Assembly: GCA_014650475.1 (NCBI GenBank)
Contig: BMVA01000013.1
Span: 186,001-250,000, forward strand
Direction: 5' to 3'
DNA: 64,000 nt
DNA from: Streptomyces albogriseolus
Lineage (GTDB): Bacteria; Actinomycetota; Actinomycetes; Streptomycetales; Streptomycetaceae
How positions within the stretch are numbered: position 1 is the stretch's first letter; each line of letters starts with the position of its first letter. This document shows positions 1 through 64,000 of this stretch, in pieces. Below the pieces are notes generated by a model that was not told the origin of the DNA, ran no database searches, and worked only from the letters and a program-made list of their open reading frames with translations. A program made the translations under genes and the position numbers.

Positions 1-187
1 TCGTGGTGGACGGTACGGCCGCACCGAGGCCGGTCGTCTGCACGGTGGTGGGTCGGCCTGCCTCGTCGTAGCCGCGGGTGATGGTGCGGGTGGCCGTGCC
101 GGCCCTCTCGGTGGTCTTCGCGGTGTTGCCCCACCAGTCGTATTCGGCGGTCATCGTGGGCAGCTGGGCCGGGTTGGTCCCACCCAA
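1..187 (-). pseudogene. RHS/YD-repeat protein fragment
   Basis: The minus strand reads in frame from about 187 to the left edge. It contains two YD-type repeat cores (YDWWGNTAKT and GYDEAGRPTT, separated by TRTITR), the signature of RHS/YD-repeat polymorphic toxins and wall proteins. Two adjacent in-frame stop codons (188-193) lie immediately upstream, so the N-terminal part is missing and only a TTG could open this stretch. I read it as the 5'-truncated remnant of a much larger gene continuing to the left. Whether the distal part is intact cannot be seen. Confidence 0.6.
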
Positions 188-197
188 CTATCAACCC

Positions 198-536
198 TTA
201 TAGCCAAATCGGCTCGTTCGGGCGCGGCCACGACCAGGGCTTGAGGGCGAAAGCGAGGGCCGCCAGCACTGTCAGGCCGAGGGAGAGAGCGCAGTATCCG
301 GCGATGAGCCGGGCGGCGCGGTGCAGGGGAGGGGAGATGTGGAGGACTGTGCCGCCGCCGACGCAGAGGACCAGGCCGGCCAGGAAGAGCGTCGCGAGCG
401 GTGCGGCTGCGTGCAGTGCCCCGAGCAGTCCGACCGTCCCGGAGCCGATCAGGAGTAGGCCGAGCAGGTCGCGCAACGATGCGACGCCGGGGTGCCCGGT
501 GGCTTGGGGGGGCGGAGACTGCGTTGGAGGATTCAC
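198..536 (-). CDS. Small three-helix membrane protein, unknown function
   Basis: This is a 112-residue protein with a proline-rich N-terminus (MNPPTQSPPP) and three hydrophobic stretches at about residues 24-42, 44-66 and 78-98, so it should be an integral membrane protein. No catalytic motif is visible and I do not recognise the family. It begins next to another small membrane protein gene on the same strand (577-738). Such small hydrophobic genes are common on Streptomyces integrative elements and plasmids, where Spd-type proteins help intramycelial spread. A role of that kind is only a guess from context. Confidence 0.5.
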   Translation of the reverse strand: MNPPTQSPPPQATGHPGVASLRDLLGLLLIGSGTVGLLGALHAAAPLATLFLAGLVLCVGGGTVLHISPPLHRAARLIAGYCALSLGLTVLAALAFALKPWSWPRPNEPIWL

Positions 537-576
537 GCGGCGGACTGTAAGAACCCGCCGTGCTTGCGTCTCGGGC

Positions 577-738
577 CTACTCGGAGCCGAAGCAGAAGAT
601 CACGGTAGCGATGCCGAGCCAGGTGGCGACTGCGGCCACGATGCCCACGGAGGCGGCGAGCTGTGGGTGCCCGGTGTAGTGGTGGGTGACGCCTGCGGAG
701 AGGCCGCCGAGAAGAAGACCTAGGAAGAAGGTGCGCAC
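577..738 (-). CDS. 53-residue hydrophobic membrane protein
   Basis: A GTG start at 738 opens a 53-residue protein beginning VRTFFLGLLLGG, with two hydrophobic segments (about 3-16 and 28-50) and the C-terminus CFGSE. It ends at a TAG at 577-579. The pattern is typical of the very small membrane proteins on actinomycete integrative elements. No function can be assigned. It lies in the same orientation between the 198-536 and 747-1157 genes, and the three may be the remains of one operon. Confidence 0.5.
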   Translation of the reverse strand: MRTFFLGLLLGGLSAGVTHHYTGHPQLAASVGIVAAVATWLGIATVIFCFGSE

Positions 739-746
739 GTGTCCCC

Positions 747-1157
747 CTACCGGGCTGGCCGGGAGACGCCGCTGACGTACGCGCCGATGCCGCGCCGCTG
801 AATGACCCCGCCGGGCACGATGCGGGCGTTCGAGGGCGGTTGAGGGATCTTGCGCTTCGCGCGCTGGGTCTGGTCGCCGCCGATCAGGTGCCGGTTGTCG
901 ATCAGGGCCTCGCAGTCGTCCTCTGCCACGTCTTCGTACGGCCGTCGGCAGTTGCGGCAGTACACCTCAAGGGCGTCCACGCGGGTGCCCGCCACGGTGG
1001 TGAAGCTGCCGCGGAAGTCGGCGAGCTTGGCGACGCGCTCCTCGACCTTGATCTCGGCCGCGACGATCCAGGCGTGGGCCAGGGCCTGGTCCAGTTCTTC
1101 GGCGGCGGTCGGCGGCGTGGGCTGTTCCGGGGGGGGTGCCCCTATGACTTTGGTCAA
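747..1157 (-). CDS. Hypothetical protein with a CxxC motif, 5' end at an IS junction
   Basis: This 136-residue protein has a helical segment (about 20-50, EELDQALAHAWIVAAEIKVE) followed by a short metal-binding-like motif (CRNCRRPYEDV) and a basic proline-rich tail. The family is unknown. The apparent ATG at 1157 overlaps the stop region of the IS110-family transposase (stop at 1154-1156). The first residues (MTKVIGAPPP) are therefore probably at or across the element junction, and the original N-terminus may have been lost on insertion. Confidence 0.45.
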   Translation of the reverse strand: MTKVIGAPPPEQPTPPTAAEELDQALAHAWIVAAEIKVEERVAKLADFRGSFTTVAGTRVDALEVYCRNCRRPYEDVAEDDCEALIDNRHLIGGDQTQRAKRKIPQPPSNARIVPGGVIQRRGIGAYVSGVSRPAR

Positions 1158-2356
1158 GGGGTGATCGGGGTTGGTGGTTGGTAGAAGGCGCCGTCGCGGA
1201 GCATTGCGAAGAGCACGTCGGCCCGGCGGCGGGCGAGGCAGAGGATGGCCTGGGTGTGGTGCTTGCCCTGGGTGATCTTCTTGTCGTAGTAGCTGCGGGA
1301 GGCCGGGTCGGCCAGTGCGGCGAACGCGGAGAGGAAGAAGGCCCGTTTGAGCTGCTTGTTTCCTCTCCGAGAGGGTTGTTCGCCGCGGATGGAGGACCCG
1401 GAGGTCCGGGTCGCTGGAGCGAGGCCGGCATAGGCGGCGAGGTGGGCGGCGGACGGGAACGCGGTGCCGTCGCCGACGTCGATGAGGATGCGGGCGCCGG
1501 TCCTGATGCCGATGCCGGGCATGGACATCAGGACCTTGGAAAGAGGGTGGGCCTCCAGCAGTTCCTCGATCCGGTGGGCCAGCAGTTTGCGCTGGTCGAG
1601 CACGGCCTGGAGCGAGGAGGCGAGGCTGGGGACGATCAGTGCGGCCGCATCGGTGCCCGGGACGACGACGGTCTGTTCGTCGAGCGCGGTGAAGACGTCA
1701 TCGATCAGCCGCTCGGCCATGCGCGGTGCTTTCGGCCGGATCAGGGTGATGAGCCGTCGGCGTCCGGCCTTGCGGATCTGGGCCGGCGAGCCGAACTGGT
1801 CCAGCAGCCTGAGCACGGCTGGGTGCTGCATGCGCGGGCCGAGGACCCGTTCCAGATGCGGGTGGATCTGTGTGAACAGGCCCCGCAGCCGGTTGGACAG
1901 GCGGGTCGCCTCGGCGGCGAGGTCGTCATCGAACCCGACAAGCATCTGCAGCTCGGCGATCGTCTCGTCGTCGAGGTCGACCGATCGCAGTGTGTGGGGC
2001 ATCGACCTGGCCGCGTCGGCAATGATGAACGCGTCCTTCGCGTCGGTCTTTGCCTCGCCGGGATAGAGGTCGGCGATCCTGCGCATCGTCAGGCCGGGCA
2101 GATAGGCGACGTGGCAGCCCAGGTCACGGGCGACGGTCAGCGGCAGGGCGCCGATGGAGGCCACCTGGTCGACGATGACGAGAACGGTGCCGTGCTTGGC
2201 CTGCAGCTTGGCGAAGACCTCGCGGAGCTTGGGCTCGCTGTTGGGCCGACGACGGTCGAAGGTCTTCTTCCCGGCCGGAGTGAGCGCGGTGGCGTGGTGT
2301 TCGCCCTTGCCGACGTCCAGGCCGAGGTAGACGTCGATGTCGCCGGTATCGATCAC
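1154..2356 (-). CDS. IS110-family transposase (DEDD recombinase)
   Basis: This is a 400-residue IS110-family recombinase. From the GTG at 2356 the protein begins VIDTGDIDVYLGLDVGKGEH, carrying the first acidic residue of the DEDD/RuvC-like domain. The conserved TDAKDA motif follows in the N-terminal half. The C-terminal transposase_20-type region (SMPGIGIRTGARIL, YAGLAPATRTSGSS, RRGNKQLKRAF) holds the catalytic serine region of the family. I chose this start because family members begin at this point; the open frame upstream is non-coding element sequence. The gene looks intact. IS110 elements have no long terminal inverted repeats, so the ends are not obvious. Confidence 0.9.
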   Translation of the reverse strand: MIDTGDIDVYLGLDVGKGEHHATALTPAGKKTFDRRRPNSEPKLREVFAKLQAKHGTVLVIVDQVASIGALPLTVARDLGCHVAYLPGLTMRRIADLYPGEAKTDAKDAFIIADAARSMPHTLRSVDLDDETIAELQMLVGFDDDLAAEATRLSNRLRGLFTQIHPHLERVLGPRMQHPAVLRLLDQFGSPAQIRKAGRRRLITLIRPKAPRMAERLIDDVFTALDEQTVVVPGTDAAALIVPSLASSLQAVLDQRKLLAHRIEELLEAHPLSKVLMSMPGIGIRTGARILIDVGDGTAFPSAAHLAAYAGLAPATRTSGSSIRGEQPSRRGNKQLKRAFFLSAFAALADPASRSYYDKKITQGKHHTQAILCLARRRADVLFAMLRDGAFYQPPTPITP

Positions 2357-2600
2357 GTGCTGTGTCCTCCGGTCGTACTCACCCGGCCCTGCCACGGCAC
2401 TGAGCGCCACATCCACATTACGAAGAGCCTCCCGACCTGCGAAGAAGTCGGTGGTCATGCCCCTAATCAGCGGTCTGTCAGTGCCTTTGGAGCTGGTGAC
2501 ACCACCCCCCAGGCCATGCACTCGACAAGGGGAGGTAGTCATGCCAACTCCGAAGGCCAGTAACCCCGTTGCGGGGCTACGAAGACGGTAATGGGGGGGG
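2357..2600 (-). other. Non-coding end of the IS110 element, possible bridge RNA region
   Basis: About 240 bases lie between the transposase start and the next gene, with no convincing coding sequence. In IS110-family elements the non-coding segment upstream of the recombinase gene encodes the bridge RNA that pairs with target and donor DNA. An 8-base sequence (TGCCCCTA) occurs at 1137-1144 and again at 2458-2465 on the plus strand, and a GTAACCCCG/CGGGGCTAC hairpin lies at about 2563-2583. These are candidate end or core features only. The exact boundaries are unproven. Confidence 0.35.
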
Positions 2601-2752
2601 AGAAGAGGTCGGCGAACGGCTCGAAGAAGAGCTGTTCGGTTCCGTCGAGAACTGGGGTCGACACAGTCAGGTTCCTCCCGGCGGCGATACATCAGATCGT
2701 GGCCGAGCGCCAACGCCTGGCCGTCTCATGGACGGAGTCACTCCGGCAGGCG

Positions 2753-3172
2753 TTACACCCCATGATGGGAAAGATCTCCGAGTTGCATGGAAGCGGGCTG
2801 CGCAAGGGCCAAACGAAGCAGTGTTTGGGCGTAGCGCTCGACTGGCATGTTCGCGGCTGCTGCGTTGACCGCCAGAGTGCGATGGTCAGCTGGATCTAAC
2901 GGGATAAGCAGACAGCGTGCCGGGCCGATCCCGAGGAGCTGTGGCGTGTAAGGCCGACCCAGTTCTTCCGTCAAAAGGTCGGCAAGGAGTCCAGGAACAG
3001 GGGCGCGGGGCTTCTCGCCGTGGCGAATCCATCGGCCGACCCGGGAGCGGTCAACGGCGACGCTTCGATGGCCTCGCTCCCGCGCCCGGGTGTTGATACG
3101 GCGAGCCGTCTCGCTGTTGTTCCATCCGGCCTCGGAGAGGGCAAGAGCGAGCGCGTAGTTGGGGGCCCTCAT
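2753..3172 (-). CDS. Small HTH DNA-binding protein of Streptomyces type
   Basis: A 139-residue protein starting MRAPNYALALALSEAGW. It resembles the N-terminal HTH domain of a large Streptomyces regulator family, where a nearly identical opening is followed by a predicted recognition region (SVAVDRSRVGRWIRHGEKPR). The usual long C-terminal TPR part is absent. Instead residues 95-135 have a short helix-rich segment (NAAAANMPVERYAQTLLRLA) like small plasmid DNA-binding proteins. It is divergent from murC. A near-palindrome lies in the intervening region at 3218-3239 and may be its operator. Autoregulation and murC control are inferences. Confidence 0.55.
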   Translation of the reverse strand: MRAPNYALALALSEAGWNNSETARRINTRARERGHRSVAVDRSRVGRWIRHGEKPRAPVPGLLADLLTEELGRPYTPQLLGIGPARCLLIPLDPADHRTLAVNAAAANMPVERYAQTLLRLALAQPASMQLGDLSHHGV

Positions 3173-3217
3173 TGCGTGCCATCCGGGCGCATGGGGCGGA
3201 GGTGACGCGTGTGAGCG

Positions 3218-3239
3218 TGTTGCGGATGCATTCGCAACA
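3218..3239. promoter_or_regulatory. Candidate operator palindrome upstream of murC
   Basis: A 22-base near-perfect palindrome with arms TGTTGCG and CGCAACA around GATGCATT. It lies between the divergent HTH gene (start 3172) and murC (start 3352), the position expected for an operator controlling one or both. Confidence 0.4.
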
Positions 3240-3351
3240 TCGCAGGTCGTAGACGGTCTGAGGGGCTGCGCGGGACTGTTGCCGTGCGCCCAATTAGGAG
3301 GCGTTTCGTGCCAGTTGAGGCGGCTGGGGCCGCCTCGGAGGAGGCTGACTC

Positions 3352-4788
3352 ATGGCAGAAACCGCAATCCCCACGATCGTCCCGAGCCTGTCGGCCGGTG
3401 AGCCCGTCGACCTGTCCCGCCCGCACTTCGTCGGGATCGCCGGTACCGGCATGCTGCCCGTGGCGCGGGTCTGCGCGGAGCGCGGGCTGTCCGTCTCCGG
3501 CAGCGACGTCACGGCTTCGCAGCGAGTGGAGGAGCTGGCTCGGCTGGGCGTGACCGTGCACACCGGGCACGCCGCCGAGCAACTGCCGGCGGACGCCACC
3601 GCGGTGGTGTTCACGCACGCCATCGCACCGGACAACCCCGAGATCCTCGCGGCACGGGAGCGGGGCGTTCCCGTGGTGCACCGGTCGGCGGCGCTGGACG
3701 CTCTGATGTCCGGGCGCCGCGCTGTCGGGGTGCTCGGAACGCACGGCAAGTCCAGCACGGCGGGCATGCTGGCCGTAACGCTCAGCCGCATGGGCGAGAG
3801 CCCGTCGTACGCGGTCGGCGCCGACCTCGAAGGCCCGGGAAGCGGTGGCCGCGCGGGCGACGGCAGCGTGTTCATCGCCGAGGTCGATGAGTCGGACCGC
3901 ACGCTCCTCGGGGTCAGGGTGAACGTCGCGGTGGTGACGAACATCGACTACGACCACCCGGAGAACTACGCCAGCGCAGCGGACTACCTGAACGCGTTCG
4001 AGGCGTCCGCCCGGGGCATGGGGGCGGAAGGCACGGTCGTACTGAACGCCGACTCCGCCGGCTGCATCGAGTTGGCGTCCCGGCTGAAGACCGGGGAAGG
4101 GCCGCGGGTCGTGATGTTCGGTGCGTCGTCCTCGGCGGACTGGTGCCTGTCGGAGATGGCCAGCGCCGACGGGCGCAGCTCGGCGCTGCTGTGCGGGCCG
4201 CAGGGTCGGCAGTTCCATCTGTCGCTGCGAATCCCGGGCGTGCATCAGCTGATGAACGCTGCTGCGGCTGTCGCCGCCCTGCACGTCCTGGACCAGGATC
4301 TCGACCTGGCGATGGAGCAGTTGGGCTACTACGGCAGCGTGCAGAGGCGGATGACCTCGGCGGGCATGATGGCGGGAGTGCGGATCTACGACTCCTACGC
4401 GCACCACCCCACCGAGGTCGCCGCGGACCTGAGCGCCGCGCGCAGCCTGGCGGGGACGGGTCGGCTGATCATGCTGTTCCGCCCCACCGGCCAGGCCCGG
4501 CTCGACACGTTCGGCGCCGAGGTCGGCAAGGCGCTGGCCGGGAGCGACGCCGTGGTGCTCACGGGCGACGCGCGTCTCAGCGAGGCGTCGCTGCGTGAGC
4601 TGTCCGTCTCCATCGGCCAGGCCGGGGGCTCGGTCCTGGCCGTGGAGACGGCGCGGGAGGACGCCGTGGTGTGCGCCTCGAAGGCGGCGCAGGCCGACGA
4701 CGTGGTGGTGCTGATGGGGACCGGCGACCTGAGTGAGTGCGGGCTGATGCTCCGGCGCACTCTGGCCGACATGGCCCCCGTCGCCTAA
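3352..4788 (+). CDS. murC: UDP-N-acetylmuramate--L-alanine ligase-like protein (MurC)
   Basis: A 478-residue Mur ligase, full length for MurC, which adds the first amino acid to UDP-MurNAc in the cytoplasm. The N-terminal Rossmann domain has GIAGTGMLPVARVC (about residues 28-41). The ATP-binding loop is GTHGKSST at 129-136. A central-domain signature is EVDESDRTLL, followed by VVTNIDYDHPENY. The C-terminal domain carries YDSYAHHPTEVAADL and LFRPTGQARL. MurC housekeeping genes normally lie in the division/cell-wall cluster; this copy is outside it and tail-to-tail with a MurF-like gene (stop codons overlap), so it is probably a second, specialised copy. The substrate may differ from the primary enzyme. 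An ATG with an upstream GGAGG supports the start. Confidence 0.85.
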   Translation: MAETAIPTIVPSLSAGEPVDLSRPHFVGIAGTGMLPVARVCAERGLSVSGSDVTASQRVEELARLGVTVHTGHAAEQLPADATAVVFTHAIAPDNPEILAARERGVPVVHRSAALDALMSGRRAVGVLGTHGKSSTAGMLAVTLSRMGESPSYAVGADLEGPGSGGRAGDGSVFIAEVDESDRTLLGVRVNVAVVTNIDYDHPENYASAADYLNAFEASARGMGAEGTVVLNADSAGCIELASRLKTGEGPRVVMFGASSSADWCLSEMASADGRSSALLCGPQGRQFHLSLRIPGVHQLMNAAAAVAALHVLDQDLDLAMEQLGYYGSVQRRMTSAGMMAGVRIYDSYAHHPTEVAADLSAARSLAGTGRLIMLFRPTGQARLDTFGAEVGKALAGSDAVVLTGDARLSEASLRELSVSIGQAGGSVLAVETAREDAVVCASKAAQADDVVVLMGTGDLSECGLMLRRTLADMAPVA

Positions 4789-6182
4789 GCGTCCGCGGGG
4801 TAGGGGTCCGGTTCCAGCAGCCGGTCGGCGAGCTGCTGCAACTGGACCCCTCGGCTTGCCTTGACCAGGACGACGTCGCCGGGACGGAGGATCGAGTGGA
4901 GCAGGTCCAGCGCGGTGTCCTGGTCGGGCAGGTGGATGGCCTTCCCGCCGACGCTGCTCACGCCCTGCTGCATCCATCCGGCTTCGTCCCCTCCCACCAG
5001 GATGATCCGGTCCAAGCCCAGCGTGGCGGCGTACTTGCCGATCTCCTCGTGCTCGGTGCGTGCGTCGTCGCCGAGCTCGTTCATCCGGCCGAGGACGGCG
5101 ATGGAGCGCTGGTCATGGCCGCCGGTCATGGAGGCCAGGGCGTCCAGGGAGTGGCGCATCGAGGTGGGGTTGGCGTTGTAGGCGTCGTTGACGATCGTGA
5201 CCCCGTCGGCCCTGGTGGTCGTCTCCATCCGCCAGCGGGAGCGCGGAAGGGCTTCGGACAGGCGCGCGGCGACCTGCTCGACGTAGAGCCCTGCTTCGCG
5301 GGCGACGGCGGCTGCGGCCAGGCTGTTGGGGACTTGCACGTCGCCGACGAACTGAAGCTGGACGCGGGCGCTGCCCTCGGGGGTGACCAGGGTGTAGGAG
5401 GCGCGGCCCTGCCGGTCGGTCGCGACGTCGACGGCGCGGATGGTGGCCTGTTCGTTGAGCCCGTACGTGACGATGCGGCCCCGGGTGCGGTGCTGCATCT
5501 CCCGTACGAAGTTGTCGTCGGCGTTGAGGACGGCGAGACCGCCTGGGGGGAGCGCTTCGACGATCTCGCCCTTGGCCTGGGCGATGTTCTCGCGGCTGCC
5601 GAACTCGCCGACGTGCGCGGTACCGACGTTGGTGACGACGCTGATGTCGGGCTGGGCGATCCGGGTGAGGTCGCGGATGTCGCCGATGTGGCGGGCGCCC
5701 ATCTCCAGGACGAGGTAATCGGTGTCCTTGTCGGCCATGGTGATCGTGAGCGGGAGGCCGATTTCGTTGTTGAAGGACTGCGGTGTGGCGACCACGTTGC
5801 CGGGGAGCACCTGAGCGATGAAGTCCTTCGTGCTCGTCTTGCCGGCCGAGCCGGTGATGGCCACGACGGTGGCCTGGCCGACCGTATCGTGCAGGAGGAA
5901 GCGGCCGAGTCGTCCGAACGCGGTGAGGACGTCGTCGACGACGATTGCGGGGACGCCGACAGGGTGCGTGACGAGCGCGGCGACCGCGCCCTTGTTGATG
6001 GCGGCCTCGGCGTACGCGTGGCCGTCGGAGTGCTGGCCCTTGAGCGCGAGGAAGAGCGATCCGGGGACGGCTTCGCGGGAGTCGAACACGGCGGGCTGCG
6101 TGACTTGGGCCTCGGGGTCCAGGACGTCGGCGAGACGTCCGCCGGCGATGGCTGCGATCGTGGTCAAAGACGTGGCGTGCAA
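4785..6182 (-). CDS. murF: UDP-MurNAc-tripeptide--D-alanyl-D-alanine ligase-like protein (MurF)
   Basis: A 465-residue Mur ligase of MurF type, which normally adds the D-Ala-D-Ala dipeptide to the UDP-MurNAc-tripeptide. The N-terminal UDP-binding domain has VFDSREAVPGSLFLALKG. The P-loop is TGSAGKTST (110-118). The central domain has SFNNEIGLPLTI, LEMGARHIGDI and VVTNVGTAHVGEFGS. The C-terminal domain has NDAYNANPTSM and VLGRMNELGDD, all classic MurF signatures. It is the last gene of a minus-strand series with a Ddl-like ligase, a PLP racemase/dehydratase and a C39-like peptidase. This suggests the set makes or edits a modified peptide terminus on a muramyl precursor. That is inference; a second copy for antibiotic self-resistance is an alternative. 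Confidence 0.88.
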   Translation of the reverse strand: MHATSLTTIAAIAGGRLADVLDPEAQVTQPAVFDSREAVPGSLFLALKGQHSDGHAYAEAAINKGAVAALVTHPVGVPAIVVDDVLTAFGRLGRFLLHDTVGQATVVAITGSAGKTSTKDFIAQVLPGNVVATPQSFNNEIGLPLTITMADKDTDYLVLEMGARHIGDIRDLTRIAQPDISVVTNVGTAHVGEFGSRENIAQAKGEIVEALPPGGLAVLNADDNFVREMQHRTRGRIVTYGLNEQATIRAVDVATDRQGRASYTLVTPEGSARVQLQFVGDVQVPNSLAAAAVAREAGLYVEQVAARLSEALPRSRWRMETTTRADGVTIVNDAYNANPTSMRHSLDALASMTGGHDQRSIAVLGRMNELGDDARTEHEEIGKYAATLGLDRIILVGGDEAGWMQQGVSSVGGKAIHLPDQDTALDLLHSILRPGDVVLVKASRGVQLQQLADRLLEPDPYPADA

Positions 6183-6197
6183 CGTGATTCTCCCTGC

Positions 6198-6857
6198 TCA
6201 GGTGGTTGGGTGCGACGCTACCGGGCGGGACACGGCCGTCATGGAAGGCCAGCGCCGTACGGTGCTGCGCGGGTCGAGTGAGATGCCCCGGCCGCCGAAG
6301 AAGGCGCCGAAGCGGTCCAGGGGCATGGCGGGCGCAAGGGCCTTTGGGGTGTGGCCGCTCGGGTTGCGGAGGACGATCTCCCCGTCTTGGCGGCCGATGG
6401 CCAGCACGAGGTGCCCGCCGCGGCGCTCCGGGTCGATGTCCGGGCGGCGGATTTCCTTGGAGACGGAGACCATCACCATCCGGCTGGCGTCCAGGAGATC
6501 TACGAGACCGTCCAGGTCGAGTTCCCTGTGCACTTCGCCCGGGAGTTGGTGAGTGTCCGCCACGTACTTGACGAAGGGCGCATAGATCAGGCCCTTGATC
6601 GTGCTGTCCTGCTGGACGTACGCGCCGTAGCGGACGGCGCCGGTGAGGAGTTCGAACAGGCTGGGGGCGTGGCCGTCACGGTGCAGGAGCACCATGCGCA
6701 GGCAGGCGATGCCGCACATGTGCCGACACCAGCGGGCGTACATGGTACGGGTCGGGGCGCCGGTGCGCTCCCAGTTGGGGTCATCGCCGGGGTCGTGTCC
6801 GTCGTATGCAATGCGGCCGATCAGGTCGGCGGAGGCGTACTGGGTGACCGTCCACAC
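6198..6857 (-). CDS. C39-like cysteine peptidase-family protein
   Basis: A 219-residue protein read from a GTG at 6857. It has a papain-like triad layout of the C39/C39-like family: a Cys in HMCGIACLRMVLLHR (C48), a His in GGHLVLAIG (H149) and an Asn in RNPSG (N165). No ABC-transporter domains and no signal peptide are visible, so it should act in the cytoplasm as a stand-alone domain. The frame stays open far upstream, but the upstream gene ends at 6889, so a start close to 6857 is most plausible. Lying between murF and a Ddl/racemase pair, it could be a peptidase or transpeptidase acting on muramyl or D-amino-acid-containing peptides. No substrate can be read from the sequence. Confidence 0.65.
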   Translation of the reverse strand: MWTVTQYASADLIGRIAYDGHDPGDDPNWERTGAPTRTMYARWCRHMCGIACLRMVLLHRDGHAPSLFELLTGAVRYGAYVQQDSTIKGLIYAPFVKYVADTHQLPGEVHRELDLDGLVDLLDASRMVMVSVSKEIRRPDIDPERRGGHLVLAIGRQDGEIVLRNPSGHTPKALAPAMPLDRFGAFFGGRGISLDPRSTVRRWPSMTAVSRPVASHPTT

Positions 6858-6888
6858 GGGATGGTGGACGGCTCCGGGTGTGGACGTG

Positions 6889-7893
6889 TTAGTGCAGCAC
6901 GGCGGCGGCATGTGGGGGGCTCTCCATTCGGGTGATGGCGATGTCCAGTTGGGTTCTGTAGGTGTTCCAGTCGACGTTGCCGCCGGAAACGACCACGCCG
7001 ACCGGGCCGTCCGGGAGACGCTTGAGGGCCTGGAGCAGCCCCGCGAACGCGACGGCACCGGAGGGCTCGACCACGAGACGGAAGTGGCGGTAGAGGTGCG
7101 CCATCGCCTCGGATATCGCCTCCTCGGGCACTGTGACGACGTCGGCGAGGAGACGTTGGTTGATCTCGAAGGGGATGCGGGCGGGTTCGGAGTGACCGAG
7201 CCCGTCAGCGATGGTGGCCGGCGGTGGGATGGAGATGAGCTGACCGACTCGCAGGGAACGATGCGTGTCATCGGCGAGGGCCGGCTCGACGCCGAACACC
7301 TGGAGGCTCGGGTCGTGCCCGCTCGCCGCTAGCGCGGTGCCGGCCGCAAGTCCGCCACCACCCACCGGCACGAGTAGTGCGGCCAGATCGGGGGCTTCCT
7401 GGAGCATCTCCCAGCCGACGGTGCCAGCCCCGGCGATGACGTTGGGGTGGTTCGCGGAGGGCACGATCGTCAGACCGTGCCGGTGGGCGATCTGGTGGAC
7501 CAGGGCGTCACGGCGGCCGGAGAGACGGTCGTAGGTCACGATGCGTGCGCCGAGGGCCTCGGTCGCCTGCCGTTTGGCTGCGGGGAGATCCTTGGGGACC
7601 ACCACGATGGCCGGTACACCAAAGTGGCGAGCGGCCAGGGCGAGGGCAGCGGCGTGGTTGCCGGAGGAGGCGCAGATGACGCCTCGACTGCGGTCCGGGG
7701 CGCTCACGAGCGCCAGTGCGTTGTAGGCGCCGCGGAATTTGAAGCTGCCGGTGCGTTGTTGGTTTTCCGCCTTCAGCCAGACTTGGCGGCCGATCTGCTC
7801 GTTGAAGGCCTCCGAGGTGAGCATGGGAGTTCGCACGGCGACACCGCGCAGGTTCTCCACGGCCTGGAGGAGCTGGTGGATTGTCACTGTCAC
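6889..7893 (-). CDS. PLP-dependent serine/threonine dehydratase or serine racemase
   Basis: A 334-residue fold-type II PLP enzyme. The Schiff-base lysine is in GSFKFRGAYNAL (K52). CASSGNHAAALA follows, then the phosphate loop GGGGLAAG, and near the C-terminus the SGGN motif that contacts the pyridine nitrogen. These fit threonine dehydratase, hydroxyaspartate ammonia-lyase or serine racemase; motifs alone do not separate them. I chose the GTG at 7893 because GAGAGG lies 8 bases upstream; another GTG follows at 7887. It sits 20 bases downstream of a Ddl-like ligase gene. A racemase supplying D-Ser or another D-amino acid for that ligase would make biochemical sense, as in VanC-type resistance. 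This is inference. Confidence 0.75.
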   Translation of the reverse strand: MTVTIHQLLQAVENLRGVAVRTPMLTSEAFNEQIGRQVWLKAENQQRTGSFKFRGAYNALALVSAPDRSRGVICASSGNHAAALALAARHFGVPAIVVVPKDLPAAKRQATEALGARIVTYDRLSGRRDALVHQIAHRHGLTIVPSANHPNVIAGAGTVGWEMLQEAPDLAALLVPVGGGGLAAGTALAASGHDPSLQVFGVEPALADDTHRSLRVGQLISIPPPATIADGLGHSEPARIPFEINQRLLADVVTVPEEAISEAMAHLYRHFRLVVEPSGAVAFAGLLQALKRLPDGPVGVVVSGGNVDWNTYRTQLDIAITRMESPPHAAAVLH

Positions 7894-7913
7894 GGCGTGG
7901 GCCTCTCGGGTCC

Positions 7914-8888
7914 TCACGGGCGCGTACGGCGGTCGATGTCCGCGCCGCGCAGGATGTGGGTCAACAGCAGCTCGTACGGGATGCCGTCGGCGAGCGCCAT
8001 GCGGGCCAGGTTTCCGGCCCGCGACAGGCCGGGCAGTGTGTTGATCTCCAGCCACCAGGCGCGGCCATCGTCGCCGACGACGAAGTCGTGCCGGGAGTAC
8101 GAGTGGCAGTACAGGGCGCAGTGCGCAGCCGCCGCCTGGCGCTGAAGGTCCGCCAGCGTGTCGGGGCTGACCCGGGCTGGACAGTGGTAGTCGCACTCGG
8201 CGTCGCCGCGCTTCGCGGCGTAGGAGTAGATGCCGTTCGGCGTCCGAGCTTCCAGCGCCGGCAGGACGTGCACGACGCCGAGCTGGTCTTCCAGGACGCC
8301 GACGCTCACCGCCCGCCCCGGAATGAACGCCTCGGCCATCAGCTCCCCGTCGGCGACATCGATGAGCGCCTGAGCGAGGCTGTCCACCGTGGGAGCGACC
8401 TGGAGCCCGATTGACCCGCCTTCACTGACCGGCTTGACCATCACGGGCAGCTCCAGCATGCGGCTGACGCGCAGGCTCTCGTCCTCAGCGGTCGCGGTCG
8501 GGTCGATTCGGGTTCCGCGGGGAACTCGTACGCCGGCGGCTGACACCACGGTCTTGGCGGTGATCTTGTTCATGCCGATGGCGGAGGCCAGCACGCCCGA
8601 TCCGGTGTAGGGGATGTCGAGGGTTTCCAGCAGGCCCTGGAGGCGGCCGTCCTCCGCGCCCCGGCCTGCGATGGCCAGGAAGGCTTTCGAGGCTTCGGCG
8701 AGGCCTTCGAGGAGCGTGTCGCGGTTGTCTGCGAGGTCTAAGACGAGGGTTTTGACCCCCATCTCGGACAGTGCCTCGGCAACGGTGTTGCCTGACAGCC
8801 AGGAGCGATCCTTTTCGCGGGACCATCCGCCGGTGATCACCGCGATGGGATCTCTGATGTCGGCTGGGTCGAGGGGGGCAATACGCAT
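7914..8888 (-). CDS. D-alanine--D-alanine ligase-family ATP-grasp enzyme
   Basis: A 324-residue ATP-grasp ligase of the Ddl family, close to the usual 310-370 residues. It has the N-terminal loop GGWSREKDRSWLSG, IPYTGSGVLASAIGMNK, the ATP-grasp lysine region PVMVKPVSEGGSIGL, and the C-terminal EINTLPGLS. In housekeeping Ddl enzymes the last motif is normally followed by a serine-rich loop; here it continues RAGNLARMA, and the N-terminal loop lacks the usual EHEVS. The second substrate may therefore not be D-Ala. The ATG has GGAG 6 bases upstream. The gene heads the ligase / PLP enzyme / peptidase / MurF series. Confidence 0.8.
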   Translation of the reverse strand: MRIAPLDPADIRDPIAVITGGWSREKDRSWLSGNTVAEALSEMGVKTLVLDLADNRDTLLEGLAEASKAFLAIAGRGAEDGRLQGLLETLDIPYTGSGVLASAIGMNKITAKTVVSAAGVRVPRGTRIDPTATAEDESLRVSRMLELPVMVKPVSEGGSIGLQVAPTVDSLAQALIDVADGELMAEAFIPGRAVSVGVLEDQLGVVHVLPALEARTPNGIYSYAAKRGDAECDYHCPARVSPDTLADLQRQAAAAHCALYCHSYSRHDFVVGDDGRAWWLEINTLPGLSRAGNLARMALADGIPYELLLTHILRGADIDRRTRP

Positions 8889-8931
8889 GGAGGTCTCCGT
8901 CTGGTCACTGTGGTGCCCTGCGGTCGTGACC

Positions 8932-9016
8932 CTGCCGCCGAGCGGGGGAACACCTCGGCGGCAGGGAGTGGAAGCCCGCGCGCGGCGGCGCGTGACGGTC
9001 AGCCGCCGCGCGCGGG
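8932..9016 (-). terminator. Double hairpin between the 9019-9618 gene and ddl
   Basis: There are two perfect inverted repeats. CTGCCGCCGAG/CTCGGCGGCAG lies at 8932-8942 and 8954-8964. A 15-base-pair GC stem lies at 8975-8989 and 9002-9016, directly after the stop of the 9019-9618 gene. They probably end that transcript and separate it from the ddl operon. Confidence 0.6.
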
Positions 9017-9018
9017 AG

Positions 9019-9618
9019 TCAGAAGGCCGCCCCCAGCACCGCTACCTCGGGAAGCGCCTCGTGGGGGATGGGGCCGGGCTGGTGATTGGACAGCAGCTCT
9101 CGAAGTGGGATCGGGGGTACGAGCCGGTCGCCGCGGCAGGGCCGCAGCCAATACGCCCCAGGCGGTTCCGAGTGCTTCATCGCCGGCAGAACGATCTGAT
9201 GGGGGCGCCCGAGGCACACGCCGAACCGGTGCGGCTCCCACCTCTGGCTCGTACCGGGAGGTACGAGCCAGATCAGGCAGCCGCGTTCCGGGTCTTCGAT
9301 GACGGGGCCGCAGGCGTCGACCGGGCCCTCCACGTCGGTGCCGCGCTGGACCAGGTCCATGCTGCGGACCGCTTCCAGGGCGGCAGGCCCGCTCGCGGTG
9401 ATCACGACGTCGAACAGGTTGCCCCCCAGGGGGAGCTGGACAAGTCGCCCTCTCTGGAAGTCCAGAATGTTCCTCACGCGGGTGGCCAAGTCCCCCATGT
9501 CCGGGGCAACGTCCTCGGGCGTGAGCGTGACGCCCACGGGGTCGAACTTGGCAGCCTGCGCCGCCGGGAGTTTTCGGTCCGGGGTGACCGTACGCTGGGC
9601 AAGCGGCGACCTGGTCAC
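9019..9618 (-). CDS. Unknown Streptomyces protein paired with a HATPase regulator
   Basis: A 199-residue protein with no membrane segment. Visible motifs include ERGCLIWLVPPGTSQRW (about 112-128), HQIVLPAMKHSEPPGAYWLRP and a proline-rich C-terminus. The VPPGT / GAYWLRP pair recurs in a group of Streptomyces proteins of unknown function that sometimes carry primase-like folds, but I cannot name the family confidently. Its start overlaps the stop of the upstream HATPase gene by 4 bases (ATGA), so the two are almost certainly co-translated and probably act together. Confidence 0.5.
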   Translation of the reverse strand: MTRSPLAQRTVTPDRKLPAAQAAKFDPVGVTLTPEDVAPDMGDLATRVRNILDFQRGRLVQLPLGGNLFDVVITASGPAALEAVRSMDLVQRGTDVEGPVDACGPVIEDPERGCLIWLVPPGTSQRWEPHRFGVCLGRPHQIVLPAMKHSEPPGAYWLRPCRGDRLVPPIPLRELLSNHQPGPIPHEALPEVAVLGAAF

Positions 9619-10184
9619 ACGGACTCACCCCACGCCATGGGGAGAATGACCTGCACGGTTTTGCCCACCACCTGGTCGCTGTCGTCTCTCAAGACGTCCC
9701 AGGACAGTCGCGCTCGGTAGTGGCTCACCCACCAAAGGCCGCTCCCCGTCTTGGCTTCCGCGAGGGCCTTCTCGGCATTGGGGAACTCCGGTGTGCCGTC
9801 GTCCACCTCGATGGCGAGTTCACCGGTCGGGAGTTCCACCAGTCGCAGCGGAACCTTGCCGTCGCTCATGGATTCGGCGTGTGCTGCCGCGTTGCCCACG
9901 AGCACGCTCGCCAGGCGCGTCGCGGCGTCGCTGTTCCCGGGCCAGTTGGCGACGTGAAGGGCAGGACGAACGCGAAGTCGCGCGTTGCGATGCGCGTCCT
10001 CGTTCGCCGTCAACGATGTGCTCCAGCTCCACCGGGAGCGTGCCGGCTCCTTCTCTTCCTCCCGGAGGGGGAGAGCGATCACGGACGCGACGGCCGCAGC
10101 ACCTTGACCCGCGTCGGCTGGCGCCGTTCCGGATTCGGTCGCTTGACTGGTGGGGAGTGGGATGCGCTGCGTCGGGGGGTTCAC
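9615..10184 (-). CDS. HATPase_c ATP-binding protein (RsbW-like regulator)
   Basis: A 189-residue protein. After a variable N-terminal 70 residues it has a GHKL ATPase domain: an N-box (LVGNAAAHAES), a G1-like DDGTPEFP and a G2-like GSGLWWVSHY. No dimerisation/His box or sensor domain is present. This is the layout of the many stand-alone RsbW/SpoIIAB-like kinases or anti-sigma factors of Streptomyces. It is coupled to the 9019-9618 gene and divergent from a TPR regulator at 10452. An inverted repeat lies in the shared intergenic region. Confidence 0.75.
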   Translation of the reverse strand: MNPPTQRIPLPTSQATESGTAPADAGQGAAAVASVIALPLREEEKEPARSRWSWSTSLTANEDAHRNARLRVRPALHVANWPGNSDAATRLASVLVGNAAAHAESMSDGKVPLRLVELPTGELAIEVDDGTPEFPNAEKALAEAKTGSGLWWVSHYRARLSWDVLRDDSDQVVGKTVQVILPMAWGESV

Positions 10185-10290
10185 GGGGGGCTCCCTGGTT
10201 CACGATTGCGCTCGGACGTGCACTGTCAGCGAGGGTGTTGATCAGCGTCGTCCCGTTCGGGGTGCCACCGCCATGTCAGCGGGGTGCCAT

Positions 10291-10335
10291 TTGAGTGGCC
10301 GTCACGCGGCCAACGGTCAGCTGGCGGCCACTCAA
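10291..10335. promoter_or_regulatory. Inverted repeat in the divergent promoter region
   Basis: Perfect 11-base arms TTGAGTGGCCG (10291-10301) and CGGCCACTCAA (10325-10335) are separated by 23 bases. They lie between the HATPase gene (start 10184) and the TPR regulator (start 10452). Spacing of about three helical turns between arm centres fits a bound dimer, so this is a candidate operator for the adjacent regulator. Confidence 0.45.
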
Positions 10336-10451
10336 GTGCCGTCCTGCACAGATGTGTTGCACTGGAGAAGAACGGCGGTATCCCCTTCGTGCGAAGGGAT
10401 CGATCCGCAGGCGGACCGCCGACAGGCCTGGCTCGAGGACTGGGGGACGAC

Positions 10452-11780
10452 GTGAGTGCACCACCCGAGACGCTCCTGAAGCAGCTTTGCGATAAGCGCG
10501 GCTTGAGCGTCCCCGAGTTCATCAAGCTGTTCGACCACATAGCTGACGAGGTCGTGCAGAAGGGCCCCGACAACCCGACGTGCAGTGAAAGAACCGTCCG
10601 CCGCTGGAGAGCCGGGGACGTCAATCCCGATTCGCTGTCCCCGGACACCCGCCGCGTGCTGAAGGCCATGCTCGGCCGGAGCGTCGCAGACCTGTTCGCG
10701 CCGCCGCCTCAGCCCGCAGATCCGAAGGCACCCGCGTTCAACCTGGAGCAAGAAATCAACATGACCGCCCGCGACGCCCAGGACGAAGCCAGCGCAGCAG
10801 CCGCGGCATCCGTCTCCGACACCACCCTCGACCAACTCACTGACGACGTGATGGAGCTCGCGCGCGACTACGACTCCATCGCACCGTACGAGGCCTTCAG
10901 AAGGGGCCAGAAGCTCCGGGGCGAACTCGCGCTCCGACGCGACCAGACGGAGGTACCAGTTCAGAAACAGCGGCTGCTGGTACTGAGCGGCCAGACCATG
11001 GCCTTGCTCGCCGCTTCCGCCTTCGACCTCGGCGTCTTCCCCGCTGCTACCCGGCTGGCTCGCGCTGCCGACCTGTACGGAGAAACCGCCCGCTTCGAGC
11101 CGTTGCGGGCGTACGCCGATGGCATCCTTGCCTACGTCGCCTACTTCACGGGCGAGCCCGGTGAGGCCGTCAGCAAGGCCCGGCGGGCACAGACGTACGG
11201 CGGCCTCGGCGACGTCGCTCGCCGACGGCTGCTCGCGATCGAGGCCCGCGCGCACGGGTACCTCGGCGACTACGAGACCGCCCTCCGCACAGTCCGGTTG
11301 TCCGAGGAGATCGAGAGCGGGGCGCGCGACGACCTGCACGACGGGGTCGGCGGTGAGTTCGGCTTCACACCGGAACGACTGGCCATGTCCAGCAGCTCCA
11401 CGGCCCTCCTCATCGAGCAGGCAGACCACGCCGAGCAAGCAGCACGTCGGGCTCTCCACCTCATCCAGCAGAAGCCGGCGGAAGCCCGATCCGCTCACGT
11501 CCTCGGCGGTGCTGCCGCCGACCTGGCCATGGCCCGGCTGCTCGCCGATGACGTGGAGAGCGCTGCCGAGGCGCTGACCCCGCTGTGGAACATCCCGGCG
11601 GACCAGCGCGTAACCGGCGTACTCGTGAGGACTAGGCAGATCCAGCACTTCCTTGCACGGCCGGCCTTCCGTGCGGCCGTACTGCCGCGCGAACTGCGCG
11701 ACCGCCTGGAGGACTTCACCAGCGCAGCGAACAGGCGTCAGCTCGGCGACCGGTCCGTGCTGCTTCAGCTGGAAGCCTGA
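10452..11780 (+). CDS. XRE/TPR transcriptional regulator
   Basis: A 442-residue protein from a GTG preceded by GGGGGA. The N-terminal 90 residues contain an HTH-like region (CDKRGLSVPEFIKLF through SERTVRRWRAG). The rest is an all-helical TPR-like array (about 130-440) with repeated ARAADLYGE, ARRAQTYGGLG and ALRTVRLSEEIE helices. This is the layout of Streptomyces regulators that pair an XRE-like head with a peptide- or protein-binding TPR body. It is divergent from the HATPase operon and convergent with an epimerase gene 1 base away (11780/11782). Confidence 0.7.
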   Translation: MSAPPETLLKQLCDKRGLSVPEFIKLFDHIADEVVQKGPDNPTCSERTVRRWRAGDVNPDSLSPDTRRVLKAMLGRSVADLFAPPPQPADPKAPAFNLEQEINMTARDAQDEASAAAAASVSDTTLDQLTDDVMELARDYDSIAPYEAFRRGQKLRGELALRRDQTEVPVQKQRLLVLSGQTMALLAASAFDLGVFPAATRLARAADLYGETARFEPLRAYADGILAYVAYFTGEPGEAVSKARRAQTYGGLGDVARRRLLAIEARAHGYLGDYETALRTVRLSEEIESGARDDLHDGVGGEFGFTPERLAMSSSSTALLIEQADHAEQAARRALHLIQQKPAEARSAHVLGGAAADLAMARLLADDVESAAEALTPLWNIPADQRVTGVLVRTRQIQHFLARPAFRAAVLPRELRDRLEDFTSAANRRQLGDRSVLLQLEA

Positions 11781-11781
11781 G

Positions 11782-12798
11782 TCAGGCCAGAGAAGCGAGG
11801 ATCTTCGCTTCCTTCTCCGGGGCGATCCCGTGCTCTGCCCACCTCGGGTGGTCCACGGGACGCCCATCGGCTGCGAGCCAGGCCCAGGTGTCGCGGACCG
11901 TTTCCGCGATCGGCCGGCACCGCAGCCCCGCGGCGACCGCCCGGCTGGAGTCAACCGCCCAGACACCGGCGTGCGTACGCCACAGCGGCAGCTCGGTCCA
12001 CTGAGCAATGCCGTGGTCGACCAGGACGTCCGGCGCCACCCATACCGGCTTTCCGGCCCCGCCGGTGACGGAGAGGCATTCGCCGATGAAGCCTTCGAAG
12101 GTGATGCCGTCTGGGTGGGTGACGTTGTAGCTGCCGCTCGTGTCGCTCGCGGCCTGGTCGAGGGCGAACTCCGCGACGTCGCGGACGTCGACCGGCTGAA
12201 TGCGCTGCCCGCTCGGCGCGGGAGCGAGGATCTTCCCGCCCCGCTTGGCCCGGGTCAGCCACCACGGGAGTCGGCCGACGTACTCCCCGGGGCCCAGGAT
12301 GACCCCGGGCCGCAGGAACACTGCGGCGTCGCCGAAGGCCTCGGACACAGCGCGTTCCCCACCAGCCTTCTGGAATCCGTAGACCGTGGGGCTCCCGTCC
12401 TCGCCGGTGTATCCGTACGACTCGTCTGCGTCGGCCGGGCAGTCCAGGACGGGGGAGGCGTCATTGAGCGGCTGATGTGGCCACCCCTGGTAGACGGACA
12501 CAGTCGAGATGTGGACCCAGCGGCGAGCCACATCGCGGAGAGTGGTCGCGGCCAGCAGGACATCCCGGGGCGGGAAGTCGGAACTGGACGTGTCGACTAC
12601 GGCGTCCCACGGCCCCTGCTGGGCAAGGCGTTGCAGGTCTTCGCGGACGGTTCGGTCCCCGTGTACTGGCTGTACGCCTTCCACGTCCTGGCCGGAACGC
12701 CCGCGATTGAAGGTGGTTACAGACCACCCTCGCGCGAGCGCTCCCTCCGCAATGAACTTCCCCAGGAACCAGGTTCCACCGATGACCAGAATCCTCAT
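11782..12798 (-). CDS. NAD-dependent epimerase/dehydratase-family protein
   Basis: A 338-residue extended-SDR protein. It begins MRILVIGGTWFLGKFIAEGAL, with the GGTWFLG dinucleotide-binding loop; later come a Tyr/Lys pair in YGFQKAGGER and a substrate region RPGVILGPGEYVGRLPWW. No sugar or lipid substrate can be deduced. I chose the ATG at 12798 because the Rossmann motif starts there. It ends 1 base from the stop of the TPR regulator on the opposite strand. Confidence 0.7.
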   Translation of the reverse strand: MRILVIGGTWFLGKFIAEGALARGWSVTTFNRGRSGQDVEGVQPVHGDRTVREDLQRLAQQGPWDAVVDTSSSDFPPRDVLLAATTLRDVARRWVHISTVSVYQGWPHQPLNDASPVLDCPADADESYGYTGEDGSPTVYGFQKAGGERAVSEAFGDAAVFLRPGVILGPGEYVGRLPWWLTRAKRGGKILAPAPSGQRIQPVDVRDVAEFALDQAASDTSGSYNVTHPDGITFEGFIGECLSVTGGAGKPVWVAPDVLVDHGIAQWTELPLWRTHAGVWAVDSSRAVAAGLRCRPIAETVRDTWAWLAADGRPVDHPRWAEHGIAPEKEAKILASLA

Positions 12799-12860
12799 GG
12801 CCGCGATCCTGCCCGAAGGCGAGGACCACAGGCCAGTGCGGGGCAACTCTCAGCCAGCGG

Positions 12861-13253
12861 TTGGCTGCTTGTGCCCTGCCTGAGTGTGTCGTGCACGGTG
12901 ACGCCTGGGTCGGCAACGTCGTACGCACGGCAGGTGGGCCGGTATTGCTGGACTTCGAGAGGGCCCCCGTCGGTCCGCCGGAATGGGATCTCGTGTCCAC
13001 CGCCATCGCGATGACCACCACCGGCGCAGTCACTCCTGCCGAGTACGCCGAGTTCTGTGGGGCCGATGGAACAGACGTCACCGAGTGGGAGGGGTACGAA
13101 CTCCTCGCCGGGGCTCACGAGTTGCGCATGACGACCTACGCGGCCCAGCACGCGGCCACGCGCCCCGAGTGGCGGGCAGAGGCCCAGTACCGCGTCGACT
13201 GCCTGCGTGGCCGGGCAGAGCCGCGCCCCTGGCACTGGAAAAGGATCATGTAG
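12861..13253 (+). pseudogene. Phosphotransferase (APH family) C-terminal fragment
   Basis: The 130 residues contain the APH catalytic and metal motifs VVHGDAWVGNVV and LLDFERAPVGPPEWDL, but no N-terminal kinase lobe. The only start is a TTG right before the motif. The family is normally 250-350 residues, so this is a 5'-truncated remnant. It begins just past the divergent epimerase gene start, suggesting a deletion junction near 12800-12860. Confidence 0.7.
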
Positions 13254-13352
13254 TGCCGTGCCGCTTCGTCCGCGCCGCCTGACCCCGCAACGCGGACCCT
13301 TCGCCCGGTCCTCCAGGCCGGGCCGCATTGGGCGTCCGATACGACGGCCGGG

Positions 13353-13930
13353 CTAGGTTCTGTCTCTTTGGTCATCTGCGGGCCCAGATGAGGATGGCGG
13401 CGAGGTGGAGTGCGGCTTGTAGGCGATGGCGAGTTTGTCGGTGCGCATCGCTATGCCGCGCCACTGTTTCAGGCGGTTGATGCATCGCTCGACGGTGTTT
13501 CGCTGCTTGTAGGCATCGGCGTCGAAGCCCGGTGGCCGGCCGCCACGCGGGCCGCGTCGCAGCCGGTTGCGGGTCTGGTCCAAGGGCTGCGGGATGACCG
13601 CCCGGATATGCCGCTCGCGCAGGTGGGAGCGGATCGCGCGGGAGGAGTAGGCCCGGTCCGCGATCACCACGTCCGGTCTGGTGCGGGGACGCCCACGCCC
13701 GCTGCGAGGCACGCGGAGTGCGGCCATCACAGCGGTGAACGCCGGTGCGTCGCCTGCCTGTCCGGCGGTGACCGTGATGGCCAGGGGCCGGGCGTGGAGG
13801 TCGCTGGCCAGGTGGACCTTGGTGCTCAGGCCACCGCGGGAGCGTCCGAGGGCGTGGTCGGCGGGCTCTGCATGGGCCAGTTCACCCTTTGCGGGCTCCG
13901 GCGGCGTGCTGGTGGGCCCGGCAGACGGTG
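13353..13930 (-). pseudogene. IS5-family transposase, C-terminal frame (OrfB), frameshifted at its end
   Basis: This frame holds the DDE core: ALGRSRGGLSTKVHLASDLH, DVVIADRAYSSRAIRSHL and the acidic YKQRNTVERCINRLKQWRG. Near the end the frame runs AIAYKPHSTS. Adding one base at that point would restore the usual AIAYQAALHLAAILIWARR tail and a stop, so a 1-base deletion at about 13425 has damaged the C-terminus. Mobility is doubtful without an intact helper copy. Confidence 0.7.
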
Positions 13931-14265
13931 GAATCCACCGAGGCGGTCCAGCCGATGTCGTCGTCGGCGTCCGCCGCGGCCAGGACAGCGGCGAAGATGT
14001 TCTCCCACGTCCCGTCGACCGCCCACCGCAGCAGTCGCTTGTGCGCGGTCTTGAACGAGCCGAGCTCTGCGGGCAGGTCGCGCCAGGGCGAGCAGGTGCG
14101 GTACTTCCACGCGATGGCCTCGATCGTGCGGCGGTGATCCGCCCACCGTCGCCCACGGACCGGATCGGCCGGCATCAACGGCTCGATCCGGTCCCACATC
14201 GCTCACTGATCACCAACCGGACAGACACATCCGATCAACTGCTCAGCCCATCAAAGAGACACGCC
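13356..14265 (-). mobile_element. IS5-family (IS427-like) insertion sequence, damaged
   Basis: Imperfect terminal inverted repeats share GTCTCTTTG at the left end (13362-13370) and its complement at the right end (14252-14260). Both ends abut a TAG-containing sequence (CTAG on the left, TTAG on the right), consistent with the short TA-centred target of this group. The interior encodes a two-frame DDE transposase on the minus strand. Confidence 0.7.
13882..14199 (-). CDS. IS5-family transposase, N-terminal frame (OrfA)
   Basis: A 105-residue product with the DUF4096-type head (MWDRIEPLMPADPVRGRRWA, then RRTIEAIAWKYRTCSPWRDLP) and the first catalytic Asp in WTASVDSTVCRAHQHAAG. The second frame overlaps it, as expected for the programmed frameshift used by this group to make the full transposase. 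Confidence 0.8.
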   Translation of the reverse strand: MWDRIEPLMPADPVRGRRWADHRRTIEAIAWKYRTCSPWRDLPAELGSFKTAHKRLLRWAVDGTWENIFAAVLAAADADDDIGWTASVDSTVCRAHQHAAGARKG

Positions 14266-14413
14266 TTAGGCAGCGCGTGGCCGAAATGCGCCATGAGGAG
14301 TATGGGCTTTGTGGTGTATCGGCGACACATGATCTTCGTGGTGCCCTAGGGTTTGCGCCTGTCCCGGTGCCGTTCTGGTGCCGGGTCTTGTGCTTGCTGG
14401 GCGGAGTTGGATC

Positions 14414-15739
14414 ATGCGCATGCCGTGGTTGCCGAGTCGGAACAGCGCTTCGGCACCGGTTCCGCGCATACCGCTGCGTACGAGAACCACGGAGGCGTGC
14501 GCGCCTCTCGCCATCCGCCCGTTCCGGCTGCATTTCACGGCGCGGATGCTCTCCTGGACCGGTTCGGCTGTGGCCCCTGTCGGCCTTGCCTTCGCGGTCC
14601 TGGGCCTCGGCGCAGGCGCCTCGGGCCTCGGCTTGGTCCTCGCGGCCGGGGTGGTGCCGCAGATCCTGCTCCTGCTGATCGGCGGTGTGGTCGCCGACCG
14701 GTTCTCGCGCGCCCGGGTGATGGTGTGGAAGAACGTCCTGTGCGCCGCGGCCGAGGGGGTCGCGGCCGTCCTGCTGTGGGCCGGGTCGGCGCGGGTGTGG
14801 CATCTGGTGGCGATCTCCGCGCTGTGCGGCGCGGCGGGAGCCTTCTTCGCCCCGGCCGCCGGCGGTGTCGTGGTGGAGGTGGTGCCGGGTGAGATGCGGT
14901 ACCAGGCGAACGCACTGCTCAAGATCGGCCAGAACTCGGTCAAGGTCGCCGGGCCCGCCGTGGGTGGCGCGCTGGTTGCCGCTTTCGGTCCGAGCTGGGT
15001 GATCGGCTGGTACGCCGCGACGTTCGCCGCGGCGGCCGTCCTTTTCGCCCGTCTCGACCTAGCGCCCGCCCGGACGAAGCTCCGTACCGGGTTCGTGCGC
15101 GACCTCAAGGACGGGTGGGACGACTTCTGGGCCCGGAGCTGGCTGTGGGTGATGGTGCTTCAGGGCGCGGTGGTCGTGCCGGTGTGGCTGGTCGGCTACC
15201 AGATGCTCGGACCGGTCTACGGGGATCGCTATCTGGGCGGTGCGGCGGCATGGGGCCTGGTGGTCAGCGCGTTCACCGGCGGCCTGGTGCTCGGCGCTGC
15301 CATGGCCCTGATGTGGAAGCCGTCCCGGGTCGGTGTGGTGGTGTGCGTGGGAACGGGGGCGATGTCGCTGCCCCTGGCGGCCATGGCCCTCACCCTGCCG
15401 CTCGCGGTCCTGGCGGTCAGTACCTGCGCCGCCGGGACGGGGCTGTCGGTGAGCATGACCGTGTGGTCGAGCCTGCTCCAGGAGCGCATCCCGAAGGAAC
15501 GGCTCAGCCGCATCCTGTCGTACTCCACGTTGGGCCAGGTGCTGCCGGTGCCGCTGGGGTATGTGGCGGCCGGGCCGGTGAGCGCGCTGTTCGGGCTGCG
15601 GGCGACGCTCGCGGCCGGGGCCGCCGCCATCGTGGCGGCCATGTTCGTGCCGTTGATGCTGAGTCAGGTGAGGGCGTTGACGCTCGCCCCCGCTGAAGCG
15701 GAAGCGGAGGCTGCGGTGCTGGTGACGGCGCCGAGGTAG
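14414..15739 (+). CDS. MFS exporter (12-helix, MFS_3-like)
   Basis: A 441-residue membrane transporter with about 12 hydrophobic segments and the MFS loop GGVVADRFSRARVMVW after helix 2. The layout resembles macrolide/siderophore exporters of the enterobactin-exporter-like group. I use the ATG at 14414, which has GGAG 8 bases upstream. It lies downstream of the IS5 element and ends at a YcaO fragment on the other strand, so it may be the surviving exporter of a degraded biosynthetic locus. The substrate is unknown. Confidence 0.75.
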   Translation: MRMPWLPSRNSASAPVPRIPLRTRTTEACAPLAIRPFRLHFTARMLSWTGSAVAPVGLAFAVLGLGAGASGLGLVLAAGVVPQILLLLIGGVVADRFSRARVMVWKNVLCAAAEGVAAVLLWAGSARVWHLVAISALCGAAGAFFAPAAGGVVVEVVPGEMRYQANALLKIGQNSVKVAGPAVGGALVAAFGPSWVIGWYAATFAAAAVLFARLDLAPARTKLRTGFVRDLKDGWDDFWARSWLWVMVLQGAVVVPVWLVGYQMLGPVYGDRYLGGAAAWGLVVSAFTGGLVLGAAMALMWKPSRVGVVVCVGTGAMSLPLAAMALTLPLAVLAVSTCAAGTGLSVSMTVWSSLLQERIPKERLSRILSYSTLGQVLPVPLGYVAAGPVSALFGLRATLAAGAAAIVAAMFVPLMLSQVRALTLAPAEAEAEAAVLVTAPR

Positions 15740-15744
15740 AAGGT

Positions 15745-16195
15745 GCGGGCGGTCTCAATGGCGGCGACGAAGCTGCGCAGGCCCCGGTCGCGGGCTTCGG
15801 CATCGCGCACGTCGAGGCCAGCATCTGTGGGCAGGTCCCAGTAGGCCCGGGCCGGTCAGGGCGGACAGGACGTCGCGCTCGATCACCTCGCACGGGCCGT
15901 GCACGATCGCCTCGGCGCGGGTGTTTCCGGATGCCAGACCGTTGGTGGAGGCGCTGGGCAGGTGCAGGCGCCAGTCGTTGTGGACCGTGCGGCCCAGCCG
16001 TACCGCGTGCTCTGGCACGAGCGTCTCGGCGCCATCGGCCACGGGGCGGGCGGGGATCCAGTCGAGGAGCACACGGTGGGTCAGGAGGCTTTCCTGGTGC
16101 TGTTCCAAGTCGGTTACCGCATAGGGGAGGTGGAGGGCGCAGGCGGGAGCCTGCGGCACGGAGGCGTCCGGGATGGCGCGCTCGGCGTGCCACAC
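15745..16195 (-). pseudogene. YcaO-domain protein fragment, frameshifted
   Basis: The minus strand starts MWHAERAIPDASVPQ, matching the LWHAE segment of YcaO proteins. It then carries LLDWIPARPV and the ATP-binding core STNGLASGNTRAEAIVHG followed by CEVIERDVL. At about 15850 the frame shifts; the next frame continues RAYWDLPTDAGLDVRDAEA and RSFVAAIETARTFYLG, which also fits YcaO. Both the upstream part and the C-terminus are missing. YcaO enzymes make azoline rings or thioamides in RiPPs, or modify ribosomal protein S12, so this is the relic of such a locus. Confidence 0.75.
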
Positions 16196-16199
16196 CTCG

Positions 16200-16429
16200 C
16201 CCTCACCGACTCACCCTCCGTCATGACCCGAGCCCTCCTGGCACTCGACCACGCCCAATGCCTGCGCATCGACAAGGACCCCCAAGGCGCCGCCGACATG
16301 GCGACCGACGTGTGGAACGAACTCCCCACCGGATTCCGTACCGGGCTGGTACAAACCCGGGCCGAGGCGCTGCGCAACGCTCTCACCGGTCGGCCGCGTG
16401 CTCAGCTCACCGAGGTCCTCAGTTTCTGA
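16200..16429 (+). pseudogene. C-terminal tail of a Streptomyces TPR regulator
   Basis: One forward frame reads ALLALDHAQCLRIDKDPQ, then DVWNELPTGFRTGLVQTRAE and LRNALTGRPR to a stop at 16429. This is the characteristic last 70 residues of a family of XRE/TPR-type Streptomyces regulators. The preceding sequence is the opposite-strand YcaO fragment, so the gene is truncated at a rearrangement junction near 16195. Confidence 0.6.
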
Positions 16430-16576
16430 AGCTCCTGGTCGTGCTCCCTCGCTGCCGTGGTCCCACAGCCGCCAGGCCAAGCAGGCGCCGCGTGCGTACG
16501 CCAGAAGACTGCTCCATGTAGGGGAGGCCGAGATACCGCAACCACCGCATGCCGGTGCCTGAGGCGGATTTGTCCG

Positions 16577-16636
16577 TTGACAGCGAACCCAGTCCGGTCA
16601 ACGCCTCCGACCTGCGCGGACTGGGCTCGCTGTCAA
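16577..16636. repeat. Long inverted repeat (hairpin)
   Basis: Arms of 19 bases (16577-16595 and 16618-16636) are complementary apart from one mismatch and surround a 22-base loop. They start TTGACAGCG and end CGCTGTCAA. It could be a terminator or the relic of a small palindromic mobile element. Confidence 0.5.
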
Positions 16637-17305
16637 AGCCCGTCGTGCTGAATAGGTGGCTCAGACAGGGCTGACCTGGGACGACTCGGTTGGATGGCAA
16701 GGATCGTCGCCGCCTGGGTTCGATGACAGCGGACAGCATTCGCCCACGGCAGACGAGAAAGAGCCCCGAAGGACTGGAACCTGCTCCGGGACCATGTCAA
16801 CGTACAACGTCCCGGACAGCACCAGGCCAGCAGAGGGGTTCGGGCTTCCGGGCAAACCAACAGACAGGTCGGCTGTGACGGCAGCCGGCGCACCTCATGC
16901 TGCCCGGCCTCATCGCAGAGGCCCCGACCCAAGGAATACCACCTGTCGAATGCGGCTCTCCGACCCGCCCGTTTCACCACTCCCTTCCGCTTGGCACTTG
17001 GCACCTGAACGTGTGGACCGCACAGGAGCGAGAGGGCTACGGGGCGCTCTTCCTGGCGCTGTGTCTCTGCGTCTGTGCGGCCGAGCTGTTCGACGAGGCG
17101 TGTTGCAACGCGGCTACCGCCCGGACCGACTGGTCCTCGCGCACATCGCGACACACCGCGGAGCCGCACCCTGACCCGCAAACCTCGACCGGCCCGACCG
17201 GCCCCTGGCGCTCGTGACGGCCAGTGGGACCCGGGCCTCTGGTAGTGCCGGCTGGTCCCTTGCGTTTCGTCCGTTAGGAAGGGTCCGTGAACCTGCGGGC
17301 GCACA

Positions 17306-17346
17306 ACATAGACCACGATCGCCGGTTAGCCAAACCGAGGATCGTG
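17306..17346 (+). repeat. Dispersed palindrome, copy 1
   Basis: ACATAGACCAC is followed by the stem GATCGCCGGTT and AAACCG(a)GGATC around a short AGCC loop. It is at the end of tandem block A. The right arm is degenerate compared with the other copies. Confidence 0.6.
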
Positions 17347-18256
17347 AAGACCATTGAGGGTGTTCGCAGCGGCTGTGCTTGGCGGTGGAGTCGTAGCGGA
17401 CGCAGTAGGTAGTGCCGCAAAGACACCAGGAGGTAATGAGCGGCTCCCACCCGCTGCTGTCCTGAAATCCGCAGCGCCCGTTCGCTGAAAGACAGCGATG
17501 CTTCCGCCGAGTCGGCGTGGAATCTGGCGTTGTTGATCCCGCTCTGTCGCCCAGTGCGCTTCCTGGCAAGGAACACGTAACCGGCTCCGATACTCCGAGC
17601 CGGATAACCCGAGTCACAGCAGTCGCTGCGCGGGGCGTCTCCAGGGCGGCGGATTCGCCCTCGGCAGACGAGAAATAGCCCCGAAGGACTGGAACCTGCT
17701 CCGAGACCATGTCAACCTAAAACGTCCGGGAAAATACCAGGTCAGCAAGGGGCTTAGGTCTCCGGGTCGACCAACAGACAGGTCGGCCATGACGGCAGCC
17801 GGTACATCAGCTCACGCTCCTCGGCCTTCTCGCCGAGGCCCCGATCCAAGGAGTCCCACCTGCCGAAGGCCACTCTCCGACTTACTCGTTGCACCCTTCC
17901 CAACGGCCTGGCGCCAGGAACGCGCGGACCGCACAGTGAAAGAACTACGGGCCGTCTCCAAGGCGTTGCCTCTCTGCGTGTATGTAGGCGGGCTGTTCGG
18001 CGAGGACTTGCAGCAAAGCTGGCTACCGCCGGGGTCGAGGAACCTCGCCCACATGGCGGCACGCCCTGGAGCCGCAACCCGAACACGTCGCCGGGACCGC
18101 TGTTGCTCCCGAGCGCGTCGTGGCAGGCAAACCTCGACCGGCTCACCGCGATGGGCTCCCCGGTGCCAGTGACGGACGGCGCGACGCCCCGTCTCCGTCG
18201 TACTGGCTGGTCTCCTGAACTTCGTCCACTAACGAGATTGCCTGTGCGGGCGCGGA

Positions 18257-18297
18257 ACATAGACCACGATCGCCGGTTAGCCAAACCGGCAATCGTG
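18257..18297 (+). repeat. Dispersed palindrome, copy 2 (upstream of integrase 1)
   Basis: ACATAGACCAC plus an arm pair GATCGCCGGTT / AACCGGCAATC. It lies about 190 bases before the first integrase start. Confidence 0.6.
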
Positions 18298-18487
18298 ATG
18301 ACCATTTGAGGGCGTCCGCATGCGGCTGCGCTTGGCGGTGGAGCAGTAGCGGATGCAGCAAATGGCGCCGCAACTAGTAGAGAACGGCACCGTCTGCTGG
18401 CGCCTTGAGGCCGCGGCGTCCCTTCCCTGAGGCGTTGCGGCCCTCCATCAATGTGGAATTTTACGGCCTTAAGGAGAGTGATTAACC

Positions 18488-19684
18488 CTGTCCGACCCGA
18501 TCAAGAAGTTGCCGCCGAACACGAAGGGGCAGATCCGGTACCGGTTCGTGGTCGATATAGGCATCGACCCCACCACCGGGAAGCGCAAGCAGCTAACTCG
18601 TACATTCGGCACGCTGAAGGAAGCGAAGGCCGAGTATGCCCGCATCACCAACCGTCACCAGGAAGGGACGCTCGCACCGCCAAATAAGCTCACCGTGAAT
18701 GAGTGGCTCGACCAGTGGCTGGCCATGAAGGCTGACGACTTGGAAGAAACCACTATTTACAACTACCGCATCACCCTGGACCGGGTGCGGGGGAAGTTGG
18801 GCAGCATCCGTCTTCAGGAGCTCACTGAAGAGGACGTAGAAGGGTGGATGCACTGGGCTCTGAAGCACGGGCGCGTACGCGGTGGAAAGGCCGGCACTCC
18901 GCTCGGAGTGACCAGCGTGGACATGAGCCTTGCTCGGCTGAAGGACGCTCTGAACCGAGCCGTGACGCGTCGGCTGGTGCCCATAAATGTCGCCCAGCAC
19001 GTGACCATTCCGCGCAGAGCACGCAAGGAAGAGAGGAAGAACAAGCAGGAGGTGAAGCCCTGGAACGTCCTGGAGGTTCAGACGTTCGTCCGTGGCGTCA
19101 GCGAAGAACGGCTCTACGCCCCGCTCCTGCTGTCCCTCATGGGTCTACGTCCGGCTGAAGTCTGCGGACTCCGGTGGGAAGACGTCGATCTGGACAACGC
19201 CACGATCACCATAGCCAACACACGGACGATGATGGGCAATCGGTACGTGGTGGAGAAGGACACCAAGTCCCTGGCCGGTGAACGGGACCTTCCGTTGCCG
19301 GCTCCGGTGCTGGCTGCTCTCAAGTCGTTCAAGGCCCTCCAGGCCAAGGAGAAGCTGGCCCTGGGTGAGGCATACGCAGAGTCCGGCTACGTCTTGGTGC
19401 ACGAGACCGGAGCAGCCTTCACGATCAAGCAGCTCCGTCGACGCGCGTATCGGCTCATGGAAATCCTCGGTCTCCGCCGAGTCCGTCTCTACGACGCTCG
19501 TTCGTCGTGCCTCACGTTTCTGGCCAACAACGGCGTGCCGGATCACATCCTTGCGCGGTGGGCCGGACACACGAATGTGAAGACCACCAAGAAGTGGTAC
19601 GTGAAGCCGGACGTCGAAGACCTTCGCGAAGCCGCCACAACGTGGGATGGCCTGCACGGTGCTGCGACGGAGGGGCAAGCGTGA
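18488..19684 (+). CDS. Tyrosine recombinase (integrase 1)
   Basis: A site-specific recombinase of about 398 residues. The N-terminal arm-binding region has RYRFVVDIGIDPTTGKRKQL. The core-binding domain begins near LTVNEWLDQWLAMKADDLEE. The catalytic domain has GLRPAEVCGLRW (Arg I), RLYDARSSCLTFLANNGVP (Arg II, with Tyr in place of the first His), ARWAGHTNVKTTKKWYV (His/Trp box and the nucleophile Tyr). TTG at 18509 is the first conventional start, but homology with integrase 2 extends 7 codons upstream to a CTG at 18488, which has AAGGAGA exactly 10 bases before it; a stop lies just upstream. It is followed by an overlapping HNH pseudogene and a pcaL fragment. Confidence 0.85.
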   Translation: MSDPIKKLPPNTKGQIRYRFVVDIGIDPTTGKRKQLTRTFGTLKEAKAEYARITNRHQEGTLAPPNKLTVNEWLDQWLAMKADDLEETTIYNYRITLDRVRGKLGSIRLQELTEEDVEGWMHWALKHGRVRGGKAGTPLGVTSVDMSLARLKDALNRAVTRRLVPINVAQHVTIPRRARKEERKNKQEVKPWNVLEVQTFVRGVSEERLYAPLLLSLMGLRPAEVCGLRWEDVDLDNATITIANTRTMMGNRYVVEKDTKSLAGERDLPLPAPVLAALKSFKALQAKEKLALGEAYAESGYVLVHETGAAFTIKQLRRRAYRLMEILGLRRVRLYDARSSCLTFLANNGVPDHILARWAGHTNVKTTKKWYVKPDVEDLREAATTWDGLHGAATEGQA

Positions 19685-20150
19685 GCCGGGCGGCCTACCG
19701 ACCGAGCGACCTGCCCAGCTGCATGGCAGCCAAGATCGAGGTGGACCCGGAGACCGGCTGCTGGCTGTAGACCGGTAGCTGCAACGAGGGGCAGTCAGGC
19801 TACGGCCAGGTCTCCTATGAGGGAGAGACACAGCTTGTCCACCGTGTGGTGTTCAGGTTGTTGGTCGGTGAGATTCCGGAGGGCTTCCAGGTGCGTCGTG
19901 CCGATCCTTGGGGACGGCAATTTACGCTTTGCTGCAACCCGGACCACCTGGAAGCCATGCCGAAGAAGGAAGCTTTGCGGCGCAGGGACTGGGAGAGCGC
20001 GCGATCCAGGAGGACGCACGGTCCAAGCGGCCACGCGTACACGCCGGAGGACTCGTATCTGGGATGCTCGAGGGTTCCGGCAGTGTCGGACGTGCCGCGC
20101 CGAGAGGGTCAAGAGCCGGCGGGTTCCCCGGGCTCTGTGAGATTTTGTGA
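19681..20150 (+). pseudogene. Phage-type HNH endonuclease, broken
   Basis: GTG at 19681 overlaps the integrase stop. The frame reads CMAAKIEVDPETGCWL, then a TAG (19768-19770) where the family has Trp, then continues GSCNEGQSGYGQVSYEGET, HRVVFRLLVGEIPEGFQVR and CCNPDHLEAMPKKEA. This is the HNH zinc-finger nuclease layout. A second frame near the end supplies FRQCRTCRAERVKSR, so there is at least one frameshift as well. It is not functional as written. Confidence 0.75.
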
Positions 20151-20170
20151 GACGTGAGAGGGTCTGAGGC

Positions 20171-20278
20171 GTGAGTGAGACACCGTCGAACACCCTGCAA
20201 TACCGCTTTGACGGGCCAGAAGAGGCTCCCGTCCTGATCTTGGGTCCCTCCCTGGGTACCACATGGCACAGGTTGTAG
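20171..20278 (+). pseudogene. 5' fragment of a 3-oxoadipate enol-lactonase gene (pcaL/pcaD-like), copy 1
   Basis: GTG at 20171 opens a 35-residue peptide containing LQYRFDGPEEAPVLILGPSL and ending GTTWHRL at a TAG. This is the N-terminus of PcaD/PcaL alpha/beta hydrolases, where TWH is normally followed by MWDRQ. Homology stops immediately after the TWH codons, as expected for a recombination crossover there. The second integrase is followed by the same fragment (47322-47465). It is therefore a strong candidate for the attachment-site half carried by the element, which would rebuild the 5' end of the host gene. Confidence 0.75.
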
Positions 20279-20447
20279 AGACCGTCCAGGGTGTCCATGC
20301 CGGTCCACTACGGGTGTGGAAGTGCAGGTCAGGGCCTTCTGATCCAGCAGACTTCATCCAGTTGGTGATCGCTGCGTGACAGACGAGTGATACGGCGAGG
20401 TCCCGCAGGGCGCGTCCGGGCCGGACTTTGCGTGGCGTCGCGCGTTG

Positions 20448-20483
20448 ACGAAGCCGCGACGGAGCATTCCGTCGCGGCTTCGT
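20448..20483. terminator. Perfect 16-bp hairpin
   Basis: ACGAAGCCGCGACGGA (20448-20463) pairs with TCCGTCGCGGCTTCGT (20468-20483) around a GCAT loop. It lies in a 425-base gap (20279-20704) between the pcaL fragment and an MFS fragment where I see no gene. It is equivalent in position to the hairpins after the second module. Confidence 0.65.
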
Positions 20484-20704
20484 CGTGAGACCCTGTCGGC
20501 TGCCGCGCACGAAGAGGTTGGCACTCCCTGCTGTCGGAGCCTTATGACGCTTCGCGGGTGCGCCCACTTCGCGATCGCACTCATTGCCGGGAGCGGATTT
20601 CATGCATCCTGGAATGCGCGCACACATGCAGGTACCCTCCGCATTGAGGCCGTGAGCGTCAGGCGTGGCGCAGGCAGAGGGAGCCCCACTGTCTGTACGG
20701 CACC

Positions 20705-21178
20705 GTGCTCACCTCCGGCGCCGCGAGCCTGGTCGGCCTCACCTATGCCAAGCTCACCGCCCACCTTGGCTATGCCGCGTTGATGCGGATCGCGGCCGGA
20801 GCGTGGACGGCGGCGCTGCTGGTTTTTACCGTCGCGGGGCACTGGGCCGTGCTGCTGATCGTGCCGGTGCTCACCGGGATCGGCAGCGGCATCACGATGC
20901 CCACCCTGACCGTCCTGGTCGACCGCGCCGCCCCCGCCGAACAGCGCGGCACCGCCACCTCGTTGCAGGCGACCGCGCTCTTCGGCGGCCAGTTCGCCTC
21001 GCCTCTGCTCTTCGGGCCGCTGATCGACTCGACCTCGATCGCCACGGGTGCACTGTTCGCCGCCAGCGGCACCGCAGGCATCCTCGCCGCGCTGTTCCGG
21101 CTGAGGGAACCGGACCAGTCGGCCGACATCGCAGAGCCGGAACGAGAAGACCCGCGCCGGACTCCCGTCGGTGAATGA
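20705..21178 (+). pseudogene. MFS transporter, C-terminal fragment
   Basis: 157 residues with about five hydrophobic helices (VLTSGAASLVGLTYAKL, GHWAVLLIVPVLTGIGSGI and others) and a charged tail. They match the second half of a 14-helix drug-efflux MFS protein. There is no N-terminal half upstream. It is convergent with the complete MFS gene at 21241 and may be a relic of an earlier exporter. Confidence 0.6.
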
Positions 21179-21240
21179 TCACAGCGTGACACCTGACGAG
21201 GGCAGCCCAGCACCTCCTTACCGGAGGCCGGCACGGAAAC

Positions 21241-22689
21241 TCACCGCCGCATCGCGACGGACTCGTCCTGGCCCTCTTGTGGCGCAGGCAGCGCCAAGGC
21301 CATCACCGCAACGCCCGCGCACACAGCCGCCGTCGCCACGAACACCGCCCTGTACGACAGGTCCGGACCGCCGTCGGCGGTAGCGAGGGTGACGAGGGCA
21401 GCGAGCCCGACGACACCGCCGAGCTGGCGGGTGGTGTTCATCAGCCCGGAGGCTGCCCCCGCATCCTGCTCGCGGATGCCGGAGGTGACGGTGGTAGTGA
21501 TCGGGGTGATGAGCAGTCCCATGCCGGCGGACATGACGATCGCGGGCCCGAGCAGTCCGTCCAGGTAGCCGCTGTCCGTGCTGATGCTGCTCTGCCAGAC
21601 AAAGCCGACGGCGCTGAGGAGGGCGCTGAGAACGATGAGGCCGCGGGCCCCGGTGCGCTCCATGACGGCCGGGGCGAGGCGGGCAGCCGCGATACCGACA
21701 AGCGTGTGGGGCAGGAAACCGACGCCTGTGGCCAAGGCCCCGTAGTGGAGGACCTCCTGCATGTACAGCGACAGGAAGTACCACATAGGGATGAAGCAGC
21801 CGCCCGCCAGCAGCATGGTGACGTTGCCGGCCCAGATCGGGCGCAGCCGCGCCAGGCGGGGCGGCATCAGGGGGGCCGCTGTGTGTCGGCTCTCCGTCAC
21901 CGCGAACGCGGTCAGCGCCATGGCGCTGACCGCCAGGCCCGTCAGGGTGGTCGCCCCTGTCCAGCCCTGTGTTCCGGCCTGGTTGACGCCGTAGACGAGT
22001 GCGGTGACGCCGAGGGTGGCCAGCACCGCCCCGGGGACGTCGAGCCTGCCGGATACCGCGCGGGAGCGGTCGGACGGCAGCAGACGCAGGGCCGCCAGGA
22101 CGGCCACGGTGCCGATCGGCACGTTGATCAGCAGGATCCACCGCCAGGACAGTGCGTCGGTCAGGACGCCGCCGATCAGGTTGCCCGCCGCGCCTCCGGC
22201 GGAGCTGACTGCAGTCCAGATCGCCAACGCCTTGGTGCGGCCCGGCCCTTCGGGGAAGGTGGTGGTCAGGATGGTCAGCGTGGCCGGGGCCAGCACCGCG
22301 GCGCCCAGGCCCTGCACCGCCCGCATGGCGATCAGCAGGCCGGGGCCGGTGGCGAGTCCGCCCACCAGGCTGGAGACGGAGAACAGCGCCAGCCCCCACA
22401 CGAACGCCCGACGTCGGCCGTACAGGTCCGCGAGCCGACCGCCGAGAAGCAGGAAACCCGCGAAGACCAGCGCGTAGCTGCCCACGACCCACTGCAGTCC
22501 CGCCGCGTCGAAGCCGAGCGCGGTCTGGATCGACGGCAGCGCGACGTTCACCACCGACACGTCGAGCACCACCATGAACTGTGCCGCGCAGGCCAGCCAT
22601 AACAGCGCCGCCTGACGGGGCACCAGTGCGCCTGTCTCTTTCTCGGTGTCGACTGATCCGTCGGCGGCACGGGCTTCGCGTTGTCCCAT
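21241..22689 (-). CDS. encT: MFS drug-efflux pump (DHA2, 14 helices), probable EncT
   Basis: A 482-residue EmrB/QacA-type transporter in the cytoplasmic membrane. It has LDVSVVNVALPSIQ in helix 1 (family motif D1), GGRLADLYGRRRAFVWGL (motif A) and GNLIGGVLTDALSWRWILLINVP (motif C region), followed by about eight further helices. It is divergent from a TetR gene with a perfect palindrome in the 77-base gap, the usual arrangement for a repressor-controlled pump. Its place at the edge of the enterocin-type cluster suggests export of, and resistance to, the product. The encT name rests on position and type. Confidence 0.8.
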   Translation of the reverse strand: MGQREARAADGSVDTEKETGALVPRQAALLWLACAAQFMVVLDVSVVNVALPSIQTALGFDAAGLQWVVGSYALVFAGFLLLGGRLADLYGRRRAFVWGLALFSVSSLVGGLATGPGLLIAMRAVQGLGAAVLAPATLTILTTTFPEGPGRTKALAIWTAVSSAGGAAGNLIGGVLTDALSWRWILLINVPIGTVAVLAALRLLPSDRSRAVSGRLDVPGAVLATLGVTALVYGVNQAGTQGWTGATTLTGLAVSAMALTAFAVTESRHTAAPLMPPRLARLRPIWAGNVTMLLAGGCFIPMWYFLSLYMQEVLHYGALATGVGFLPHTLVGIAAARLAPAVMERTGARGLIVLSALLSAVGFVWQSSISTDSGYLDGLLGPAIVMSAGMGLLITPITTTVTSGIREQDAGAASGLMNTTRQLGGVVGLAALVTLATADGGPDLSYRAVFVATAAVCAGVAVMALALPAPQEGQDESVAMRR

Positions 22690-22719
22690 GTCTCTTCCCC
22701 ATCGTCGCGGCCAGCTTTT

Positions 22720-22737
22720 ATAGTACAGCGGTACTAT
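22720..22737. promoter_or_regulatory. TetR operator candidate
   Basis: A perfect palindrome ATAGTAC-AGCG-GTACTAT in the divergent intergenic region between the MFS pump (start 22689) and the TetR gene (start 22767). Its length and position fit a TetR-family operator controlling both genes. Confidence 0.7.
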
Positions 22738-22766
22738 GAAAACGGGTCGAACGGGAAGGGGTCACG

Positions 22767-23414
22767 GTGCCGAAACGTGTTGACCATGCCCAGCGCCGGG
22801 CGCACATCGCTGACGCCCTGGTCCGGGTGGCCGCGCGGGACGGACTGCATGCGGTGACCATGCGCGCGGTCGCGGCCGAGGCGGGCATGTCCTTGAACCT
22901 GGTGCAGTACTACTTCGACACCAAGGCCCAGTTGATGCACGCCGCTCTGCAGCACCTTGAGCAGCAGAGCCACGAGCGGTGGTCGGCGCGGCTGGAGAGC
23001 CTGGAGGATCCGGGGTCGGCACGGGCCTGTCTCGAAGCGTTCGTGGATGAAGCCCTGCCGGTCGACGCGGACAGCCACACCTTCCGGCTGGTGTGGACGT
23101 CCTACGCTGTACTGGCCATGACCGACGCCGAGCTGGCGGAGCAGCCCTTCGTCGAGGGGCCGAACCGGCTTGAGCGACAGCTCACCCACATCCTGGCCAC
23201 GGCGCAGGCGGCGGGAGAGATCGCGGCTTATCTGGATGTCTCCGCCGAGGCCGCGCGTCTGCTGAGCCTCAGTCACGGTGTCGGGACCAGCGTGCTGGTC
23301 GGGCAGCGGTCGGCGGCACAAGCCCGGTACGTGATGCTCTACCACCTCTCCCGCTTGTTCAACGACCCCACTCCACCCGAGGCCCCTGGCCAGCACTTAG
23401 CGGCAGCTTCCTGA
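22767..23414 (+). CDS. TetR-family transcriptional regulator, possible EncS
   Basis: A 215-residue regulator. The N-terminal TetR HTH reads RRAHIADALVRVAARDGLH then TMRAVAAEAGMSLNLVQYYF, followed by a helical ligand-binding domain. GTG at 22767 has AAGGGG upstream. It should bind the palindrome at 22720-22737 and repress the divergent MFS gene; the ligand may be the cluster product. A gene named encS exists in the described enterocin cluster, but I am not certain that it is this type of protein. Confidence 0.8.
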   Translation: MPKRVDHAQRRAHIADALVRVAARDGLHAVTMRAVAAEAGMSLNLVQYYFDTKAQLMHAALQHLEQQSHERWSARLESLEDPGSARACLEAFVDEALPVDADSHTFRLVWTSYAVLAMTDAELAEQPFVEGPNRLERQLTHILATAQAAGEIAAYLDVSAEAARLLSLSHGVGTSVLVGQRSAAQARYVMLYHLSRLFNDPTPPEAPGQHLAAAS

Positions 23415-23506
23415 CTGGTGCCGGCTCGGAAACGGGACTCCCCGCCGTGCGATGTGCGGCAGGGCTCGCGAGTGGACTGCCCCGCTTGACGGACAGGAGA
23501 AGCTCA

Positions 23507-24712
23507 GTGACCACCCATACCCAGCAGTTGCGGGACTTTCCCTTCGCGCCCCCCGCCGAGCTGCACATGGAACCGGCCTTCGCGCGATTGCGCGAAGAGG
23601 AGCCCATCAGTCGCGTCCGCCTCCCGTACGGGGGTGAGGCATGGCTGGTCACGCGTTATCAGGACATCAAGACCGTGCTGGGCGACCCGCGGTTTAGTCG
23701 TGCCGCCACGCAGCACGCCCAGGCGCCGCGGATCCAGCCTGACCCGGCGGGTGAAGGCGTGCTGATGTCGCTGGATCCCCCGGACCACACGCGGCTGCGT
23801 AAAACGGTCGCGGGTGTCTTCACCAAGCGCAGGGTGGAAGATCTGCGGCCCGCCACGCAGAGGATCGCCGAGGAGTTGCTGGAGGCGATGGAAGCCTCGG
23901 GCGCACCGGCCGATCTGGTCGCATCCTATGCACTGCCGCTGCCCGTCACGGTGATCTGCGACCTGCTCGGTGTACCCGGGGACGACCGTGAACAGTTGCG
24001 GGGCTGGTCCGATGCGCTGCTGTCCACCACGGCCTGCACTCCAGCTGAATCGGCGGCGGCCGCGCAGGCCATGGCCGACCACTTCGCCGCCCTGGTGAGC
24101 CAGCGGCGCCGCCAGCCGACCGATGACCTGCTCGGGGCTCTGGTGCAGACGTGGGACCGGGAGGAGGGGCTGCTTCGCGACGAGGAGCTGGTCCTTCTCA
24201 CCCGTGATCTGCTCATCGCCGGCCATGAGACCACGGCGAGCCAGATCGCCAACTGCACCTACCTGCTGCTCCAGCGCCCGCATGACATGGACCGCTTGCG
24301 CACGGATCCCTCGGCGATGGCGTCCGCAGTGGAGGAGCTGCTGCGGTTCATCCCGCTGGGCTCGGGCAGTTTTCGGGCCAGGGTCGCCACCGAGCCGGTG
24401 GAACTGTGCGGGGTGAGGATCCAGCCCGGTGACACCGTGTTCGCCCCCACTGTGGCGGCCAACTGGGATCCGGACGTCTTTGCTGAGCCGGGCCGCCTCG
24501 ATATCGACAGGTCTCCCAACCCGCACGTCGCCTTCGGGCACGGTGTGCACCACTGCCTGGGTGCGCAGTTGGCCAGGTTGGAGCTCCAGGTGGCGCTGGG
24601 CGTCCTGCTGCGCCGTCTGCCGCGGCTGCGACTGGCTGTCGACGAAGCGGAGATCGTGTGGAAGACGGGCATGCAGGTACGTGGGCCGAAGACCCTGCCG
24701 GTGAAGTGGTGA
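23507..24712 (+). CDS. encR: Cytochrome P450 hydroxylase EncR
   Basis: A 401-residue bacterial class I P450. The I-helix is LLIAGHETTASQIANCTYLL, the ExxR is EELLRF, and the heme loop is FGHGVHHCLGAQLARLEL with the Cys ligand. GTG at 23507 has AGGAGA 6 bases upstream. It overlaps a ferredoxin gene (GTGA), its likely electron donor. In the enterocin pathway EncR performs the late hydroxylation of 5-deoxyenterocin. Confidence 0.88.
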   Translation: MTTHTQQLRDFPFAPPAELHMEPAFARLREEEPISRVRLPYGGEAWLVTRYQDIKTVLGDPRFSRAATQHAQAPRIQPDPAGEGVLMSLDPPDHTRLRKTVAGVFTKRRVEDLRPATQRIAEELLEAMEASGAPADLVASYALPLPVTVICDLLGVPGDDREQLRGWSDALLSTTACTPAESAAAAQAMADHFAALVSQRRRQPTDDLLGALVQTWDREEGLLRDEELVLLTRDLLIAGHETTASQIANCTYLLLQRPHDMDRLRTDPSAMASAVEELLRFIPLGSGSFRARVATEPVELCGVRIQPGDTVFAPTVAANWDPDVFAEPGRLDIDRSPNPHVAFGHGVHHCLGAQLARLELQVALGVLLRRLPRLRLAVDEAEIVWKTGMQVRGPKTLPVKW

Positions 24713-24951
24713 CCGGGGAGTCTGCGGCTGCAGGCCGTTGGCGGCTGGCGGTGGACGCGACGTTGTGCATCGGATCGGGTGCGTGTGCCGGTTCCTCTGC
24801 CCATTTCCGGATGACGCAGGACGGCCACGCCGAGCCGCGCGAGGACGTCATCGTCGCCGATGACACGGCACGGGACGCCGCGGAGTGTTGCCCGGTGGAG
24901 GCCATCACGGTGTCCGACACCAGTACCGGCGAGTTGATCGCACCGGCGTGA
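24709..24951 (+). CDS. encQ: Ferredoxin EncQ ([3Fe-4S] type)
   Basis: An 80-residue ferredoxin with CIGSGACAG and, near the C-terminus, ECCPVEAI. This Cys spacing (the middle Cys of a CxxCxxC replaced) is typical of P450-partner [3Fe-4S] ferredoxins of Streptomyces. The GTG at 24709 overlaps the P450 stop by 4 bases, so the two are co-translated. It should pass electrons to EncR; no ferredoxin reductase gene is in the cluster. Confidence 0.85.
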   Translation: MTGESAAAGRWRLAVDATLCIGSGACAGSSAHFRMTQDGHAEPREDVIVADDTARDAAECCPVEAITVSDTSTGELIAPA

Positions 24952-25255
24952 GCCGCGGGGCATGTCGCCACTTCAGCATCACATCCCCTGTGGCCATGGA
25001 GGAACCGCCTGTCGACTACGGGCCGCCTCGCGGGGGAGCGCCGAGGGGCTCAGGGGGTGACCTTGGGCGGGCCATGAGGCTGCCTTGCTTGGGCGTGGAG
25101 TGACGGGCGCTTCAGTGAATTCGGTGCGTCACTCAGCCGGCCTGCCCGGTCGCGATCCGGATGGCCGTCGGCGTGCCGCGCCTGTCCGCTGGCATGGGCA
25201 GACGGTCTGTACAACCCGTCGAGTCCACCGATTCTCCGGCCGCAAAGGGAACTTC

Positions 25256-26827
25256 ATGACCTTCGTCATAGAGCTCGACATGAACGTCACGCTCGACCAA
25301 CTTGAGGACGCGGCGCGACAGCGCACGCCCGTGGAGCTGTCCGCACCCGTCCGCTCCCGCGTCCGCGCCTCGCGCGACGTGTTGGAGAAGTTCGTGCAGG
25401 ACGAACGTGTCATCTACGGGGTCAACACCAGCATGGGGGGCTTCGTCGACCACCTCGTCCCGGTGTCCCAGGCCCGGCAGCTCCAGGAGAACCTGATCAA
25501 CGCGGTCGCCACCAACGTGGGGGCGTATCTGGACGACACGACCGCCCGGACCATCATGCTGTCCCGCATCGTGTCGCTGGCGCGCGGGAACTCCGCGATC
25601 ACCCCGGCGAATCTGGACAAGCTGGTGGCCGTACTCAACGCCGGGATCGTGCCGTGCATCCCGGAGAAGGGCTCTTTGGGCACCAGCGGTGACCTCGGCC
25701 CGCTGGCCGCGATCGCCCTGGTGTGCGCGGGGCAGTGGAAGGCCCGCTACAACGGTCAGATCATGCCCGGGCGGCAGGCCCTGTCCGAGGCCGGCGTCGA
25801 GCCGATGGAGCTGAGCTACAAGGATGGCCTGGCCCTGATCAACGGCACGTCGGGCATGGTCGGCCTGGGCACCATGGTCCTCCAGGCCGCGCGCCGGCTC
25901 GTGGACCGCTACCTGCAGGTGTCCGCGTTGTCGGTCGAGGGCCTGGCAGGCATGACGAAACCGTTCGACCCTCGCGTGCACGGCGTCAAGCCGCACCGCG
26001 GGCAGCGTCAGGTGGCCTCGCGGTTGTGGGAGGGGCTTGCCGACTCGCACCTGGCGGTCAACGAACTGGACACCGAGCAGACCCTGGCCGGAGAGATGGG
26101 CACGGTCGCCAAGGCCGGTTCGCTGGCGATCGAGGACGCCTACTCCATCCGGTGCACGCCGCAGATCCTCGGTCCCGTGGTCGATGTGCTGGACCGGATC
26201 GGGGCGACCCTGCAGGACGAGCTGAACTCCTCCAACGACAACCCGATCGTCCTGCCGGAGGAGGCGGAGGTGTTCCACAACGGGCACTTCCACGGCCAGT
26301 ACGTGGCCATGGCCATGGACCACCTGAACATGGCCCTGGCCACCGTGACCAATCTCGCCAACCGGCGCGTGGACCGCTTCCTGGACAAGAGCAACAGCAA
26401 CGGGCTGCCCGCCTTCCTGTGCCGGGAAGATCCGGGACTGCGCCTGGGCCTGATGGGCGGCCAGTTCATGACCGCGTCGATCACCGCGGAGACCCGCACT
26501 CTGACCATTCCGATGTCGGTGCAGTCCCTCACGAGTACGGCGGACTTCCAGGACATCGTGTCCTTCGGATTCGTCGCCGCCCGCCGCGCCCGGGAGGTAC
26601 TCACCAACGCCGCCTACGTGGTGGCCTTCGAGCTGCTGTGCGCCTGCCAGGCCGTCGACATCCGCGGCGCGGACAAACTGTCCTCCTTCACCCGCCCGCT
26701 CTATGAGCGCACCCGCGAGATCGTGCCGTTCTTCGACCGGGACGAGACCATCACCGACTACGTCGAGAAGCTGGCGGCCGACCTGATCGCGGGCGAGCCC
26801 GTCGACGCTGCCGTGGCGGCGCACTGA
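25256..26827 (+). CDS. encP: Phenylalanine ammonia-lyase/aminomutase EncP (MIO enzyme)
   Basis: A 523-residue aromatic-amino-acid lyase. The catalytic Tyr loop is VIYGVNTSMGGF (Y54). The self-processing MIO tripeptide is in GSLGTSGDLGPLA: Thr143-Ser144-Gly145 rather than the more common Ala-Ser-Gly. Later motifs include LINGTSGMVGLG and LNSSNDNPIVLP. In enterocin biosynthesis EncP removes ammonia from L-Phe to give trans-cinnamate. Its close relatives include Phe 2,3-aminomutases, so some beta-Phe may form. ATG at 25256 has AAAGGGA upstream. The 300 bases between encQ and encP hold no gene that I can see. Confidence 0.9.
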   Translation: MTFVIELDMNVTLDQLEDAARQRTPVELSAPVRSRVRASRDVLEKFVQDERVIYGVNTSMGGFVDHLVPVSQARQLQENLINAVATNVGAYLDDTTARTIMLSRIVSLARGNSAITPANLDKLVAVLNAGIVPCIPEKGSLGTSGDLGPLAAIALVCAGQWKARYNGQIMPGRQALSEAGVEPMELSYKDGLALINGTSGMVGLGTMVLQAARRLVDRYLQVSALSVEGLAGMTKPFDPRVHGVKPHRGQRQVASRLWEGLADSHLAVNELDTEQTLAGEMGTVAKAGSLAIEDAYSIRCTPQILGPVVDVLDRIGATLQDELNSSNDNPIVLPEEAEVFHNGHFHGQYVAMAMDHLNMALATVTNLANRRVDRFLDKSNSNGLPAFLCREDPGLRLGLMGGQFMTASITAETRTLTIPMSVQSLTSTADFQDIVSFGFVAARRAREVLTNAAYVVAFELLCACQAVDIRGADKLSSFTRPLYERTREIVPFFDRDETITDYVEKLAADLIAGEPVDAAVAAH

Positions 26828-26853
26828 AGCCGCACCTGGAAGGGAGACACACC

Positions 26854-27246
26854 ATGGCGACCACGCTGGCCGAGCAGGCGGTTACGGACTTCGTCCGGGA
26901 ATGGAGCACGGCCGAAGAGCGGGGAGAGCACAGGGCGCTGGACGACCTGCTCGCGAAGGACTTCGTCGGCGTCGGGCCCCGGGGCTTCGTGCGCAGCCGC
27001 GAGGAGTGGCTGGCCCGCTACAGCACGGGCACCGTGCGCAACACGTCGTTTGAGGTGAGCGACCTGCGTATCCGCTCCTACGGGGAGACGGCGGTCGTGG
27101 TGGCGGCCCAGACCCAGCAGAGCGTGAACGGTGATGCCGACGCCAGCGGTGCGTTCCGCTTCACGCTCATCGTCGTCCGCCAGGACGGGCGGCTGCGGCT
27201 CGCCGGCCTGCACCTGAGCCCGAACGCCGTCCCGGCAGGCGGCTGA
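26854..27246 (+). CDS. encO: NTF2/SnoaL-like protein, probable EncO
   Basis: A 130-residue NTF2-fold protein: an N-terminal helix (LAEQAVTDFVREWSTAEER), then LLAKDFVGVGPRGFVRSREE and a strand-rich C-terminal half (SDLRIRSYGETAVVVAAQTQ). It resembles DUF4440/ketosteroid-isomerase-like proteins. It is 26 bases after encP, and a strong bidirectional terminator follows. The enterocin cluster has an unassigned gene (encO) at this place. A role in polyketide folding or cyclisation is possible but unproved. Confidence 0.65.
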   Translation: MATTLAEQAVTDFVREWSTAEERGEHRALDDLLAKDFVGVGPRGFVRSREEWLARYSTGTVRNTSFEVSDLRIRSYGETAVVVAAQTQQSVNGDADASGAFRFTLIVVRQDGRLRLAGLHLSPNAVPAGG

Positions 27247-27259
27247 GCCCCTGCCGGAC

Positions 27260-27317
27260 GGCGTCGGCTCCGGCCGCCCGCGCTGGTCACACGGCGTGGG
27301 CGGCCGGAGCCGACGCC
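27260..27317. terminator. Bidirectional terminator between encO and encN
   Basis: Perfect 20-base arms (27260-27279 and 27298-27317, beginning GGCGTCGGCTCC) surround an 18-base loop between two convergent genes. The right arm includes the last codons and stop of encN. Confidence 0.8.
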
Positions 27318-28855
27318 TTTACCGTCTCCTGTGAGCGCAGGGCGAACCGCTGGATCTTGCCCGTAGGCGTCTTGGGCAGGTCCGCGGCGAACTCGACCAG
27401 GTGCGGAAACTGATGACTGGCCAGACGGTCCTTGCACCACTGCCGCAGCTGCCGGGCCAGTGCGTCGCTGCCCTGGCAGCCGTCGCGCAGCACGATGAAC
27501 GCCTTGATCCGGGTGAGGCGGTCGGTGTCCACGCCGACGACCGCTGCCTCGGCAACATCCGGGTGCTGCTGAAGGGCGTTCTCGATCGCGGCGGGAGCGA
27601 CCCACAGCCCGGAGACCTTCATCATGTCGTCGGCACGTCCCTCGTACCAGTAGAAGCCGTCCTCGTCGCGGCGGTAGCGGTCGCCGGTGCGGTACCAGCT
27701 CCCCTTCAACACCGAGCGGGTCTGGTCGGCACGGTGCCAGTACTGGGCCAGCATGCTGCCGCCCCGCACGAACATCTCTCCGCTGCCCGCGCCTTCCACA
27801 TCGCCGCCGTCGGGGTCGACGAGCTTGATCTGGTACCCGGGCACGGCCCTCCCGGAGGAGCCGGGGCGAAGCGCCCGCTCGGTGTTGCTGCAGTAGATGT
27901 GCAGCATTTCGGTGGACCCCACACCGTCGAGGATCGTCAGCCCGTAAAGGTTGCGCCATCGTTCCCAGACGTGGGCGGGCAGGCTCTCGGCGGCCGAGAC
28001 GCACAGCCGGATGGACGACAGGTCCCGAGAGCCGGCGCCGGGCGAGCGGGGCATGGCGTTGTACAAGGCCGGGACGGAGAACAGCAGCGTGGGACGTACT
28101 CGTTCGATGGTCTCCAGCACGAGGTGCGGTGCCGGAAACCCGGGCAGCAGGACGCATGTCCCGCCGAACCACAGCGGAAACAGCAGGCTGTTGCCCAGGC
28201 CGTAGGCGTGGAAGAGCTTGGTGGTGGACAGGTGCACGTCGTCCTGAGTGGCACCCAGGACATCGCCCGCGTAGTGCCGGCAGGCGGGTGCGATGTCCCG
28301 CTGCAGGTGGACCACCCCTTTGGGCCGTCCGGTGGACCCGGAGCTGTACAGCCACAGCGCGGGATCCTCGGCGTGTGTGGACGTGGCGCCCAGCTCGCCC
28401 TCGTGGCCGCGGATCAGGTCGCGCATGTGGAGCCTGCCGTCGTCCGGCCCTGCGGGCTCGGTGCTGATCACCATCACGCCGGCCTCCTGCAGAGCGGGCG
28501 CGAGCTCCTCGTACCGGTCCGCCTCGATCACAGCCGCCCGGGCGTAACTGTCCTGGGCGTAGAAACGCACCTGTTCAGGGTCGGTTTGGTAGTTGATCGG
28601 GACCGGGACGGCGCCGATGCGGCCGACGCCGAGGAAGGCGGTGAAGAACGCCGGGGTGTCGTCCAGGATGAGCAGGACGCGCTGTTCGCGCTGGATGCCA
28701 AGCTCACGCAGAGCCCGGCCCATCGCACACATGCTCCGGTACAGCTCGCCGTAGCTGACGTGGCCGTGGGGGCTGTAGAGGGCGGCCTTGTCACTCAGGC
28801 CGCTGTCGAGATGGTGGTCGACCAGGGTGGAGAGGTTGAAGAGGTCGGTGGTCAT
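27287..28855 (-). CDS. encN: Benzoate--CoA ligase EncN
   Basis: A 522-residue ANL adenylate-forming ligase. Motifs are the P-loop-like LYSSGSTGRPKGV, then DGVGSTEMLHIY, YRTGDRYRRDEDGFY and the C-terminal lysine in TPTGKIQRFAL. Its length and the sequence ILDDTPAFFTAFLG fit the benzoate-CoA ligase subgroup. In enterocin producers EncN activates free benzoate to give the starter unit. It is the last gene of the minus-strand unit encA-encB-encC-encL-encM-encN. Confidence 0.88.
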   Translation of the reverse strand: MTTDLFNLSTLVDHHLDSGLSDKAALYSPHGHVSYGELYRSMCAMGRALRELGIQREQRVLLILDDTPAFFTAFLGVGRIGAVPVPINYQTDPEQVRFYAQDSYARAAVIEADRYEELAPALQEAGVMVISTEPAGPDDGRLHMRDLIRGHEGELGATSTHAEDPALWLYSSGSTGRPKGVVHLQRDIAPACRHYAGDVLGATQDDVHLSTTKLFHAYGLGNSLLFPLWFGGTCVLLPGFPAPHLVLETIERVRPTLLFSVPALYNAMPRSPGAGSRDLSSIRLCVSAAESLPAHVWERWRNLYGLTILDGVGSTEMLHIYCSNTERALRPGSSGRAVPGYQIKLVDPDGGDVEGAGSGEMFVRGGSMLAQYWHRADQTRSVLKGSWYRTGDRYRRDEDGFYWYEGRADDMMKVSGLWVAPAAIENALQQHPDVAEAAVVGVDTDRLTRIKAFIVLRDGCQGSDALARQLRQWCKDRLASHQFPHLVEFAADLPKTPTGKIQRFALRSQETVKASAPAAHAV

Positions 28856-28966
28856 GTCGGCTCCTGTTCGAGAGGCATGGAGCTGATCGGCCCCCGGGTG
28901 TGACCCTGCCCCGGTCGCGGCGTTGGCCGGGAGCCGGGGCAGAGCTGGGTGGGGGCGTGGTGTGGG

Positions 28967-30361
28967 TCAGGGGCTGCTCGGGGGTATGTTCTGGTTGAGG
29001 CGGAACAGGTTCGTCGGGTCGTACTTGGCCTTGACGCCCTGCAACCGTTCGAACTTGGCGGCCCCGTAAGCCTCCCGCGTGCGGTCCGCCTCGCCCGGGT
29101 TCATGAAGTTGACGTAGCCGCCGGACAAGTGGCCGGCCAGGGCCCGGTAGCCCTCGCGGGCCCAGGCGGTGTGGCGGGCGTCCTCGGTGGGGTCCATCCA
29201 GGCGGCGGCCAGGTTGGTCACGAACGGCGACTGGCGGTTGGGGTAGGCGGTGGCGTCGTCGGGCACGCGCGCCACGGCCCCGCCCAGGTAGAGCAGTTCG
29301 AGCTGGGTGAACGGGGAGGCGATGTCGGCGGCGTGTTCCAGGACCGTGTCGGTGGCTTCATCGCTCAGTTCGTTCAGATAGCCGCTCTTGGTGTAGATCC
29401 GGTCGGGGACGACGGCGCCGGGAAAGGAGTACGCCTGCAGGGCCCGGTAGGGCAAAGTCGCCTTGGTCAGACCGTGGGGCTTGCCGGCGTGAAGGATAGA
29501 CTCAAGCTGCCGCTCACCCTCGTGCGGGTCCCCGATCCAGCAGCTCATGGCGCAGATCACCGGCTTGCCGTGCATGTCGGCGGGCAGTTCGGGCAGCGGC
29601 GGTGCCAGGCGCAGATACAACGCCCAGGTCAGTTCGTCGGGGGCGGTGGCCATGTGGTCGCGCCAGGCCCGGATGACCTGGGGTCCTTCGTCCAGCGAGT
29701 AGTAGGTGCTGGCGAAACGGACGGGCCCGACCCGGTGGAGGTCGAACTCGAATGCGGTCACCACACCGAAGTTGCCGCCACCGCCGCGGACGGCCCAGAA
29801 CAGGTCGGGGTTCTCGGTGTCGCTCGCAGTGAGGACGCCGCCGTCCGCGGTAACGATCTCCACGGAGGTGAGGTTGTCGATGGACAGGCCGTACTTACGG
29901 CTCAGCCAGCCGAATCCGCCGCCGAGGACGAGTCCCCCCAATCCGGTGTGGGAGACCACGCCGGCGGGGGTGGCGAGCATGTGGGCCTGTGTGGCGGTGT
30001 CGAACGCCCCCAGCAGGCAGCCGCCCTGGGCTCGCGCGCGCCGCAGGCGGCGGCTGACCTTGATGCCGTTCATCAAGGAGAGATCGATGACGATCCCGCC
30101 GTCGCATACCGAGTGCCCGGCCATGCTGTGTCCGCCGCCGCGGACCGCGACCAGCAGGCCGCTCTTGCGGGCGAAGCTCACCGCGGCGACCACGTCCGGG
30201 GTGCTGGTGCAGCGGGCGATCAGCGCGGGGCGCCGGTCGATCGTGCCGTTCCAGATGCGGCGCGCCTCGTCGTAGTCGGCGTCGCTCGGCCAGATCAACT
30301 CCCCCCGGAACGCCGAGCTGAACGCGGCCAGGGTGGCAGGGTCGAGCTGTGGGAACTGCAT
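28967..30361 (-). CDS. encM: FAD-dependent Favorskii-type oxygenase EncM
   Basis: A 464-residue flavoprotein of the BBE/VAO-like family, the same length as EncM as I recall it. The covalent-flavin histidine is H78 in VRGGGHSMAGHS. GLGGLVLGGGFGWLSRKYG and DLFWAVRGGGGNFGVVTAF complete the FAD-binding domain. The C-terminus DPTNLFRLNQNI is typical. EncM uses a flavin-N5-oxide to oxidise and rearrange the reduced poly-beta-ketone, setting up the caged enterocin core. ATG at 30361 is chosen because the known protein begins MQFPQLDPATL. Confidence 0.93.
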   Translation of the reverse strand: MQFPQLDPATLAAFSSAFRGELIWPSDADYDEARRIWNGTIDRRPALIARCTSTPDVVAAVSFARKSGLLVAVRGGGHSMAGHSVCDGGIVIDLSLMNGIKVSRRLRRARAQGGCLLGAFDTATQAHMLATPAGVVSHTGLGGLVLGGGFGWLSRKYGLSIDNLTSVEIVTADGGVLTASDTENPDLFWAVRGGGGNFGVVTAFEFDLHRVGPVRFASTYYSLDEGPQVIRAWRDHMATAPDELTWALYLRLAPPLPELPADMHGKPVICAMSCWIGDPHEGERQLESILHAGKPHGLTKATLPYRALQAYSFPGAVVPDRIYTKSGYLNELSDEATDTVLEHAADIASPFTQLELLYLGGAVARVPDDATAYPNRQSPFVTNLAAAWMDPTEDARHTAWAREGYRALAGHLSGGYVNFMNPGEADRTREAYGAAKFERLQGVKAKYDPTNLFRLNQNIPPSSP

Positions 30362-30418
30362 GCTGGTCCCTTTCTGCGGCGCCACGACGGGCGCTTGACG
30401 GGGCTGGCGGCTGGGGGG

Positions 30419-31441
30419 TCAGAAGTCCGGAGACAGCGGGTCGCATCCGCAGGTGGCGAGCTGCTTCAGGGCGGCCCGTACGGCTTCGATATCGGCGTCC
30501 GGCTCGCCCGCGCGGGCCGGCAGCAGGGCGAGGGCCTTCGCGTCACCGCGGGCAACCGCGGGCGTGCGCCGTGCCAGGGCGGTCAGGCTCTGTCCGGGGC
30601 CTGCCTCGACCAAGAGGTGAGGGCCACTGCTCAGCAGATGCTCCAGGGTGGGGCCGAACAGGACCGGCTCGGCGGGCTGACCGGTCCAGAACTGCCAGTC
30701 GGTGGCGAGCTCGTTGGCAAGTTCCTGCCCGGTGTAGGCGGAGTAGAGGGTGGTGTGAGGCGGGTGGAGGGGCGGACGGGTGAGCAAGCCCGCGTGGGCC
30801 GTGACGACGTCGCGCATCACCGGGTGGTGGAAGGGCTGCAGGGCGCGGGCGCGGGAACAGGTGATACCGGCACCACGGAGGGCGGCTTCCACGTCGGCCA
30901 GGGCCTCTTCCGGGGCGGAGAGCAGAACCTGGCGCGGTGCGTTGACGGCGCCGATGACCACGCCCGGCACCAGGTGGGCTTCGACCTCCCTGGGGCTGGC
31001 GGCCACGGCAAGCATGCCGCCGCGCGGGGCGTGCCGGTAGACGCCGATGTATTCGGACAGGTATCGCAGGCCGCAGTCGAAGGAGAACACGCCGGCCAGG
31101 GTGGCGGCGGCCAGTTCCCCCACACTGTGGCCCAGCAGGACGTCGGGGCGCAGACCGGCCTCGGTGACCATGGCGCCCATCGCGCAGTTGACCGCGTACA
31201 GCAGGGGCTGGGCGTAGGAGATGTCGTCGAAGGCCGCGGGTGGTGTGGCCGCGAGCCATCCTTCGCGCAGTGTGCGTCCCGCCGGTCCGAAGGCGTCGAA
31301 GGCGTGGTCCATCGTGGAGGTGAAGGACTTGGAGACGCCGTAGAGGCCGGCGGCCATGCGGGCGTGCTGTGCCCCTTGGCCGGGGAAGGTGAGAACGACT
31401 CTGGGGCGCGGCGGACGGGGGCGTGGGGTGGGGGCATCCAT
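30419..31441 (-). CDS. encL: Acyltransferase EncL
   Basis: A 340-residue FabD-type acyltransferase. It has the oxyanion segment LTFPGQGAQHARM, the Ser-His nucleophile elbow LLGHSVGELAAATL and a later catalytic His in LQPFHHPVMRD. The ATG at 31441 has GGAG about 8 bases upstream. In the enterocin system EncL is the dedicated acyltransferase that helps prime the ACP/KS with benzoate or removes wrong primers. Malonyl transfer may also use the host enzyme. Confidence 0.87.
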   Translation of the reverse strand: MDAPTPRPRPPRPRVVLTFPGQGAQHARMAAGLYGVSKSFTSTMDHAFDAFGPAGRTLREGWLAATPPAAFDDISYAQPLLYAVNCAMGAMVTEAGLRPDVLLGHSVGELAAATLAGVFSFDCGLRYLSEYIGVYRHAPRGGMLAVAASPREVEAHLVPGVVIGAVNAPRQVLLSAPEEALADVEAALRGAGITCSRARALQPFHHPVMRDVVTAHAGLLTRPPLHPPHTTLYSAYTGQELANELATDWQFWTGQPAEPVLFGPTLEHLLSSGPHLLVEAGPGQSLTALARRTPAVARGDAKALALLPARAGEPDADIEAVRAALKQLATCGCDPLSPDF

Positions 31442-31494
31442 CAGCTGGCTCCTGCGGTGCAAAAAAAGGGGCGGGAGGCGGGCGGACGGGTGCC

Positions 31495-31743
31495 TCAGTT
31501 CCTGCTGGCGGGGACGTTGACGTACTCCAGGACGGCGCGCGGTGTCTTCAGGTCCCGGATGACGTCCTCCGGGATGTCGATGTCGTAGCGGTGCTTGAGC
31601 TGGGCGGAGGTCTCCAGCAGGACCAGGGAGTCGTAGCCGAGGACCTCGAACTCGCGGTCGAGGATGTCGTCGCCCTGGGTGAGGGCCTGCTCGTCGCCGG
31701 AGCACTCGCTGAGGATCTGCAGGAGCTGGTCGCTGCTGAGCAT
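31495..31743 (-). CDS. encC: Acyl carrier protein EncC
   Basis: An 82-residue ACP of the type II PKS. The phosphopantetheine serine is in FEVLGYDSLVLLET, in the usual place near the middle. The start is MLSSDQLLQIL. It lies between the chain-length factor and the acyltransferase genes in the standard KS-KS-ACP order. Confidence 0.92.
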   Translation of the reverse strand: MLSSDQLLQILSECSGDEQALTQGDDILDREFEVLGYDSLVLLETSAQLKHRYDIDIPEDVIRDLKTPRAVLEYVNVPASRN

Positions 31744-31790
31744 GCGGAACGGTCCCTTCTCAATGGGTGGGAACACAGGGAGTGGTGGTT

Positions 31791-33014
31791 TCAGGGGGTG
31801 TGCTCGACGATGACGGCCGAGTTGAAGCCGCCGGCGCCGCGCGCGAGGACGAGGGCCCTCGACAGGGGGCACGTGCGTGGCTCGTCACGGACGAGGTCGA
31901 TCTGGTAGTCGTCGACGACGTCGGTGACGTTGACGGCCGGTGGGATGACGTTGTCGCGCAGCGCGAGCAGGGCGCACACCACATCGAGTGGCCCTCCGCC
32001 GGCCATCAGGCGACCGACCATGGTCTTGGGCGCACAGACGGGGACGCCGTACGGGCCGAAGACGGCCCGCAGGGCATCGGCTTCCTGGGCGTCGAGGTCG
32101 GCGACGCCTGCCGCGTCGGCGACGACGAGGTCGATGGCGTCGGGCTTAAGCCCCGCATCCGCCAGAGCCAGGTCCACGGCGCGCCGCAGACCGGAGGGCC
32201 GCTGCGCTCCGGGGGCGGGGTCGAAGGTCGCCGCGTAGCCGGTGATCTTTCCGTAGGGACGCCGGTCGGTGCGTCCGCGCGCCGATTGGGCGTCCTCCAT
32301 GACGAGGAGGGCACCGCCTTCTCCCGGCACATAGCCGCAGGCCCGCTGGTCGAACGGCAGGTAGGCGGTGGCGGGGTCGGTGGCCGTGCTGACGGTGCCG
32401 GAGGCCAGGTGGGACACCCAGCCCCATGGGTCGAAGGAGGACTCGACGCCGCCGGTGACCATCAGGCGGCTGCGGCCGCGGGTGATCGTGCGGCGGGCGT
32501 GCCCGATCGCATCGAGGCCGCCTGCCTGTTCGGCGACGACCACGCCGCCCGGCCCACGCATCTTGTGCCGGATGGAGATCTGGCCGGTGTTGACGGCGTA
32601 GAACCAGGCGAAGCACTGGTAGACGCTGACGCGATCGGGGCCCTGCGTCCACAGCCGCTGCATCTCGCGGTGGGAGAACTCGAAGCCGCCGGTCGCGTTC
32701 GAGGTGACGACACCGCAATCGTAGGTGCCGAGTTCGCCGACGTCGACCTGGGCGTCCTCCAGCGCGCGGTCGGCGGCGACCAGGGCGAGCCGGGTGACGC
32801 GGTCGGTCTGCGGCAGCAGCCGCCCGGGCAGGTGCCTCTTGGCCTCGAAGCCGGTGATCTGCCCGGCCAGCCGCGCCGTGTACGGCGTGGGATCGAACTC
32901 CTGCAGCGGGGCGATGCCCTGGGTGCCGGCCAGGGTGGCGTTCCAGTACTCCTTGACGCTCAGGCCGGTAGGCGCGGTCACACCCATCCCGGTGATCACG
33001 ACATCGGTGCTCAT
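31791..33014 (-). CDS. encB: Chain-length factor (KS-beta) EncB
   Basis: A 407-residue beta-ketoacyl synthase homologue in which the active-site Cys is replaced by Gln (VVVAEQAGGLDAIGHA), the hallmark of the KS-beta/chain-length factor. It starts MSTDVVITGMGV; the ATG at 33014 overlaps the encA stop (ATGA), so the heterodimer partners are co-translated. It sets the octaketide length with EncA. Confidence 0.92.
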   Translation of the reverse strand: MSTDVVITGMGVTAPTGLSVKEYWNATLAGTQGIAPLQEFDPTPYTARLAGQITGFEAKRHLPGRLLPQTDRVTRLALVAADRALEDAQVDVGELGTYDCGVVTSNATGGFEFSHREMQRLWTQGPDRVSVYQCFAWFYAVNTGQISIRHKMRGPGGVVVAEQAGGLDAIGHARRTITRGRSRLMVTGGVESSFDPWGWVSHLASGTVSTATDPATAYLPFDQRACGYVPGEGGALLVMEDAQSARGRTDRRPYGKITGYAATFDPAPGAQRPSGLRRAVDLALADAGLKPDAIDLVVADAAGVADLDAQEADALRAVFGPYGVPVCAPKTMVGRLMAGGGPLDVVCALLALRDNVIPPAVNVTDVVDDYQIDLVRDEPRTCPLSRALVLARGAGGFNSAVIVEHTP

Positions 33015-34282
33015 ACGTGGCCTCCTCGCCACTTCTCCACGACCATGGCGCTCTGGAACCCCCCGAACCCGCTGCCCACGGTCAGGACGACGTCAAGGTC
33101 CACATCACGCGCCTCGAGGGGGACGTAGTCCAGGTCGCAGTCCGGGTCGGGCTCATGGAGATTCGCGGTGGGGGGCACCACTCCGTTGCGGATGGCCAGC
33201 GCGCAGGTTGCAACCTCGATCGCGCCGATCGCGCCCAGGGAATGCCCGATCATCGACTTGATGGAGCTGACCGGGACGTTGTAAGCGTGCTCGCCCAGGG
33301 CCTTCTTGAACGCCTCGGTTTCATGCAGGTCGTTCTGTTTCGTGCCAGAGCCGTGGGCGTTGATGTACCCGACGGCCGTGGGGTCGGTGCGGGCCTCGTC
33401 CAGGGCGGTCGTGATGGCGCGGGCCATCTCATTGCCGTCCCGGGACAGGCCCGTCATGTGGTACGCGTTCGAGTGCGCGGCGTATCCGGTGATGGTGCCG
33501 TAAATGTCGGCTCCGCGCCGCCGGGCGTGTTCGCTGTCCTCCAGGACCAGCATGGCCGCGCCCTCGGCGATGGCGAATCCGTCCCGGGTGCGGTCGAAGG
33601 GCCGCGGCGCGTGTTCGGGATCGTCGTTACGGCGCGTGGTGGCCTTGATCGCATCGAAGCAGGCCACCGCGATCGGGGTGACGGGAGCATCGGTGGCGCC
33701 GGCGACCATCACGTCGGCACTGCCCTCCTGGATGAGCTGGCAGGCATGGCCGAGGGCGTCGATGCCAGAGGTGCAGCCGGCCGAGATGACCGATACCGGT
33801 CCTTCGGCACCGGCCGCCCAGGCGGTCTCGCGGGCGAGGGAACCCGGGACGAAGTAGTCGAACAGGTGGGGGGACTGATACTTCTGGTCGACCAGCCACT
33901 GGCGTCCCTCGTCGGATAGCACGACGTACTCGTTCTCGATACTTGTGGCGGATCCCACCGCGTTGCCCACGCTCACACCGATGCGGCCAGGGGCGATACT
34001 CGTACCGGAGGTGATCCCGGCTTCCGCCACCGCCCGTCTGGCGCAGGCCACGGCCAGCAGGCTGGCCCGGTCCAGACGCCGGACCTCGCGGCGGCTGAAC
34101 CCACAGGCCAGCGGATCGAGATCGACCTCTCCCGCCACCTGGGAACGGAACGGCGTGGGGTCGAATGCCGTGATCCTGCGGATCGCGCTGCGCCCCGCTG
34201 TGATCATCTTCCAGAAGCCCTCGGTATCCGTCGAACCGGGTGCGAGGACGCTCAGGCCAGTTATGACTACGTGTCGGCTCAC
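33011..34282 (-). CDS. encA: Ketosynthase KS-alpha EncA
   Basis: A 423-residue type II PKS ketosynthase. The active-site Cys is in VISAGCTSGIDALGHA, and the two catalytic His residues are in NAHGSGTKQND and SMIGHSLGAIGA. The GTG at 34282 is chosen because the protein then begins VSRHVVITGLSVL like other KS-alpha proteins. It heads the encABCLMN unit and is divergent from the ketoreductase gene encD (34471), with a 188-base shared promoter region. Confidence 0.92.
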   Translation of the reverse strand: MSRHVVITGLSVLAPGSTDTEGFWKMITAGRSAIRRITAFDPTPFRSQVAGEVDLDPLACGFSRREVRRLDRASLLAVACARRAVAEAGITSGTSIAPGRIGVSVGNAVGSATSIENEYVVLSDEGRQWLVDQKYQSPHLFDYFVPGSLARETAWAAGAEGPVSVISAGCTSGIDALGHACQLIQEGSADVMVAGATDAPVTPIAVACFDAIKATTRRNDDPEHAPRPFDRTRDGFAIAEGAAMLVLEDSEHARRRGADIYGTITGYAAHSNAYHMTGLSRDGNEMARAITTALDEARTDPTAVGYINAHGSGTKQNDLHETEAFKKALGEHAYNVPVSSIKSMIGHSLGAIGAIEVATCALAIRNGVVPPTANLHEPDPDCDLDYVPLEARDVDLDVVLTVGSGFGGFQSAMVVEKWRGGHV

Positions 34283-34470
34283 ACCTTGAGACCTTGCGGG
34301 GTGCTGCTCCAGCGGCAGTCCACCGCCGCTCATCCTCTGCTCCAGAGCGCCTTGCTTGGGCGGCAGAGAGCGCCTTGCCCGGGCGTGGACCGGCCCTGCA
34401 CCGCCAGCAGGGAGCCTCGTCGTCGGGCCGGCCCGTTCCGGCCGCCCCGACGAAGGGAGAAAGTCTCACC

Positions 34471-35271
34471 ATGCCCGCACACACCGAGTCCCCAAGCGTC
34501 GCTCTGGTCACAGGCGGCACCAGCGGCATTGGTCTGTCGATCGCCCAGGCCCTGCTGCAGGATGGGCTGAAGGTCATCATCACCGGCCGCGACCCCGGGA
34601 AGCTGGAGAGGGTCGTCAGGTCGCTGAAGATGGAGGACGACCAGTTCGACGTGGCCGGTTACACCTGCGACGTACGAGACCGCGACGCGGTGCACGACGT
34701 GGTGGAACGGTGCGCCAAGGAGCACGGCGAGCCGAAGGTCCTGGTCAACAACGCCGGCCGCAGCGGCGGCGGCGTGACCGCCGCGATCCCCGACGAGTTG
34801 TGGCTGGACGTCATCAACACCAACCTCAACAGCGTCTTCTGGGTGACCCGCGAGGTCATCCGGAGCAGCGACGCGATCAAGCAGCCAGCCGGCCGGATCA
34901 TCAACATCGCGTCCACCGGCGGCAAGCAGGGCGTCCCGTACGGGGCCCCGTACTCGGCGGCCAAGGCCGGTGTCATCGGCTTCACCAAGGCACTCGCCAA
35001 GGAATTCGCCGCCCACGGCGGCCCCACCGTGAACGCGGTATGCCCCGGCTACGTGGAAACGCCCATGGCCCAGGACATCCGCGCCAGTTACGCCAAGCTC
35101 AACAACGTCACCGAGGAGCAGGTCCTCGCCGACTTCGAGGCCAAAATCCCCCTCGGCCGCTACTGCACCCCCGAGGAGGTGGCGGGCATGGTGCGCTACC
35201 TGGTCAGCCCGGCAGCCGCGTCGGTGACCGCCCAGGCGCTCAACGTCTGCGGCGGACTGGGCAGTTACTGA
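34471..35271 (+). CDS. encD: Ketoreductase EncD
   Basis: A 266-residue classical SDR of the ActIII type. It has the NADPH loop TGGTSGIGLSIAQ, the NNAGR motif, and the catalytic Ser, Tyr and Lys (NIASTGGKQ, then PYSAAKAGVIGFTKALAKE). The C-terminus GGLGSY is typical of actinorhodin-type ketoreductases. In the enterocin pathway it reduces one keto group of the nascent chain, required before the EncM step. ATG at 34471 follows GAAGGGAG. Confidence 0.9.
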   Translation: MPAHTESPSVALVTGGTSGIGLSIAQALLQDGLKVIITGRDPGKLERVVRSLKMEDDQFDVAGYTCDVRDRDAVHDVVERCAKEHGEPKVLVNNAGRSGGGVTAAIPDELWLDVINTNLNSVFWVTREVIRSSDAIKQPAGRIINIASTGGKQGVPYGAPYSAAKAGVIGFTKALAKEFAAHGGPTVNAVCPGYVETPMAQDIRASYAKLNNVTEEQVLADFEAKIPLGRYCTPEEVAGMVRYLVSPAAASVTAQALNVCGGLGSY

Positions 35272-35298
35272 CGCTTCGAGTGGAAGAGGGACACGCGC

Positions 35299-36024
35299 AT
35301 GACCATCGATGCATCCCCCGAGTCCTCCGCCTTCGGCTTCGAGGGCCAGTCCTACTACGAACACCGGCGGCTGCGCCTCTATGACGCCGTGGTCGTCCAT
35401 GCGTCGAACCGGCTGCTGTGGCGCTGCCCGAAGTCACGGCTGCTCGAGCACTACAACGACTGGATCACCTCCCGCCACCTGGAGGTCGGCCCCGGCTCGG
35501 GCTACTACCTGGACCACTGCCGCTTCCCCGCAGGCACACCCGAGCTGACCCTGCTCGACCTCAACCCCGACCCGCTCAAGTTCGCCGCGCACCGCCTGCG
35601 CCGCTACACCCCGCGCTGCGTGCAGGCGGACATCCTGGAACCCTTGCCCGACTTCGTCGGCAGCGGATTCACATCCATCGCCTACAACTACGTCATGCAC
35701 TGCCTGCCCGAGCCACCGGGCGGCAAGCAGGTCGTCTTCAAGCACCTGCGCGAGGCACTCGCGCCCGACGGCGTCCTCTTCGGCAGCACCGTCCTGTCCC
35801 AGGGCGTGAAACACACCGCCCTCTCCCGCCGCTTCAACATCCTCTACCAGCGCCAGGGCTCCTTCCACAACCAGCATGACAGCGTCCACGGACTGCACCA
35901 GGCCCTGGAGGAACACTTCGCCAGCCACTGGATCGAGGTACGCGGCAGCGTCGCACTCTTCGCGGCCCGCGCATCGCAGACCACCGCGCCCCGCCGCCCC
36001 GGAGCATCCCTGGACCAGCGATGA
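35299..36024 (+). CDS. encK: SAM-dependent O-methyltransferase EncK
   Basis: A 241-residue class I methyltransferase. It has the SAM-binding glycine motif (HLEVGPGSGYYLDHC), an acidic residue at the end of strand 2 (LTLLDLNPDPLKF) and NYVMHCLPEPPGGK before helix E. EncK methylates the pyrone oxygen of the enterocin precursor. Its stop overlaps the encJ start by 4 bases (ATGA). Confidence 0.85.
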   Translation: MTIDASPESSAFGFEGQSYYEHRRLRLYDAVVVHASNRLLWRCPKSRLLEHYNDWITSRHLEVGPGSGYYLDHCRFPAGTPELTLLDLNPDPLKFAAHRLRRYTPRCVQADILEPLPDFVGSGFTSIAYNYVMHCLPEPPGGKQVVFKHLREALAPDGVLFGSTVLSQGVKHTALSRRFNILYQRQGSFHNQHDSVHGLHQALEEHFASHWIEVRGSVALFAARASQTTAPRRPGASLDQR

Positions 36025-37241
36025 GTGAGGAGAAGCGCATGACGTCCGGGGCCACCTACCGTGATGCGGCCATTCCCCTGACGGCGCTGTGGACCTCGCC
36101 CTTCGCGCGGTGGGGAGGCGCCCTGTCCCACCTCTCCAGCATTGACCTGGCCGTGGCCGCCACCGGCCGGGCACTGTCGGAGCGCGGCATCGACCGCGAC
36201 ACCATCGAGGGCATGGTGCTGGGCTGGACCGTGCCGCAGCCCGCCATCTTCTACGGAGCCACCACGCTCGCGGCCCGACTGGGCATGCCCCAGGTCTCCG
36301 GACCGATGCTCAACCAAGCCTGCGCCACCTCCGTCGCGGCCCTGCACCAGGCCGCCGCGGCAGTAGGAACAGGAGTCGGCCCACAACTGATCGTCACCAC
36401 CGACCGCACCAGCAACGGCCCGGACCTCTCCTGGCCCTCACCCGCCGGTTCCGAGCAGGGACCGGTGCGCGAGAACTGGGTACGCGACAGCTTCTCCCAG
36501 GACCCCGTCACCGGACAGAGCATGCTCGCCACAGCCGAAGCCGTCGCGGCCGAGTGCGGCTTCACCCGCGACGACCTGGATGCCCTCGCCGTCCTGCGCT
36601 CCGAGCAGTACACCGCCGCGCTCAGCGACGACCGCACCTTCCAGCGTGACTTCATGGTCGGCATCGAGATCGAACAGGACGGGCTCGGCACCGTACGGCT
36701 CTTGTCCGACGAAGGCGTGCGGCCGGTCACGGCCGACAGCGCCGGTCAACTCCCGACGGTCCGCCCCGGCGGCGTCCACACCGCCGCCACGCAAACGCAT
36801 CCCGCCGACGGCACAGCGGGGGCCCTGGTGACCACGACACCGTGCGCCCGGGAATTCGCCGACCGCGGCCCGATCGTGCGCCTGGTCGCATCCGGATTCG
36901 CCCGCGTGGAGCCGGCCCGCATGCCCAGGGCACTCGTTCCGGCCGCGCAGGCGGCGCTGCACGCCGCCGGGCTGAAGATCGACACGATGGATGCCATCAG
37001 CACCCACAACCCCTTCGCGGTGAACGACCTGTACTTCGCCCGGGAAACCGGGGTGACGCTGGAGGCCATGAACGCGTCCGGCTGCAGCCTTCTCTTCGGA
37101 CACCCCCAAGGCCCGACCGGGCTGCGAACGGTCACGGAACTCGCACACGTACTGAAGGCACGAGGCGGCGGGCTGGGACTGTTCACCGGGTGCGCCGCGG
37201 GGGACACCGCGGCAGCACTGATCATCGAAGTGACCGACTGA
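36021..37241 (+). CDS. encJ: Thiolase-like enzyme EncJ
   Basis: A 406-residue thiolase-fold enzyme. The nucleophilic Cys is in MLNQACATSVAALHQ. NPFAVND and GHPQGPTG supply the His/Asn residues, and the second Cys is in GLFTGCAAGDTA. In the enterocin pathway EncJ cleaves the beta-ketoacyl-CoA (from cinnamoyl-CoA) to benzoyl-CoA. A 16-bp hairpin follows. Confidence 0.87.
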   Translation: MSEEKRMTSGATYRDAAIPLTALWTSPFARWGGALSHLSSIDLAVAATGRALSERGIDRDTIEGMVLGWTVPQPAIFYGATTLAARLGMPQVSGPMLNQACATSVAALHQAAAAVGTGVGPQLIVTTDRTSNGPDLSWPSPAGSEQGPVRENWVRDSFSQDPVTGQSMLATAEAVAAECGFTRDDLDALAVLRSEQYTAALSDDRTFQRDFMVGIEIEQDGLGTVRLLSDEGVRPVTADSAGQLPTVRPGGVHTAATQTHPADGTAGALVTTTPCAREFADRGPIVRLVASGFARVEPARMPRALVPAAQAALHAAGLKIDTMDAISTHNPFAVNDLYFARETGVTLEAMNASGCSLLFGHPQGPTGLRTVTELAHVLKARGGGLGLFTGCAAGDTAAALIIEVTD

Positions 37242-37285
37242 CCCGGCCTCCTGGTGCCCAGTGCTGGGCAGACAGGGACACCCAG

Positions 37286-37327
37286 CGGGCTGTGGTGAAG
37301 GAGGCTTTCGGCCTTCACCACAGCCCG
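37286..37327. terminator. Bidirectional terminator between encJ and encI
   Basis: A perfect 16-bp stem (37286-37301 and 37312-37327, starting CGGGCTGTGG) with a 10-base loop between convergent genes. Confidence 0.8.
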
Positions 37328-37385
37328 TTCGGTTTGTGCCTCGGCGGCCCCCTTCGGGGTACGGCCCGGCCCGCAGCAGCAAAGG

Positions 37386-38162
37386 TCACTTTTCGTGGCC
37401 AGCCAGCACCGTGGCGATGCCGGCCTGGGCAATGCCGCTCTCCTGGACCTGCCGTACGGCCGCGCCCTCGCGTGCCATGGCCGCTTCTACCGCACGCAGC
37501 GAGGGCCGCATCAGCCTCAGATGTGCGGCCGTGGACGAACCCGGCGGCGTCCACTGGTGGATCAGCCGGATGGCGGCGGGGATGAGATCGTCCGGCTCGA
37601 CGATGTCGTCGAGGAGACCGAGGGCCAGTGCCTGGGAGGCGCTGAGCCGGGCACTGTTCATGATCAGGTGCAGGGCTCGGGGTGCGCCAGCGAGGCGGGG
37701 CAGGAACAGGCTCGCGGCATTGGACACGGTGAGCCCGACACTGGTCTCCGGCCATGAGATCGCGGCCTGAGCGGTGGCGATGCGGGCGTCGAAGCTCAGG
37801 GCCATCTCACCGGCGCCGCCGACGGCGATGCCGTTGAGGGCGGCCACGACCGGGACTTCCGTGATGAGAGCGGCGCGGGTGATGTCGTTGAACAGCTCCA
37901 TCTCCGCCAGCAAGTCGACTTCCGGGCCATCGACTTCGCGCAGGTCCATTCCGGCAGAGAAGGCTTTTGCCTGGCCGGTGATCACCACTCCGCGAGCCTG
38001 GCTGCCGTCGCCGTAGTGGCGCAGCAGCTCGGCCAGGTCCCGGCGCATGCCGCGGGTCAGGGCGTTGAGTTTCGCCGGACGGCTCATCGCGATCACAGCA
38101 ACATCGCTGTCGACCGTGACGGTCAGGTCGGCGGAGCTCAGCAACTGCTGTACGTCGCTCAT
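37386..38162 (-). CDS. encI: Enoyl-CoA hydratase EncI
   Basis: A crotonase-family protein of 258 residues from the ATG that overlaps the encH stop (260 from the ATG two codons upstream). The oxyanion-hole segments are KAFSAGMDLREVDG and LNGIAVGGAGEMALSFDARI. In the enterocin route EncI hydrates cinnamoyl-CoA before oxidation and thiolysis. It is translationally coupled to encH. No dehydrogenase for the next step is in the cluster. Confidence 0.87.
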   Translation of the reverse strand: MSDVQQLLSSADLTVTVDSDVAVIAMSRPAKLNALTRGMRRDLAELLRHYGDGSQARGVVITGQAKAFSAGMDLREVDGPEVDLLAEMELFNDITRAALITEVPVVAALNGIAVGGAGEMALSFDARIATAQAAISWPETSVGLTVSNAASLFLPRLAGAPRALHLIMNSARLSASQALALGLLDDIVEPDDLIPAAIRLIHQWTPPGSSTAAHLRLMRPSLRAVEAAMAREGAAVRQVQESGIAQAGIATVLAGHEK

Positions 38163-39766
38163 GCCCATGCATCCGCTGCGGCGTCGAACGCACCGGTGCG
38201 CTGGTCGTCTCCGGGACGAAGCAGCTGGCGCTTCTGGATACGGGCGGAGGGGGTCATGGGGAAGGAGTCGACGAATTCGACATAGGCAGGGACCTTGAAT
38301 TTCGCGAGGTGGCGGCGGGTGTGCGCGAGGACGCTGCGAGCCGTTGCCGTGGTGGGCCGGTAGCCGGGGCGCAGCTGCAGGAAGGCTTTGGGCAGCTCAC
38401 CGAAGAGCTCGTCGGGGATGCCGGCGAGCGCGGCGGCCAGGACCGCCGGGTGGGCTTCGAGGACGCTTTCGACCTCGGCCGCTGCGATGTTCTCCCCACC
38501 GCGTCGGATCATGTCCTTCAGCCGCCCGGCGTGCACCACGCTCCCGGCCGCCTCGGCACGTCCGAGGTCACCGGTGTGGTACCAGCCGCCGCGGAACGCC
38601 CGCTCGGTACTGTCCGGGTTGTTCCAGTAGCCTTTCATCATGGGCCTTCCCCGCACCAGGATCTCGCCGATCTGCCCTGGCTGGACGGGGCGTTGGCGCT
38701 CGTCGGCGACGAGGACCTCCTTGCCGGACGGCGGGTACCCCATCGCGCCGCTGCCCACGGTGGCCTCCTCACCAGGCGGCATGATCAAGTCCAGTCCGCT
38801 CTCGGTGGAGCCGTACACCTCCCGCCAGGCCGCACCCCAGCGGTCCTCGAACGCATGATGCAAGTCGCGCGGGATGCCCGAGCACAAGACCAGCCGCATC
38901 GCATGATCGCGGTCGCCCGAGTGGGGCGGCTGCTTGTACAGCAGCATGGGCATGCTGCCCAGCACGTAGGTCAGCGTGGCCCGGTGCTGGCGGACGGAGT
39001 GCCAGAAGCCGGAGGCGGAGAACCGCGGGAGCACCACCAGCGGAACGCCGCCCATCAGGCACATCACGGCTTTCCACTGGGGATCCATGTAGGAGAACGC
39101 CTGGGCCGTCAGCACGACGTCGTCGGGACGGAGGCCGGAGTGGACAGCGATCATCCACGCCGTGCGCAGCCAGTAGTCGTGGCTGAGCATGCAGGCTTTC
39201 GGAAAGCCTGTGGTGCCGGAGGTGTACTGGAAGTTGACGGTGTCGTCCGCGTGCGCCGACAGGCCCGGACCGTCCACCGGCCGGTCGCCGAAGCCGGCCT
39301 CCAGTTCGCGTAGCGTCCGGACCGCACAGGGGTGCCCGATGCTGCCGCTCACGTCACGGGCCAAAGGCACGCAGCCTGGGGAGGCCAGGACCAGCACGGC
39401 CTGAGAGTCCTTCAGGACGTGCGCGAGGTCCGTAGCGCCGAAGCGGGTGTTGACCGGCACCGTGATGGCACCGGCCTTGATGGCCGCGAACCAGCTCAAC
39501 GGCCAGTCCGCCACGTTGTCCATCATGACCGCGACACGGTCACCCGGTTTGACACCTTGGGCGATCAGCGTCTGCGCCAACCGGTCGGTGCGGGTGTCGG
39601 TCTCGGAGAAGCTGAGCGTCTTGTCGCCGCATCGGAGGAATTCCTTGTCGCCGTGCAGCAACGCGGCATCTTTGATGAGCTCGCCGATGGTCTCCCAACG
39701 CGGTCCCGCTTCGGGGCGCCGAGCGTCGATCACAGGTTGTGTGGGGGCCTGAGGGGCCGGTTCCAT
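38159..39766 (-). CDS. encH: Cinnamate/aryl--CoA ligase EncH
   Basis: A 535-residue ANL ligase: P-loop FQYTSGTTGFPKACML, REVYGSTESGLDL, YHTGDLGRAE, GRLKDMIRRGGENIAAAEVE and the C-terminal catalytic lysine in SARIQKRQLLRPG. ATG at 39766 begins MEPAPQAPTQP; the longer open frame upstream is not needed for the fold. EncH activates cinnamate to cinnamoyl-CoA for the EncI/EncJ degradation to benzoyl-CoA. Confidence 0.87.
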   Translation of the reverse strand: MEPAPQAPTQPVIDARRPEAGPRWETIGELIKDAALLHGDKEFLRCGDKTLSFSETDTRTDRLAQTLIAQGVKPGDRVAVMMDNVADWPLSWFAAIKAGAITVPVNTRFGATDLAHVLKDSQAVLVLASPGCVPLARDVSGSIGHPCAVRTLRELEAGFGDRPVDGPGLSAHADDTVNFQYTSGTTGFPKACMLSHDYWLRTAWMIAVHSGLRPDDVVLTAQAFSYMDPQWKAVMCLMGGVPLVVLPRFSASGFWHSVRQHRATLTYVLGSMPMLLYKQPPHSGDRDHAMRLVLCSGIPRDLHHAFEDRWGAAWREVYGSTESGLDLIMPPGEEATVGSGAMGYPPSGKEVLVADERQRPVQPGQIGEILVRGRPMMKGYWNNPDSTERAFRGGWYHTGDLGRAEAAGSVVHAGRLKDMIRRGGENIAAAEVESVLEAHPAVLAAALAGIPDELFGELPKAFLQLRPGYRPTTATARSVLAHTRRHLAKFKVPAYVEFVDSFPMTPSARIQKRQLLRPGDDQRTGAFDAAADAWA

Positions 39767-39977
39767 GCTTGTGGCCTCCGTCGCATCAGGCGGTGGCCCT
39801 TGCCACCGGTTTCCACTGGACAGCGCACCACCGGCACCTTGAGGGGGAAGCAAGACAGCGTCACGGGCTGCTCTCGCGACTTGCCCTGGCCGAGCTTGTC
39901 TCTTTACCGGGCATGGAGAAGCAGCCCTCACCGTGACTACGGCAGGAGCTGACCCGACCCAAGCAGAGGAGAGCGCC

Positions 39978-40433
39978 TTGACACAGGCCCCGCACAAGCC
40001 GGAGGAGACCGCGGTGTCCGCGGCGTTGTTCGCAGAGATTCAGCAGTTCTACGGGCGCCACATGCGGGCCATGGACGAAGGCCGAGTGGAGGACTGGACC
40101 GGCGACTTCATGCCCGACGCGGTCTTCGCGACCAACGCCCGACCCGAGCCCCAGCGCGGGCGGGCCGAGATCGCCCGGAACGCGGAGGCCGCAGCGCGGC
40201 AGCTGCAGGAGAAGGGCATCCTGCGCCGCCACTGCGTCACCACCCTGGAACTCCAGCAGGCGAGTGGACTGACGCTCCTGGCCAAGACCTACGCCCTGAT
40301 CACCAAGACGGTGGTGGGAGGCCGGTCGGAGCTGGAGTTCGTGTGTACCTGCGAGGACGTGCTCGTCCGGAACGAGGGCCGATGGTTCATCCGGCACCGC
40401 CAGGTCTTCCGGGACGATCTCCCCAAGGGGTGA
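39978..40433 (+). CDS. SnoaL/NTF2-like protein, possible EncG
   Basis: A 151-residue NTF2-fold protein: FAEIQQFYGRHMRAMDEG, then DWTGDFMPDAVFATNARP and a C-terminal strand RWFIRHRQVFRDDL, like SnoaL_4 and small ring-hydroxylase beta-subunit-like domains. The TTG at 39978 has GGAG 8 bases upstream; a GTG at 39933 in the same frame is the alternative. It is divergent from encH and convergent with the SARP gene. Possible roles are cyclisation or hydroxylation help; no direct evidence. Confidence 0.6.
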   Translation: MTQAPHKPEETAVSAALFAEIQQFYGRHMRAMDEGRVEDWTGDFMPDAVFATNARPEPQRGRAEIARNAEAAARQLQEKGILRRHCVTTLELQQASGLTLLAKTYALITKTVVGGRSELEFVCTCEDVLVRNEGRWFIRHRQVFRDDLPKG

Positions 40434-40504
40434 GACGACAACGTCCCAACAATCCTCGGCTGGCACAACGCAGCGGCTCCGCACTCAGCCACCGCTGCGC
40501 CACC

Positions 40505-41356
40505 TCACACCTTCCAGGGGCTGGCCGCCGGCCACGGGACCTGCAGAGGAGCCGGATCAGCGGTCGTGCGCAGGAACGGGGTCCGCTCAGCGGTGTCCAG
40601 CCGAGGGTCCGCGGACAGAATCGCCTGCTGCAACATCTGCAGCTCCCGGGAGGGCTCCAGTCCCAACTCGGTCACGAGGGACTGCCGCAGCTGGTTGAAC
40701 ACCTTCAGCGCCTGCGGACGTCTGCCGCAACGGTAGAGTGCGAGCATCAGTTGACGGTGGAATCCTTCATGCTGCGGACACTGCGACGCCAGTCCGCTCA
40801 GCTCGCTCAGCACCTCATGATGACGCCCCAGTTCGAGTTCCGCTTCGATTCTGGTTTCCTGGACCCCGATACGGCTCTCTTCCAGCCTGACGATCTCAGC
40901 ATCAAGATGCATCCCACGCCGGACATTCGCCAGAGGCGGCGCCGCAAAGATATGCAGAGCGGCGCGGAACTGCTCGACAGCAGCCATGTTCTCGCCCGCT
41001 TGAAAGGCTTGCTGGCCGGCCAGGCGATGCCGTTCGTAGCGTTGCAGGTCCACGTTCTCCGGCGGGACGCGGAATTCATAGCCGTTCGGCGTGGTCACCA
41101 GGAGCTGCTTAGGGCATTCACCCGGACGGATCTTCCTCAACAGCTGCCGCAGCTGGAACACGTACGTCTGCAACGCACTGAGCGCGCTCCGAGGAGGCTG
41201 CTCGGCCCACAGCTCTTCGATCAGTACATCGGTGCTGACCATTCTGTTTGCGTTGACCAGCAGGAGGGCAAGGACCTGCCTGGCCTTGGGGGCGCTCGGT
41301 GTCCGGCGCTCATCGCCGACCTTCAGCGTCACATGCCCGAGAACTTCGACGTCCAC
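40505..41356 (-). CDS. encF: SARP-family pathway activator, probable EncF
   Basis: A 283-residue SARP: an OmpR-type winged HTH (about 1-95, with PKARQVLALLLVNANRMVS and LRQLLRKI) followed by the bacterial transcriptional activation domain (LAGQQAFQAGENMAAVEQF through RCGRRPQALKVFNQLRQSL). GTG at 41356 begins VDVEVLGHVTLKVGD, the standard SARP opening, and has GGGGTGA 7 bases upstream; the frame is open further. SARPs bind heptameric direct repeats in cluster promoters, so this should activate enc transcription. Confidence 0.85.
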   Translation of the reverse strand: MDVEVLGHVTLKVGDERRTPSAPKARQVLALLLVNANRMVSTDVLIEELWAEQPPRSALSALQTYVFQLRQLLRKIRPGECPKQLLVTTPNGYEFRVPPENVDLQRYERHRLAGQQAFQAGENMAAVEQFRAALHIFAAPPLANVRRGMHLDAEIVRLEESRIGVQETRIEAELELGRHHEVLSELSGLASQCPQHEGFHRQLMLALYRCGRRPQALKVFNQLRQSLVTELGLEPSRELQMLQQAILSADPRLDTAERTPFLRTTADPAPLQVPWPAASPWKV

Positions 41357-42125
41357 AGTTATTTCACCCCGTTGACTGTTTGCGTTTACCGCACAGCGGG
41401 CAGCGGGCAGCGAGACGATTTCGCATGCAATTCCCTGAGTCAGTTGACACGTGTGGGTCGCGCGGCTGTGCGCGACACGTGAAAACTCGCTTGCATTACC
41501 GACCACTGAGGCGCCGTTGCCGCAGCACGACGCAAAAGCATGGCCTCTGCATGTGACTGAACGTATCCGCGCGGTAATTACAGGGTCAAGGACTCAGGAA
41601 GCGAAACCGGCCACACCGCGCCCCTTCGTTCCGCTTCTCTGCCGACACCCCACCCGGGAGCCCTTCCGCACCTGCGTGCGAGAGTGTGGCATCGCACCAC
41701 TTCCCCATCTCTTCCCTCTCGTAAGGGTAGAGTCCAGCATCAACGTGAGCCCATTCCCGTGCTGGGCGCGCGGCGGCATGTGATCGCGGACGTGCGCCGC
41801 GCACCGACGGCGCACACCCGCCGAGTCTCGCGCGGGCCCTCCGGACGCCCTCGATTCGGGAAGGGGCCGCTTTTGGCTCCGCTCCCAGCAAGCAGCGTCG
41901 GGCCAGGTCAGCGCCTTACTGCGCATGCCGCACCTCCGCACTTGTCGGCAAGGGGAGCCGCGACGGCGGGTTGGGTCAGGAGTGTGGCGCAGCTTGTCTG
42001 ATTACCGATGCGACGGCCAGATGCATCGTGTCCACATCACGCGGATTGCGCGCTGTGACCGCGAATCGCACACCTTCTGCCGCCGCGTTGAGCGCCTGCA
42101 TGGCTACCCGGCAAGACCGGGTGCA
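41357..42125. other. 770-base gap without a recognisable gene
   Basis: Overlapping frames here have no motif that I recognise. A partial dyad with GGTAGAGTC (41726-41734) matches the MerR-type promoter sequence at 42818-42840 and may mark a second target of the adjacent MerR protein. Confidence 0.4.
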
Positions 42126-42596
42126 TCACTCGGGAGCCAGAGCCTCCGCAGAGGGCCCTCCGGAAGTAGCTCGCTCACTTGCCGACCGAGCTCGGGCATC
42201 CGCATTCATCCGGTCGCGCAACGTGGCGGCGAAGTCCTCGGCCATCGTCAGTCGCGCGCGCAGTGTCTCGCACCGCGCGTCGGCCACCTTGCGGTACGCG
42301 TCAAGTCGCTCACGGAGTCGCTCGCGCTCCACAGGCGCGGGCGGATCATCCTGGGCGCCGAGCCTGTCAGTGATCTCCAGCAAGTCCCGCATCTCTTCAA
42401 GGGAGAAATCCAGCGGCTTCATACGCCGAATCACCATGAGCCGACTGACGTCGGCCTGAGTGTAGAGACGGAAGCCGCCCTTGCTGCGGGCGGAGGGAAC
42501 GATGAGGCCAACCTCTTCATAGTGCCGGATCGTGCGCAACGACAATCCTGTGCGCTCGGCGACCTCGCCGATCTGCATGTGCCGCTCTTGCGCCAT
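42126..42596 (-). CDS. MerR-family transcriptional regulator
   Basis: 156 residues from the ATG at 42596: MQIGEVAERTGLSLRTIRHY (winged HTH) and GFRLYTQADVSRLMVIRRMK, then a coiled-coil dimerisation helix (about 80-140, RERLRERLDAYRKVADARCE). No cysteine pattern for metal or redox sensing is visible; it is the MerR group typically found next to SulP transporters. It is divergent from the transporter at 43155, with a 23-base dyad between them. Confidence 0.8.
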   Translation of the reverse strand: MAQERHMQIGEVAERTGLSLRTIRHYEEVGLIVPSARSKGGFRLYTQADVSRLMVIRRMKPLDFSLEEMRDLLEITDRLGAQDDPPAPVERERLRERLDAYRKVADARCETLRARLTMAEDFAATLRDRMNADARARSASERATSGGPSAEALAPE

Positions 42597-42817
42597 ACCG
42601 CCCCGGATCCTCTCTACCGCCCCGTCATCCTCCGCACGCGCGAACCGCACCAGAGTACGCGCCGGGATCTTCAGAACCGTCATTCAGAGCCGTTGTCCTT
42701 CCTGCCGAAGCATTGGGACCAAACGGTGAGCGGAGTGAGAGGCCGGACGGGCATGAGCCCGTGGACTCACGTGTGCCGGCGACCGCAGCATCGTCCCCCG
42801 CTGAACCGACGAACGTC

Positions 42818-42840
42818 GACTCTCACGTTACGGTAGAGTC
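42818..42840 (+). promoter_or_regulatory. MerR-type promoter dyad
   Basis: GACTCTCACGT and ACGGTAGAGTC (9 of 11 complementary) flank one central base. The final TAGAGT could be a -10 element, fitting the overlapping operator/promoter of MerR regulation. It lies 315 bases before the SulP gene. The rest of the 42597-43154 gap shows no gene. Confidence 0.55.
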
Positions 42841-43154
42841 TGTGTCAGGGCTGTTCGCTGCCCATTTCGTCATGTCGGGGCCGAGGATGCTCCCGGTGAA
42901 GAATCCGAGTCTTGCAGGAGAGACGCGTGCGCGAGTCCATGGTGCCCAGCGCCGCCACCTGTCCGCCGTGACGCTCCGCCCCTGACCAGAGCCTGAGCAC
43001 CGCGCCCGTTCGCGCCGTCTCGGTTCTGTCCCCCTCGACTTTCCGGCCCCGCCCGCTGGGCCGACTGCGGGATGCCGACCTGGCCTTCCGTACTTCCTTC
43101 GCGCACCCCGCCCCGCTGCAGGGGTGTGCCCGAGCACGACAGGTAGCTGCTTCC

Positions 43155-44660
43155 TTGTCTCCTTCCGTAGTGTCCCCCGTCACACGGTTGCGCGGTCTCA
43201 AGCCCGACTGGCTGCGTGATCCGAAGGTCTGGCGCACCGAGGCGCTGGCCGGCCTGGTGGTCGCCCTCGCGCTGATTCCGGAGGCGATCTCCTTCTCCAT
43301 CATCGCCGGGGTCGACCCGGCGGTCGGCCTGTTCGCCTCCTTCACGATGGCCGTCACCATTGCCATCGTTGGCGGCCGACGGGCGATGATCTCAGCCGCC
43401 ACCGGCGCCGTCGCCCTCGTCATCGCGCCCCTCAACCGCGAACACGGCCTGGGCTACCTCATCGCCGCGGTCATCCTCGCCGGCGTCTTCCAGGTGATCC
43501 TCGGCGCGCTCGGGGTGGCGAAGCTGATGCGGTTCATCCCACGCTCGGTAATGGTCGGCTTCGTCAACTCCCTGGCCATCCTCATCTTCATGGCGCAGGT
43601 CCCCGAGATGACCGACGTGCCCTGGCCGGTCTACCCGCTGATCGTGGCCGGGCTGGCGTTGATGGTGTTCTTCCCGAAGGTCACCACCGTGATCCCGGCC
43701 CCGCTGGTGTCGATCGTGATCCTCACCGTCGTCACGGTCGCCGCCGGGATTGCGGTCCCGAGGGTCGGGGACAAGGGCGACCTGCCGTCCTCGCTGCCGG
43801 TGCCCGGCCTGCCGGACGTGCCCTTCACCCTGGACACCCTCACGACGATCGCCCCGTACGCGTTCGCCATGGCGCTGGTCGGACTGATGGAATCTCTGAT
43901 GACCGCGAAGCTGGTCGACGACATCACCGACACCCACTCCTCCAAGACCCGCGAGTCCATCGGTCAGGGCATCGCCAACGTCGTCACCGGTTTCTTCGGC
44001 GGCATGGGCGGCTGCGCCATGATCGGCCAGACGATGATCAACGTGAAGGTGTCCGGCGCCCGCACCCGCCTGTCGACCTTCCTGGCCGGCGCGTTCCTGA
44101 TGGTGCTGTGCGTCGTCTTCGGTCCGGTCGTCTCCGACATCCCCATGGCCGCTCTGGTCGCGGTGATGGTCATGGTGTCGTTCGCGACGTTCGACTGGCA
44201 CTCCATCACCCCGAAGACGCTGAAGCGGATGCCGACCGGGGAGATCACTGTCATGGTGGTCACCGTCGCGGTCGTGGTCGCCACCCACAACCTGGCCATT
44301 GGCGTCGTCGTCGGCTCGATCACCGCCATGGTCGTCTTCGCCAAGCGAGTGGCTCACCTGGCCGAGGTCACCGCCGTCACCGACCCCGACGGCACCACCG
44401 TCGTCTACCGGGTCACCGGTGAATTGTTCTTCGCCTCGTCCAACGACCTCGTCGGACAGTTCAACTACTCCACCGACCCGGACGAGGTGGTCATCGATCT
44501 GTCGGCCGCCCACATCTGGGACGCGTCCTCCGTGGCCGCTCTGGACGCGATCGAGACCAAGTACGCCCAGCGCGGCAAGACGGTGGAAATCACCGGCCTG
44601 AACGAAGCAAGCGCCTACCTCCATGGCCGGCTCAGTGGAGAACTGGCAGCCAGCCACTGA
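43155..44660 (+). CDS. SulP-family anion transporter with STAS domain
   Basis: A 501-residue membrane transporter with about 10-12 hydrophobic helices. It has the SulP motif ALALIPEAISFSIIAGVDPA near the N-terminus, FGGMGGCAMIGQTMINVK in the middle and a C-terminal STAS domain (GELFFASSNDLVGQFN through WDASSVAALDAIE). Substrates of the family include sulfate, bicarbonate and other anions; none is evident here. The start is a TTG at 43155; a GTG at 43170 is an alternative. Control by the divergent MerR protein is likely from layout and the dyad. Confidence 0.87.
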   Translation: MSPSVVSPVTRLRGLKPDWLRDPKVWRTEALAGLVVALALIPEAISFSIIAGVDPAVGLFASFTMAVTIAIVGGRRAMISAATGAVALVIAPLNREHGLGYLIAAVILAGVFQVILGALGVAKLMRFIPRSVMVGFVNSLAILIFMAQVPEMTDVPWPVYPLIVAGLALMVFFPKVTTVIPAPLVSIVILTVVTVAAGIAVPRVGDKGDLPSSLPVPGLPDVPFTLDTLTTIAPYAFAMALVGLMESLMTAKLVDDITDTHSSKTRESIGQGIANVVTGFFGGMGGCAMIGQTMINVKVSGARTRLSTFLAGAFLMVLCVVFGPVVSDIPMAALVAVMVMVSFATFDWHSITPKTLKRMPTGEITVMVVTVAVVVATHNLAIGVVVGSITAMVVFAKRVAHLAEVTAVTDPDGTTVVYRVTGELFFASSNDLVGQFNYSTDPDEVVIDLSAAHIWDASSVAALDAIETKYAQRGKTVEITGLNEASAYLHGRLSGELAASH

Positions 44661-44675
44661 CGGAACTGCTCTCCA

Positions 44676-44712
44676 CGGGCCGCCCCTGTTCCACATCGCC
44701 AGGGGCGGCCCG
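44676..44712 (+). terminator. Terminator after the SulP gene
   Basis: Perfect 13-bp arms CGGGCCGCCCCTG and CAGGGGCGGCCCG with an 11-base loop, 15 bases after the stop codon. Confidence 0.8.
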
Positions 44713-44749
44713 CGTTCCTTGTGTCGTGGCTTCTCCTCGATGACACCAC

Positions 44750-45058
44750 TCACATGCGTGTCGTGGAAAGTGCCCCATCGCCGTCGTCCTTCCGGTTGCG
44801 CCCCTCGCCGACGTCTAACTGGTCGGCGTACGGGTGAGCCGTGACCAGGACCTTCTCACCGAAGTCGGTGAGTCGCATCCGGTGTCCGTGCTGGCCGCGG
44901 ATGAGGAGTTGTCCTTGGAGGTCTCGTTCCAGGTGCTGAATCTGCGGGGTCAGCGCGGACGGGGACATGCCTGAAGCGCGGCAGTACGCCGCCAGGGAAG
45001 GGTAGTTCGCGGCTTGCAGGAACGGGTGCAGCCGTCGGCGTCCGGCGAACGTTCGCAC
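44750..45058 (-). pseudogene. LysR-type HTH fragment
   Basis: About 80 residues match a LysR-like winged HTH (QAANYPSLAAYCRASGMSPS, then ALTPQIQHLERDL and RMRLTDFGEKVLVTA). The ligand-binding domain is missing, and the tail (about 24 residues) has no similarity I recognise. It is a truncated regulator. Confidence 0.55.
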
Positions 45059-45233
45059 CGCCGGGTGCAGGAGGGCGGGGAAGCGGTCCAGGCCCGGCGC
45101 CTCGACATGGTGCCGGCGCTTGCGCCGTCGAACTTTAGTGGACGGCTACTGCGGTAACCGCGCTCCTTGCGGTGGCGGGCCTCGCGGCCCTGGACGACCG
45201 ATGACGGGCGTTGACCTGCCGGAGGATGACCGC

Positions 45234-45313
45234 ATGACGCAGATCGACAGCCCGCTTCCTCGTCAAGTGGCCGACACCTACGTCGACGCCCTCACCGAAC
45301 TCAACCCGATTAA
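45234..45313 (+). pseudogene. 5' fragment of a DUF885-like gene
   Basis: ATG at 45234, with GGAGG 8 bases upstream, opens MTQIDSPLPRQVADTYVDAL then TELNPI, the conserved N-terminus of DUF885 proteins of Streptomyces. After 45313 the frame loses similarity (family members continue TGTYLG), so the gene is broken at this point. Confidence 0.55.
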
Positions 45314-45389
45314 AGGACACGTTTCGCTGTCTGAGCGGGGTGGCCTGACGTTGCTTCGGGGCCCCGCGGTCCGTGGCTGGTTGTCAGGG

Positions 45390-45740
45390 GACCGGGATCG
45401 GCTGGGTGAGGTTCGCCGGGTTGCGTCCGGGGCGGATATGTGGGCGATGCGCTGCCCCACGGCATGCCCTTCGGGACGCTGCGGACCGAACTGCCGAGCG
45501 CCATCACCCGGCCGAGGGGCTCGTCGACGCTCAGCAGGATCCGCGGCGCTGCCTCGGTTCCGCGTCTGCTTTGGCCACTAGACCGAGGTCGGTGTCGCCG
45601 ATGCGCAGGCCGAGGTAGACGACCGGGCCTTCTTCGGGTACCCGAAAGATCTCCTCGGCATCGCACAACTGTGTGTAAGAGTCGGCCAGAGCCTTCTGGT
45701 CGGCTGTCAGGATCTTGACTTGACAGTGGACATGTTGCTC
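45390..45740 (-). pseudogene. VOC/glyoxalase-family gene, multiply frameshifted
   Basis: Reading the minus strand over three frames gives ILTADQKALADSYTQLCDAE, EIFRVPEEGPVVYLGLRIGD, TDLGLVAKADAEP, then RILLSVDEPLGRVMA, MPWG, RIAHISAPD and NLTQPI. These are the successive strands of a vicinal-oxygen-chelate (glyoxalase/bleomycin-resistance) domain. At least three frameshifts make it a pseudogene. The rest of 45741-45957 shows nothing. Confidence 0.55.
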
Positions 45741-45957
45741 CTGTCGCGAACGGTCACGTTGCTGGGTAGACCGTCCGGGAAGGGTGAACCCATCGGCCCC
45801 ACCTCGCCGCGCGGGACTTTCACAGCGACGTGGCCGTCCCAGCCGAGATGGCGGGTGGACACCGGTCTCCCGGGAGGGGGCCGTACCCGCACAGCATGGA
45901 TGGGATGGCCACTCTCATGGGGCTACTGAGGCCCGGCCCCGGTTGGCGACGAGCGAA

Positions 45958-45999
45958 ACATAGACCGTGATCGCCGGTTGGCCAAACCGGCGATCACGG
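45958..45999 (+). repeat. Dispersed palindrome, copy 3 (upstream of integrase 2)
   Basis: ACATAGACC, then a long perfect stem CGTGATCGCCGGTT / AACCGGCGATCACG around a short loop, 100 bases before the likely start of the second integrase. It is the cleanest copy. Confidence 0.65.
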
Positions 46000-46098
46000 C
46001 AATCCTTGGAGGAGCTCGTCAGCCCCCCGGGCTTGGTGTTCGACATGAACACAGAAGGCTGCGCTGGGGCTCCCACACTCCAAGGAAAGCGAGTAGTC

Positions 46099-47325
46099 CT
46101 GTCTTATCCGATCAAGAAGCTTGCCCCCAATGCCAAGGGGAGGGTCCGGTATCGGTTCGTGGTCGACGCAGGGCCCGATCCCGTCACCGGGAAGCGTAAG
46201 CAGCTGACGCGTACCTTCGGCACGTTGAGGGAGGCGAAGGCGGAGTACGCGAGCATCGTGCATCGTCGCTACGAGGCGGAGCAGGCACCGTTCAGTCAGG
46301 TCACGGTGGGCGAGTGGCTCGATCAGTGGCTGGCCATGAAGGCGGAGGATCTGGAAGAGAGCACTGCCTACAGCTACACCATGACCCTGGCCCGGGTCCG
46401 CGGAAGGCTCGGGCATATCAGGCTCCAGGACCTCACCGAGGACCATGTGACGGCATGGATGCGATGGGCGCTCCAGGAGGGGCGTGGGCGGGGAGGGAAG
46501 CCGGGCACCGGCCTGGGGGCGACCTCGGTCGAGATGTCGCTGGCTCGGCTGAAGGAGGCGCTTGACCGGGCAGTGGCACGGGGCTTGGTCCGGGTGAACG
46601 TTGCTCGGGAGGTGACCGTTCCCCGAAAGGCACGCGAGGCTGAGCGCAGGGCCAGGGCCGCAGTGCCGCCGTGGAGCGTCGCGGAAGTGCGCGCTTTCGT
46701 TCGTGCGATCGCAGGTGACCGCCTGCAGGCACCGTTCCTTTTCGCTCTGATGGGTCTTCGGCCGGCGGAGATCTGTGGCATGCGCTGGGCGGACGTCGAC
46801 CTGGACGAAGCCACGGTGTCCATCACCAACACGCGGACGGTCATGGGGAACGACATCGTGGTGGAGAAGGCCACCAAGTCACCCGCCAGTGAGCGGAAAC
46901 TTCCTCTGCCAGGTCCGGTTGCGGCTGCCTTGACCGCGTTCCGGGCTGCTCAGGCAGACGAGAAGACGGCGGCCGGGCAGGGGTACGAAGACAGCGGCTA
47001 CGTTCTCGTAGACGCCCGGGGCAGGGTGCTCAACGGGCGGCAGCTGCGTGAGCGGGCCTACAAGGTCATGGACCGCAGCGGGCTGCGTCGGGTCCGTCTG
47101 TACGACGCCCGTGCGAGCTGCCTGACGTACCTGGCGAGCCACGGGGTCCCGGACCATCTCCTCGCCCGGTGGGCCGGTCACGCCGACGCGCGGACCACGA
47201 AGCGCTGGTACGTGAAACCGGATGTGGACGACCTGCGGCCGGCGGCGGAGACGTGGGGAGGTCTGGCGAGTGGGTCCGCCCCCGTTCACGAAGAGAATGT
47301 GAGATGTGGGAGCGTGAACGGGTGA
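46099..47325 (+). CDS. Tyrosine recombinase (integrase 2)
   Basis: A close relative of integrase 1, similar over its whole length (about 408 residues from the CTG). It has the N-terminal RYRFVVDAGPDPVTGKRKQL, the core-binding start VTVGEWLDQWLAMKAEDLEE, GLRPAEICGMRW (Arg I), RLYDARASCLTYLASHGVP (Arg II) and ARWAGHADARTTKRWYV (nucleophile Tyr). The CTG at 46099 has AAGGAAA 10 bases upstream, as in integrase 1; an in-frame ATG at about 46045 is the conventional alternative. Its stop overlaps the GTG of the pcaL fragment. It is probably the recombinase of the element carrying the enc cluster. Confidence 0.87.
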   Translation: MSYPIKKLAPNAKGRVRYRFVVDAGPDPVTGKRKQLTRTFGTLREAKAEYASIVHRRYEAEQAPFSQVTVGEWLDQWLAMKAEDLEESTAYSYTMTLARVRGRLGHIRLQDLTEDHVTAWMRWALQEGRGRGGKPGTGLGATSVEMSLARLKEALDRAVARGLVRVNVAREVTVPRKAREAERRARAAVPPWSVAEVRAFVRAIAGDRLQAPFLFALMGLRPAEICGMRWADVDLDEATVSITNTRTVMGNDIVVEKATKSPASERKLPLPGPVAAALTAFRAAQADEKTAAGQGYEDSGYVLVDARGRVLNGRQLRERAYKVMDRSGLRRVRLYDARASCLTYLASHGVPDHLLARWAGHADARTTKRWYVKPDVDDLRPAAETWGGLASGSAPVHEENVRCGSVNG

Positions 47326-47465
47326 GTGAGAAGAACGTCGACAGCATGCAATACCGCTTTGACGGGCCGGAAGAGGCCCCGGTCCTCGTCATGGGGCCGT
47401 CCCTCGGTGCTACATGGCACAGGTTGGAGAGACCGTCTGCGGGCGTCCAGGTCAGTCCAAGATGA
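47322..47465 (+). pseudogene. 5' fragment of a 3-oxoadipate enol-lactonase gene (pcaL/pcaD-like), copy 2
   Basis: GTG at 47322 overlaps the integrase stop (GTGA). The peptide reads MQYRFDGPEEAPVLVMGPSL then GATWH, after which it becomes unrelated (RLERPSAGVQVSPR) and stops. Similarity to PcaL ends at exactly the same codon as in copy 1 (20171-20278), marking the putative crossover. The bases after the crossover also resemble each other in the two copies. Confidence 0.75.
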
Positions 47466-47550
47466 GCGAATAATGCCAGGTGAGGGCGTTCTGCTCCGGG
47501 GGAGTCGACGCAGTCGGTGATAGACGTGTGACAGCGGCGTGTGACGAGAA

Positions 47551-47574
47551 GCCCCGCAGGTGCTCCGGCGGGGC
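47551..47574 (-). terminator. Hairpin downstream of the xis remnant
   Basis: GCCCCGC (47551-47557) pairs with GCGGGGC (47568-47574). It sits past the 3' end of the minus-strand excisionase remnant, in the position of the 48039-48065 hairpin next to the intact copy. Confidence 0.5.
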
Positions 47575-47594
47575 CTCTGAGTGCGTGGGGTTTC

Positions 47595-47765
47595 TTGTCC
47601 GCCGTGAGCACCGCCGCACTCGGGTTCTCCGCTCCCGAGCGCCGAAGCATGGACGCGGTGACGACACACCTCTTACGGCCGACGCACAGCATCCGACCCG
47701 GGAACTCTTCGCGACCAACCAAGTCGTAGCCTTCACCCCTGCAAAGCCCAACACCTTTGTCTGTT
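47595..47765 (-). pseudogene. Excisionase (HTH_17-type) remnant
   Basis: One minus-strand frame reads GYDLVGREEFPGRMLCVG then RKRCVVTASMLRR, a close match to the intact excisionase at 48078-48332 (GYDLVRRGEFPCRVLRIG, TRVVTASLLRV). The upstream part (KVLGFAGV) is in another frame, so the copy is frameshifted. The pair is a tandem duplication with a period of about 0.5 kb including the hairpin. Confidence 0.6.
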
Positions 47766-48038
47766 CCCTCCGATGTTGCGCGGCCCGCGTGGAGCGACCG
47801 CGACGGCATTGCCAGAGGCGATGGTCGCCAGCCTGCCAATCGTCACCGCGGAGGACTTTGCCCGCTTCACCGCGCGACCGCATCGCTCCGCTGGCCTTGT
47901 AGCGGGTGGCATCCCTACACGTCGCCCGCTGCCGAACGCTGCCCGCAACCCGGGACCTGGCCTGGAACGTCAGGGCAGTTGTGCCACAGTGCGGTCCGCT
48001 TCCTGTAGGCGCTCGCTACAAGGGGCTCATGACTCGAC

Positions 48039-48065
48039 GAAGCCCCGCCGGCTCGGCGGGGCTTC
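48039..48065 (-). terminator. Terminator after the excisionase gene
   Basis: Perfect 11-bp arms GAAGCCCCGCC and GGCGGGGCTTC with a 5-base loop, 13 bases past the excisionase stop. Confidence 0.7.
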
Positions 48066-48077
48066 TGTGCGCAGGGG

Positions 48078-48332
48078 TTATGACGGAGTGCAGCGACTGG
48101 TGTGGGCACCGTTGTACTCCGGCTCTCCGCTTTCGAGCACGCGGAGCAAGGACGCGGTGACGACACGCGTGGTACGTCCGATGCGCAGCACGCGGCACGG
48201 GAACTCTCCGCGACGCACGAGGTCGTAGCCCTTCGCCCGAGAGAACCCCAACGCCCTGGAAGCGTCTTCCACGCTGCCCGTTCCGTCCCAGGTGGCGCGG
48301 ATGTGCGTAGGGCTGTAACGGGTGCCTTGCAC
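48078..48332 (-). CDS. Excisionase/MerR-like small DNA-binding protein (Xis)
   Basis: An 84-residue protein from a GTG at 48332. A single winged helix-turn-helix covers most of it: SVEDASRALGFSRAKGYDLV, then RRGEFPCRVLRIGRTTRVV and TASLLRVLESG. This is the HTH_17/Xis pattern found beside integrases of actinomycete integrative elements, where it controls directionality. Being just beyond the right pcaL' site, it more likely belongs to the next element of the array than to the one carrying integrase 2. A second, broken copy lies at 47595-47765. Confidence 0.7.
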   Translation of the reverse strand: MQGTRYSPTHIRATWDGTGSVEDASRALGFSRAKGYDLVRRGEFPCRVLRIGRTTRVVTASLLRVLESGEPEYNGAHTSRCTPS

Positions 48333-49392
48333 CTCGTTGGTCTGTCCGTGCAATTCGGATACTCCAGTTGCTAAGGCGGTGCGGCTTGCGCGCAGCTGAT
48401 GGCGTTTGAAGCTGCTGAAAACGTCTGGCGCCAATGTATGTGGCAGGGCCAGTGGGGCACGGTGCCGACCCGGAAATTGATCAAAACAGCAAGTGACGTA
48501 AGTGAGGTCACCCGCCTTGCGCGCTTAGGTTGATGCCGATGAGCAGGCCACCGTGCTGCATGTCAACTTCATTCCCGGGTGCACTCGAGATGCGATAGAA
48601 ATCGGTCTCCTGCGGTACGGGGAGGTGGGGAGACTGTTATGTGCATCGCAGGATCTTGAGCGCCCACGGCATCTGTTCCACAGCAGCTCTGCGGCAGCGC
48701 AGAGAGCTGAGAGCCGTGCGACGCTTTGAATTGACAGCCGTTTTGACGATTCCTTTCGACGTAGGTGCAGGTAGTGGCGGTGGACCATCAATGATCCGGG
48801 GAGACGCCGGTTTGGCTAACCGGCGATCCCGCGCTATGTTGCTTCGCTTCGCAACATGTCCGCGCAATGTGCGTCCGCTCGTGTAGTCGACTGTTGCAGC
48901 GCTGGCCCCGCCACCGCTTCGGCCTTCCACTGCTCCGTCGGCAACGACACCGACGCCTGTGCCTGGACTAACGCCGGGAGCCAGCCCACATCTCAACGGC
49001 GCAGCACACGTGCGCCTGTTGGCGGCGCATTCCGCCCGAGCCACGGCATGATCTCAGATGGTGTACAGTCCACCGACTTACGTCGCGGACTCCTTCGACA
49101 GCAACGACCTGGCGGCCATCACACGCTCAGTGTGTCCCTTGAGCCGCACGGGGCGATAAATTTGCTGACCGCCCCTGAAGGACACTGGGCGCGTCTGCTG
49201 TCGAGCGTCTGGTTGCCGAGGGGCGCCCGCCCCTTCGCCACCGCGCGCGGTTTGTGGGTTCGAGCGGCCGTAGGAGATCCCGGCGCCGGTCACTAACCGG
49301 TTGTTCGCGTTCTCGGGAAATCAGCGTGCGCGCACGATGCCGACGAGCTTGCCCAGTCCAGCGCCGGCGTCACGGACAGCGGTGGCATCATA
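48333..49392. other. 1.06 kb gap with a dispersed repeat, no clear gene
   Basis: I see no convincing gene. A 33-codon frame at 49058-49159 (MVYSPPTYVADSFDSNDLAA) is unassigned. The segment 48752-48840 is repeated in diverged form at 60283-60372. The last 90 bases precede the radical SAM gene and should hold its promoter. Confidence 0.4.
48804..48840 (-). repeat. Dispersed palindrome, copy 4 (reverse orientation)
   Basis: GACGCCGGTTT / AACCGGCGATC stem followed by CCCGCGCTATGTT. It is the reverse complement of copies 1-3 including the ACATAG box. The similarity with copy 5 extends leftward to a shared CCTTTCGACGT at 48752. Confidence 0.6.
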
Positions 49393-50298
49393 TTGTCGGT
49401 GAGGTGCAAGATTCGCCTGTCCGCAGCCGGCGTTCACTTGTTCGACCGCGTCTCCGGGATGAACGTGCTGCTCGACGAGGTGCCTGTTCCCGCTGAGCAG
49501 TTCTCCCGTGCTCCGCGGTACCTGTCCGTCGCGCTGACCAACGCCTGCGAGTTGCAATGTGCCTACTGCTACGCGCCCAAGCACGCCGCCGCGCTCGGCA
49601 TGGAGCGTGTGCTGGCATGGGCGGTCGAACTCGATGCCGCCGGCTGCCTCGGTGTCGGCTTCGGGGGCGGGGAACCGACCGCGTACCGTCGCTTTGCCCA
49701 ATTGTGTTCGAATATAGCCCAGTCCACGTCTATGGCGGTGACCTTCACGACCCATGGGCAGCGGCTCACACCCGAGCTCGTCGAATCCCTGCGCGGAGCC
49801 GTGCACTTCGTCCGTCTGTCAGTCGACGGGATCGGAGCCACCTACGAGCGGCTCCGCGGCCGACCGTTCGCGGCCGTGGTGCAGGCGGCCGGGTTGCTTG
49901 GCTCCCTCGCCCCGTTCGGCATCAACGCCGTCATCAATGCCGACACGGTCGGCGAACTGGATGACCTCGCCGAGTTCGCCGACAAGGTCGGTGCGTCTGA
50001 ACTTCTGCTCCTGCCGGAGCAGCCGACCGCGGCGACCCTCGGAATCAGTGACGCCGAGGCGCAGCGCCTCGTCGAGTGGGCCGCGACCGCCAGGACCGGG
50101 GTTCGGCTTGCGATCTCCCGCACCGGTCTCGAGGCTGCGCTGCCCACCGCGGAGGCCATCCCAGGCGAGCACCCCCTCGACGCCCACATGCACGTCGACG
50201 CGACCGGCGTCCTGCGCCCCCACGCGTATGCGCCCACAGGATTGTCAGTCGAGGGCTCCATCATGGAAGCCGTGCAGGCGCTGAGGGAGGCACGATGA
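49393..50298 (+). CDS. Radical SAM protein with degenerate SPASM-like tail
   Basis: A 301-residue radical SAM enzyme. The 4Fe-4S/SAM motif is CELQCAYC (Cys52, 56, 59) after LSVALTNA. GVGFGGGEPTAYRRF provides the GGE motif, and FVRLSVDGIGATYERLRG the ribose-contacting segment. The last 50 residues (DATGVLRPHAYAPTGLSVEG) look like the end of a SPASM domain but contain no cysteines, so no auxiliary cluster is expected. The start is TTG 49393 (GGTGG 8 bases upstream) or GTG 49399. Its stop overlaps the next gene by 4 bases. The substrate is unknown; no separate RiPP precursor gene is visible upstream. The operon partner suggests a defence or conflict role, not ordinary metabolism. Confidence 0.85.
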   Translation: MSVRCKIRLSAAGVHLFDRVSGMNVLLDEVPVPAEQFSRAPRYLSVALTNACELQCAYCYAPKHAAALGMERVLAWAVELDAAGCLGVGFGGGEPTAYRRFAQLCSNIAQSTSMAVTFTTHGQRLTPELVESLRGAVHFVRLSVDGIGATYERLRGRPFAAVVQAAGLLGSLAPFGINAVINADTVGELDDLAEFADKVGASELLLLPEQPTAATLGISDAEAQRLVEWAATARTGVRLAISRTGLEAALPTAEAIPGEHPLDAHMHVDATGVLRPHAYAPTGLSVEGSIMEAVQALREAR

Positions 50299-50729
50299 GG
50301 ATCTGGAACGGATACGGCTCGGAGCACTCGATGGACCTGGTTCTGATCGGCCGATTCCAGACGGTCACCGGCGCGAAGGCAGCGGAGGAGCGCATGGAGG
50401 CTCTGCAGGCGCTAGCCGAGGCCGCGTGGTCCGACGACGACTGGCGGAGCTCCGACGAGCGCATGCCTCCAGAACTCGGGGAAGCACTGCGCGAAATGAA
50501 GCTGTACGACATGGGGCGGTACGACGTCGACAACTACGCGTTTGATCACAGCGTCACCCGCGAAGGTGAGACGGTCCGGATCTGGACCGACGAGTCCGAT
50601 GTCCAGGGATTCCTGAAGGTGCTCCTCCATTACGGCGCGAAGGTCGAGGTCTTCTCGCGCCATGAATGGGACGAGGACGCGATCACTCGGTCGGATGCGA
50701 GCAACCGGAGCGACAGTGGATCTGACTGA
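50295..50729 (+). CDS. DUF6375-like small protein
   Basis: A 144-residue acidic protein that begins MRIWNGYGSEHSMDLVLIGR, a signature I associate with DUF6375, then FQTVTGAKAAEERMEAL and FLKVLLHYGAKVEVFSRHEW. It has an alpha/beta look with no known catalytic motif. The ATG overlaps the radical SAM stop, and its own end overlaps the start of the STAND gene by 14 bases, so the three products are made in a coupled way. It might be the substrate of the radical SAM enzyme, a sensor, or an adaptor; none is proven. Confidence 0.7.
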   Translation: MRIWNGYGSEHSMDLVLIGRFQTVTGAKAAEERMEALQALAEAAWSDDDWRSSDERMPPELGEALREMKLYDMGRYDVDNYAFDHSVTREGETVRIWTDESDVQGFLKVLLHYGAKVEVFSRHEWDEDAITRSDASNRSDSGSD

Positions 50730-53700
50730 TCTGGCACACTTGCCCGGCGCCGCCGACCGGAGCTTCGAAGCGCTCACGCGGGCCATCGTCTCCCGGCGCT
50801 ATGGTGCGCTGGGCACGATGCGGGAGCGCCGCAACCAGCCCGGCGTCGAGTTCTATCTGCACGTCGACCATGCCGGTGCTCTGGGCGACCCCGGCCGGAT
50901 CTGGGGGTGGTCGTGCAAATGGTTCATCCTCAACAGCAAGAATGAGCTCAGCGCAGGCCAGCGCACGCAGATCGAGGACTCGCTCTCCAAGGCGATCGAG
51001 CACGTCGCCGGACTGACCGACTTTGTCCTCTGTCTTCCAGAGCGGCCCGCCAAGGGGGACGAGGAATGGATCAACGGACTCAGTCGGCAGGATGTCCGCG
51101 TCAAACTCTGGTCCACCGAGAACTACGATGCCCAGCTCGCCGGACATGACGAGCTCCGCTCTACCTTCTTCGGTGAACTCGCCCTCACCGCAGACGTACT
51201 GGCGCAAGTCCACAAGCGATCTGTTGCGCCCGTCGAGGCCCGATGGACGCCACGGCTGCACACCTCCCACCACGTGGAGCACCGCATCGACCGGGTCTTG
51301 TTGCGCCCGGCGTCGTTCGAGTGGCTGCAGCAGCGCACCGACGACATCGCAGCCCGGATCCAGGCACTGCGCGCAGCCCTCAACGGCCTCGACACCACCT
51401 TCCGCCAAGGCGCCGTCGAGATTGCCGACGACCTGGACCGGTTCGTCGACGACCTGCGGGAGGTCCTTGACGCCGGCAGGAGCCTCCGGCCCTGGGAGGT
51501 TCGCGAGCGTCTCGCCGAACAGCGGCCACCCACAACCTCTCCCCGCACGCTGCGACGCCTGGTGCTCAGACTGAGGCAGCAACGCCTGCCCGAGGCGTTG
51601 CTGGTCACCGGCCTCGGCGCGGAGATCCGCGACATCGTCCAGTGGCTGCACGACACACGGGCAGACATCGAAGCCCCCCTACTCGCCGTCATCGCCGCCG
51701 CGGGACAGGGCAAGACGCACCTTGCCGCGCAGATGACCTCACCGAACGACCAGCCCACGGCAGGAGTCTTCATCCAGGGCGGAAACCTGCGCGCCGGCGG
51801 GACACTCGACGACCTCGCGCGACGGATCCCCGGACTGAAGATCGACCACTTCGAGGACCTCCTGGAAGCGCTCAACTCAGCCGGCAACCGCGCCGGCTGC
51901 CGGATTCCGTTGATCATCGACGGCCTGAACGAGGCCGAGCGGCCCTCGGAGTGGAGGACACTGCTCGCCGGATTGGCACCGGCCCTGGGCGGTTACCCTC
52001 ACGTGGCGGTGATCGTCACCCTCCGCGAAGCACTCGCTGACCAGGCTCTTCCGAAGGACACCGTGCCTCTGGAACTGGAGTGGCAGCGCGCGGAAGTCGA
52101 TGACATCCTCCGCGTCTACTTCCGCCACTACCTGATCAACCCGGCCGATGCCTGGCTACCGGTCGGGGAGTTCCACAACCCGCTGTTCGTCCGCATGTAC
52201 TGCGAGGCCGCGAATCACGACCGCCGAGTGCCAGTAGGCGTGGAGGCGCTGCCTCAGTCCCTCATCGGCGTCTTCGAGCTGTACCGCGAGGGCGTGGTCG
52301 AGCGGCTGGCCCATGACCCGGCCCGCATCCCGGTGCCGGCCGACCAGATCCAGCGCCGCCTCACTGCTCTGGCGAGATACATGTGGACGCACAACGTCCG
52401 TCGGCTTCCGTTCGACGAAGCGCGAAGAATCCTCGACGCCGACCAGTCGAACTGGGATGAAAGCCTGTTCCGGCGCCTCGTAGAGGAAGGAGTGATCTTC
52501 CGCGAGGAGATCAGGGGTTCCGACGACACTGAGTGCGGCTTCGTTTTTGATCGCCTCGCCGGATACCTGATTGCCGACGCGATTCTGGTGCGCATGCCCT
52601 ACGCGGAGGTCAACGAGCAGCTCTCGGAGGCGGCCCTCTGGCAGTCTCTCCTGGGCGACCATGCGCACCCCCTCGGCGAGGACATCCTCATCGGCCTCAT
52701 CTCACTGGTGCCACGCCGCTTCACCAGACACCACCTGTGGCGCGTCGCCCCGGATGAGCATCGTTCGTTGGTGCTCGCCCAGGAACTCAATACCGAGTCC
52801 GGTTTTCTCGACGACGAAACTGTCGACGCGCTCGCAACCGCGCTCGTTACCGGACATCCCAGCAAGAGGAAGGGCAGGTCCGCATTCGACCGTCTGTGGG
52901 AGGTCCGCAGGTCCGCTCCGCACCGCCTGAACGCCGCTTTCCTCGACCAGGTCCTGCGTCAACTGCCTCTCCCTCAACGCGACCTGCGCTGGACCGAATG
53001 GGCTCGAGGCCGGGCTACAGGCCGGCTCACGGCAGACCTTGAACGAGCGATCGACAGGTGGACCGGAAGCAGCATTCGCGCCGAGAGGGACGACCTGGAC
53101 GCGCAGGCCATTGCCTGGCTGCTGACTTCCACGGACACGAGCATGCGGGACCTGGCGACGAAAGCTCTCCAGCGCTACGGTCGTCCGGAACCCAAGCGGC
53201 TGTTTGATCTCGCCGCTCGGATGCTCGATGCCGACGACCCCTACGTCGTCGAACGCCTCGTCGCCGCCGCGTTCGGGGCCGCCAGCGCCCACCAGATGCC
53301 CGACCCCGGCGGACCGCTCGAAGGCGCGCTGCGGGATTGGCTAGTGCAGCTACGCGATCGCTTCCTCGACGGCGGGACCACACCCACCTCGCACGAGCAA
53401 CTGCGCGGCTATGTACGGACCACCTATGAATTCGCCGGCGCCCTCCACCCAGCCGCCGTCCCGGACGGGGTTGATGCCTTCGCGCCGAGGTTCGCCGCCG
53501 TGGCGCCCGCCGAGGTGATGGAGGACGACGACCCCAACGCCGAGGAGTGCGACCGCACCTTCGGGATGGACTTCGAGAACTACATCATCGGGGCCGCCAT
53601 TAATGGCAGGGACAACTACGACTTCGACCACCCCGACTACCGCAGGGCCCGCGCCGAGGTCATGGCCCGCGTCTGGGGACTGGGCTGGCGTGAGAAAGAA

Positions 53701-54723
53701 TTCGGCAGCGTCGACCAGTCCATTGCCGCGAACGCCGAACGGCCTTACAGCACCAAAAGGAGGGTGGAGCGGTACGGTAAGAAGTACGGCTGGATCGCCT
53801 ACCACGAGATGATCGGCCGCCTCGTGGACATCGGCCGCGCACCAGCTCCCTTCGGGGACGTAGAACGCTTGATGCCTGACATCGACCCGACCTTTCCCGA
53901 TAGGCCCCCGGTGGCGCCCATGCCCCTTCCATTGTGGGCGCCTGTGGAGCCCACCGACGACCAGACCTGGCTCACCTCGGGGAGGGTGGCGGTCCCGGAC
54001 GAGCTCTGGTCACCCATGGAAATCCACGGAGTGGACGGCGGCTGGCTTCTGGTTGAGGGGTATCTGGACCATCGCCACGCCGGGCGGACCGTTTTCGGGT
54101 TTTTCCGCACCCTCCTGCTGGAGCCGGAGGACGCGGAATCCGCCCAGCGGCTCGCCAGTGACCGTCAGTATCTGGGAAACCACTTCTTCCCTCCGCTGCC
54201 GACGGTCCGCGATGTGCTGGCCGCTGAGATGCCGTGGAGCCCTCGGTTCGAGTTGAACTTCGACGACGATGCCCCAGGCGCCCTCCCTCACCGAGCGCTG
54301 CGTCGAGATTGGCAGGACGACAGCATCGAGTTCGGCCAGGTCGCCGTGGATTTCGCCCCCGACAGCACTTCGGAGATCGGGCTCGGCGGGAGCTACGACG
54401 TGCCGTCGTTTGACTTCGCCGCCCGATTCGACCTGCGCCAACTGCCCGGCAGTGTGGACCTCGTGGGTCTGGACGGCCGGCGCGCCTCCGCAGTCTTCCG
54501 CGTGGACAAGCCCTGGCGAGGCCACCTGCTCTTCCTGCGCCGCGACCTCGTCGAGGACTTCGCCGCTGATCGCCGGATCATGCAGGTGGCCTGGGGCGAG
54601 CGTGAGGTAGCCGTCGACTGGCATTCTGTTCCTCCCTGGGTACGCGCGGCGCAGCGCAGCCACGCGAACGTGTGGCGTCGCATCCGGCTGCTCGGGGCGG
54701 ATCAGAACAGCGCCGTGAACTAA
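50716..54723 (+). CDS. Large STAND/NACHT-like NTPase with nuclease-like N-terminus
   Basis: A 1335-residue protein. Residues 1-150 resemble a restriction-endonuclease fold (AIVSRRYG, QPGVEFYLHVD, WGWSCKWF, i.e. E...SxK). A predicted helical linker follows. The NTPase has Walker A IAAAGQGKT (K333) and Walker B LIIDGLNEAE (D402), with a helical region after it. The C-terminal 700 residues look like HEAT/TPR-type repeats. They include VERYGKKYGWIAYHEMIGRL (about 1018-1037), a motif I recall from Avs-type antiphage STAND proteins. GTG at 50716 has GGAG 5 bases upstream. This layout (effector, STAND, sensor) is that of immune NTPases that detect phage proteins. Pairing with a radical SAM enzyme is unusual. 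Confidence 0.8.
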   Translation: MDLTDLAHLPGAADRSFEALTRAIVSRRYGALGTMRERRNQPGVEFYLHVDHAGALGDPGRIWGWSCKWFILNSKNELSAGQRTQIEDSLSKAIEHVAGLTDFVLCLPERPAKGDEEWINGLSRQDVRVKLWSTENYDAQLAGHDELRSTFFGELALTADVLAQVHKRSVAPVEARWTPRLHTSHHVEHRIDRVLLRPASFEWLQQRTDDIAARIQALRAALNGLDTTFRQGAVEIADDLDRFVDDLREVLDAGRSLRPWEVRERLAEQRPPTTSPRTLRRLVLRLRQQRLPEALLVTGLGAEIRDIVQWLHDTRADIEAPLLAVIAAAGQGKTHLAAQMTSPNDQPTAGVFIQGGNLRAGGTLDDLARRIPGLKIDHFEDLLEALNSAGNRAGCRIPLIIDGLNEAERPSEWRTLLAGLAPALGGYPHVAVIVTLREALADQALPKDTVPLELEWQRAEVDDILRVYFRHYLINPADAWLPVGEFHNPLFVRMYCEAANHDRRVPVGVEALPQSLIGVFELYREGVVERLAHDPARIPVPADQIQRRLTALARYMWTHNVRRLPFDEARRILDADQSNWDESLFRRLVEEGVIFREEIRGSDDTECGFVFDRLAGYLIADAILVRMPYAEVNEQLSEAALWQSLLGDHAHPLGEDILIGLISLVPRRFTRHHLWRVAPDEHRSLVLAQELNTESGFLDDETVDALATALVTGHPSKRKGRSAFDRLWEVRRSAPHRLNAAFLDQVLRQLPLPQRDLRWTEWARGRATGRLTADLERAIDRWTGSSIRAERDDLDAQAIAWLLTSTDTSMRDLATKALQRYGRPEPKRLFDLAARMLDADDPYVVERLVAAAFGAASAHQMPDPGGPLEGALRDWLVQLRDRFLDGGTTPTSHEQLRGYVRTTYEFAGALHPAAVPDGVDAFAPRFAAVAPAEVMEDDDPNAEECDRTFGMDFENYIIGAAINGRDNYDFDHPDYRRARAEVMARVWGLGWREKEFGSVDQSIAANAERPYSTKRRVERYGKKYGWIAYHEMIGRLVDIGRAPAPFGDVERLMPDIDPTFPDRPPVAPMPLPLWAPVEPTDDQTWLTSGRVAVPDELWSPMEIHGVDGGWLLVEGYLDHRHAGRTVFGFFRTLLLEPEDAESAQRLASDRQYLGNHFFPPLPTVRDVLAAEMPWSPRFELNFDDDAPGALPHRALRRDWQDDSIEFGQVAVDFAPDSTSEIGLGGSYDVPSFDFAARFDLRQLPGSVDLVGLDGRRASAVFRVDKPWRGHLLFLRRDLVEDFAADRRIMQVAWGEREVAVDWHSVPPWVRAAQRSHANVWRRIRLLGADQNSAVN

Positions 54724-54770
54724 CGGGCCGTGGTCGGGATCGCCGACGTTACCGCCGCGACTTTTATTCG

Positions 54771-55168
54771 ATGGTGGATCAGAAAGGCCAGCTCGACGAC
54801 ACTGTGGAGGACCTGCTCGCCGAGCTTGAGGACAAGGCGGCGAAGGTCATCCGCAAGGTCATCAACGGGGCGTGGCCCTGCCGATCGACGAGCGGGCGGT
54901 CCTCGCCGAGTGGATCGCGGCACAACATGCGCGGATCCCTGCTGCCCGTGCCAGACACAGGGAGATCGCCGATCATCTTGGCAAGGTCCTGATTGCCATG
55001 GGTGGCAAGCCCGAGATCCGCAAGCGCCGCGAAGAGAGCGCCGCAGAGCCTGTCCCGGAGAAGAAGGTCGGGGCACTCTGGGAAGCCCTTCAAACGCGCG
55101 ATGAGCGACGTCCACGATCCGCCGCCCGATGTTCAATCGCCACGGTTCGCAAAGGGGTAACGCCATAG
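54771..55168 (+). pseudogene. DUF4238-like fragment, frameshifted
   Basis: One frame gives MVDQKGQLDDTVEDLLAELE then DKAAKVIRKVING. At about 54863 the frame shifts, and ALPIDERAVLAEWIAAQHAR continues the same protein. This is the middle part of DUF4238 proteins, which are frequent in defence and mobile regions. The N-terminal HYVP segment is missing. Confidence 0.55.
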
Positions 55169-55264
55169 GCAGAGGGGGAAAGTCCCCTCGGCATCCGAGC
55201 AACAACAACCTGCCGACATGGTCTAGCGTTTGCCCCTGTAATCCTTGACGAGGGGGTAATCGCG

Positions 55265-55546
55265 GTGATCGGTCTGACGGAAGCCATGCGGGCGACGTAT
55301 GACGAGCTGACGGCTGCGGCAAACGGGGGCGCCAATAACCCCCTGCGGTTTGGCTACAGCAGCATCGAGCTGGAGATGACCACCGCCATGAGCGACTCAG
55401 GAGAGCGCCAGGGCGGACTGAAGGTCTGAGTCTTGGACGGCTTCCGCAAGCGGATTCGCGGCAAGACCACTACGCACACGGTCCGGGTCATCATCGAACC
55501 GCACACCTCCGCTGGGAGAAAAGTCGCCTACGCGGTGCACGGGTGA
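55265..55546 (+). pseudogene. trypco2-domain protein with internal stop
   Basis: GTG at 55265 reads VIGLTEAMRATYDELTAAAN then PLRFGYSSIELEMTT and QGGLKV; a TGA (55427-55429) replaces the expected Trp; the frame continues VLDGFRKRIRGKTTTHTVRV and IIEPHTSAGRK to a stop at 55546. The 93-codon unit is the trypsin-co-occurring domain 2 (trypco2), known from predicted bacterial conflict systems. The partner protease is absent. A single base change has inactivated it. Confidence 0.65.
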
Positions 55547-55678
55547 GCACCTCCAGAGGGCCTCGAGCTGGTCCGTTCGAGACGCCCTCGGCCGGTCGCA
55601 TCGGAGGTATGGAGGTAGGGCCGTGGTGTCGGTATCGCACAACACCGCGGCCCAACGGACCGACTTGGTCGAGCAATG

Positions 55679-58483
55679 TTACGGAGTGCTGGGACGGTCC
55701 CGGCAGATCGCGGCGAAGTCACAGGTGGCGCAGGTGTTGCACCAGGAGGTCTTGCGGGGCATGTCGTTGCGGCGGAGTTGGTCCCCGGCCTTGGCGACCT
55801 TGCCGGAGATCTCCCTCAGCAGGGTGTCGTTGACCTCCTCGCGACTGCTGCGGCTGCCCTCGTCGAGGTTCAGGACCTCGACGAGGTCGGCGCGCTTGCC
55901 GCTCAGCTCCTCGTACCCCGCAACGTAGATGTGCAGTTGATCGCGAGTGACAGCGTCAGCCTGGGCGCGTTCCTTGGACTTGAAGTCCACGATCGACTGC
56001 TCACCGGTGTCGATCCGGCGGATCAGGTCGATGCGTCCGCTGACCGTCACCCCCGGCGTGAGGTGCACCTCCACCGGCTGCTCGGAGTGCTCGGTGAGGG
56101 CCAGTCGCGAGCCGTTCTCGCGGAGGTAGCGATGGACGGAGCGGATGGCCGCGTTGCGCAGCTGTTCCTTGAGCGGCTCCGGCGCGAACGGAGCGTGCAG
56201 ATGCCGGTCGACGAGCGCCTCCACCTCCGTCGTGTCGACGATGTCGCCCTTCACGGCGCGCTTGTGCACCTCCGCCATCACGTCGTGGAGCGACTTGCCG
56301 TACCCGAGCTCCTTCTGCAACGGCGAGTCGAAGCCGTACAGGAATCGCAGCTTGAACTGGTACGGACATTCGAACAGGTACTTCAGCTCGCTGAAGCTGA
56401 AGACGATGTCGGGCGTGTCGGCCAGGGGCGTTGAGGGCAGCCGGTTCAGCGTGGACTCGTCGGGCCTGGCGGCCTCCCGGGTCAGGACGTGGGTGTTGCG
56501 GGTCGCCTCGGCGAAGAACTGTGACTCCCGCTGGTAGAGCTTGCCCGGCCCGGGGGAGAAAGAGAGGGTGAGGTACTTCTGGGCGCGGGTCGCAGCCACG
56601 TAGAAGAGCCGGCGCTCGTCGTCCTCGCTGCCGCGGTAGCGGTCGGCGTCGTTGACGGCGGCCTCCGGGACGACGTGGAACACACCGAGTCCGCCCTGCC
56701 GCTTGCTGGGGAAGCGATTGCGGCGCATACAGGGCACGAACACCGCTGGCCACTGCATGCCCTTGGCCTGGTGGACGGTCGCGATCGTGACGGCGTCGGG
56801 TCGGGCGTATCCGGCGTCGGCGTCGCTCTCCTCGTAGTAGTCGCCGGCCTGGTGCTCCAGCCACTTGGCGAAGGTGGCGAACCGGTCTGGCGGGCTGCTG
56901 AGGAAGTGGATGCGCTCGTAGTCGCCGATGGCGGTGCTGAACCGTCCCAGGTTGTAGAAGGCGAGCTCGCTGCGCTCGCGGCCGACCTGGGCCGTGAGGT
57001 GTTCCTCGCGGATGCCAACCTCGCCCAGGAAACGCTGGTAGGTGCCCTGGATCGTGTAGGTGTCCCAGGGCATGCCCTCCGCCCAGCCGCGGGCCTCGTC
57101 GAGGATCTTCACCCCGCGTTTCAGGGCCTCCTCGCGGAGCCCGAGCCGGGCGTCCGTCCAGGCCGTGACGACGGCGTCGCCGTCGACGGTTCCGGCGATG
57201 TAGTCGAAGCAGGTCTTGGCGGCCTGGACCTCGGGCGTCTGGAACAGGCGGCTCAGGCCCTTGATGATGTAGCGGATGCCCCGGGCGCGCATCTCCGTGA
57301 CCAGTGGGTCGGCGTCGCCCGACACGCTGCGGAAGAGGACGGCGAAGTCTGAGTACGCCAGGCCCCGTGGCTGTGCGCCGGCACGGTCGGTGAAAGGCAG
57401 GCCGATCATCCACTCGATGCGGTCGCAGATCCACGCGGCCTCCTCCTGCGGCGTGCCGAAGGAGAGGGCCAGCAGGTCGCCACGGTCATAGCTCTGGTGG
57501 CCACTGGCGATCATCGACTTGCTCAGTCGACGCGAGGGATCGATGCCTTCCGCCACCCGGCGTGCAAGGTCCACCACTGCCTTGGACGAGCGGAAGTTCT
57601 CGTTGAGTGTCACGGTCTTGGCGCTGCTGTGGCGGGTGGTGAACGTCAGGATGTTGTTCACCGCGCTTCCGCGCCACTGGTAGATCGTCTGGTCGTCGTC
57701 CCCCACGACGCACAGGTTCGCGCCGAACTGGATGAGGCCGGCGATCAACTGCTCTTGAACGGGGTTGGTGTCCTGGTATTCGTCCACCACGACGTATCGG
57801 ACTGTGTCCTGCACGTGGGCGCGCAGATTGACCACGGGTTCGGTGGCCGGCCCTCCCGTACTTGGTGGCGGGAGCAGCAGGTCTGCGGCGAGGCGGAGGA
57901 TCTCGCTGTAGTCGAGGTAGTGCAGGCGCTGGAGCAACGCTCGGTAACTGCTCAGGCCGTCGAGTACGTCCGACGGCAACTTGTCCTGGTTGATTTCGTC
58001 TTCTCGGAGCATGCCCAGAACTCCTTGGTAGAGACGGGAGTTGACGTACCGCTTCATCGGGCGGGTCGGTTTGCCCTTGGTGCGGATCTGTGTCGTCGTC
58101 AGGCCGCTGGCCCGGCTGTTGCGGTCGATCAGAACACGAGCCTGCACATCGCTGAGGACAGTGCACTTGAACGTTTCCGGCACCTGGGACTGCAGCATGC
58201 TCAAGGCGTAGCCGTGCATGGTGCCGACGAAAAGCTCGGCCAATCCACGGACATCTCCCAGTTCCTCTCGGACGCGAGAGACGATGCGCTGCTTCAGCTC
58301 TCCGGCCGCCCGGTCGGTGAACGTGAAGGCGACAATGTGCCGCGGTTCCACGCCGGGCAGTCGGAGCAACTTCACTACCCGCCGGGCGATGACTTCGGTC
58401 TTTCCGGATCCAGCGCACGCGACGATTCCCAGGTGCCGGTCCACGGTGTTGATCGCTGCCAGCTGATTTGAGGTCAGTTGCAC
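55679..58483 (-). CDS. UvrD-like helicase fused to a PD-(D/E)XK iron-sulfur nuclease
   Basis: A 934-residue protein. Superfamily 1 motifs are GIVACAGSGKTEV (Walker A), AFTFTDRAAGELKQR (Ia), VVDEYQDTNPVQ (II), VGDDDQTIYQWRGS (III), LNENFRS (IV), ATVHQAKGMQWPAV (V) and ERRLFYVAATRAQ (VI). From about residue 680 comes an AddB/RecB-like nuclease: FECPYQFKLRFLYG, VSGRIDLIRR, SIVDFKSKERA (catalytic D and K) and CNTCATCDFAAIC, whose cysteines with the earlier one suit a 4Fe-4S cluster. GTG at 58483 has a perfect GGAGG 7 bases upstream; the open frame continues to 58543. Related single-gene helicase-nucleases occur in defence islands; DNA repair is the alternative. Confidence 0.88.
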   Translation of the reverse strand: MQLTSNQLAAINTVDRHLGIVACAGSGKTEVIARRVVKLLRLPGVEPRHIVAFTFTDRAAGELKQRIVSRVREELGDVRGLAELFVGTMHGYALSMLQSQVPETFKCTVLSDVQARVLIDRNSRASGLTTTQIRTKGKPTRPMKRYVNSRLYQGVLGMLREDEINQDKLPSDVLDGLSSYRALLQRLHYLDYSEILRLAADLLLPPPSTGGPATEPVVNLRAHVQDTVRYVVVDEYQDTNPVQEQLIAGLIQFGANLCVVGDDDQTIYQWRGSAVNNILTFTTRHSSAKTVTLNENFRSSKAVVDLARRVAEGIDPSRRLSKSMIASGHQSYDRGDLLALSFGTPQEEAAWICDRIEWMIGLPFTDRAGAQPRGLAYSDFAVLFRSVSGDADPLVTEMRARGIRYIIKGLSRLFQTPEVQAAKTCFDYIAGTVDGDAVVTAWTDARLGLREEALKRGVKILDEARGWAEGMPWDTYTIQGTYQRFLGEVGIREEHLTAQVGRERSELAFYNLGRFSTAIGDYERIHFLSSPPDRFATFAKWLEHQAGDYYEESDADAGYARPDAVTIATVHQAKGMQWPAVFVPCMRRNRFPSKRQGGLGVFHVVPEAAVNDADRYRGSEDDERRLFYVAATRAQKYLTLSFSPGPGKLYQRESQFFAEATRNTHVLTREAARPDESTLNRLPSTPLADTPDIVFSFSELKYLFECPYQFKLRFLYGFDSPLQKELGYGKSLHDVMAEVHKRAVKGDIVDTTEVEALVDRHLHAPFAPEPLKEQLRNAAIRSVHRYLRENGSRLALTEHSEQPVEVHLTPGVTVSGRIDLIRRIDTGEQSIVDFKSKERAQADAVTRDQLHIYVAGYEELSGKRADLVEVLNLDEGSRSSREEVNDTLLREISGKVAKAGDQLRRNDMPRKTSWCNTCATCDFAAICRDRPSTP

Positions 58484-59321
58484 CGAGGTGCCTCCACTCG
58501 TCACGTCGGGGACCTGCTCCCCGAGCGACGAACTGTGTACCAAGCGGCACTGACAGTCGCTTCATTGCTGGGACACCTCATCTGTCACCAGTTCGAATTT
58601 CGTTTGGTGTGCCTGTCGGGCAATCCGTCTAATGGCCTCTGATCTTTCCATCGGAGGTGCGTTGATCGCCTCACTCCAATGTGTATGCCTGTTCGATGTC
58701 CGTCCCCCGTGTGTTCGATGCGTCGCGTGGGATGATCGTGCAAGCGACGGGGCACTAGGGGAGGCGGCGGGCGCTGCCGGGTGGCTTCCGAAGAACGCCA
58801 GGCCGTATCCCGTCCTCGATTGCAGAGTCGCGGATTCGTTGACGGGCAGCGAGTTCGATGGAGCGAGTCGTAAGTCCTTGCAGGCATACATCTGAGGAGC
58901 GGCTGGGTAGTGGTACGAACGACGCGGCACCTACCGCGTCGGCTGGCTTCCGGACGTCCGAACGATCGTCGTAAATTGCAGGCGATTTGTTGCCGAAAAA
59001 TGCGAACGTGCGTCAGGAAGGTGCCGCTAGCACAGGTATACGCGCCAGGCCGAAACGCGTAGGTGCTTAGTTAGAAGGCACGTGCCCTATCCGCCGAGCT
59101 ACGAGGTCCGACCTGCGAAAACGCAGCTTCCCTGCGCTGCCCCCCAGGGTGCGGGGGACACGCGGGGGAATCGCAGATCCTTGGTGGCCGGGGGACGCGT
59201 GCGACGTTCTCCAGCCGGGCCGTACGTGCGATCTCACACTACCTTCAACCCTTCGCGGCCCCTCGCGGAAACAAACCTGCACCTGATCGGCGTTGGTGAT
59301 CACTGAACCGAGGAGGCGAAG
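58484..59321. other. 0.84 kb gap with a tRNA-like 5' half
   Basis: No gene is convincing. On the minus strand, about 59110 to 59063, the sequence looks like the first half of a tRNA: a 7-base acceptor strand (GACCTCG), TAGCTCGGCGGATAGGGCA as a D-arm, then a TTCTAA anticodon-loop-like segment (anticodon TCT, Arg). The following bases repeat CTAA and do not form a normal T-arm or acceptor 3' strand. It is probably a truncated tRNA, possibly an old integration point. Confidence 0.35.
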
Positions 59322-60212
59322 GTGTCGGGCCTGAAGCTGTTCCACACGACGAATAGCGGCGTGACCGAGGTCCCGCCGCGCCTTGCTGAGGTCGAGGCGG
59401 ACGTGCAGGACCTCATCGAGGCGCACATGGAGACAATGCTGGGCGTGCGGTTCCTGGCGAGCGAGTACGTCATCGACTGCGTTGACGGCGGGCGTATCGA
59501 CTCACTGGGAGTCGATGAGAATTTCGCACCCGTGGTCGTCGAGTACAAGCGCGGCACTGATCCTGGGGTGATTCACCAGGGTCTCTACTACATGGCGTGG
59601 CTCATGGCCCACAAGGACGCCTTCCAGAACCTGGTCCGCGACCGATTCGGGGCATCGGCCGCGTCCCAGATCCTGTGGAGCGCACCCCGGCTGATCTGTG
59701 TCGCTGGCGACTTCACCCGTTATGACGCGCACGCCGTGCGTGAGCACCGGCGCTCGATCGACCTGGTCCGCTACCGGTACTTCGGCAACGACCTCATCGG
59801 CCTGGAGACCGTGGCCTCCGTCACCGGGCATCCGGCCAGGGCCAGGCGGGTCCGCCGACGTGCGGCCGGGACGATGTCTGCCCGTCGGCAGGACGGAACC
59901 CTGGCTGAGCTGGCCGAGGCGGTCAACGAGGTTTTGCTCAGCCTCGGGGACGGCATCACCCGGGTCCAGCGCAAGCAGTACGCGGCGTACCAAAGGCTGC
60001 GGAATTTCGCCTGCGTTTGCCCGCCGCAGCAGACCAAGCTCCTCGTCTACCTCAAGGCCGATCCGAAGGCGGTCGACATCGTCCCCGGGTTCACCCGGGA
60101 CGTGACGGGGCTCGGCCATCACGGCACAGGCGACCTGGAGGTGCAGCTGCGTACGGAGCGGGACCTTGACCGGGCTCAGGACCTGTTCCGCCTCAGCTAC
60201 GCCGCGGTGTAG
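59322..60212 (+). CDS. DUF91 (NucS-like) nuclease-domain protein
   Basis: A 296-residue protein. The N-terminal half has the NucS/DUF91 pattern: MLGVRFLASEYVID, then GRIDSLGVDENFAPVVVEYK (D...ExK active site), IHQGLYYMAWLM and PRLICVAGDF. The C-terminal half ends with a DUF5655-like segment (FACVCPPQQTKLLVYLKADP, DLEVQLRTERDLDRA). GTG at 59322 has GAGGAGG upstream. It should be a Mg2+-dependent nuclease. It lies between the helicase-nuclease and an IS3 element in the defence island and appears monocistronic. Confidence 0.8.
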   Translation: MSGLKLFHTTNSGVTEVPPRLAEVEADVQDLIEAHMETMLGVRFLASEYVIDCVDGGRIDSLGVDENFAPVVVEYKRGTDPGVIHQGLYYMAWLMAHKDAFQNLVRDRFGASAASQILWSAPRLICVAGDFTRYDAHAVREHRRSIDLVRYRYFGNDLIGLETVASVTGHPARARRVRRRAAGTMSARRQDGTLAELAEAVNEVLLSLGDGITRVQRKQYAAYQRLRNFACVCPPQQTKLLVYLKADPKAVDIVPGFTRDVTGLGHHGTGDLEVQLRTERDLDRAQDLFRLSYAAV

Positions 60213-60282
60213 CGGCGTGTGACGCTCCTGGGAGTGGACGGACGGGGCCCAGACGAAGTTGTGGTGTTTCGTCGTGGAGTGG

Positions 60283-60372
60283 CCTTTCGACGTGGCGGTC
60301 AGGAGATGGCAGTGGATCTCCAAGGACCGGGCGGAACCCCGGTTTCGCTAACCAGTGATCCCGCGCTATGTA
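60283..60372 (-). repeat. Dispersed repeat with palindrome, copy 5
   Basis: It shares CCTTTCGACGT and GATCCCGCGCTATGT with 48752-48840. The palindrome centre (CCCCGGTTTCGCTAACCAGT) is degenerate. It ends 120 bases before the IS3 left end. Confidence 0.55.
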
Positions 60373-60562
60373 GTACCGCTCTGCGTGCCGGTGATCAGCG
60401 TGCCTGGCTCTGAGATCGGCCGCTATCAGGCGGTTCACCGCGTCTACGACCAGTCACACGACCTGGATCAGTAGGGAATGTGTACGACACCGCTGAAGTT
60501 CCCCCTCTGAACTGGACAGCCTGATACTGGGACGGAAGGTCCCGGAGGAAGCAGTCCAGGTA

Positions 60563-60868
60563 GTGAGCAAGAAGAGCAATACGAGCAAGCGGTACACGCC
60601 CGAGTTCAAGCGCGACGCGGTCGCGTTGGTGTACTCGTCGGGGAAGACGGTGACCGAGGTCGCCCGGGAGATCGGTGTGAGCCCCGAGGGGCTGCGGAAC
60701 TGGGTCAACCAAGACAAGGTTGACCGGGGTCAGGGGTCGGCCGACGCGTTGACCAGCGACGAGAAAGAAGAACTGCGCCGGCTGCGGCGGGAGAACCGGG
60801 AACAGCAGCAGACCATCGAGATCTTGAAAAAAGCCGCGGCCTTCTTCGCGAAGGAGTCGACGAAGTAG
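60563..60868 (+). CDS. IS3-family transposase OrfA
   Basis: A 101-residue protein with an HTH (YTPEFKRDAVALVYSSGKTV, TEVAREIGVSPEGLRNWV) and a leucine-zipper-like tail (ELRRLRRENREQQQTIEIL). The run TTGAAAAAAGCC at about 60825-60836 is a likely -1 frameshift site joining it to OrfB. Confidence 0.88.
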   Translation: MSKKSNTSKRYTPEFKRDAVALVYSSGKTVTEVAREIGVSPEGLRNWVNQDKVDRGQGSADALTSDEKEELRRLRRENREQQQTIEILKKAAAFFAKESTK

Positions 60869-60870
60869 CC

Positions 60871-61776
60871 GTGCGCTACGCGTTCATCGACGCGGAGAAG
60901 GCCACCGAGAGCAACCCCGGTGGTCACAGCGTCACCCTGATGTGCAAGGTGCTTGGGGTGTCCCGCTCGGGTTACTACGCCTATCTTGCCGCCCGGCCGG
61001 CCGCCGAGGAGCGGGCCCGCCAGGAGGACGAGCTGGCTGCCGAGATCCGGCAGATCCACACGGGGTCCCGCCGTGCGTACGGCGTCCCGAGGATCACGGC
61101 GGCGCTGCGCAGGAAGGGACGGCGGATCAACCGCAAGAGGGTCGAGCGGCTGATGCGCGAGCGCGGCATTCGCGGGATCACCCGCCGCAAGCGCCGGAGC
61201 CTGACCAGGCCGGACAAGAAGGCGGCAGTCTCCCCGGACCTGATCGGCCGCGACTTCACCGCAGCCGAGCCGGGCACCCGGCTGGTCTCGGACATCACGT
61301 ATCTGCCGACCCTCGCCGGATGGTGGTACCTCGCGACGGTCATCGACCTGGCGACCCGTGAGGTAATCGGGTACGCGATGGCCGATCACCACCGCGCCGA
61401 ACTCGTTGTCGATGCGCTGAAGATGGCTGCCGGTCGTGGTGCTTTGGAGGAGGGCTGCATTACGCATTCGGACCGCGGATCGGAGTACACCTCACGCGAA
61501 TATCGCACCCTGATAAAGGAGTTGGGGCTGAGACAGAGCATGGGCAGAACGGGCTCATGTTACGATAACGCCGCCGCCGAAAGCTTTTTCGGACTGTTGA
61601 AGGCGGAGATCGGGACCACGGTCTGGGAATCCCACGAGGCTGCCCGCGCCGACGTCTTCCGCTTCATCGAGGTCGAGTACAACCGCACCCGTCTGCGCAA
61701 GCACCCCGTCTACGGGTACGTCACCCCGGTCGAGACCAGGACTCTGACAACGCAAGACCTCGCCCCCGCAGCGTAA
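60871..61776 (+). CDS. IS3-family transposase OrfB (DDE integrase)
   Basis: A 301-residue rve-type integrase: an HTH_21 region (IHTGSRRAYGVPRITAALRR), then the DDE triad in LVSDITYLPT, CITHSDRGSEYTS and ESFFGLLKAEIG. It is in the -1 frame relative to OrfA. Full length, no lesion seen. Confidence 0.9.
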   Translation: MRYAFIDAEKATESNPGGHSVTLMCKVLGVSRSGYYAYLAARPAAEERARQEDELAAEIRQIHTGSRRAYGVPRITAALRRKGRRINRKRVERLMRERGIRGITRRKRRSLTRPDKKAAVSPDLIGRDFTAAEPGTRLVSDITYLPTLAGWWYLATVIDLATREVIGYAMADHHRAELVVDALKMAAGRGALEEGCITHSDRGSEYTSREYRTLIKELGLRQSMGRTGSCYDNAAAESFFGLLKAEIGTTVWESHEAARADVFRFIEVEYNRTRLRKHPVYGYVTPVETRTLTTQDLAPAA

Positions 61777-61886
61777 CCATCCGCTGTCCACGCTCAAGGG
61801 GGAACTTCACGCTGATTGCCATCGGCCGGCCCAGGAAGTGGGCCGGCCTTTCCTTCTGGCATTGTCGCCGGCGATGCGCCCATGGG

Positions 61887-64000
61887 CTACTCGTCCGCTG
61901 CGTCATCTCCCTGTTCCTCGGGCGGCGCCGACCGCCGGTACTGGGGGTGATCGAGGTCGAGCTGCTTGGCTGCGTGCAGGGGTACGGGGTAGCGGGAGCG
62001 GTCGGACCAGGCGATGGTCTGGTGACACAAGCGTGCGGTCGCCCGTGCGAGCATCGTTCGGTCGACCCCATCGGCCACACCGACGGGGTAGATCTCGGTC
62101 GCTGTGACGGCCCACCACGGAGCCTTAAGCTCATTCGTTTCCCGCTCCCCCTCCTCCCCGCCCTTGCCCGGGTCGGCATCCCAGCGAGTGATGGCCTTGC
62201 CCAGGTCTCCGCCCTTGGCTTGATAGTTGCGCGGGATGTTGAACAGGATCCAGAAGGGATTCCCGAAGTCCACCTCGGCACGGTGTAGTTTGGCCGATGC
62301 GAACAGGATGGATTCCTTTTCGGTGTCCGGATCGCTCTCGCGAGGGACGGGAACGTACTGGGGCACCTCGTCCGCCGCGACGTTCATCCGGATGACCGCG
62401 CTCGGCTTCTTGCGCGGTGCGTTCCTGCCTTTGCCGTACCCCGGCAGCCAGGTACGCGGATCGGTGATGTCCTCTTCCTGATAGCTCTGATTCTCGTTGT
62501 GGAGGCCCGTCCACATCCGTCGGCAGGCGTGCCCGTCGACCATGACGACATAGCCCATGTCGGGTTCCAGCTCGTCGCGGACGAGGCTGGAGAGGGCATC
62601 TTCGACGTGTGCTGCTGCTTCCGCCCAGCGTTCCTTGTCCGTCTCGCCATTGCCGTCGACGTGGAGTGCGTAGTCACTGGCGTGGAAGGCGGCGATTGCC
62701 TCCCGGTAGGGCACCCAGGCCCCGATTTGCGGCGTCCACGCTCGCATCGTCCAGGCGTCGCCCTCCTCCTCCGGCGGGAACAGGGCGGTAGCAACAATGA
62801 TGCGTTTGGTGTGCTTGCCGTCGGCGGTCTTGGCTTGCCGGCGGGCGTGGATCCCGCAGTAGACGAGTTTCCCCGCCTCGCGTCCCTTCCGGTCCTTCGC
62901 GATGGCCCGCGCGAGGCGCTGGTCGATGACCCCAAGTGAGCGGTACAGGTCGAGGAGCGCCATGTAAGCAGCGTGGTCTTTCCCCGGCTTCGGAGGACTG
63001 ATTTCTGTTGCGGGGTTTCCGAAGGATCCCGGTTTCATTCCCGTGGTGAACTGACAGACGAAGCCCTTCTTGGCCAGGAAGCGGCGGACTTGGAATTTCC
63101 CGTCATAGCGCTCCTTGCGCAGCAGGAAGGCGTTTCGCTTCTCTCCGTCCTTCTTCTTCAGGGCCGGGATCTCGGTCTCGCACCAGACGCCGACCATTAC
63201 CTGCGACTCGCTGTCGGCGAAGTCGTCTTCGAGGGATTTGAACTCCACGGTCCGGTTGATGGCGTCGCCGTGTGACAGGAAGCGCTCGGCCTGGCGGAAC
63301 ACCACGCTGATGCCGGGAGCGAGGAAGACCTCCTCGCCCGGCGAGGGATCGCCGATGGGCGGGCCGTCCGGGAAGGCCAGGGACAGCGCGTTGATCATGC
63401 GAAGGCGGGTGTTCCAGCGGTACCACAGGCATACGATCCGCAGGTGCTCGAAACCCTGTGCCTTCACGGAAGCCGTGATCTCTTCGGGTGGGGGAAAGCC
63501 AATGTTGTGGAGGAGTTCGCCGGCCTCGATACGGCTTGCACGCTCCTGCGGGGCCATCTTCTGTTTGTCCGTGGGGCGCGGCTCGAAGGTCATCGGTTCC
63601 ACCGTGAAGTCGACCCAGGTGGCCTTCTCGCCCAGCACTTTGGAGACGTGTTCGGCCAGGAGCCGCAGGTGGAGGGTGCCAGGTCCCGTGCCGACAGCGA
63701 AGTTGTCGTTCTGCGGCATGAGCGGGCGGATGACGCCGGCGTCAGGGGTGATGAACGAGGGGAATTCCCCCTTCTCGGCGGCCCTTTCCAGCAGGTCCCG
63801 CTCTTCGGTGACGCGTGCCTGCAGGGCTTGCAGGACGCTGATGTCCATCTCGTCGCGTGCGAGCAGTTCCAGGGCGCGCTGGTTGACGGCGCGAACGTTG
63901 CCGTTGCGTACTAGTTCGGTGTGCAGGATGGGAAGGCCGTCGCTGCCCTGGTAGATGTGCGTGGACTTCGCGTAGACCATGTTGCTGTGGACGCGGGTGA
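61887..64000 (-). CDS. pPIWI-RE (Argonaute-related) defence protein, partial
   Basis: An open frame of about 700 residues continues off the right edge. Its C-terminal part matches the RNaseH/PIWI-like half of pPIWI-RE proteins: GKLVYCGIHARRQAKTADGK, RIIVATALFPP, MGYVVMVDGHACRRMWTGL, an aspartate-rich insert, then ELKAPWWAVTATEIYPVGV and a final YPVPLHAAKQLDLDH. Family members are 900-1000 residues, so a few hundred N-terminal residues are missing, although an ATG occurs at 63980. pPIWI-RE is normally encoded with a DinG-type helicase and a REase, which would lie outside the window to the right. The presumed function is defence against plasmids or phage. Confidence 0.75.
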   Translation of the reverse strand, partial: TRVHSNMVYAKSTHIYQGSDGLPILHTELVRNGNVRAVNQRALELLARDEMDISVLQALQARVTEERDLLERAAEKGEFPSFITPDAGVIRPLMPQNDNFAVGTGPGTLHLRLLAEHVSKVLGEKATWVDFTVEPMTFEPRPTDKQKMAPQERASRIEAGELLHNIGFPPPEEITASVKAQGFEHLRIVCLWYRWNTRLRMINALSLAFPDGPPIGDPSPGEEVFLAPGISVVFRQAERFLSHGDAINRTVEFKSLEDDFADSESQVMVGVWCETEIPALKKKDGEKRNAFLLRKERYDGKFQVRRFLAKKGFVCQFTTGMKPGSFGNPATEISPPKPGKDHAAYMALLDLYRSLGVIDQRLARAIAKDRKGREAGKLVYCGIHARRQAKTADGKHTKRIIVATALFPPEEEGDAWTMRAWTPQIGAWVPYREAIAAFHASDYALHVDGNGETDKERWAEAAAHVEDALSSLVRDELEPDMGYVVMVDGHACRRMWTGLHNENQSYQEEDITDPRTWLPGYGKGRNAPRKKPSAVIRMNVAADEVPQYVPVPRESDPDTEKESILFASAKLHRAEVDFGNPFWILFNIPRNYQAKGGDLGKAITRWDADPGKGGEEGERETNELKAPWWAVTATEIYPVGVADGVDRTMLARATARLCHQTIAWSDRSRYPVPLHAAKQLDLDHPQYRRSAPPEEQGDDAADE

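Follow-up and report, generated by a model that had tools for sequence, protein, structure and literature searches.

We analysed a stretch of 64,000 nucleotides of Streptomyces albogriseolus DNA (the window), in which three overlapping genes lie on the forward strand. The first (49393..50298) encodes a radical SAM enzyme (rSAM) of 301 aa (PF04055, E 3.5e-15), the second (50295..50729) a DUF6375 protein of 144 aa (PF19902, E 9.2e-61) and the third (50716..54723) an Avs2-like STAND NTPase of 1335 aa with an N-terminal nuclease-like domain. The rSAM and DUF6375 genes share 4 bases (ATGA) and the DUF6375 and STAND genes share 14, which bears out the coordinates and overlaps reported by a first-pass annotation of this DNA. 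Cys52/56/59 of rSAM, K333 as the Walker A lysine and, at residues 1021-1031, GKKYGWIAYHE were also present as it had stated. The rSAM gene begins with TTG, and the residues directly after this start were retained in relative L011 (MPVTCKVRLS). The STAND gene begins with GTG, with alternative in-frame ATG starts at 50695 (+7 residues) or 50662 (+18 residues). We found 0 tRNA genes in the window, and the scan for promoters and terminators, which is uninformative in a G+C-rich genome, gave 0 and 0.

Across the 84,980 species genomes scanned, 115 DUF6375 stretches were confirmed and 80 of them retained. We observed rSAM upstream and STAND downstream of DUF6375 in 76 of these 80 loci, some of the genes being broken or cut; three of the other four loci were truncated by contig ends and one was an exception. 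Locus L086 holds DUF6375 with neither rSAM nor STAND. The cassette loci are distributed over approximately 16 phylum-level groups, and the 4-base overlap between rSAM and DUF6375 was found in 64 of 91 rSAM ORFs (90 loci). Since the order is kept in 76/80 loci and dN/dS is 0.11-0.25 for all three genes (compared with two relatives), the three-gene arrangement is not a chance observation. On plasmids, rSAM matches and DUF6375 matches came from the same 16/16 records; of 58 STAND matches, the nearest 15 all lay within these 16. Searches with independent starting points agreed. Query P0003 matched 4 genomes among 61 relatives, and the rSAM-DUF6375 pair is present in the two closest of them (G000, G438). 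A search of 293 genomes with the Avs2 model matched 8, three of them cassette-type (G000, G470, G612) and all three with rSAM and DUF6375. The rSAM profile matched 37 of 345 genomes: 33 generic enzymes, 1 fragment and 3 full-length family members (G000, G470, G778), all of the latter inside cassettes.

The three genes are inherited jointly as one cassette. Their distance matrices correlate with r of 0.79-0.89 (n = 66), whereas permutations reached 0.16 at most. By blastn, the sole stretch that the window has in common with the fetched region L130 is 49377..54715 (89% DNA identity), which delimits the unit of transfer, and L129 shares 49383-54652 at 72% DNA identity. DNA homology to two genomes of the same genus covered the cassette and nothing beside it. 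The earlier claim that the genes form a single unit thus gains support both from the gene-order survey (76/80) and from homology confined to the cassette.

The STAND protein matched the PADLOC Avs2 model PDLC02164 (E 1.2e-110), and its family profile (A8) matched the solved Avs2 structure 9O4E in two stretches, the GKKY region included (E 4.4e-87). The Walker A motif GQGKT lies at 51703..51717 and the Walker B region PLIIDGLNE at 51907..51933; G330, G332 and K333 of the former and D402, L404 and E406 of the latter are present in 74/74 proteins. A putative sensor is formed by the C-terminal region (53566..54720), where the second stretch of the profile match (97.2 bits) falls on the C-terminal part of 9O4E and where GKKYGWIAYHE is encoded at 53776-53808. 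The N-terminal head (approximately 50716..51315) is presumably nuclease-like, as we take from its motif GVE45F ... GW-S66-C-K68. Among 74 aligned STANDs, E45 is found in 74, Q66 in 73 (the window has the sole S) and position 68 is K in 58 and R in 16. No Pfam family matched the N-terminal part of the protein.

Judged by these comparisons, we class the STAND protein as a divergent Avs2, which corrects the earlier STAND NTPase call; GKKYxWIAYxE belongs to the general Avs2 C-terminal region. The NTPase core and the C-terminal region with GKKYxWIAYxE and DIDP are shared with Avs2 (AVAST type II, 9O4E), whereas the score of 256.5 bits is below the NCBI Avs2 equivalog cut-off (NF041813, 1000 bits) and the cassette STANDs form a clade of their own. 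In the tree, 77 cassette-type and 11 solo STANDs separated with support of 1.0, the 11 Avs2-like proteins without rSAM and DUF6375 falling outside the cassette clade. Avs2 (AVAST type II) is a single-gene system, whereas searches started from the STAND protein gave the pair in 15/15 near plasmid matches and 3/3 cassette-type genome matches. In the searches made, every cassette STAND whose two flanks are readable has rSAM and DUF6375 beside it, and the 11 solo comparators lack both.

The CxxxCxxC motif of rSAM (Cys52/56/59, 49546..49569), the expected [4Fe-4S] site, has each cysteine in 67/67 aligned enzymes. The C-terminus had been described as cysteine-free, which is correct for the window, while 50 of the 67 have a cysteine at position 253. 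This single C-terminal column differs from the set of auxiliary Fe-S cluster cysteines of SPASM/twitch maturases, including SkfB and SuiB. The structure model of rSAM (pLDDT 94.1) has the overall fold of RiPP rSAM maturases. SkfB was the best Foldseek match (E 2.5e-15), with SuiB at 1.2e-14 (TMq 0.75-0.77), so that these are the closest solved folds by E-value. Viperin-like structures followed at 6e-13 (TMq 0.59-0.68), MoaA matched as well, and target-normalised TM favoured viperin-like structures (up to 0.74 versus 0.57 for SkfB/SuiB). The sequence profile preferred SkfB (7e-18) to the best viperin-like entries (approximately 1e-12). PADLOC pVip gave 55 bits for the window enzyme and up to 70 for relatives, in a match that ends at residue 225 and excludes the C-terminal part. 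Like viperin (pVip), this is a small rSAM enzyme of similar fold with one expected cluster, but it is paired with DUF6375 and STAND and reached only 45.1 of the 180 bits of the NCBI viperin equivalog (NF038283). We rejected viperin identity on this score, the near fold notwithstanding, as the first-pass annotation had also concluded. No RRE (PqqD-like) domain was matched in Pfam at E<=1, and the model shows only a short N-terminal beta-stranded extension.

The DUF6375 protein scored 204.7 bits (PF19902 gathering cut-off, 27.5). Its model has a folded core, a small domain, and an N-terminal tail of low confidence (mean pLDDT 55, residues 1-10). Residues 1-13 of this tail (50295..50333) are the proposed rSAM target. 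M1, W4, E10, H11 and S12 were conserved in 74/74 rows; part of the loci had been collected with a pattern inside the tail, and in the control of 54 rows matching an independent C-terminal pattern the same residues were present in 54/54. Mean entropy was lowest in residues 11-20 (0.60 bits) and 1-10 (0.77 bits), the next block, the gappy last one, having 1.12. No cysteine is conserved across the family. The fold search returned nothing at E<=0.001 in the PDB or the viral library; the best matches were designed ferredoxin-fold proteins (TM-scores to query 0.33-0.38). The profile had no credible match among PDB sequences.

The rSAM-DUF6375 pair was also found on three viral contigs, two of them without a STAND gene. 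In these two pairs M1, I3, W4, H11 and S12 are kept (one start trimmed to an internal Met). Alignment searches of the viral contigs converged on the same three, although one such search gave two, while query P0002 alone found nothing there. Among the best 80 of 258 viral rSAM relatives only the enzymes of those three contigs belong to the family, the rest scoring at most 75 bits. The phage collection held no relative of DUF6375 (E<=0.01) or rSAM (E<=1e-6).

Some cassettes are damaged. STAND is broken or missing beside an intact rSAM in L011, L015, L018, L048, L075 and perhaps L067 (near a contig end), both genes are damaged in L072 and L077, and in L078 rSAM is broken while STAND is full-length. 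Breakage is approximately proportional to gene length, so there is no asymmetry between the genes, and sequencing errors may contribute; we therefore rejected the breakage pattern as a discriminator between activator and restraint. Among 141 mechanically called ORFs (150-900 aa) flanking 49 loci, any one Pfam family (E<=1e-8) occurred in 3 at most and any one PADLOC family (E<=1e-15) in 2 at most, which gives no fourth gene. Genes for pPIWI-RE, UvrD-PDDEXK and PDC-S18 lie near the cassette in the window, in line with the defence surroundings noted earlier. Elsewhere, single defence-type neighbours were seen (type I specificity subunit, McrBC, AbiC, TIR, nSTAND1); we claim no enrichment, as this comparison has no random-gene control. 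Transposases also occur beside cassette loci.

We consider it quite possible, if short of probable, that the genes form an Avs2-type immune cassette in which the tail of DUF6375 is modified by rSAM to yield an obligate partner for the receptor. In this model, with its presumed anti-phage role, rSAM would act on the conserved flexible tail, probably making a carbon-centred bond or an oxidation at W4/Y7/H11/S12, chemistry proposed because the family lacks a conserved cysteine. The substrate would be a folded protein bearing a tail at its N-terminus, whereas SkfB and SuiB act on short precursor peptides. The receptor would read or dock with modified DUF6375, which would determine when the sensor at the C-terminus sets off NTP-driven assembly and the N-terminal nuclease. 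An excerpt of PMC7159879 likewise contains the prediction that an rSAM modifies a small peptide, there in the VMAP/FtsH ternary systems; these are NTP-dependent conflict systems that differ in their vWA-MoxR NTPase base and other peptides. Against our model, the conserved disordered tail may be a mere binding segment that becomes ordered in a complex, and solo Avs2 proteins manage without the pair. The closeness of viperin-like folds, with their higher target-normalised TM, and the lone DUF6375 of L086 also count against it. Because the pair stands without STAND on two viral contigs, it may have another job. We find it conceivable, if rather doubtful, that an NLR-like receptor reads the rSAM-installed mark on its partner's tail and that certain phages bring the modifying pair by itself as a means of interference.

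The same two contigs, together with the tight 4-base coupling of rSAM to DUF6375, would fit a role as guard, which we hold to be unlikely: modified DUF6375 would restrain the receptor, phage interference with the pair (e.g. SAM depletion or synthesis shut-off) would release it, and pair-only phages would quiet it. A toxic freed receptor predicts no full-length STAND beside a broken rSAM, yet L078 is such a case, and breakage shows no asymmetry. As to the sign of the partnership, we lean slightly towards a co-receptor or ligand, with restraint close behind. Somewhat less likely again, rSAM could produce a modified small molecule, in the way that viperin yields ddhNTPs, with DUF6375 as helper or binder of the product. 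The viperin-like fold matches and the pVip scores speak for this, while the NCBI viperin score, the profile's preference for SkfB, the omission of the C-terminal part from the pVip match and the absence of an additional recurring gene speak against it.

DUF6375 is a small folded domain and STAND adjoins the pair in 76/80 loci, as would suit a substrate adaptor through which rSAM modifies STAND itself or a phage or host protein; this seems improbable, as STAND is absent near two viral pairs and the short, nearly invariant flexible tail sits on DUF6375. Least of all do we expect another stress or regulatory function. The heterogeneous flanking genes would agree with it, but homology to Avs2 in both the NTPase and the C-terminal region, a patchy distribution, transfer of the cassette as one unit, the plasmid setting and the defence-type neighbours in the window point to immunity.

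Returning to the immune cassette with a modified partner, the proposal of a candidate new immune system is supported in part, by the conserved unit and by an rSAM that is not viperin by cut-off, and its STAND component is corrected to a divergent Avs2. No paper among the literature matches listed joins rSAM, DUF6375 and a STAND NTPase, consistent with the earlier statement that no described system does. Since the three genes travel together across many phyla, the cassette has the look of a known immune receptor in an undescribed form that may involve chemical modification. An excerpt of PMC12931631 describes Avs1-Avs4 receptors as directly recognising phage proteins. The occurrence of an Avs2 clade together with an rSAM and one small protein suggests that a partner carrying a chemical modification is required by some NLR-like receptors of bacteria. 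DUF6375, a Pfam family without assigned function, is thereby given a specific role open to testing and a probable site of modification, and if the receptor does read such a modification, immunity would be conditioned on a post-translational mark.

Re-reading of the window showed that the first-pass annotation had given the coordinates, overlaps and motifs of all three genes correctly. The radical SAM (rSAM) gene lies at 49393-50298, the DUF6375 gene at 50295-50729 and the gene of the 1335-residue STAND protein at 50716-54723, all on the + strand, and the DUF6375 gene overlaps both of its neighbours. Pfam assigned the first protein to Radical_SAM (E 3.5e-15) and the second to DUF6375 (E 9.2e-61), and found AAA_22 alone, weakly (0.016), in the third. 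PADLOC identified the STAND protein as Avs2 (E 1.2e-110) and the rSAM as a weak viperin match; the NCBI curated cut-offs were missed by both (256 vs 1000 bits required for Avs2, 45 vs 180 bits required for viperin). We found no paper on DUF6375, or on Avs2 joined with a radical SAM enzyme, in a literature search outside whose coverage lie most subscription papers and bioRxiv preprints. The rSAM, DUF6375 and STAND set was not described among the titles and abstract starts of the matches listed, in which subscription or bioRxiv accounts could be missed. Papers drawn on were PMC10853773, PMC7159879 and PMC12931631.

We detected DUF6375 in 16 of 72,556 plasmid records. In every one of them the annotation at the matched site listed a radical SAM gene, and the search for the rSAM returned the identical 16 records. 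The STAND search gave 58 plasmid records; the nearest 15 were all among these 16, and beyond them the matches dropped to 25% identity over residues 319-1185 or less. A scan of 84,980 species genomes confirmed 115 stretches of DUF6375. Among the best 80 of these 115, the rSAM was present in 78, the STAND gene in 77 and both in 76, and all 76, which include genes fragmented or running past a contig end, had the order rSAM, DUF6375, STAND on one strand. Contig ends cut the locus in three of the 80 (L058, L066, L076). One locus of the 80, in a metagenome-assembled genome (L086:7834-10561), had DUF6375 and its flanks with neither partner detectable, which may reflect decay or misassembly. A 4-base overlap between the rSAM stop and the DUF6375 start was seen in 64 of the 91 rSAM ORFs (90 loci, including a few duplicates). 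The loci fell into about 16 phylum-level groups, judged from record titles and reading of names, and Deinococcus plasmids made one further group. A complete Halomonas chromosome carried an rSAM with one in-frame stop adjoining a full-length STAND gene (L078:9075-10004). On a Vibrio harveyi conjugative plasmid (L019:6045-13873) the cassette lay shortly before the quinolone and trimethoprim resistance genes qnrVC6 and dfrA. In L015, a plasmid of V. parahaemolyticus, the STAND gene contained an IS3 and was followed by brxL.

Pairwise distances of the three proteins correlated at 0.79-0.89 across 66 loci, compared with a permutation maximum of 0.16. For two cassettes from the same genus, the cassette and its surroundings (16-17 kb) were compared with the window by blastn. 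Each gave one match, at 49377-54715 (89%) for L130 and 49383-54652 (72%) for L129, and no match was obtained outside the cassette at E<=1e-5, which marks the cassette as the unit of transfer. The dN/dS values of the three genes were 0.11-0.21 against L130 and 0.18-0.25 against L129. Cassettes elsewhere had mixed flanks, and no fourth recurring gene was found among 141 flanking ORFs from 49 loci. In the window, the neighbours were a UvrD-PDDEXK gene (55679-58543), a PDC-S18 gene called by PADLOC (59322-60212), a pPIWI-RE gene with RNaseH and MID domains near the window end (61887-63998) and a phage-type integrase.

Independent searches were started from the STAND protein and the rSAM. The window STAND protein matched 4 of 61 related genomes; the rSAM and DUF6375 pair was present in G000 and G438 and absent from G443 and G446. 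An Avs2 model matched 8 of 293 genomes of the order. Three of these (G000, G470, G612) were cassette-type, each with rSAM and DUF6375, and neither gene was found in the 16-17 kb surrounding the other five. The rSAM profile matched 37 of 345 genomes of the class: three full-length family members (G000, G470, G778; at least 399 bits), all in cassettes. Of the rest, G810 had a fragment (126 bits), and 33 were generic enzymes scoring at most 83 bits. DUF6375 was rare: of 396 genomes of the phylum, only the one that the window comes from exceeded the cut-off.

A profile built from 33 STAND proteins of cassettes matched the solved Avs2 structure 9O4E (E 4.4e-87). The match falls into two stretches, and the GKKY and DIDP region lies in the second. 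Therefore the C-terminal motif GKKYGWIAYHE is part of the general Avs2 C-terminal region. According to PMC12931631, Avs1-4 act through nucleases and recognise a phage protein, which may be the terminase, the portal or another one. The Walker residues were invariant in 74 STAND sequences, as was E45 of the nuclease-like head, and Q66 was found in 73 of the 74. The window protein has S66 instead (50911-50919), and so do the window's close relatives L129, L130 and L011, outside the 74. The motif is a likely active site of the predicted nuclease head, and its change is specific to this lineage. STAND relatives without the pair also occurred (e.g. L132, L012). Among later finds, cassette-type proteins scored at least 1307 bits and solo proteins at most 770 with a model that, built from cassette members, is biased to the cassette type. 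FastTree split 77 cassette-type proteins, one of them (L108) cut upstream, from a small sample of 11 solo proteins with support 1.0 in an unrooted tree. One solo protein (L012:7162-10953) had the same C-terminus, GKKYSWIAFFE, without a recognisable nuclease head, and adjoined a locus read as restriction-type. A haloarchaeal plasmid protein matching the Avs2-like model (L110:3972-8165) was annotated as an HNH endonuclease, possibly an effector exchange within the same receptor family.

By E-value, the structures nearest to the predicted rSAM model (pLDDT 94.1) were SkfB and SuiB, followed closely by viperins; by target-normalised TM-score viperins led. C52, C56 and C59 were invariant in 67 of 67 aligned rSAMs, in which the auxiliary-cluster cysteine set was not found. 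The DUF6375 model (pLDDT 84.7 overall) is read as having a ferredoxin-like core, from strand order and weak matches, and its residues 1-10 had a mean pLDDT of 55. M1, W4, E10, H11 and S12 were invariant in 74 of 74 sequences; one search pattern sat in this tail, and the residues were still 54/54 in control rows matching the other, C-terminal pattern. No column had cysteine in 5 or more of the 74 rows. Since the low-pLDDT residues 1-10 hold invariant residues and DUF6375 is without a conserved cysteine column, we propose the tail (residues 1-13) as the putative rSAM target.

Two viral contigs carried the pair of rSAM and DUF6375 genes and lacked a STAND gene within about 8 kb either side, and neither contig was returned by a STAND-family scan of viral contigs; a third (L100) carried the entire cassette. 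In L104:7992-9256 the pair overlaps by 4 bases, and the contig is Mu-like by reading of its ORFs. L101:6886-16105 has the pair order reversed: the genes run DUF2971, DUF6375-like (tail GSGHS), rSAM, and then a type III restriction-modification system. As these two contigs show, the pair can be retained alone. Therefore a reading in which modified DUF6375 would hold the receptor quiet stays alive, and so does one of counter-defence.

In summary, a three-gene cassette of the Avs2 kind with two new partners is well supported, and for its mechanism a putative modification together with partnership is plausible.
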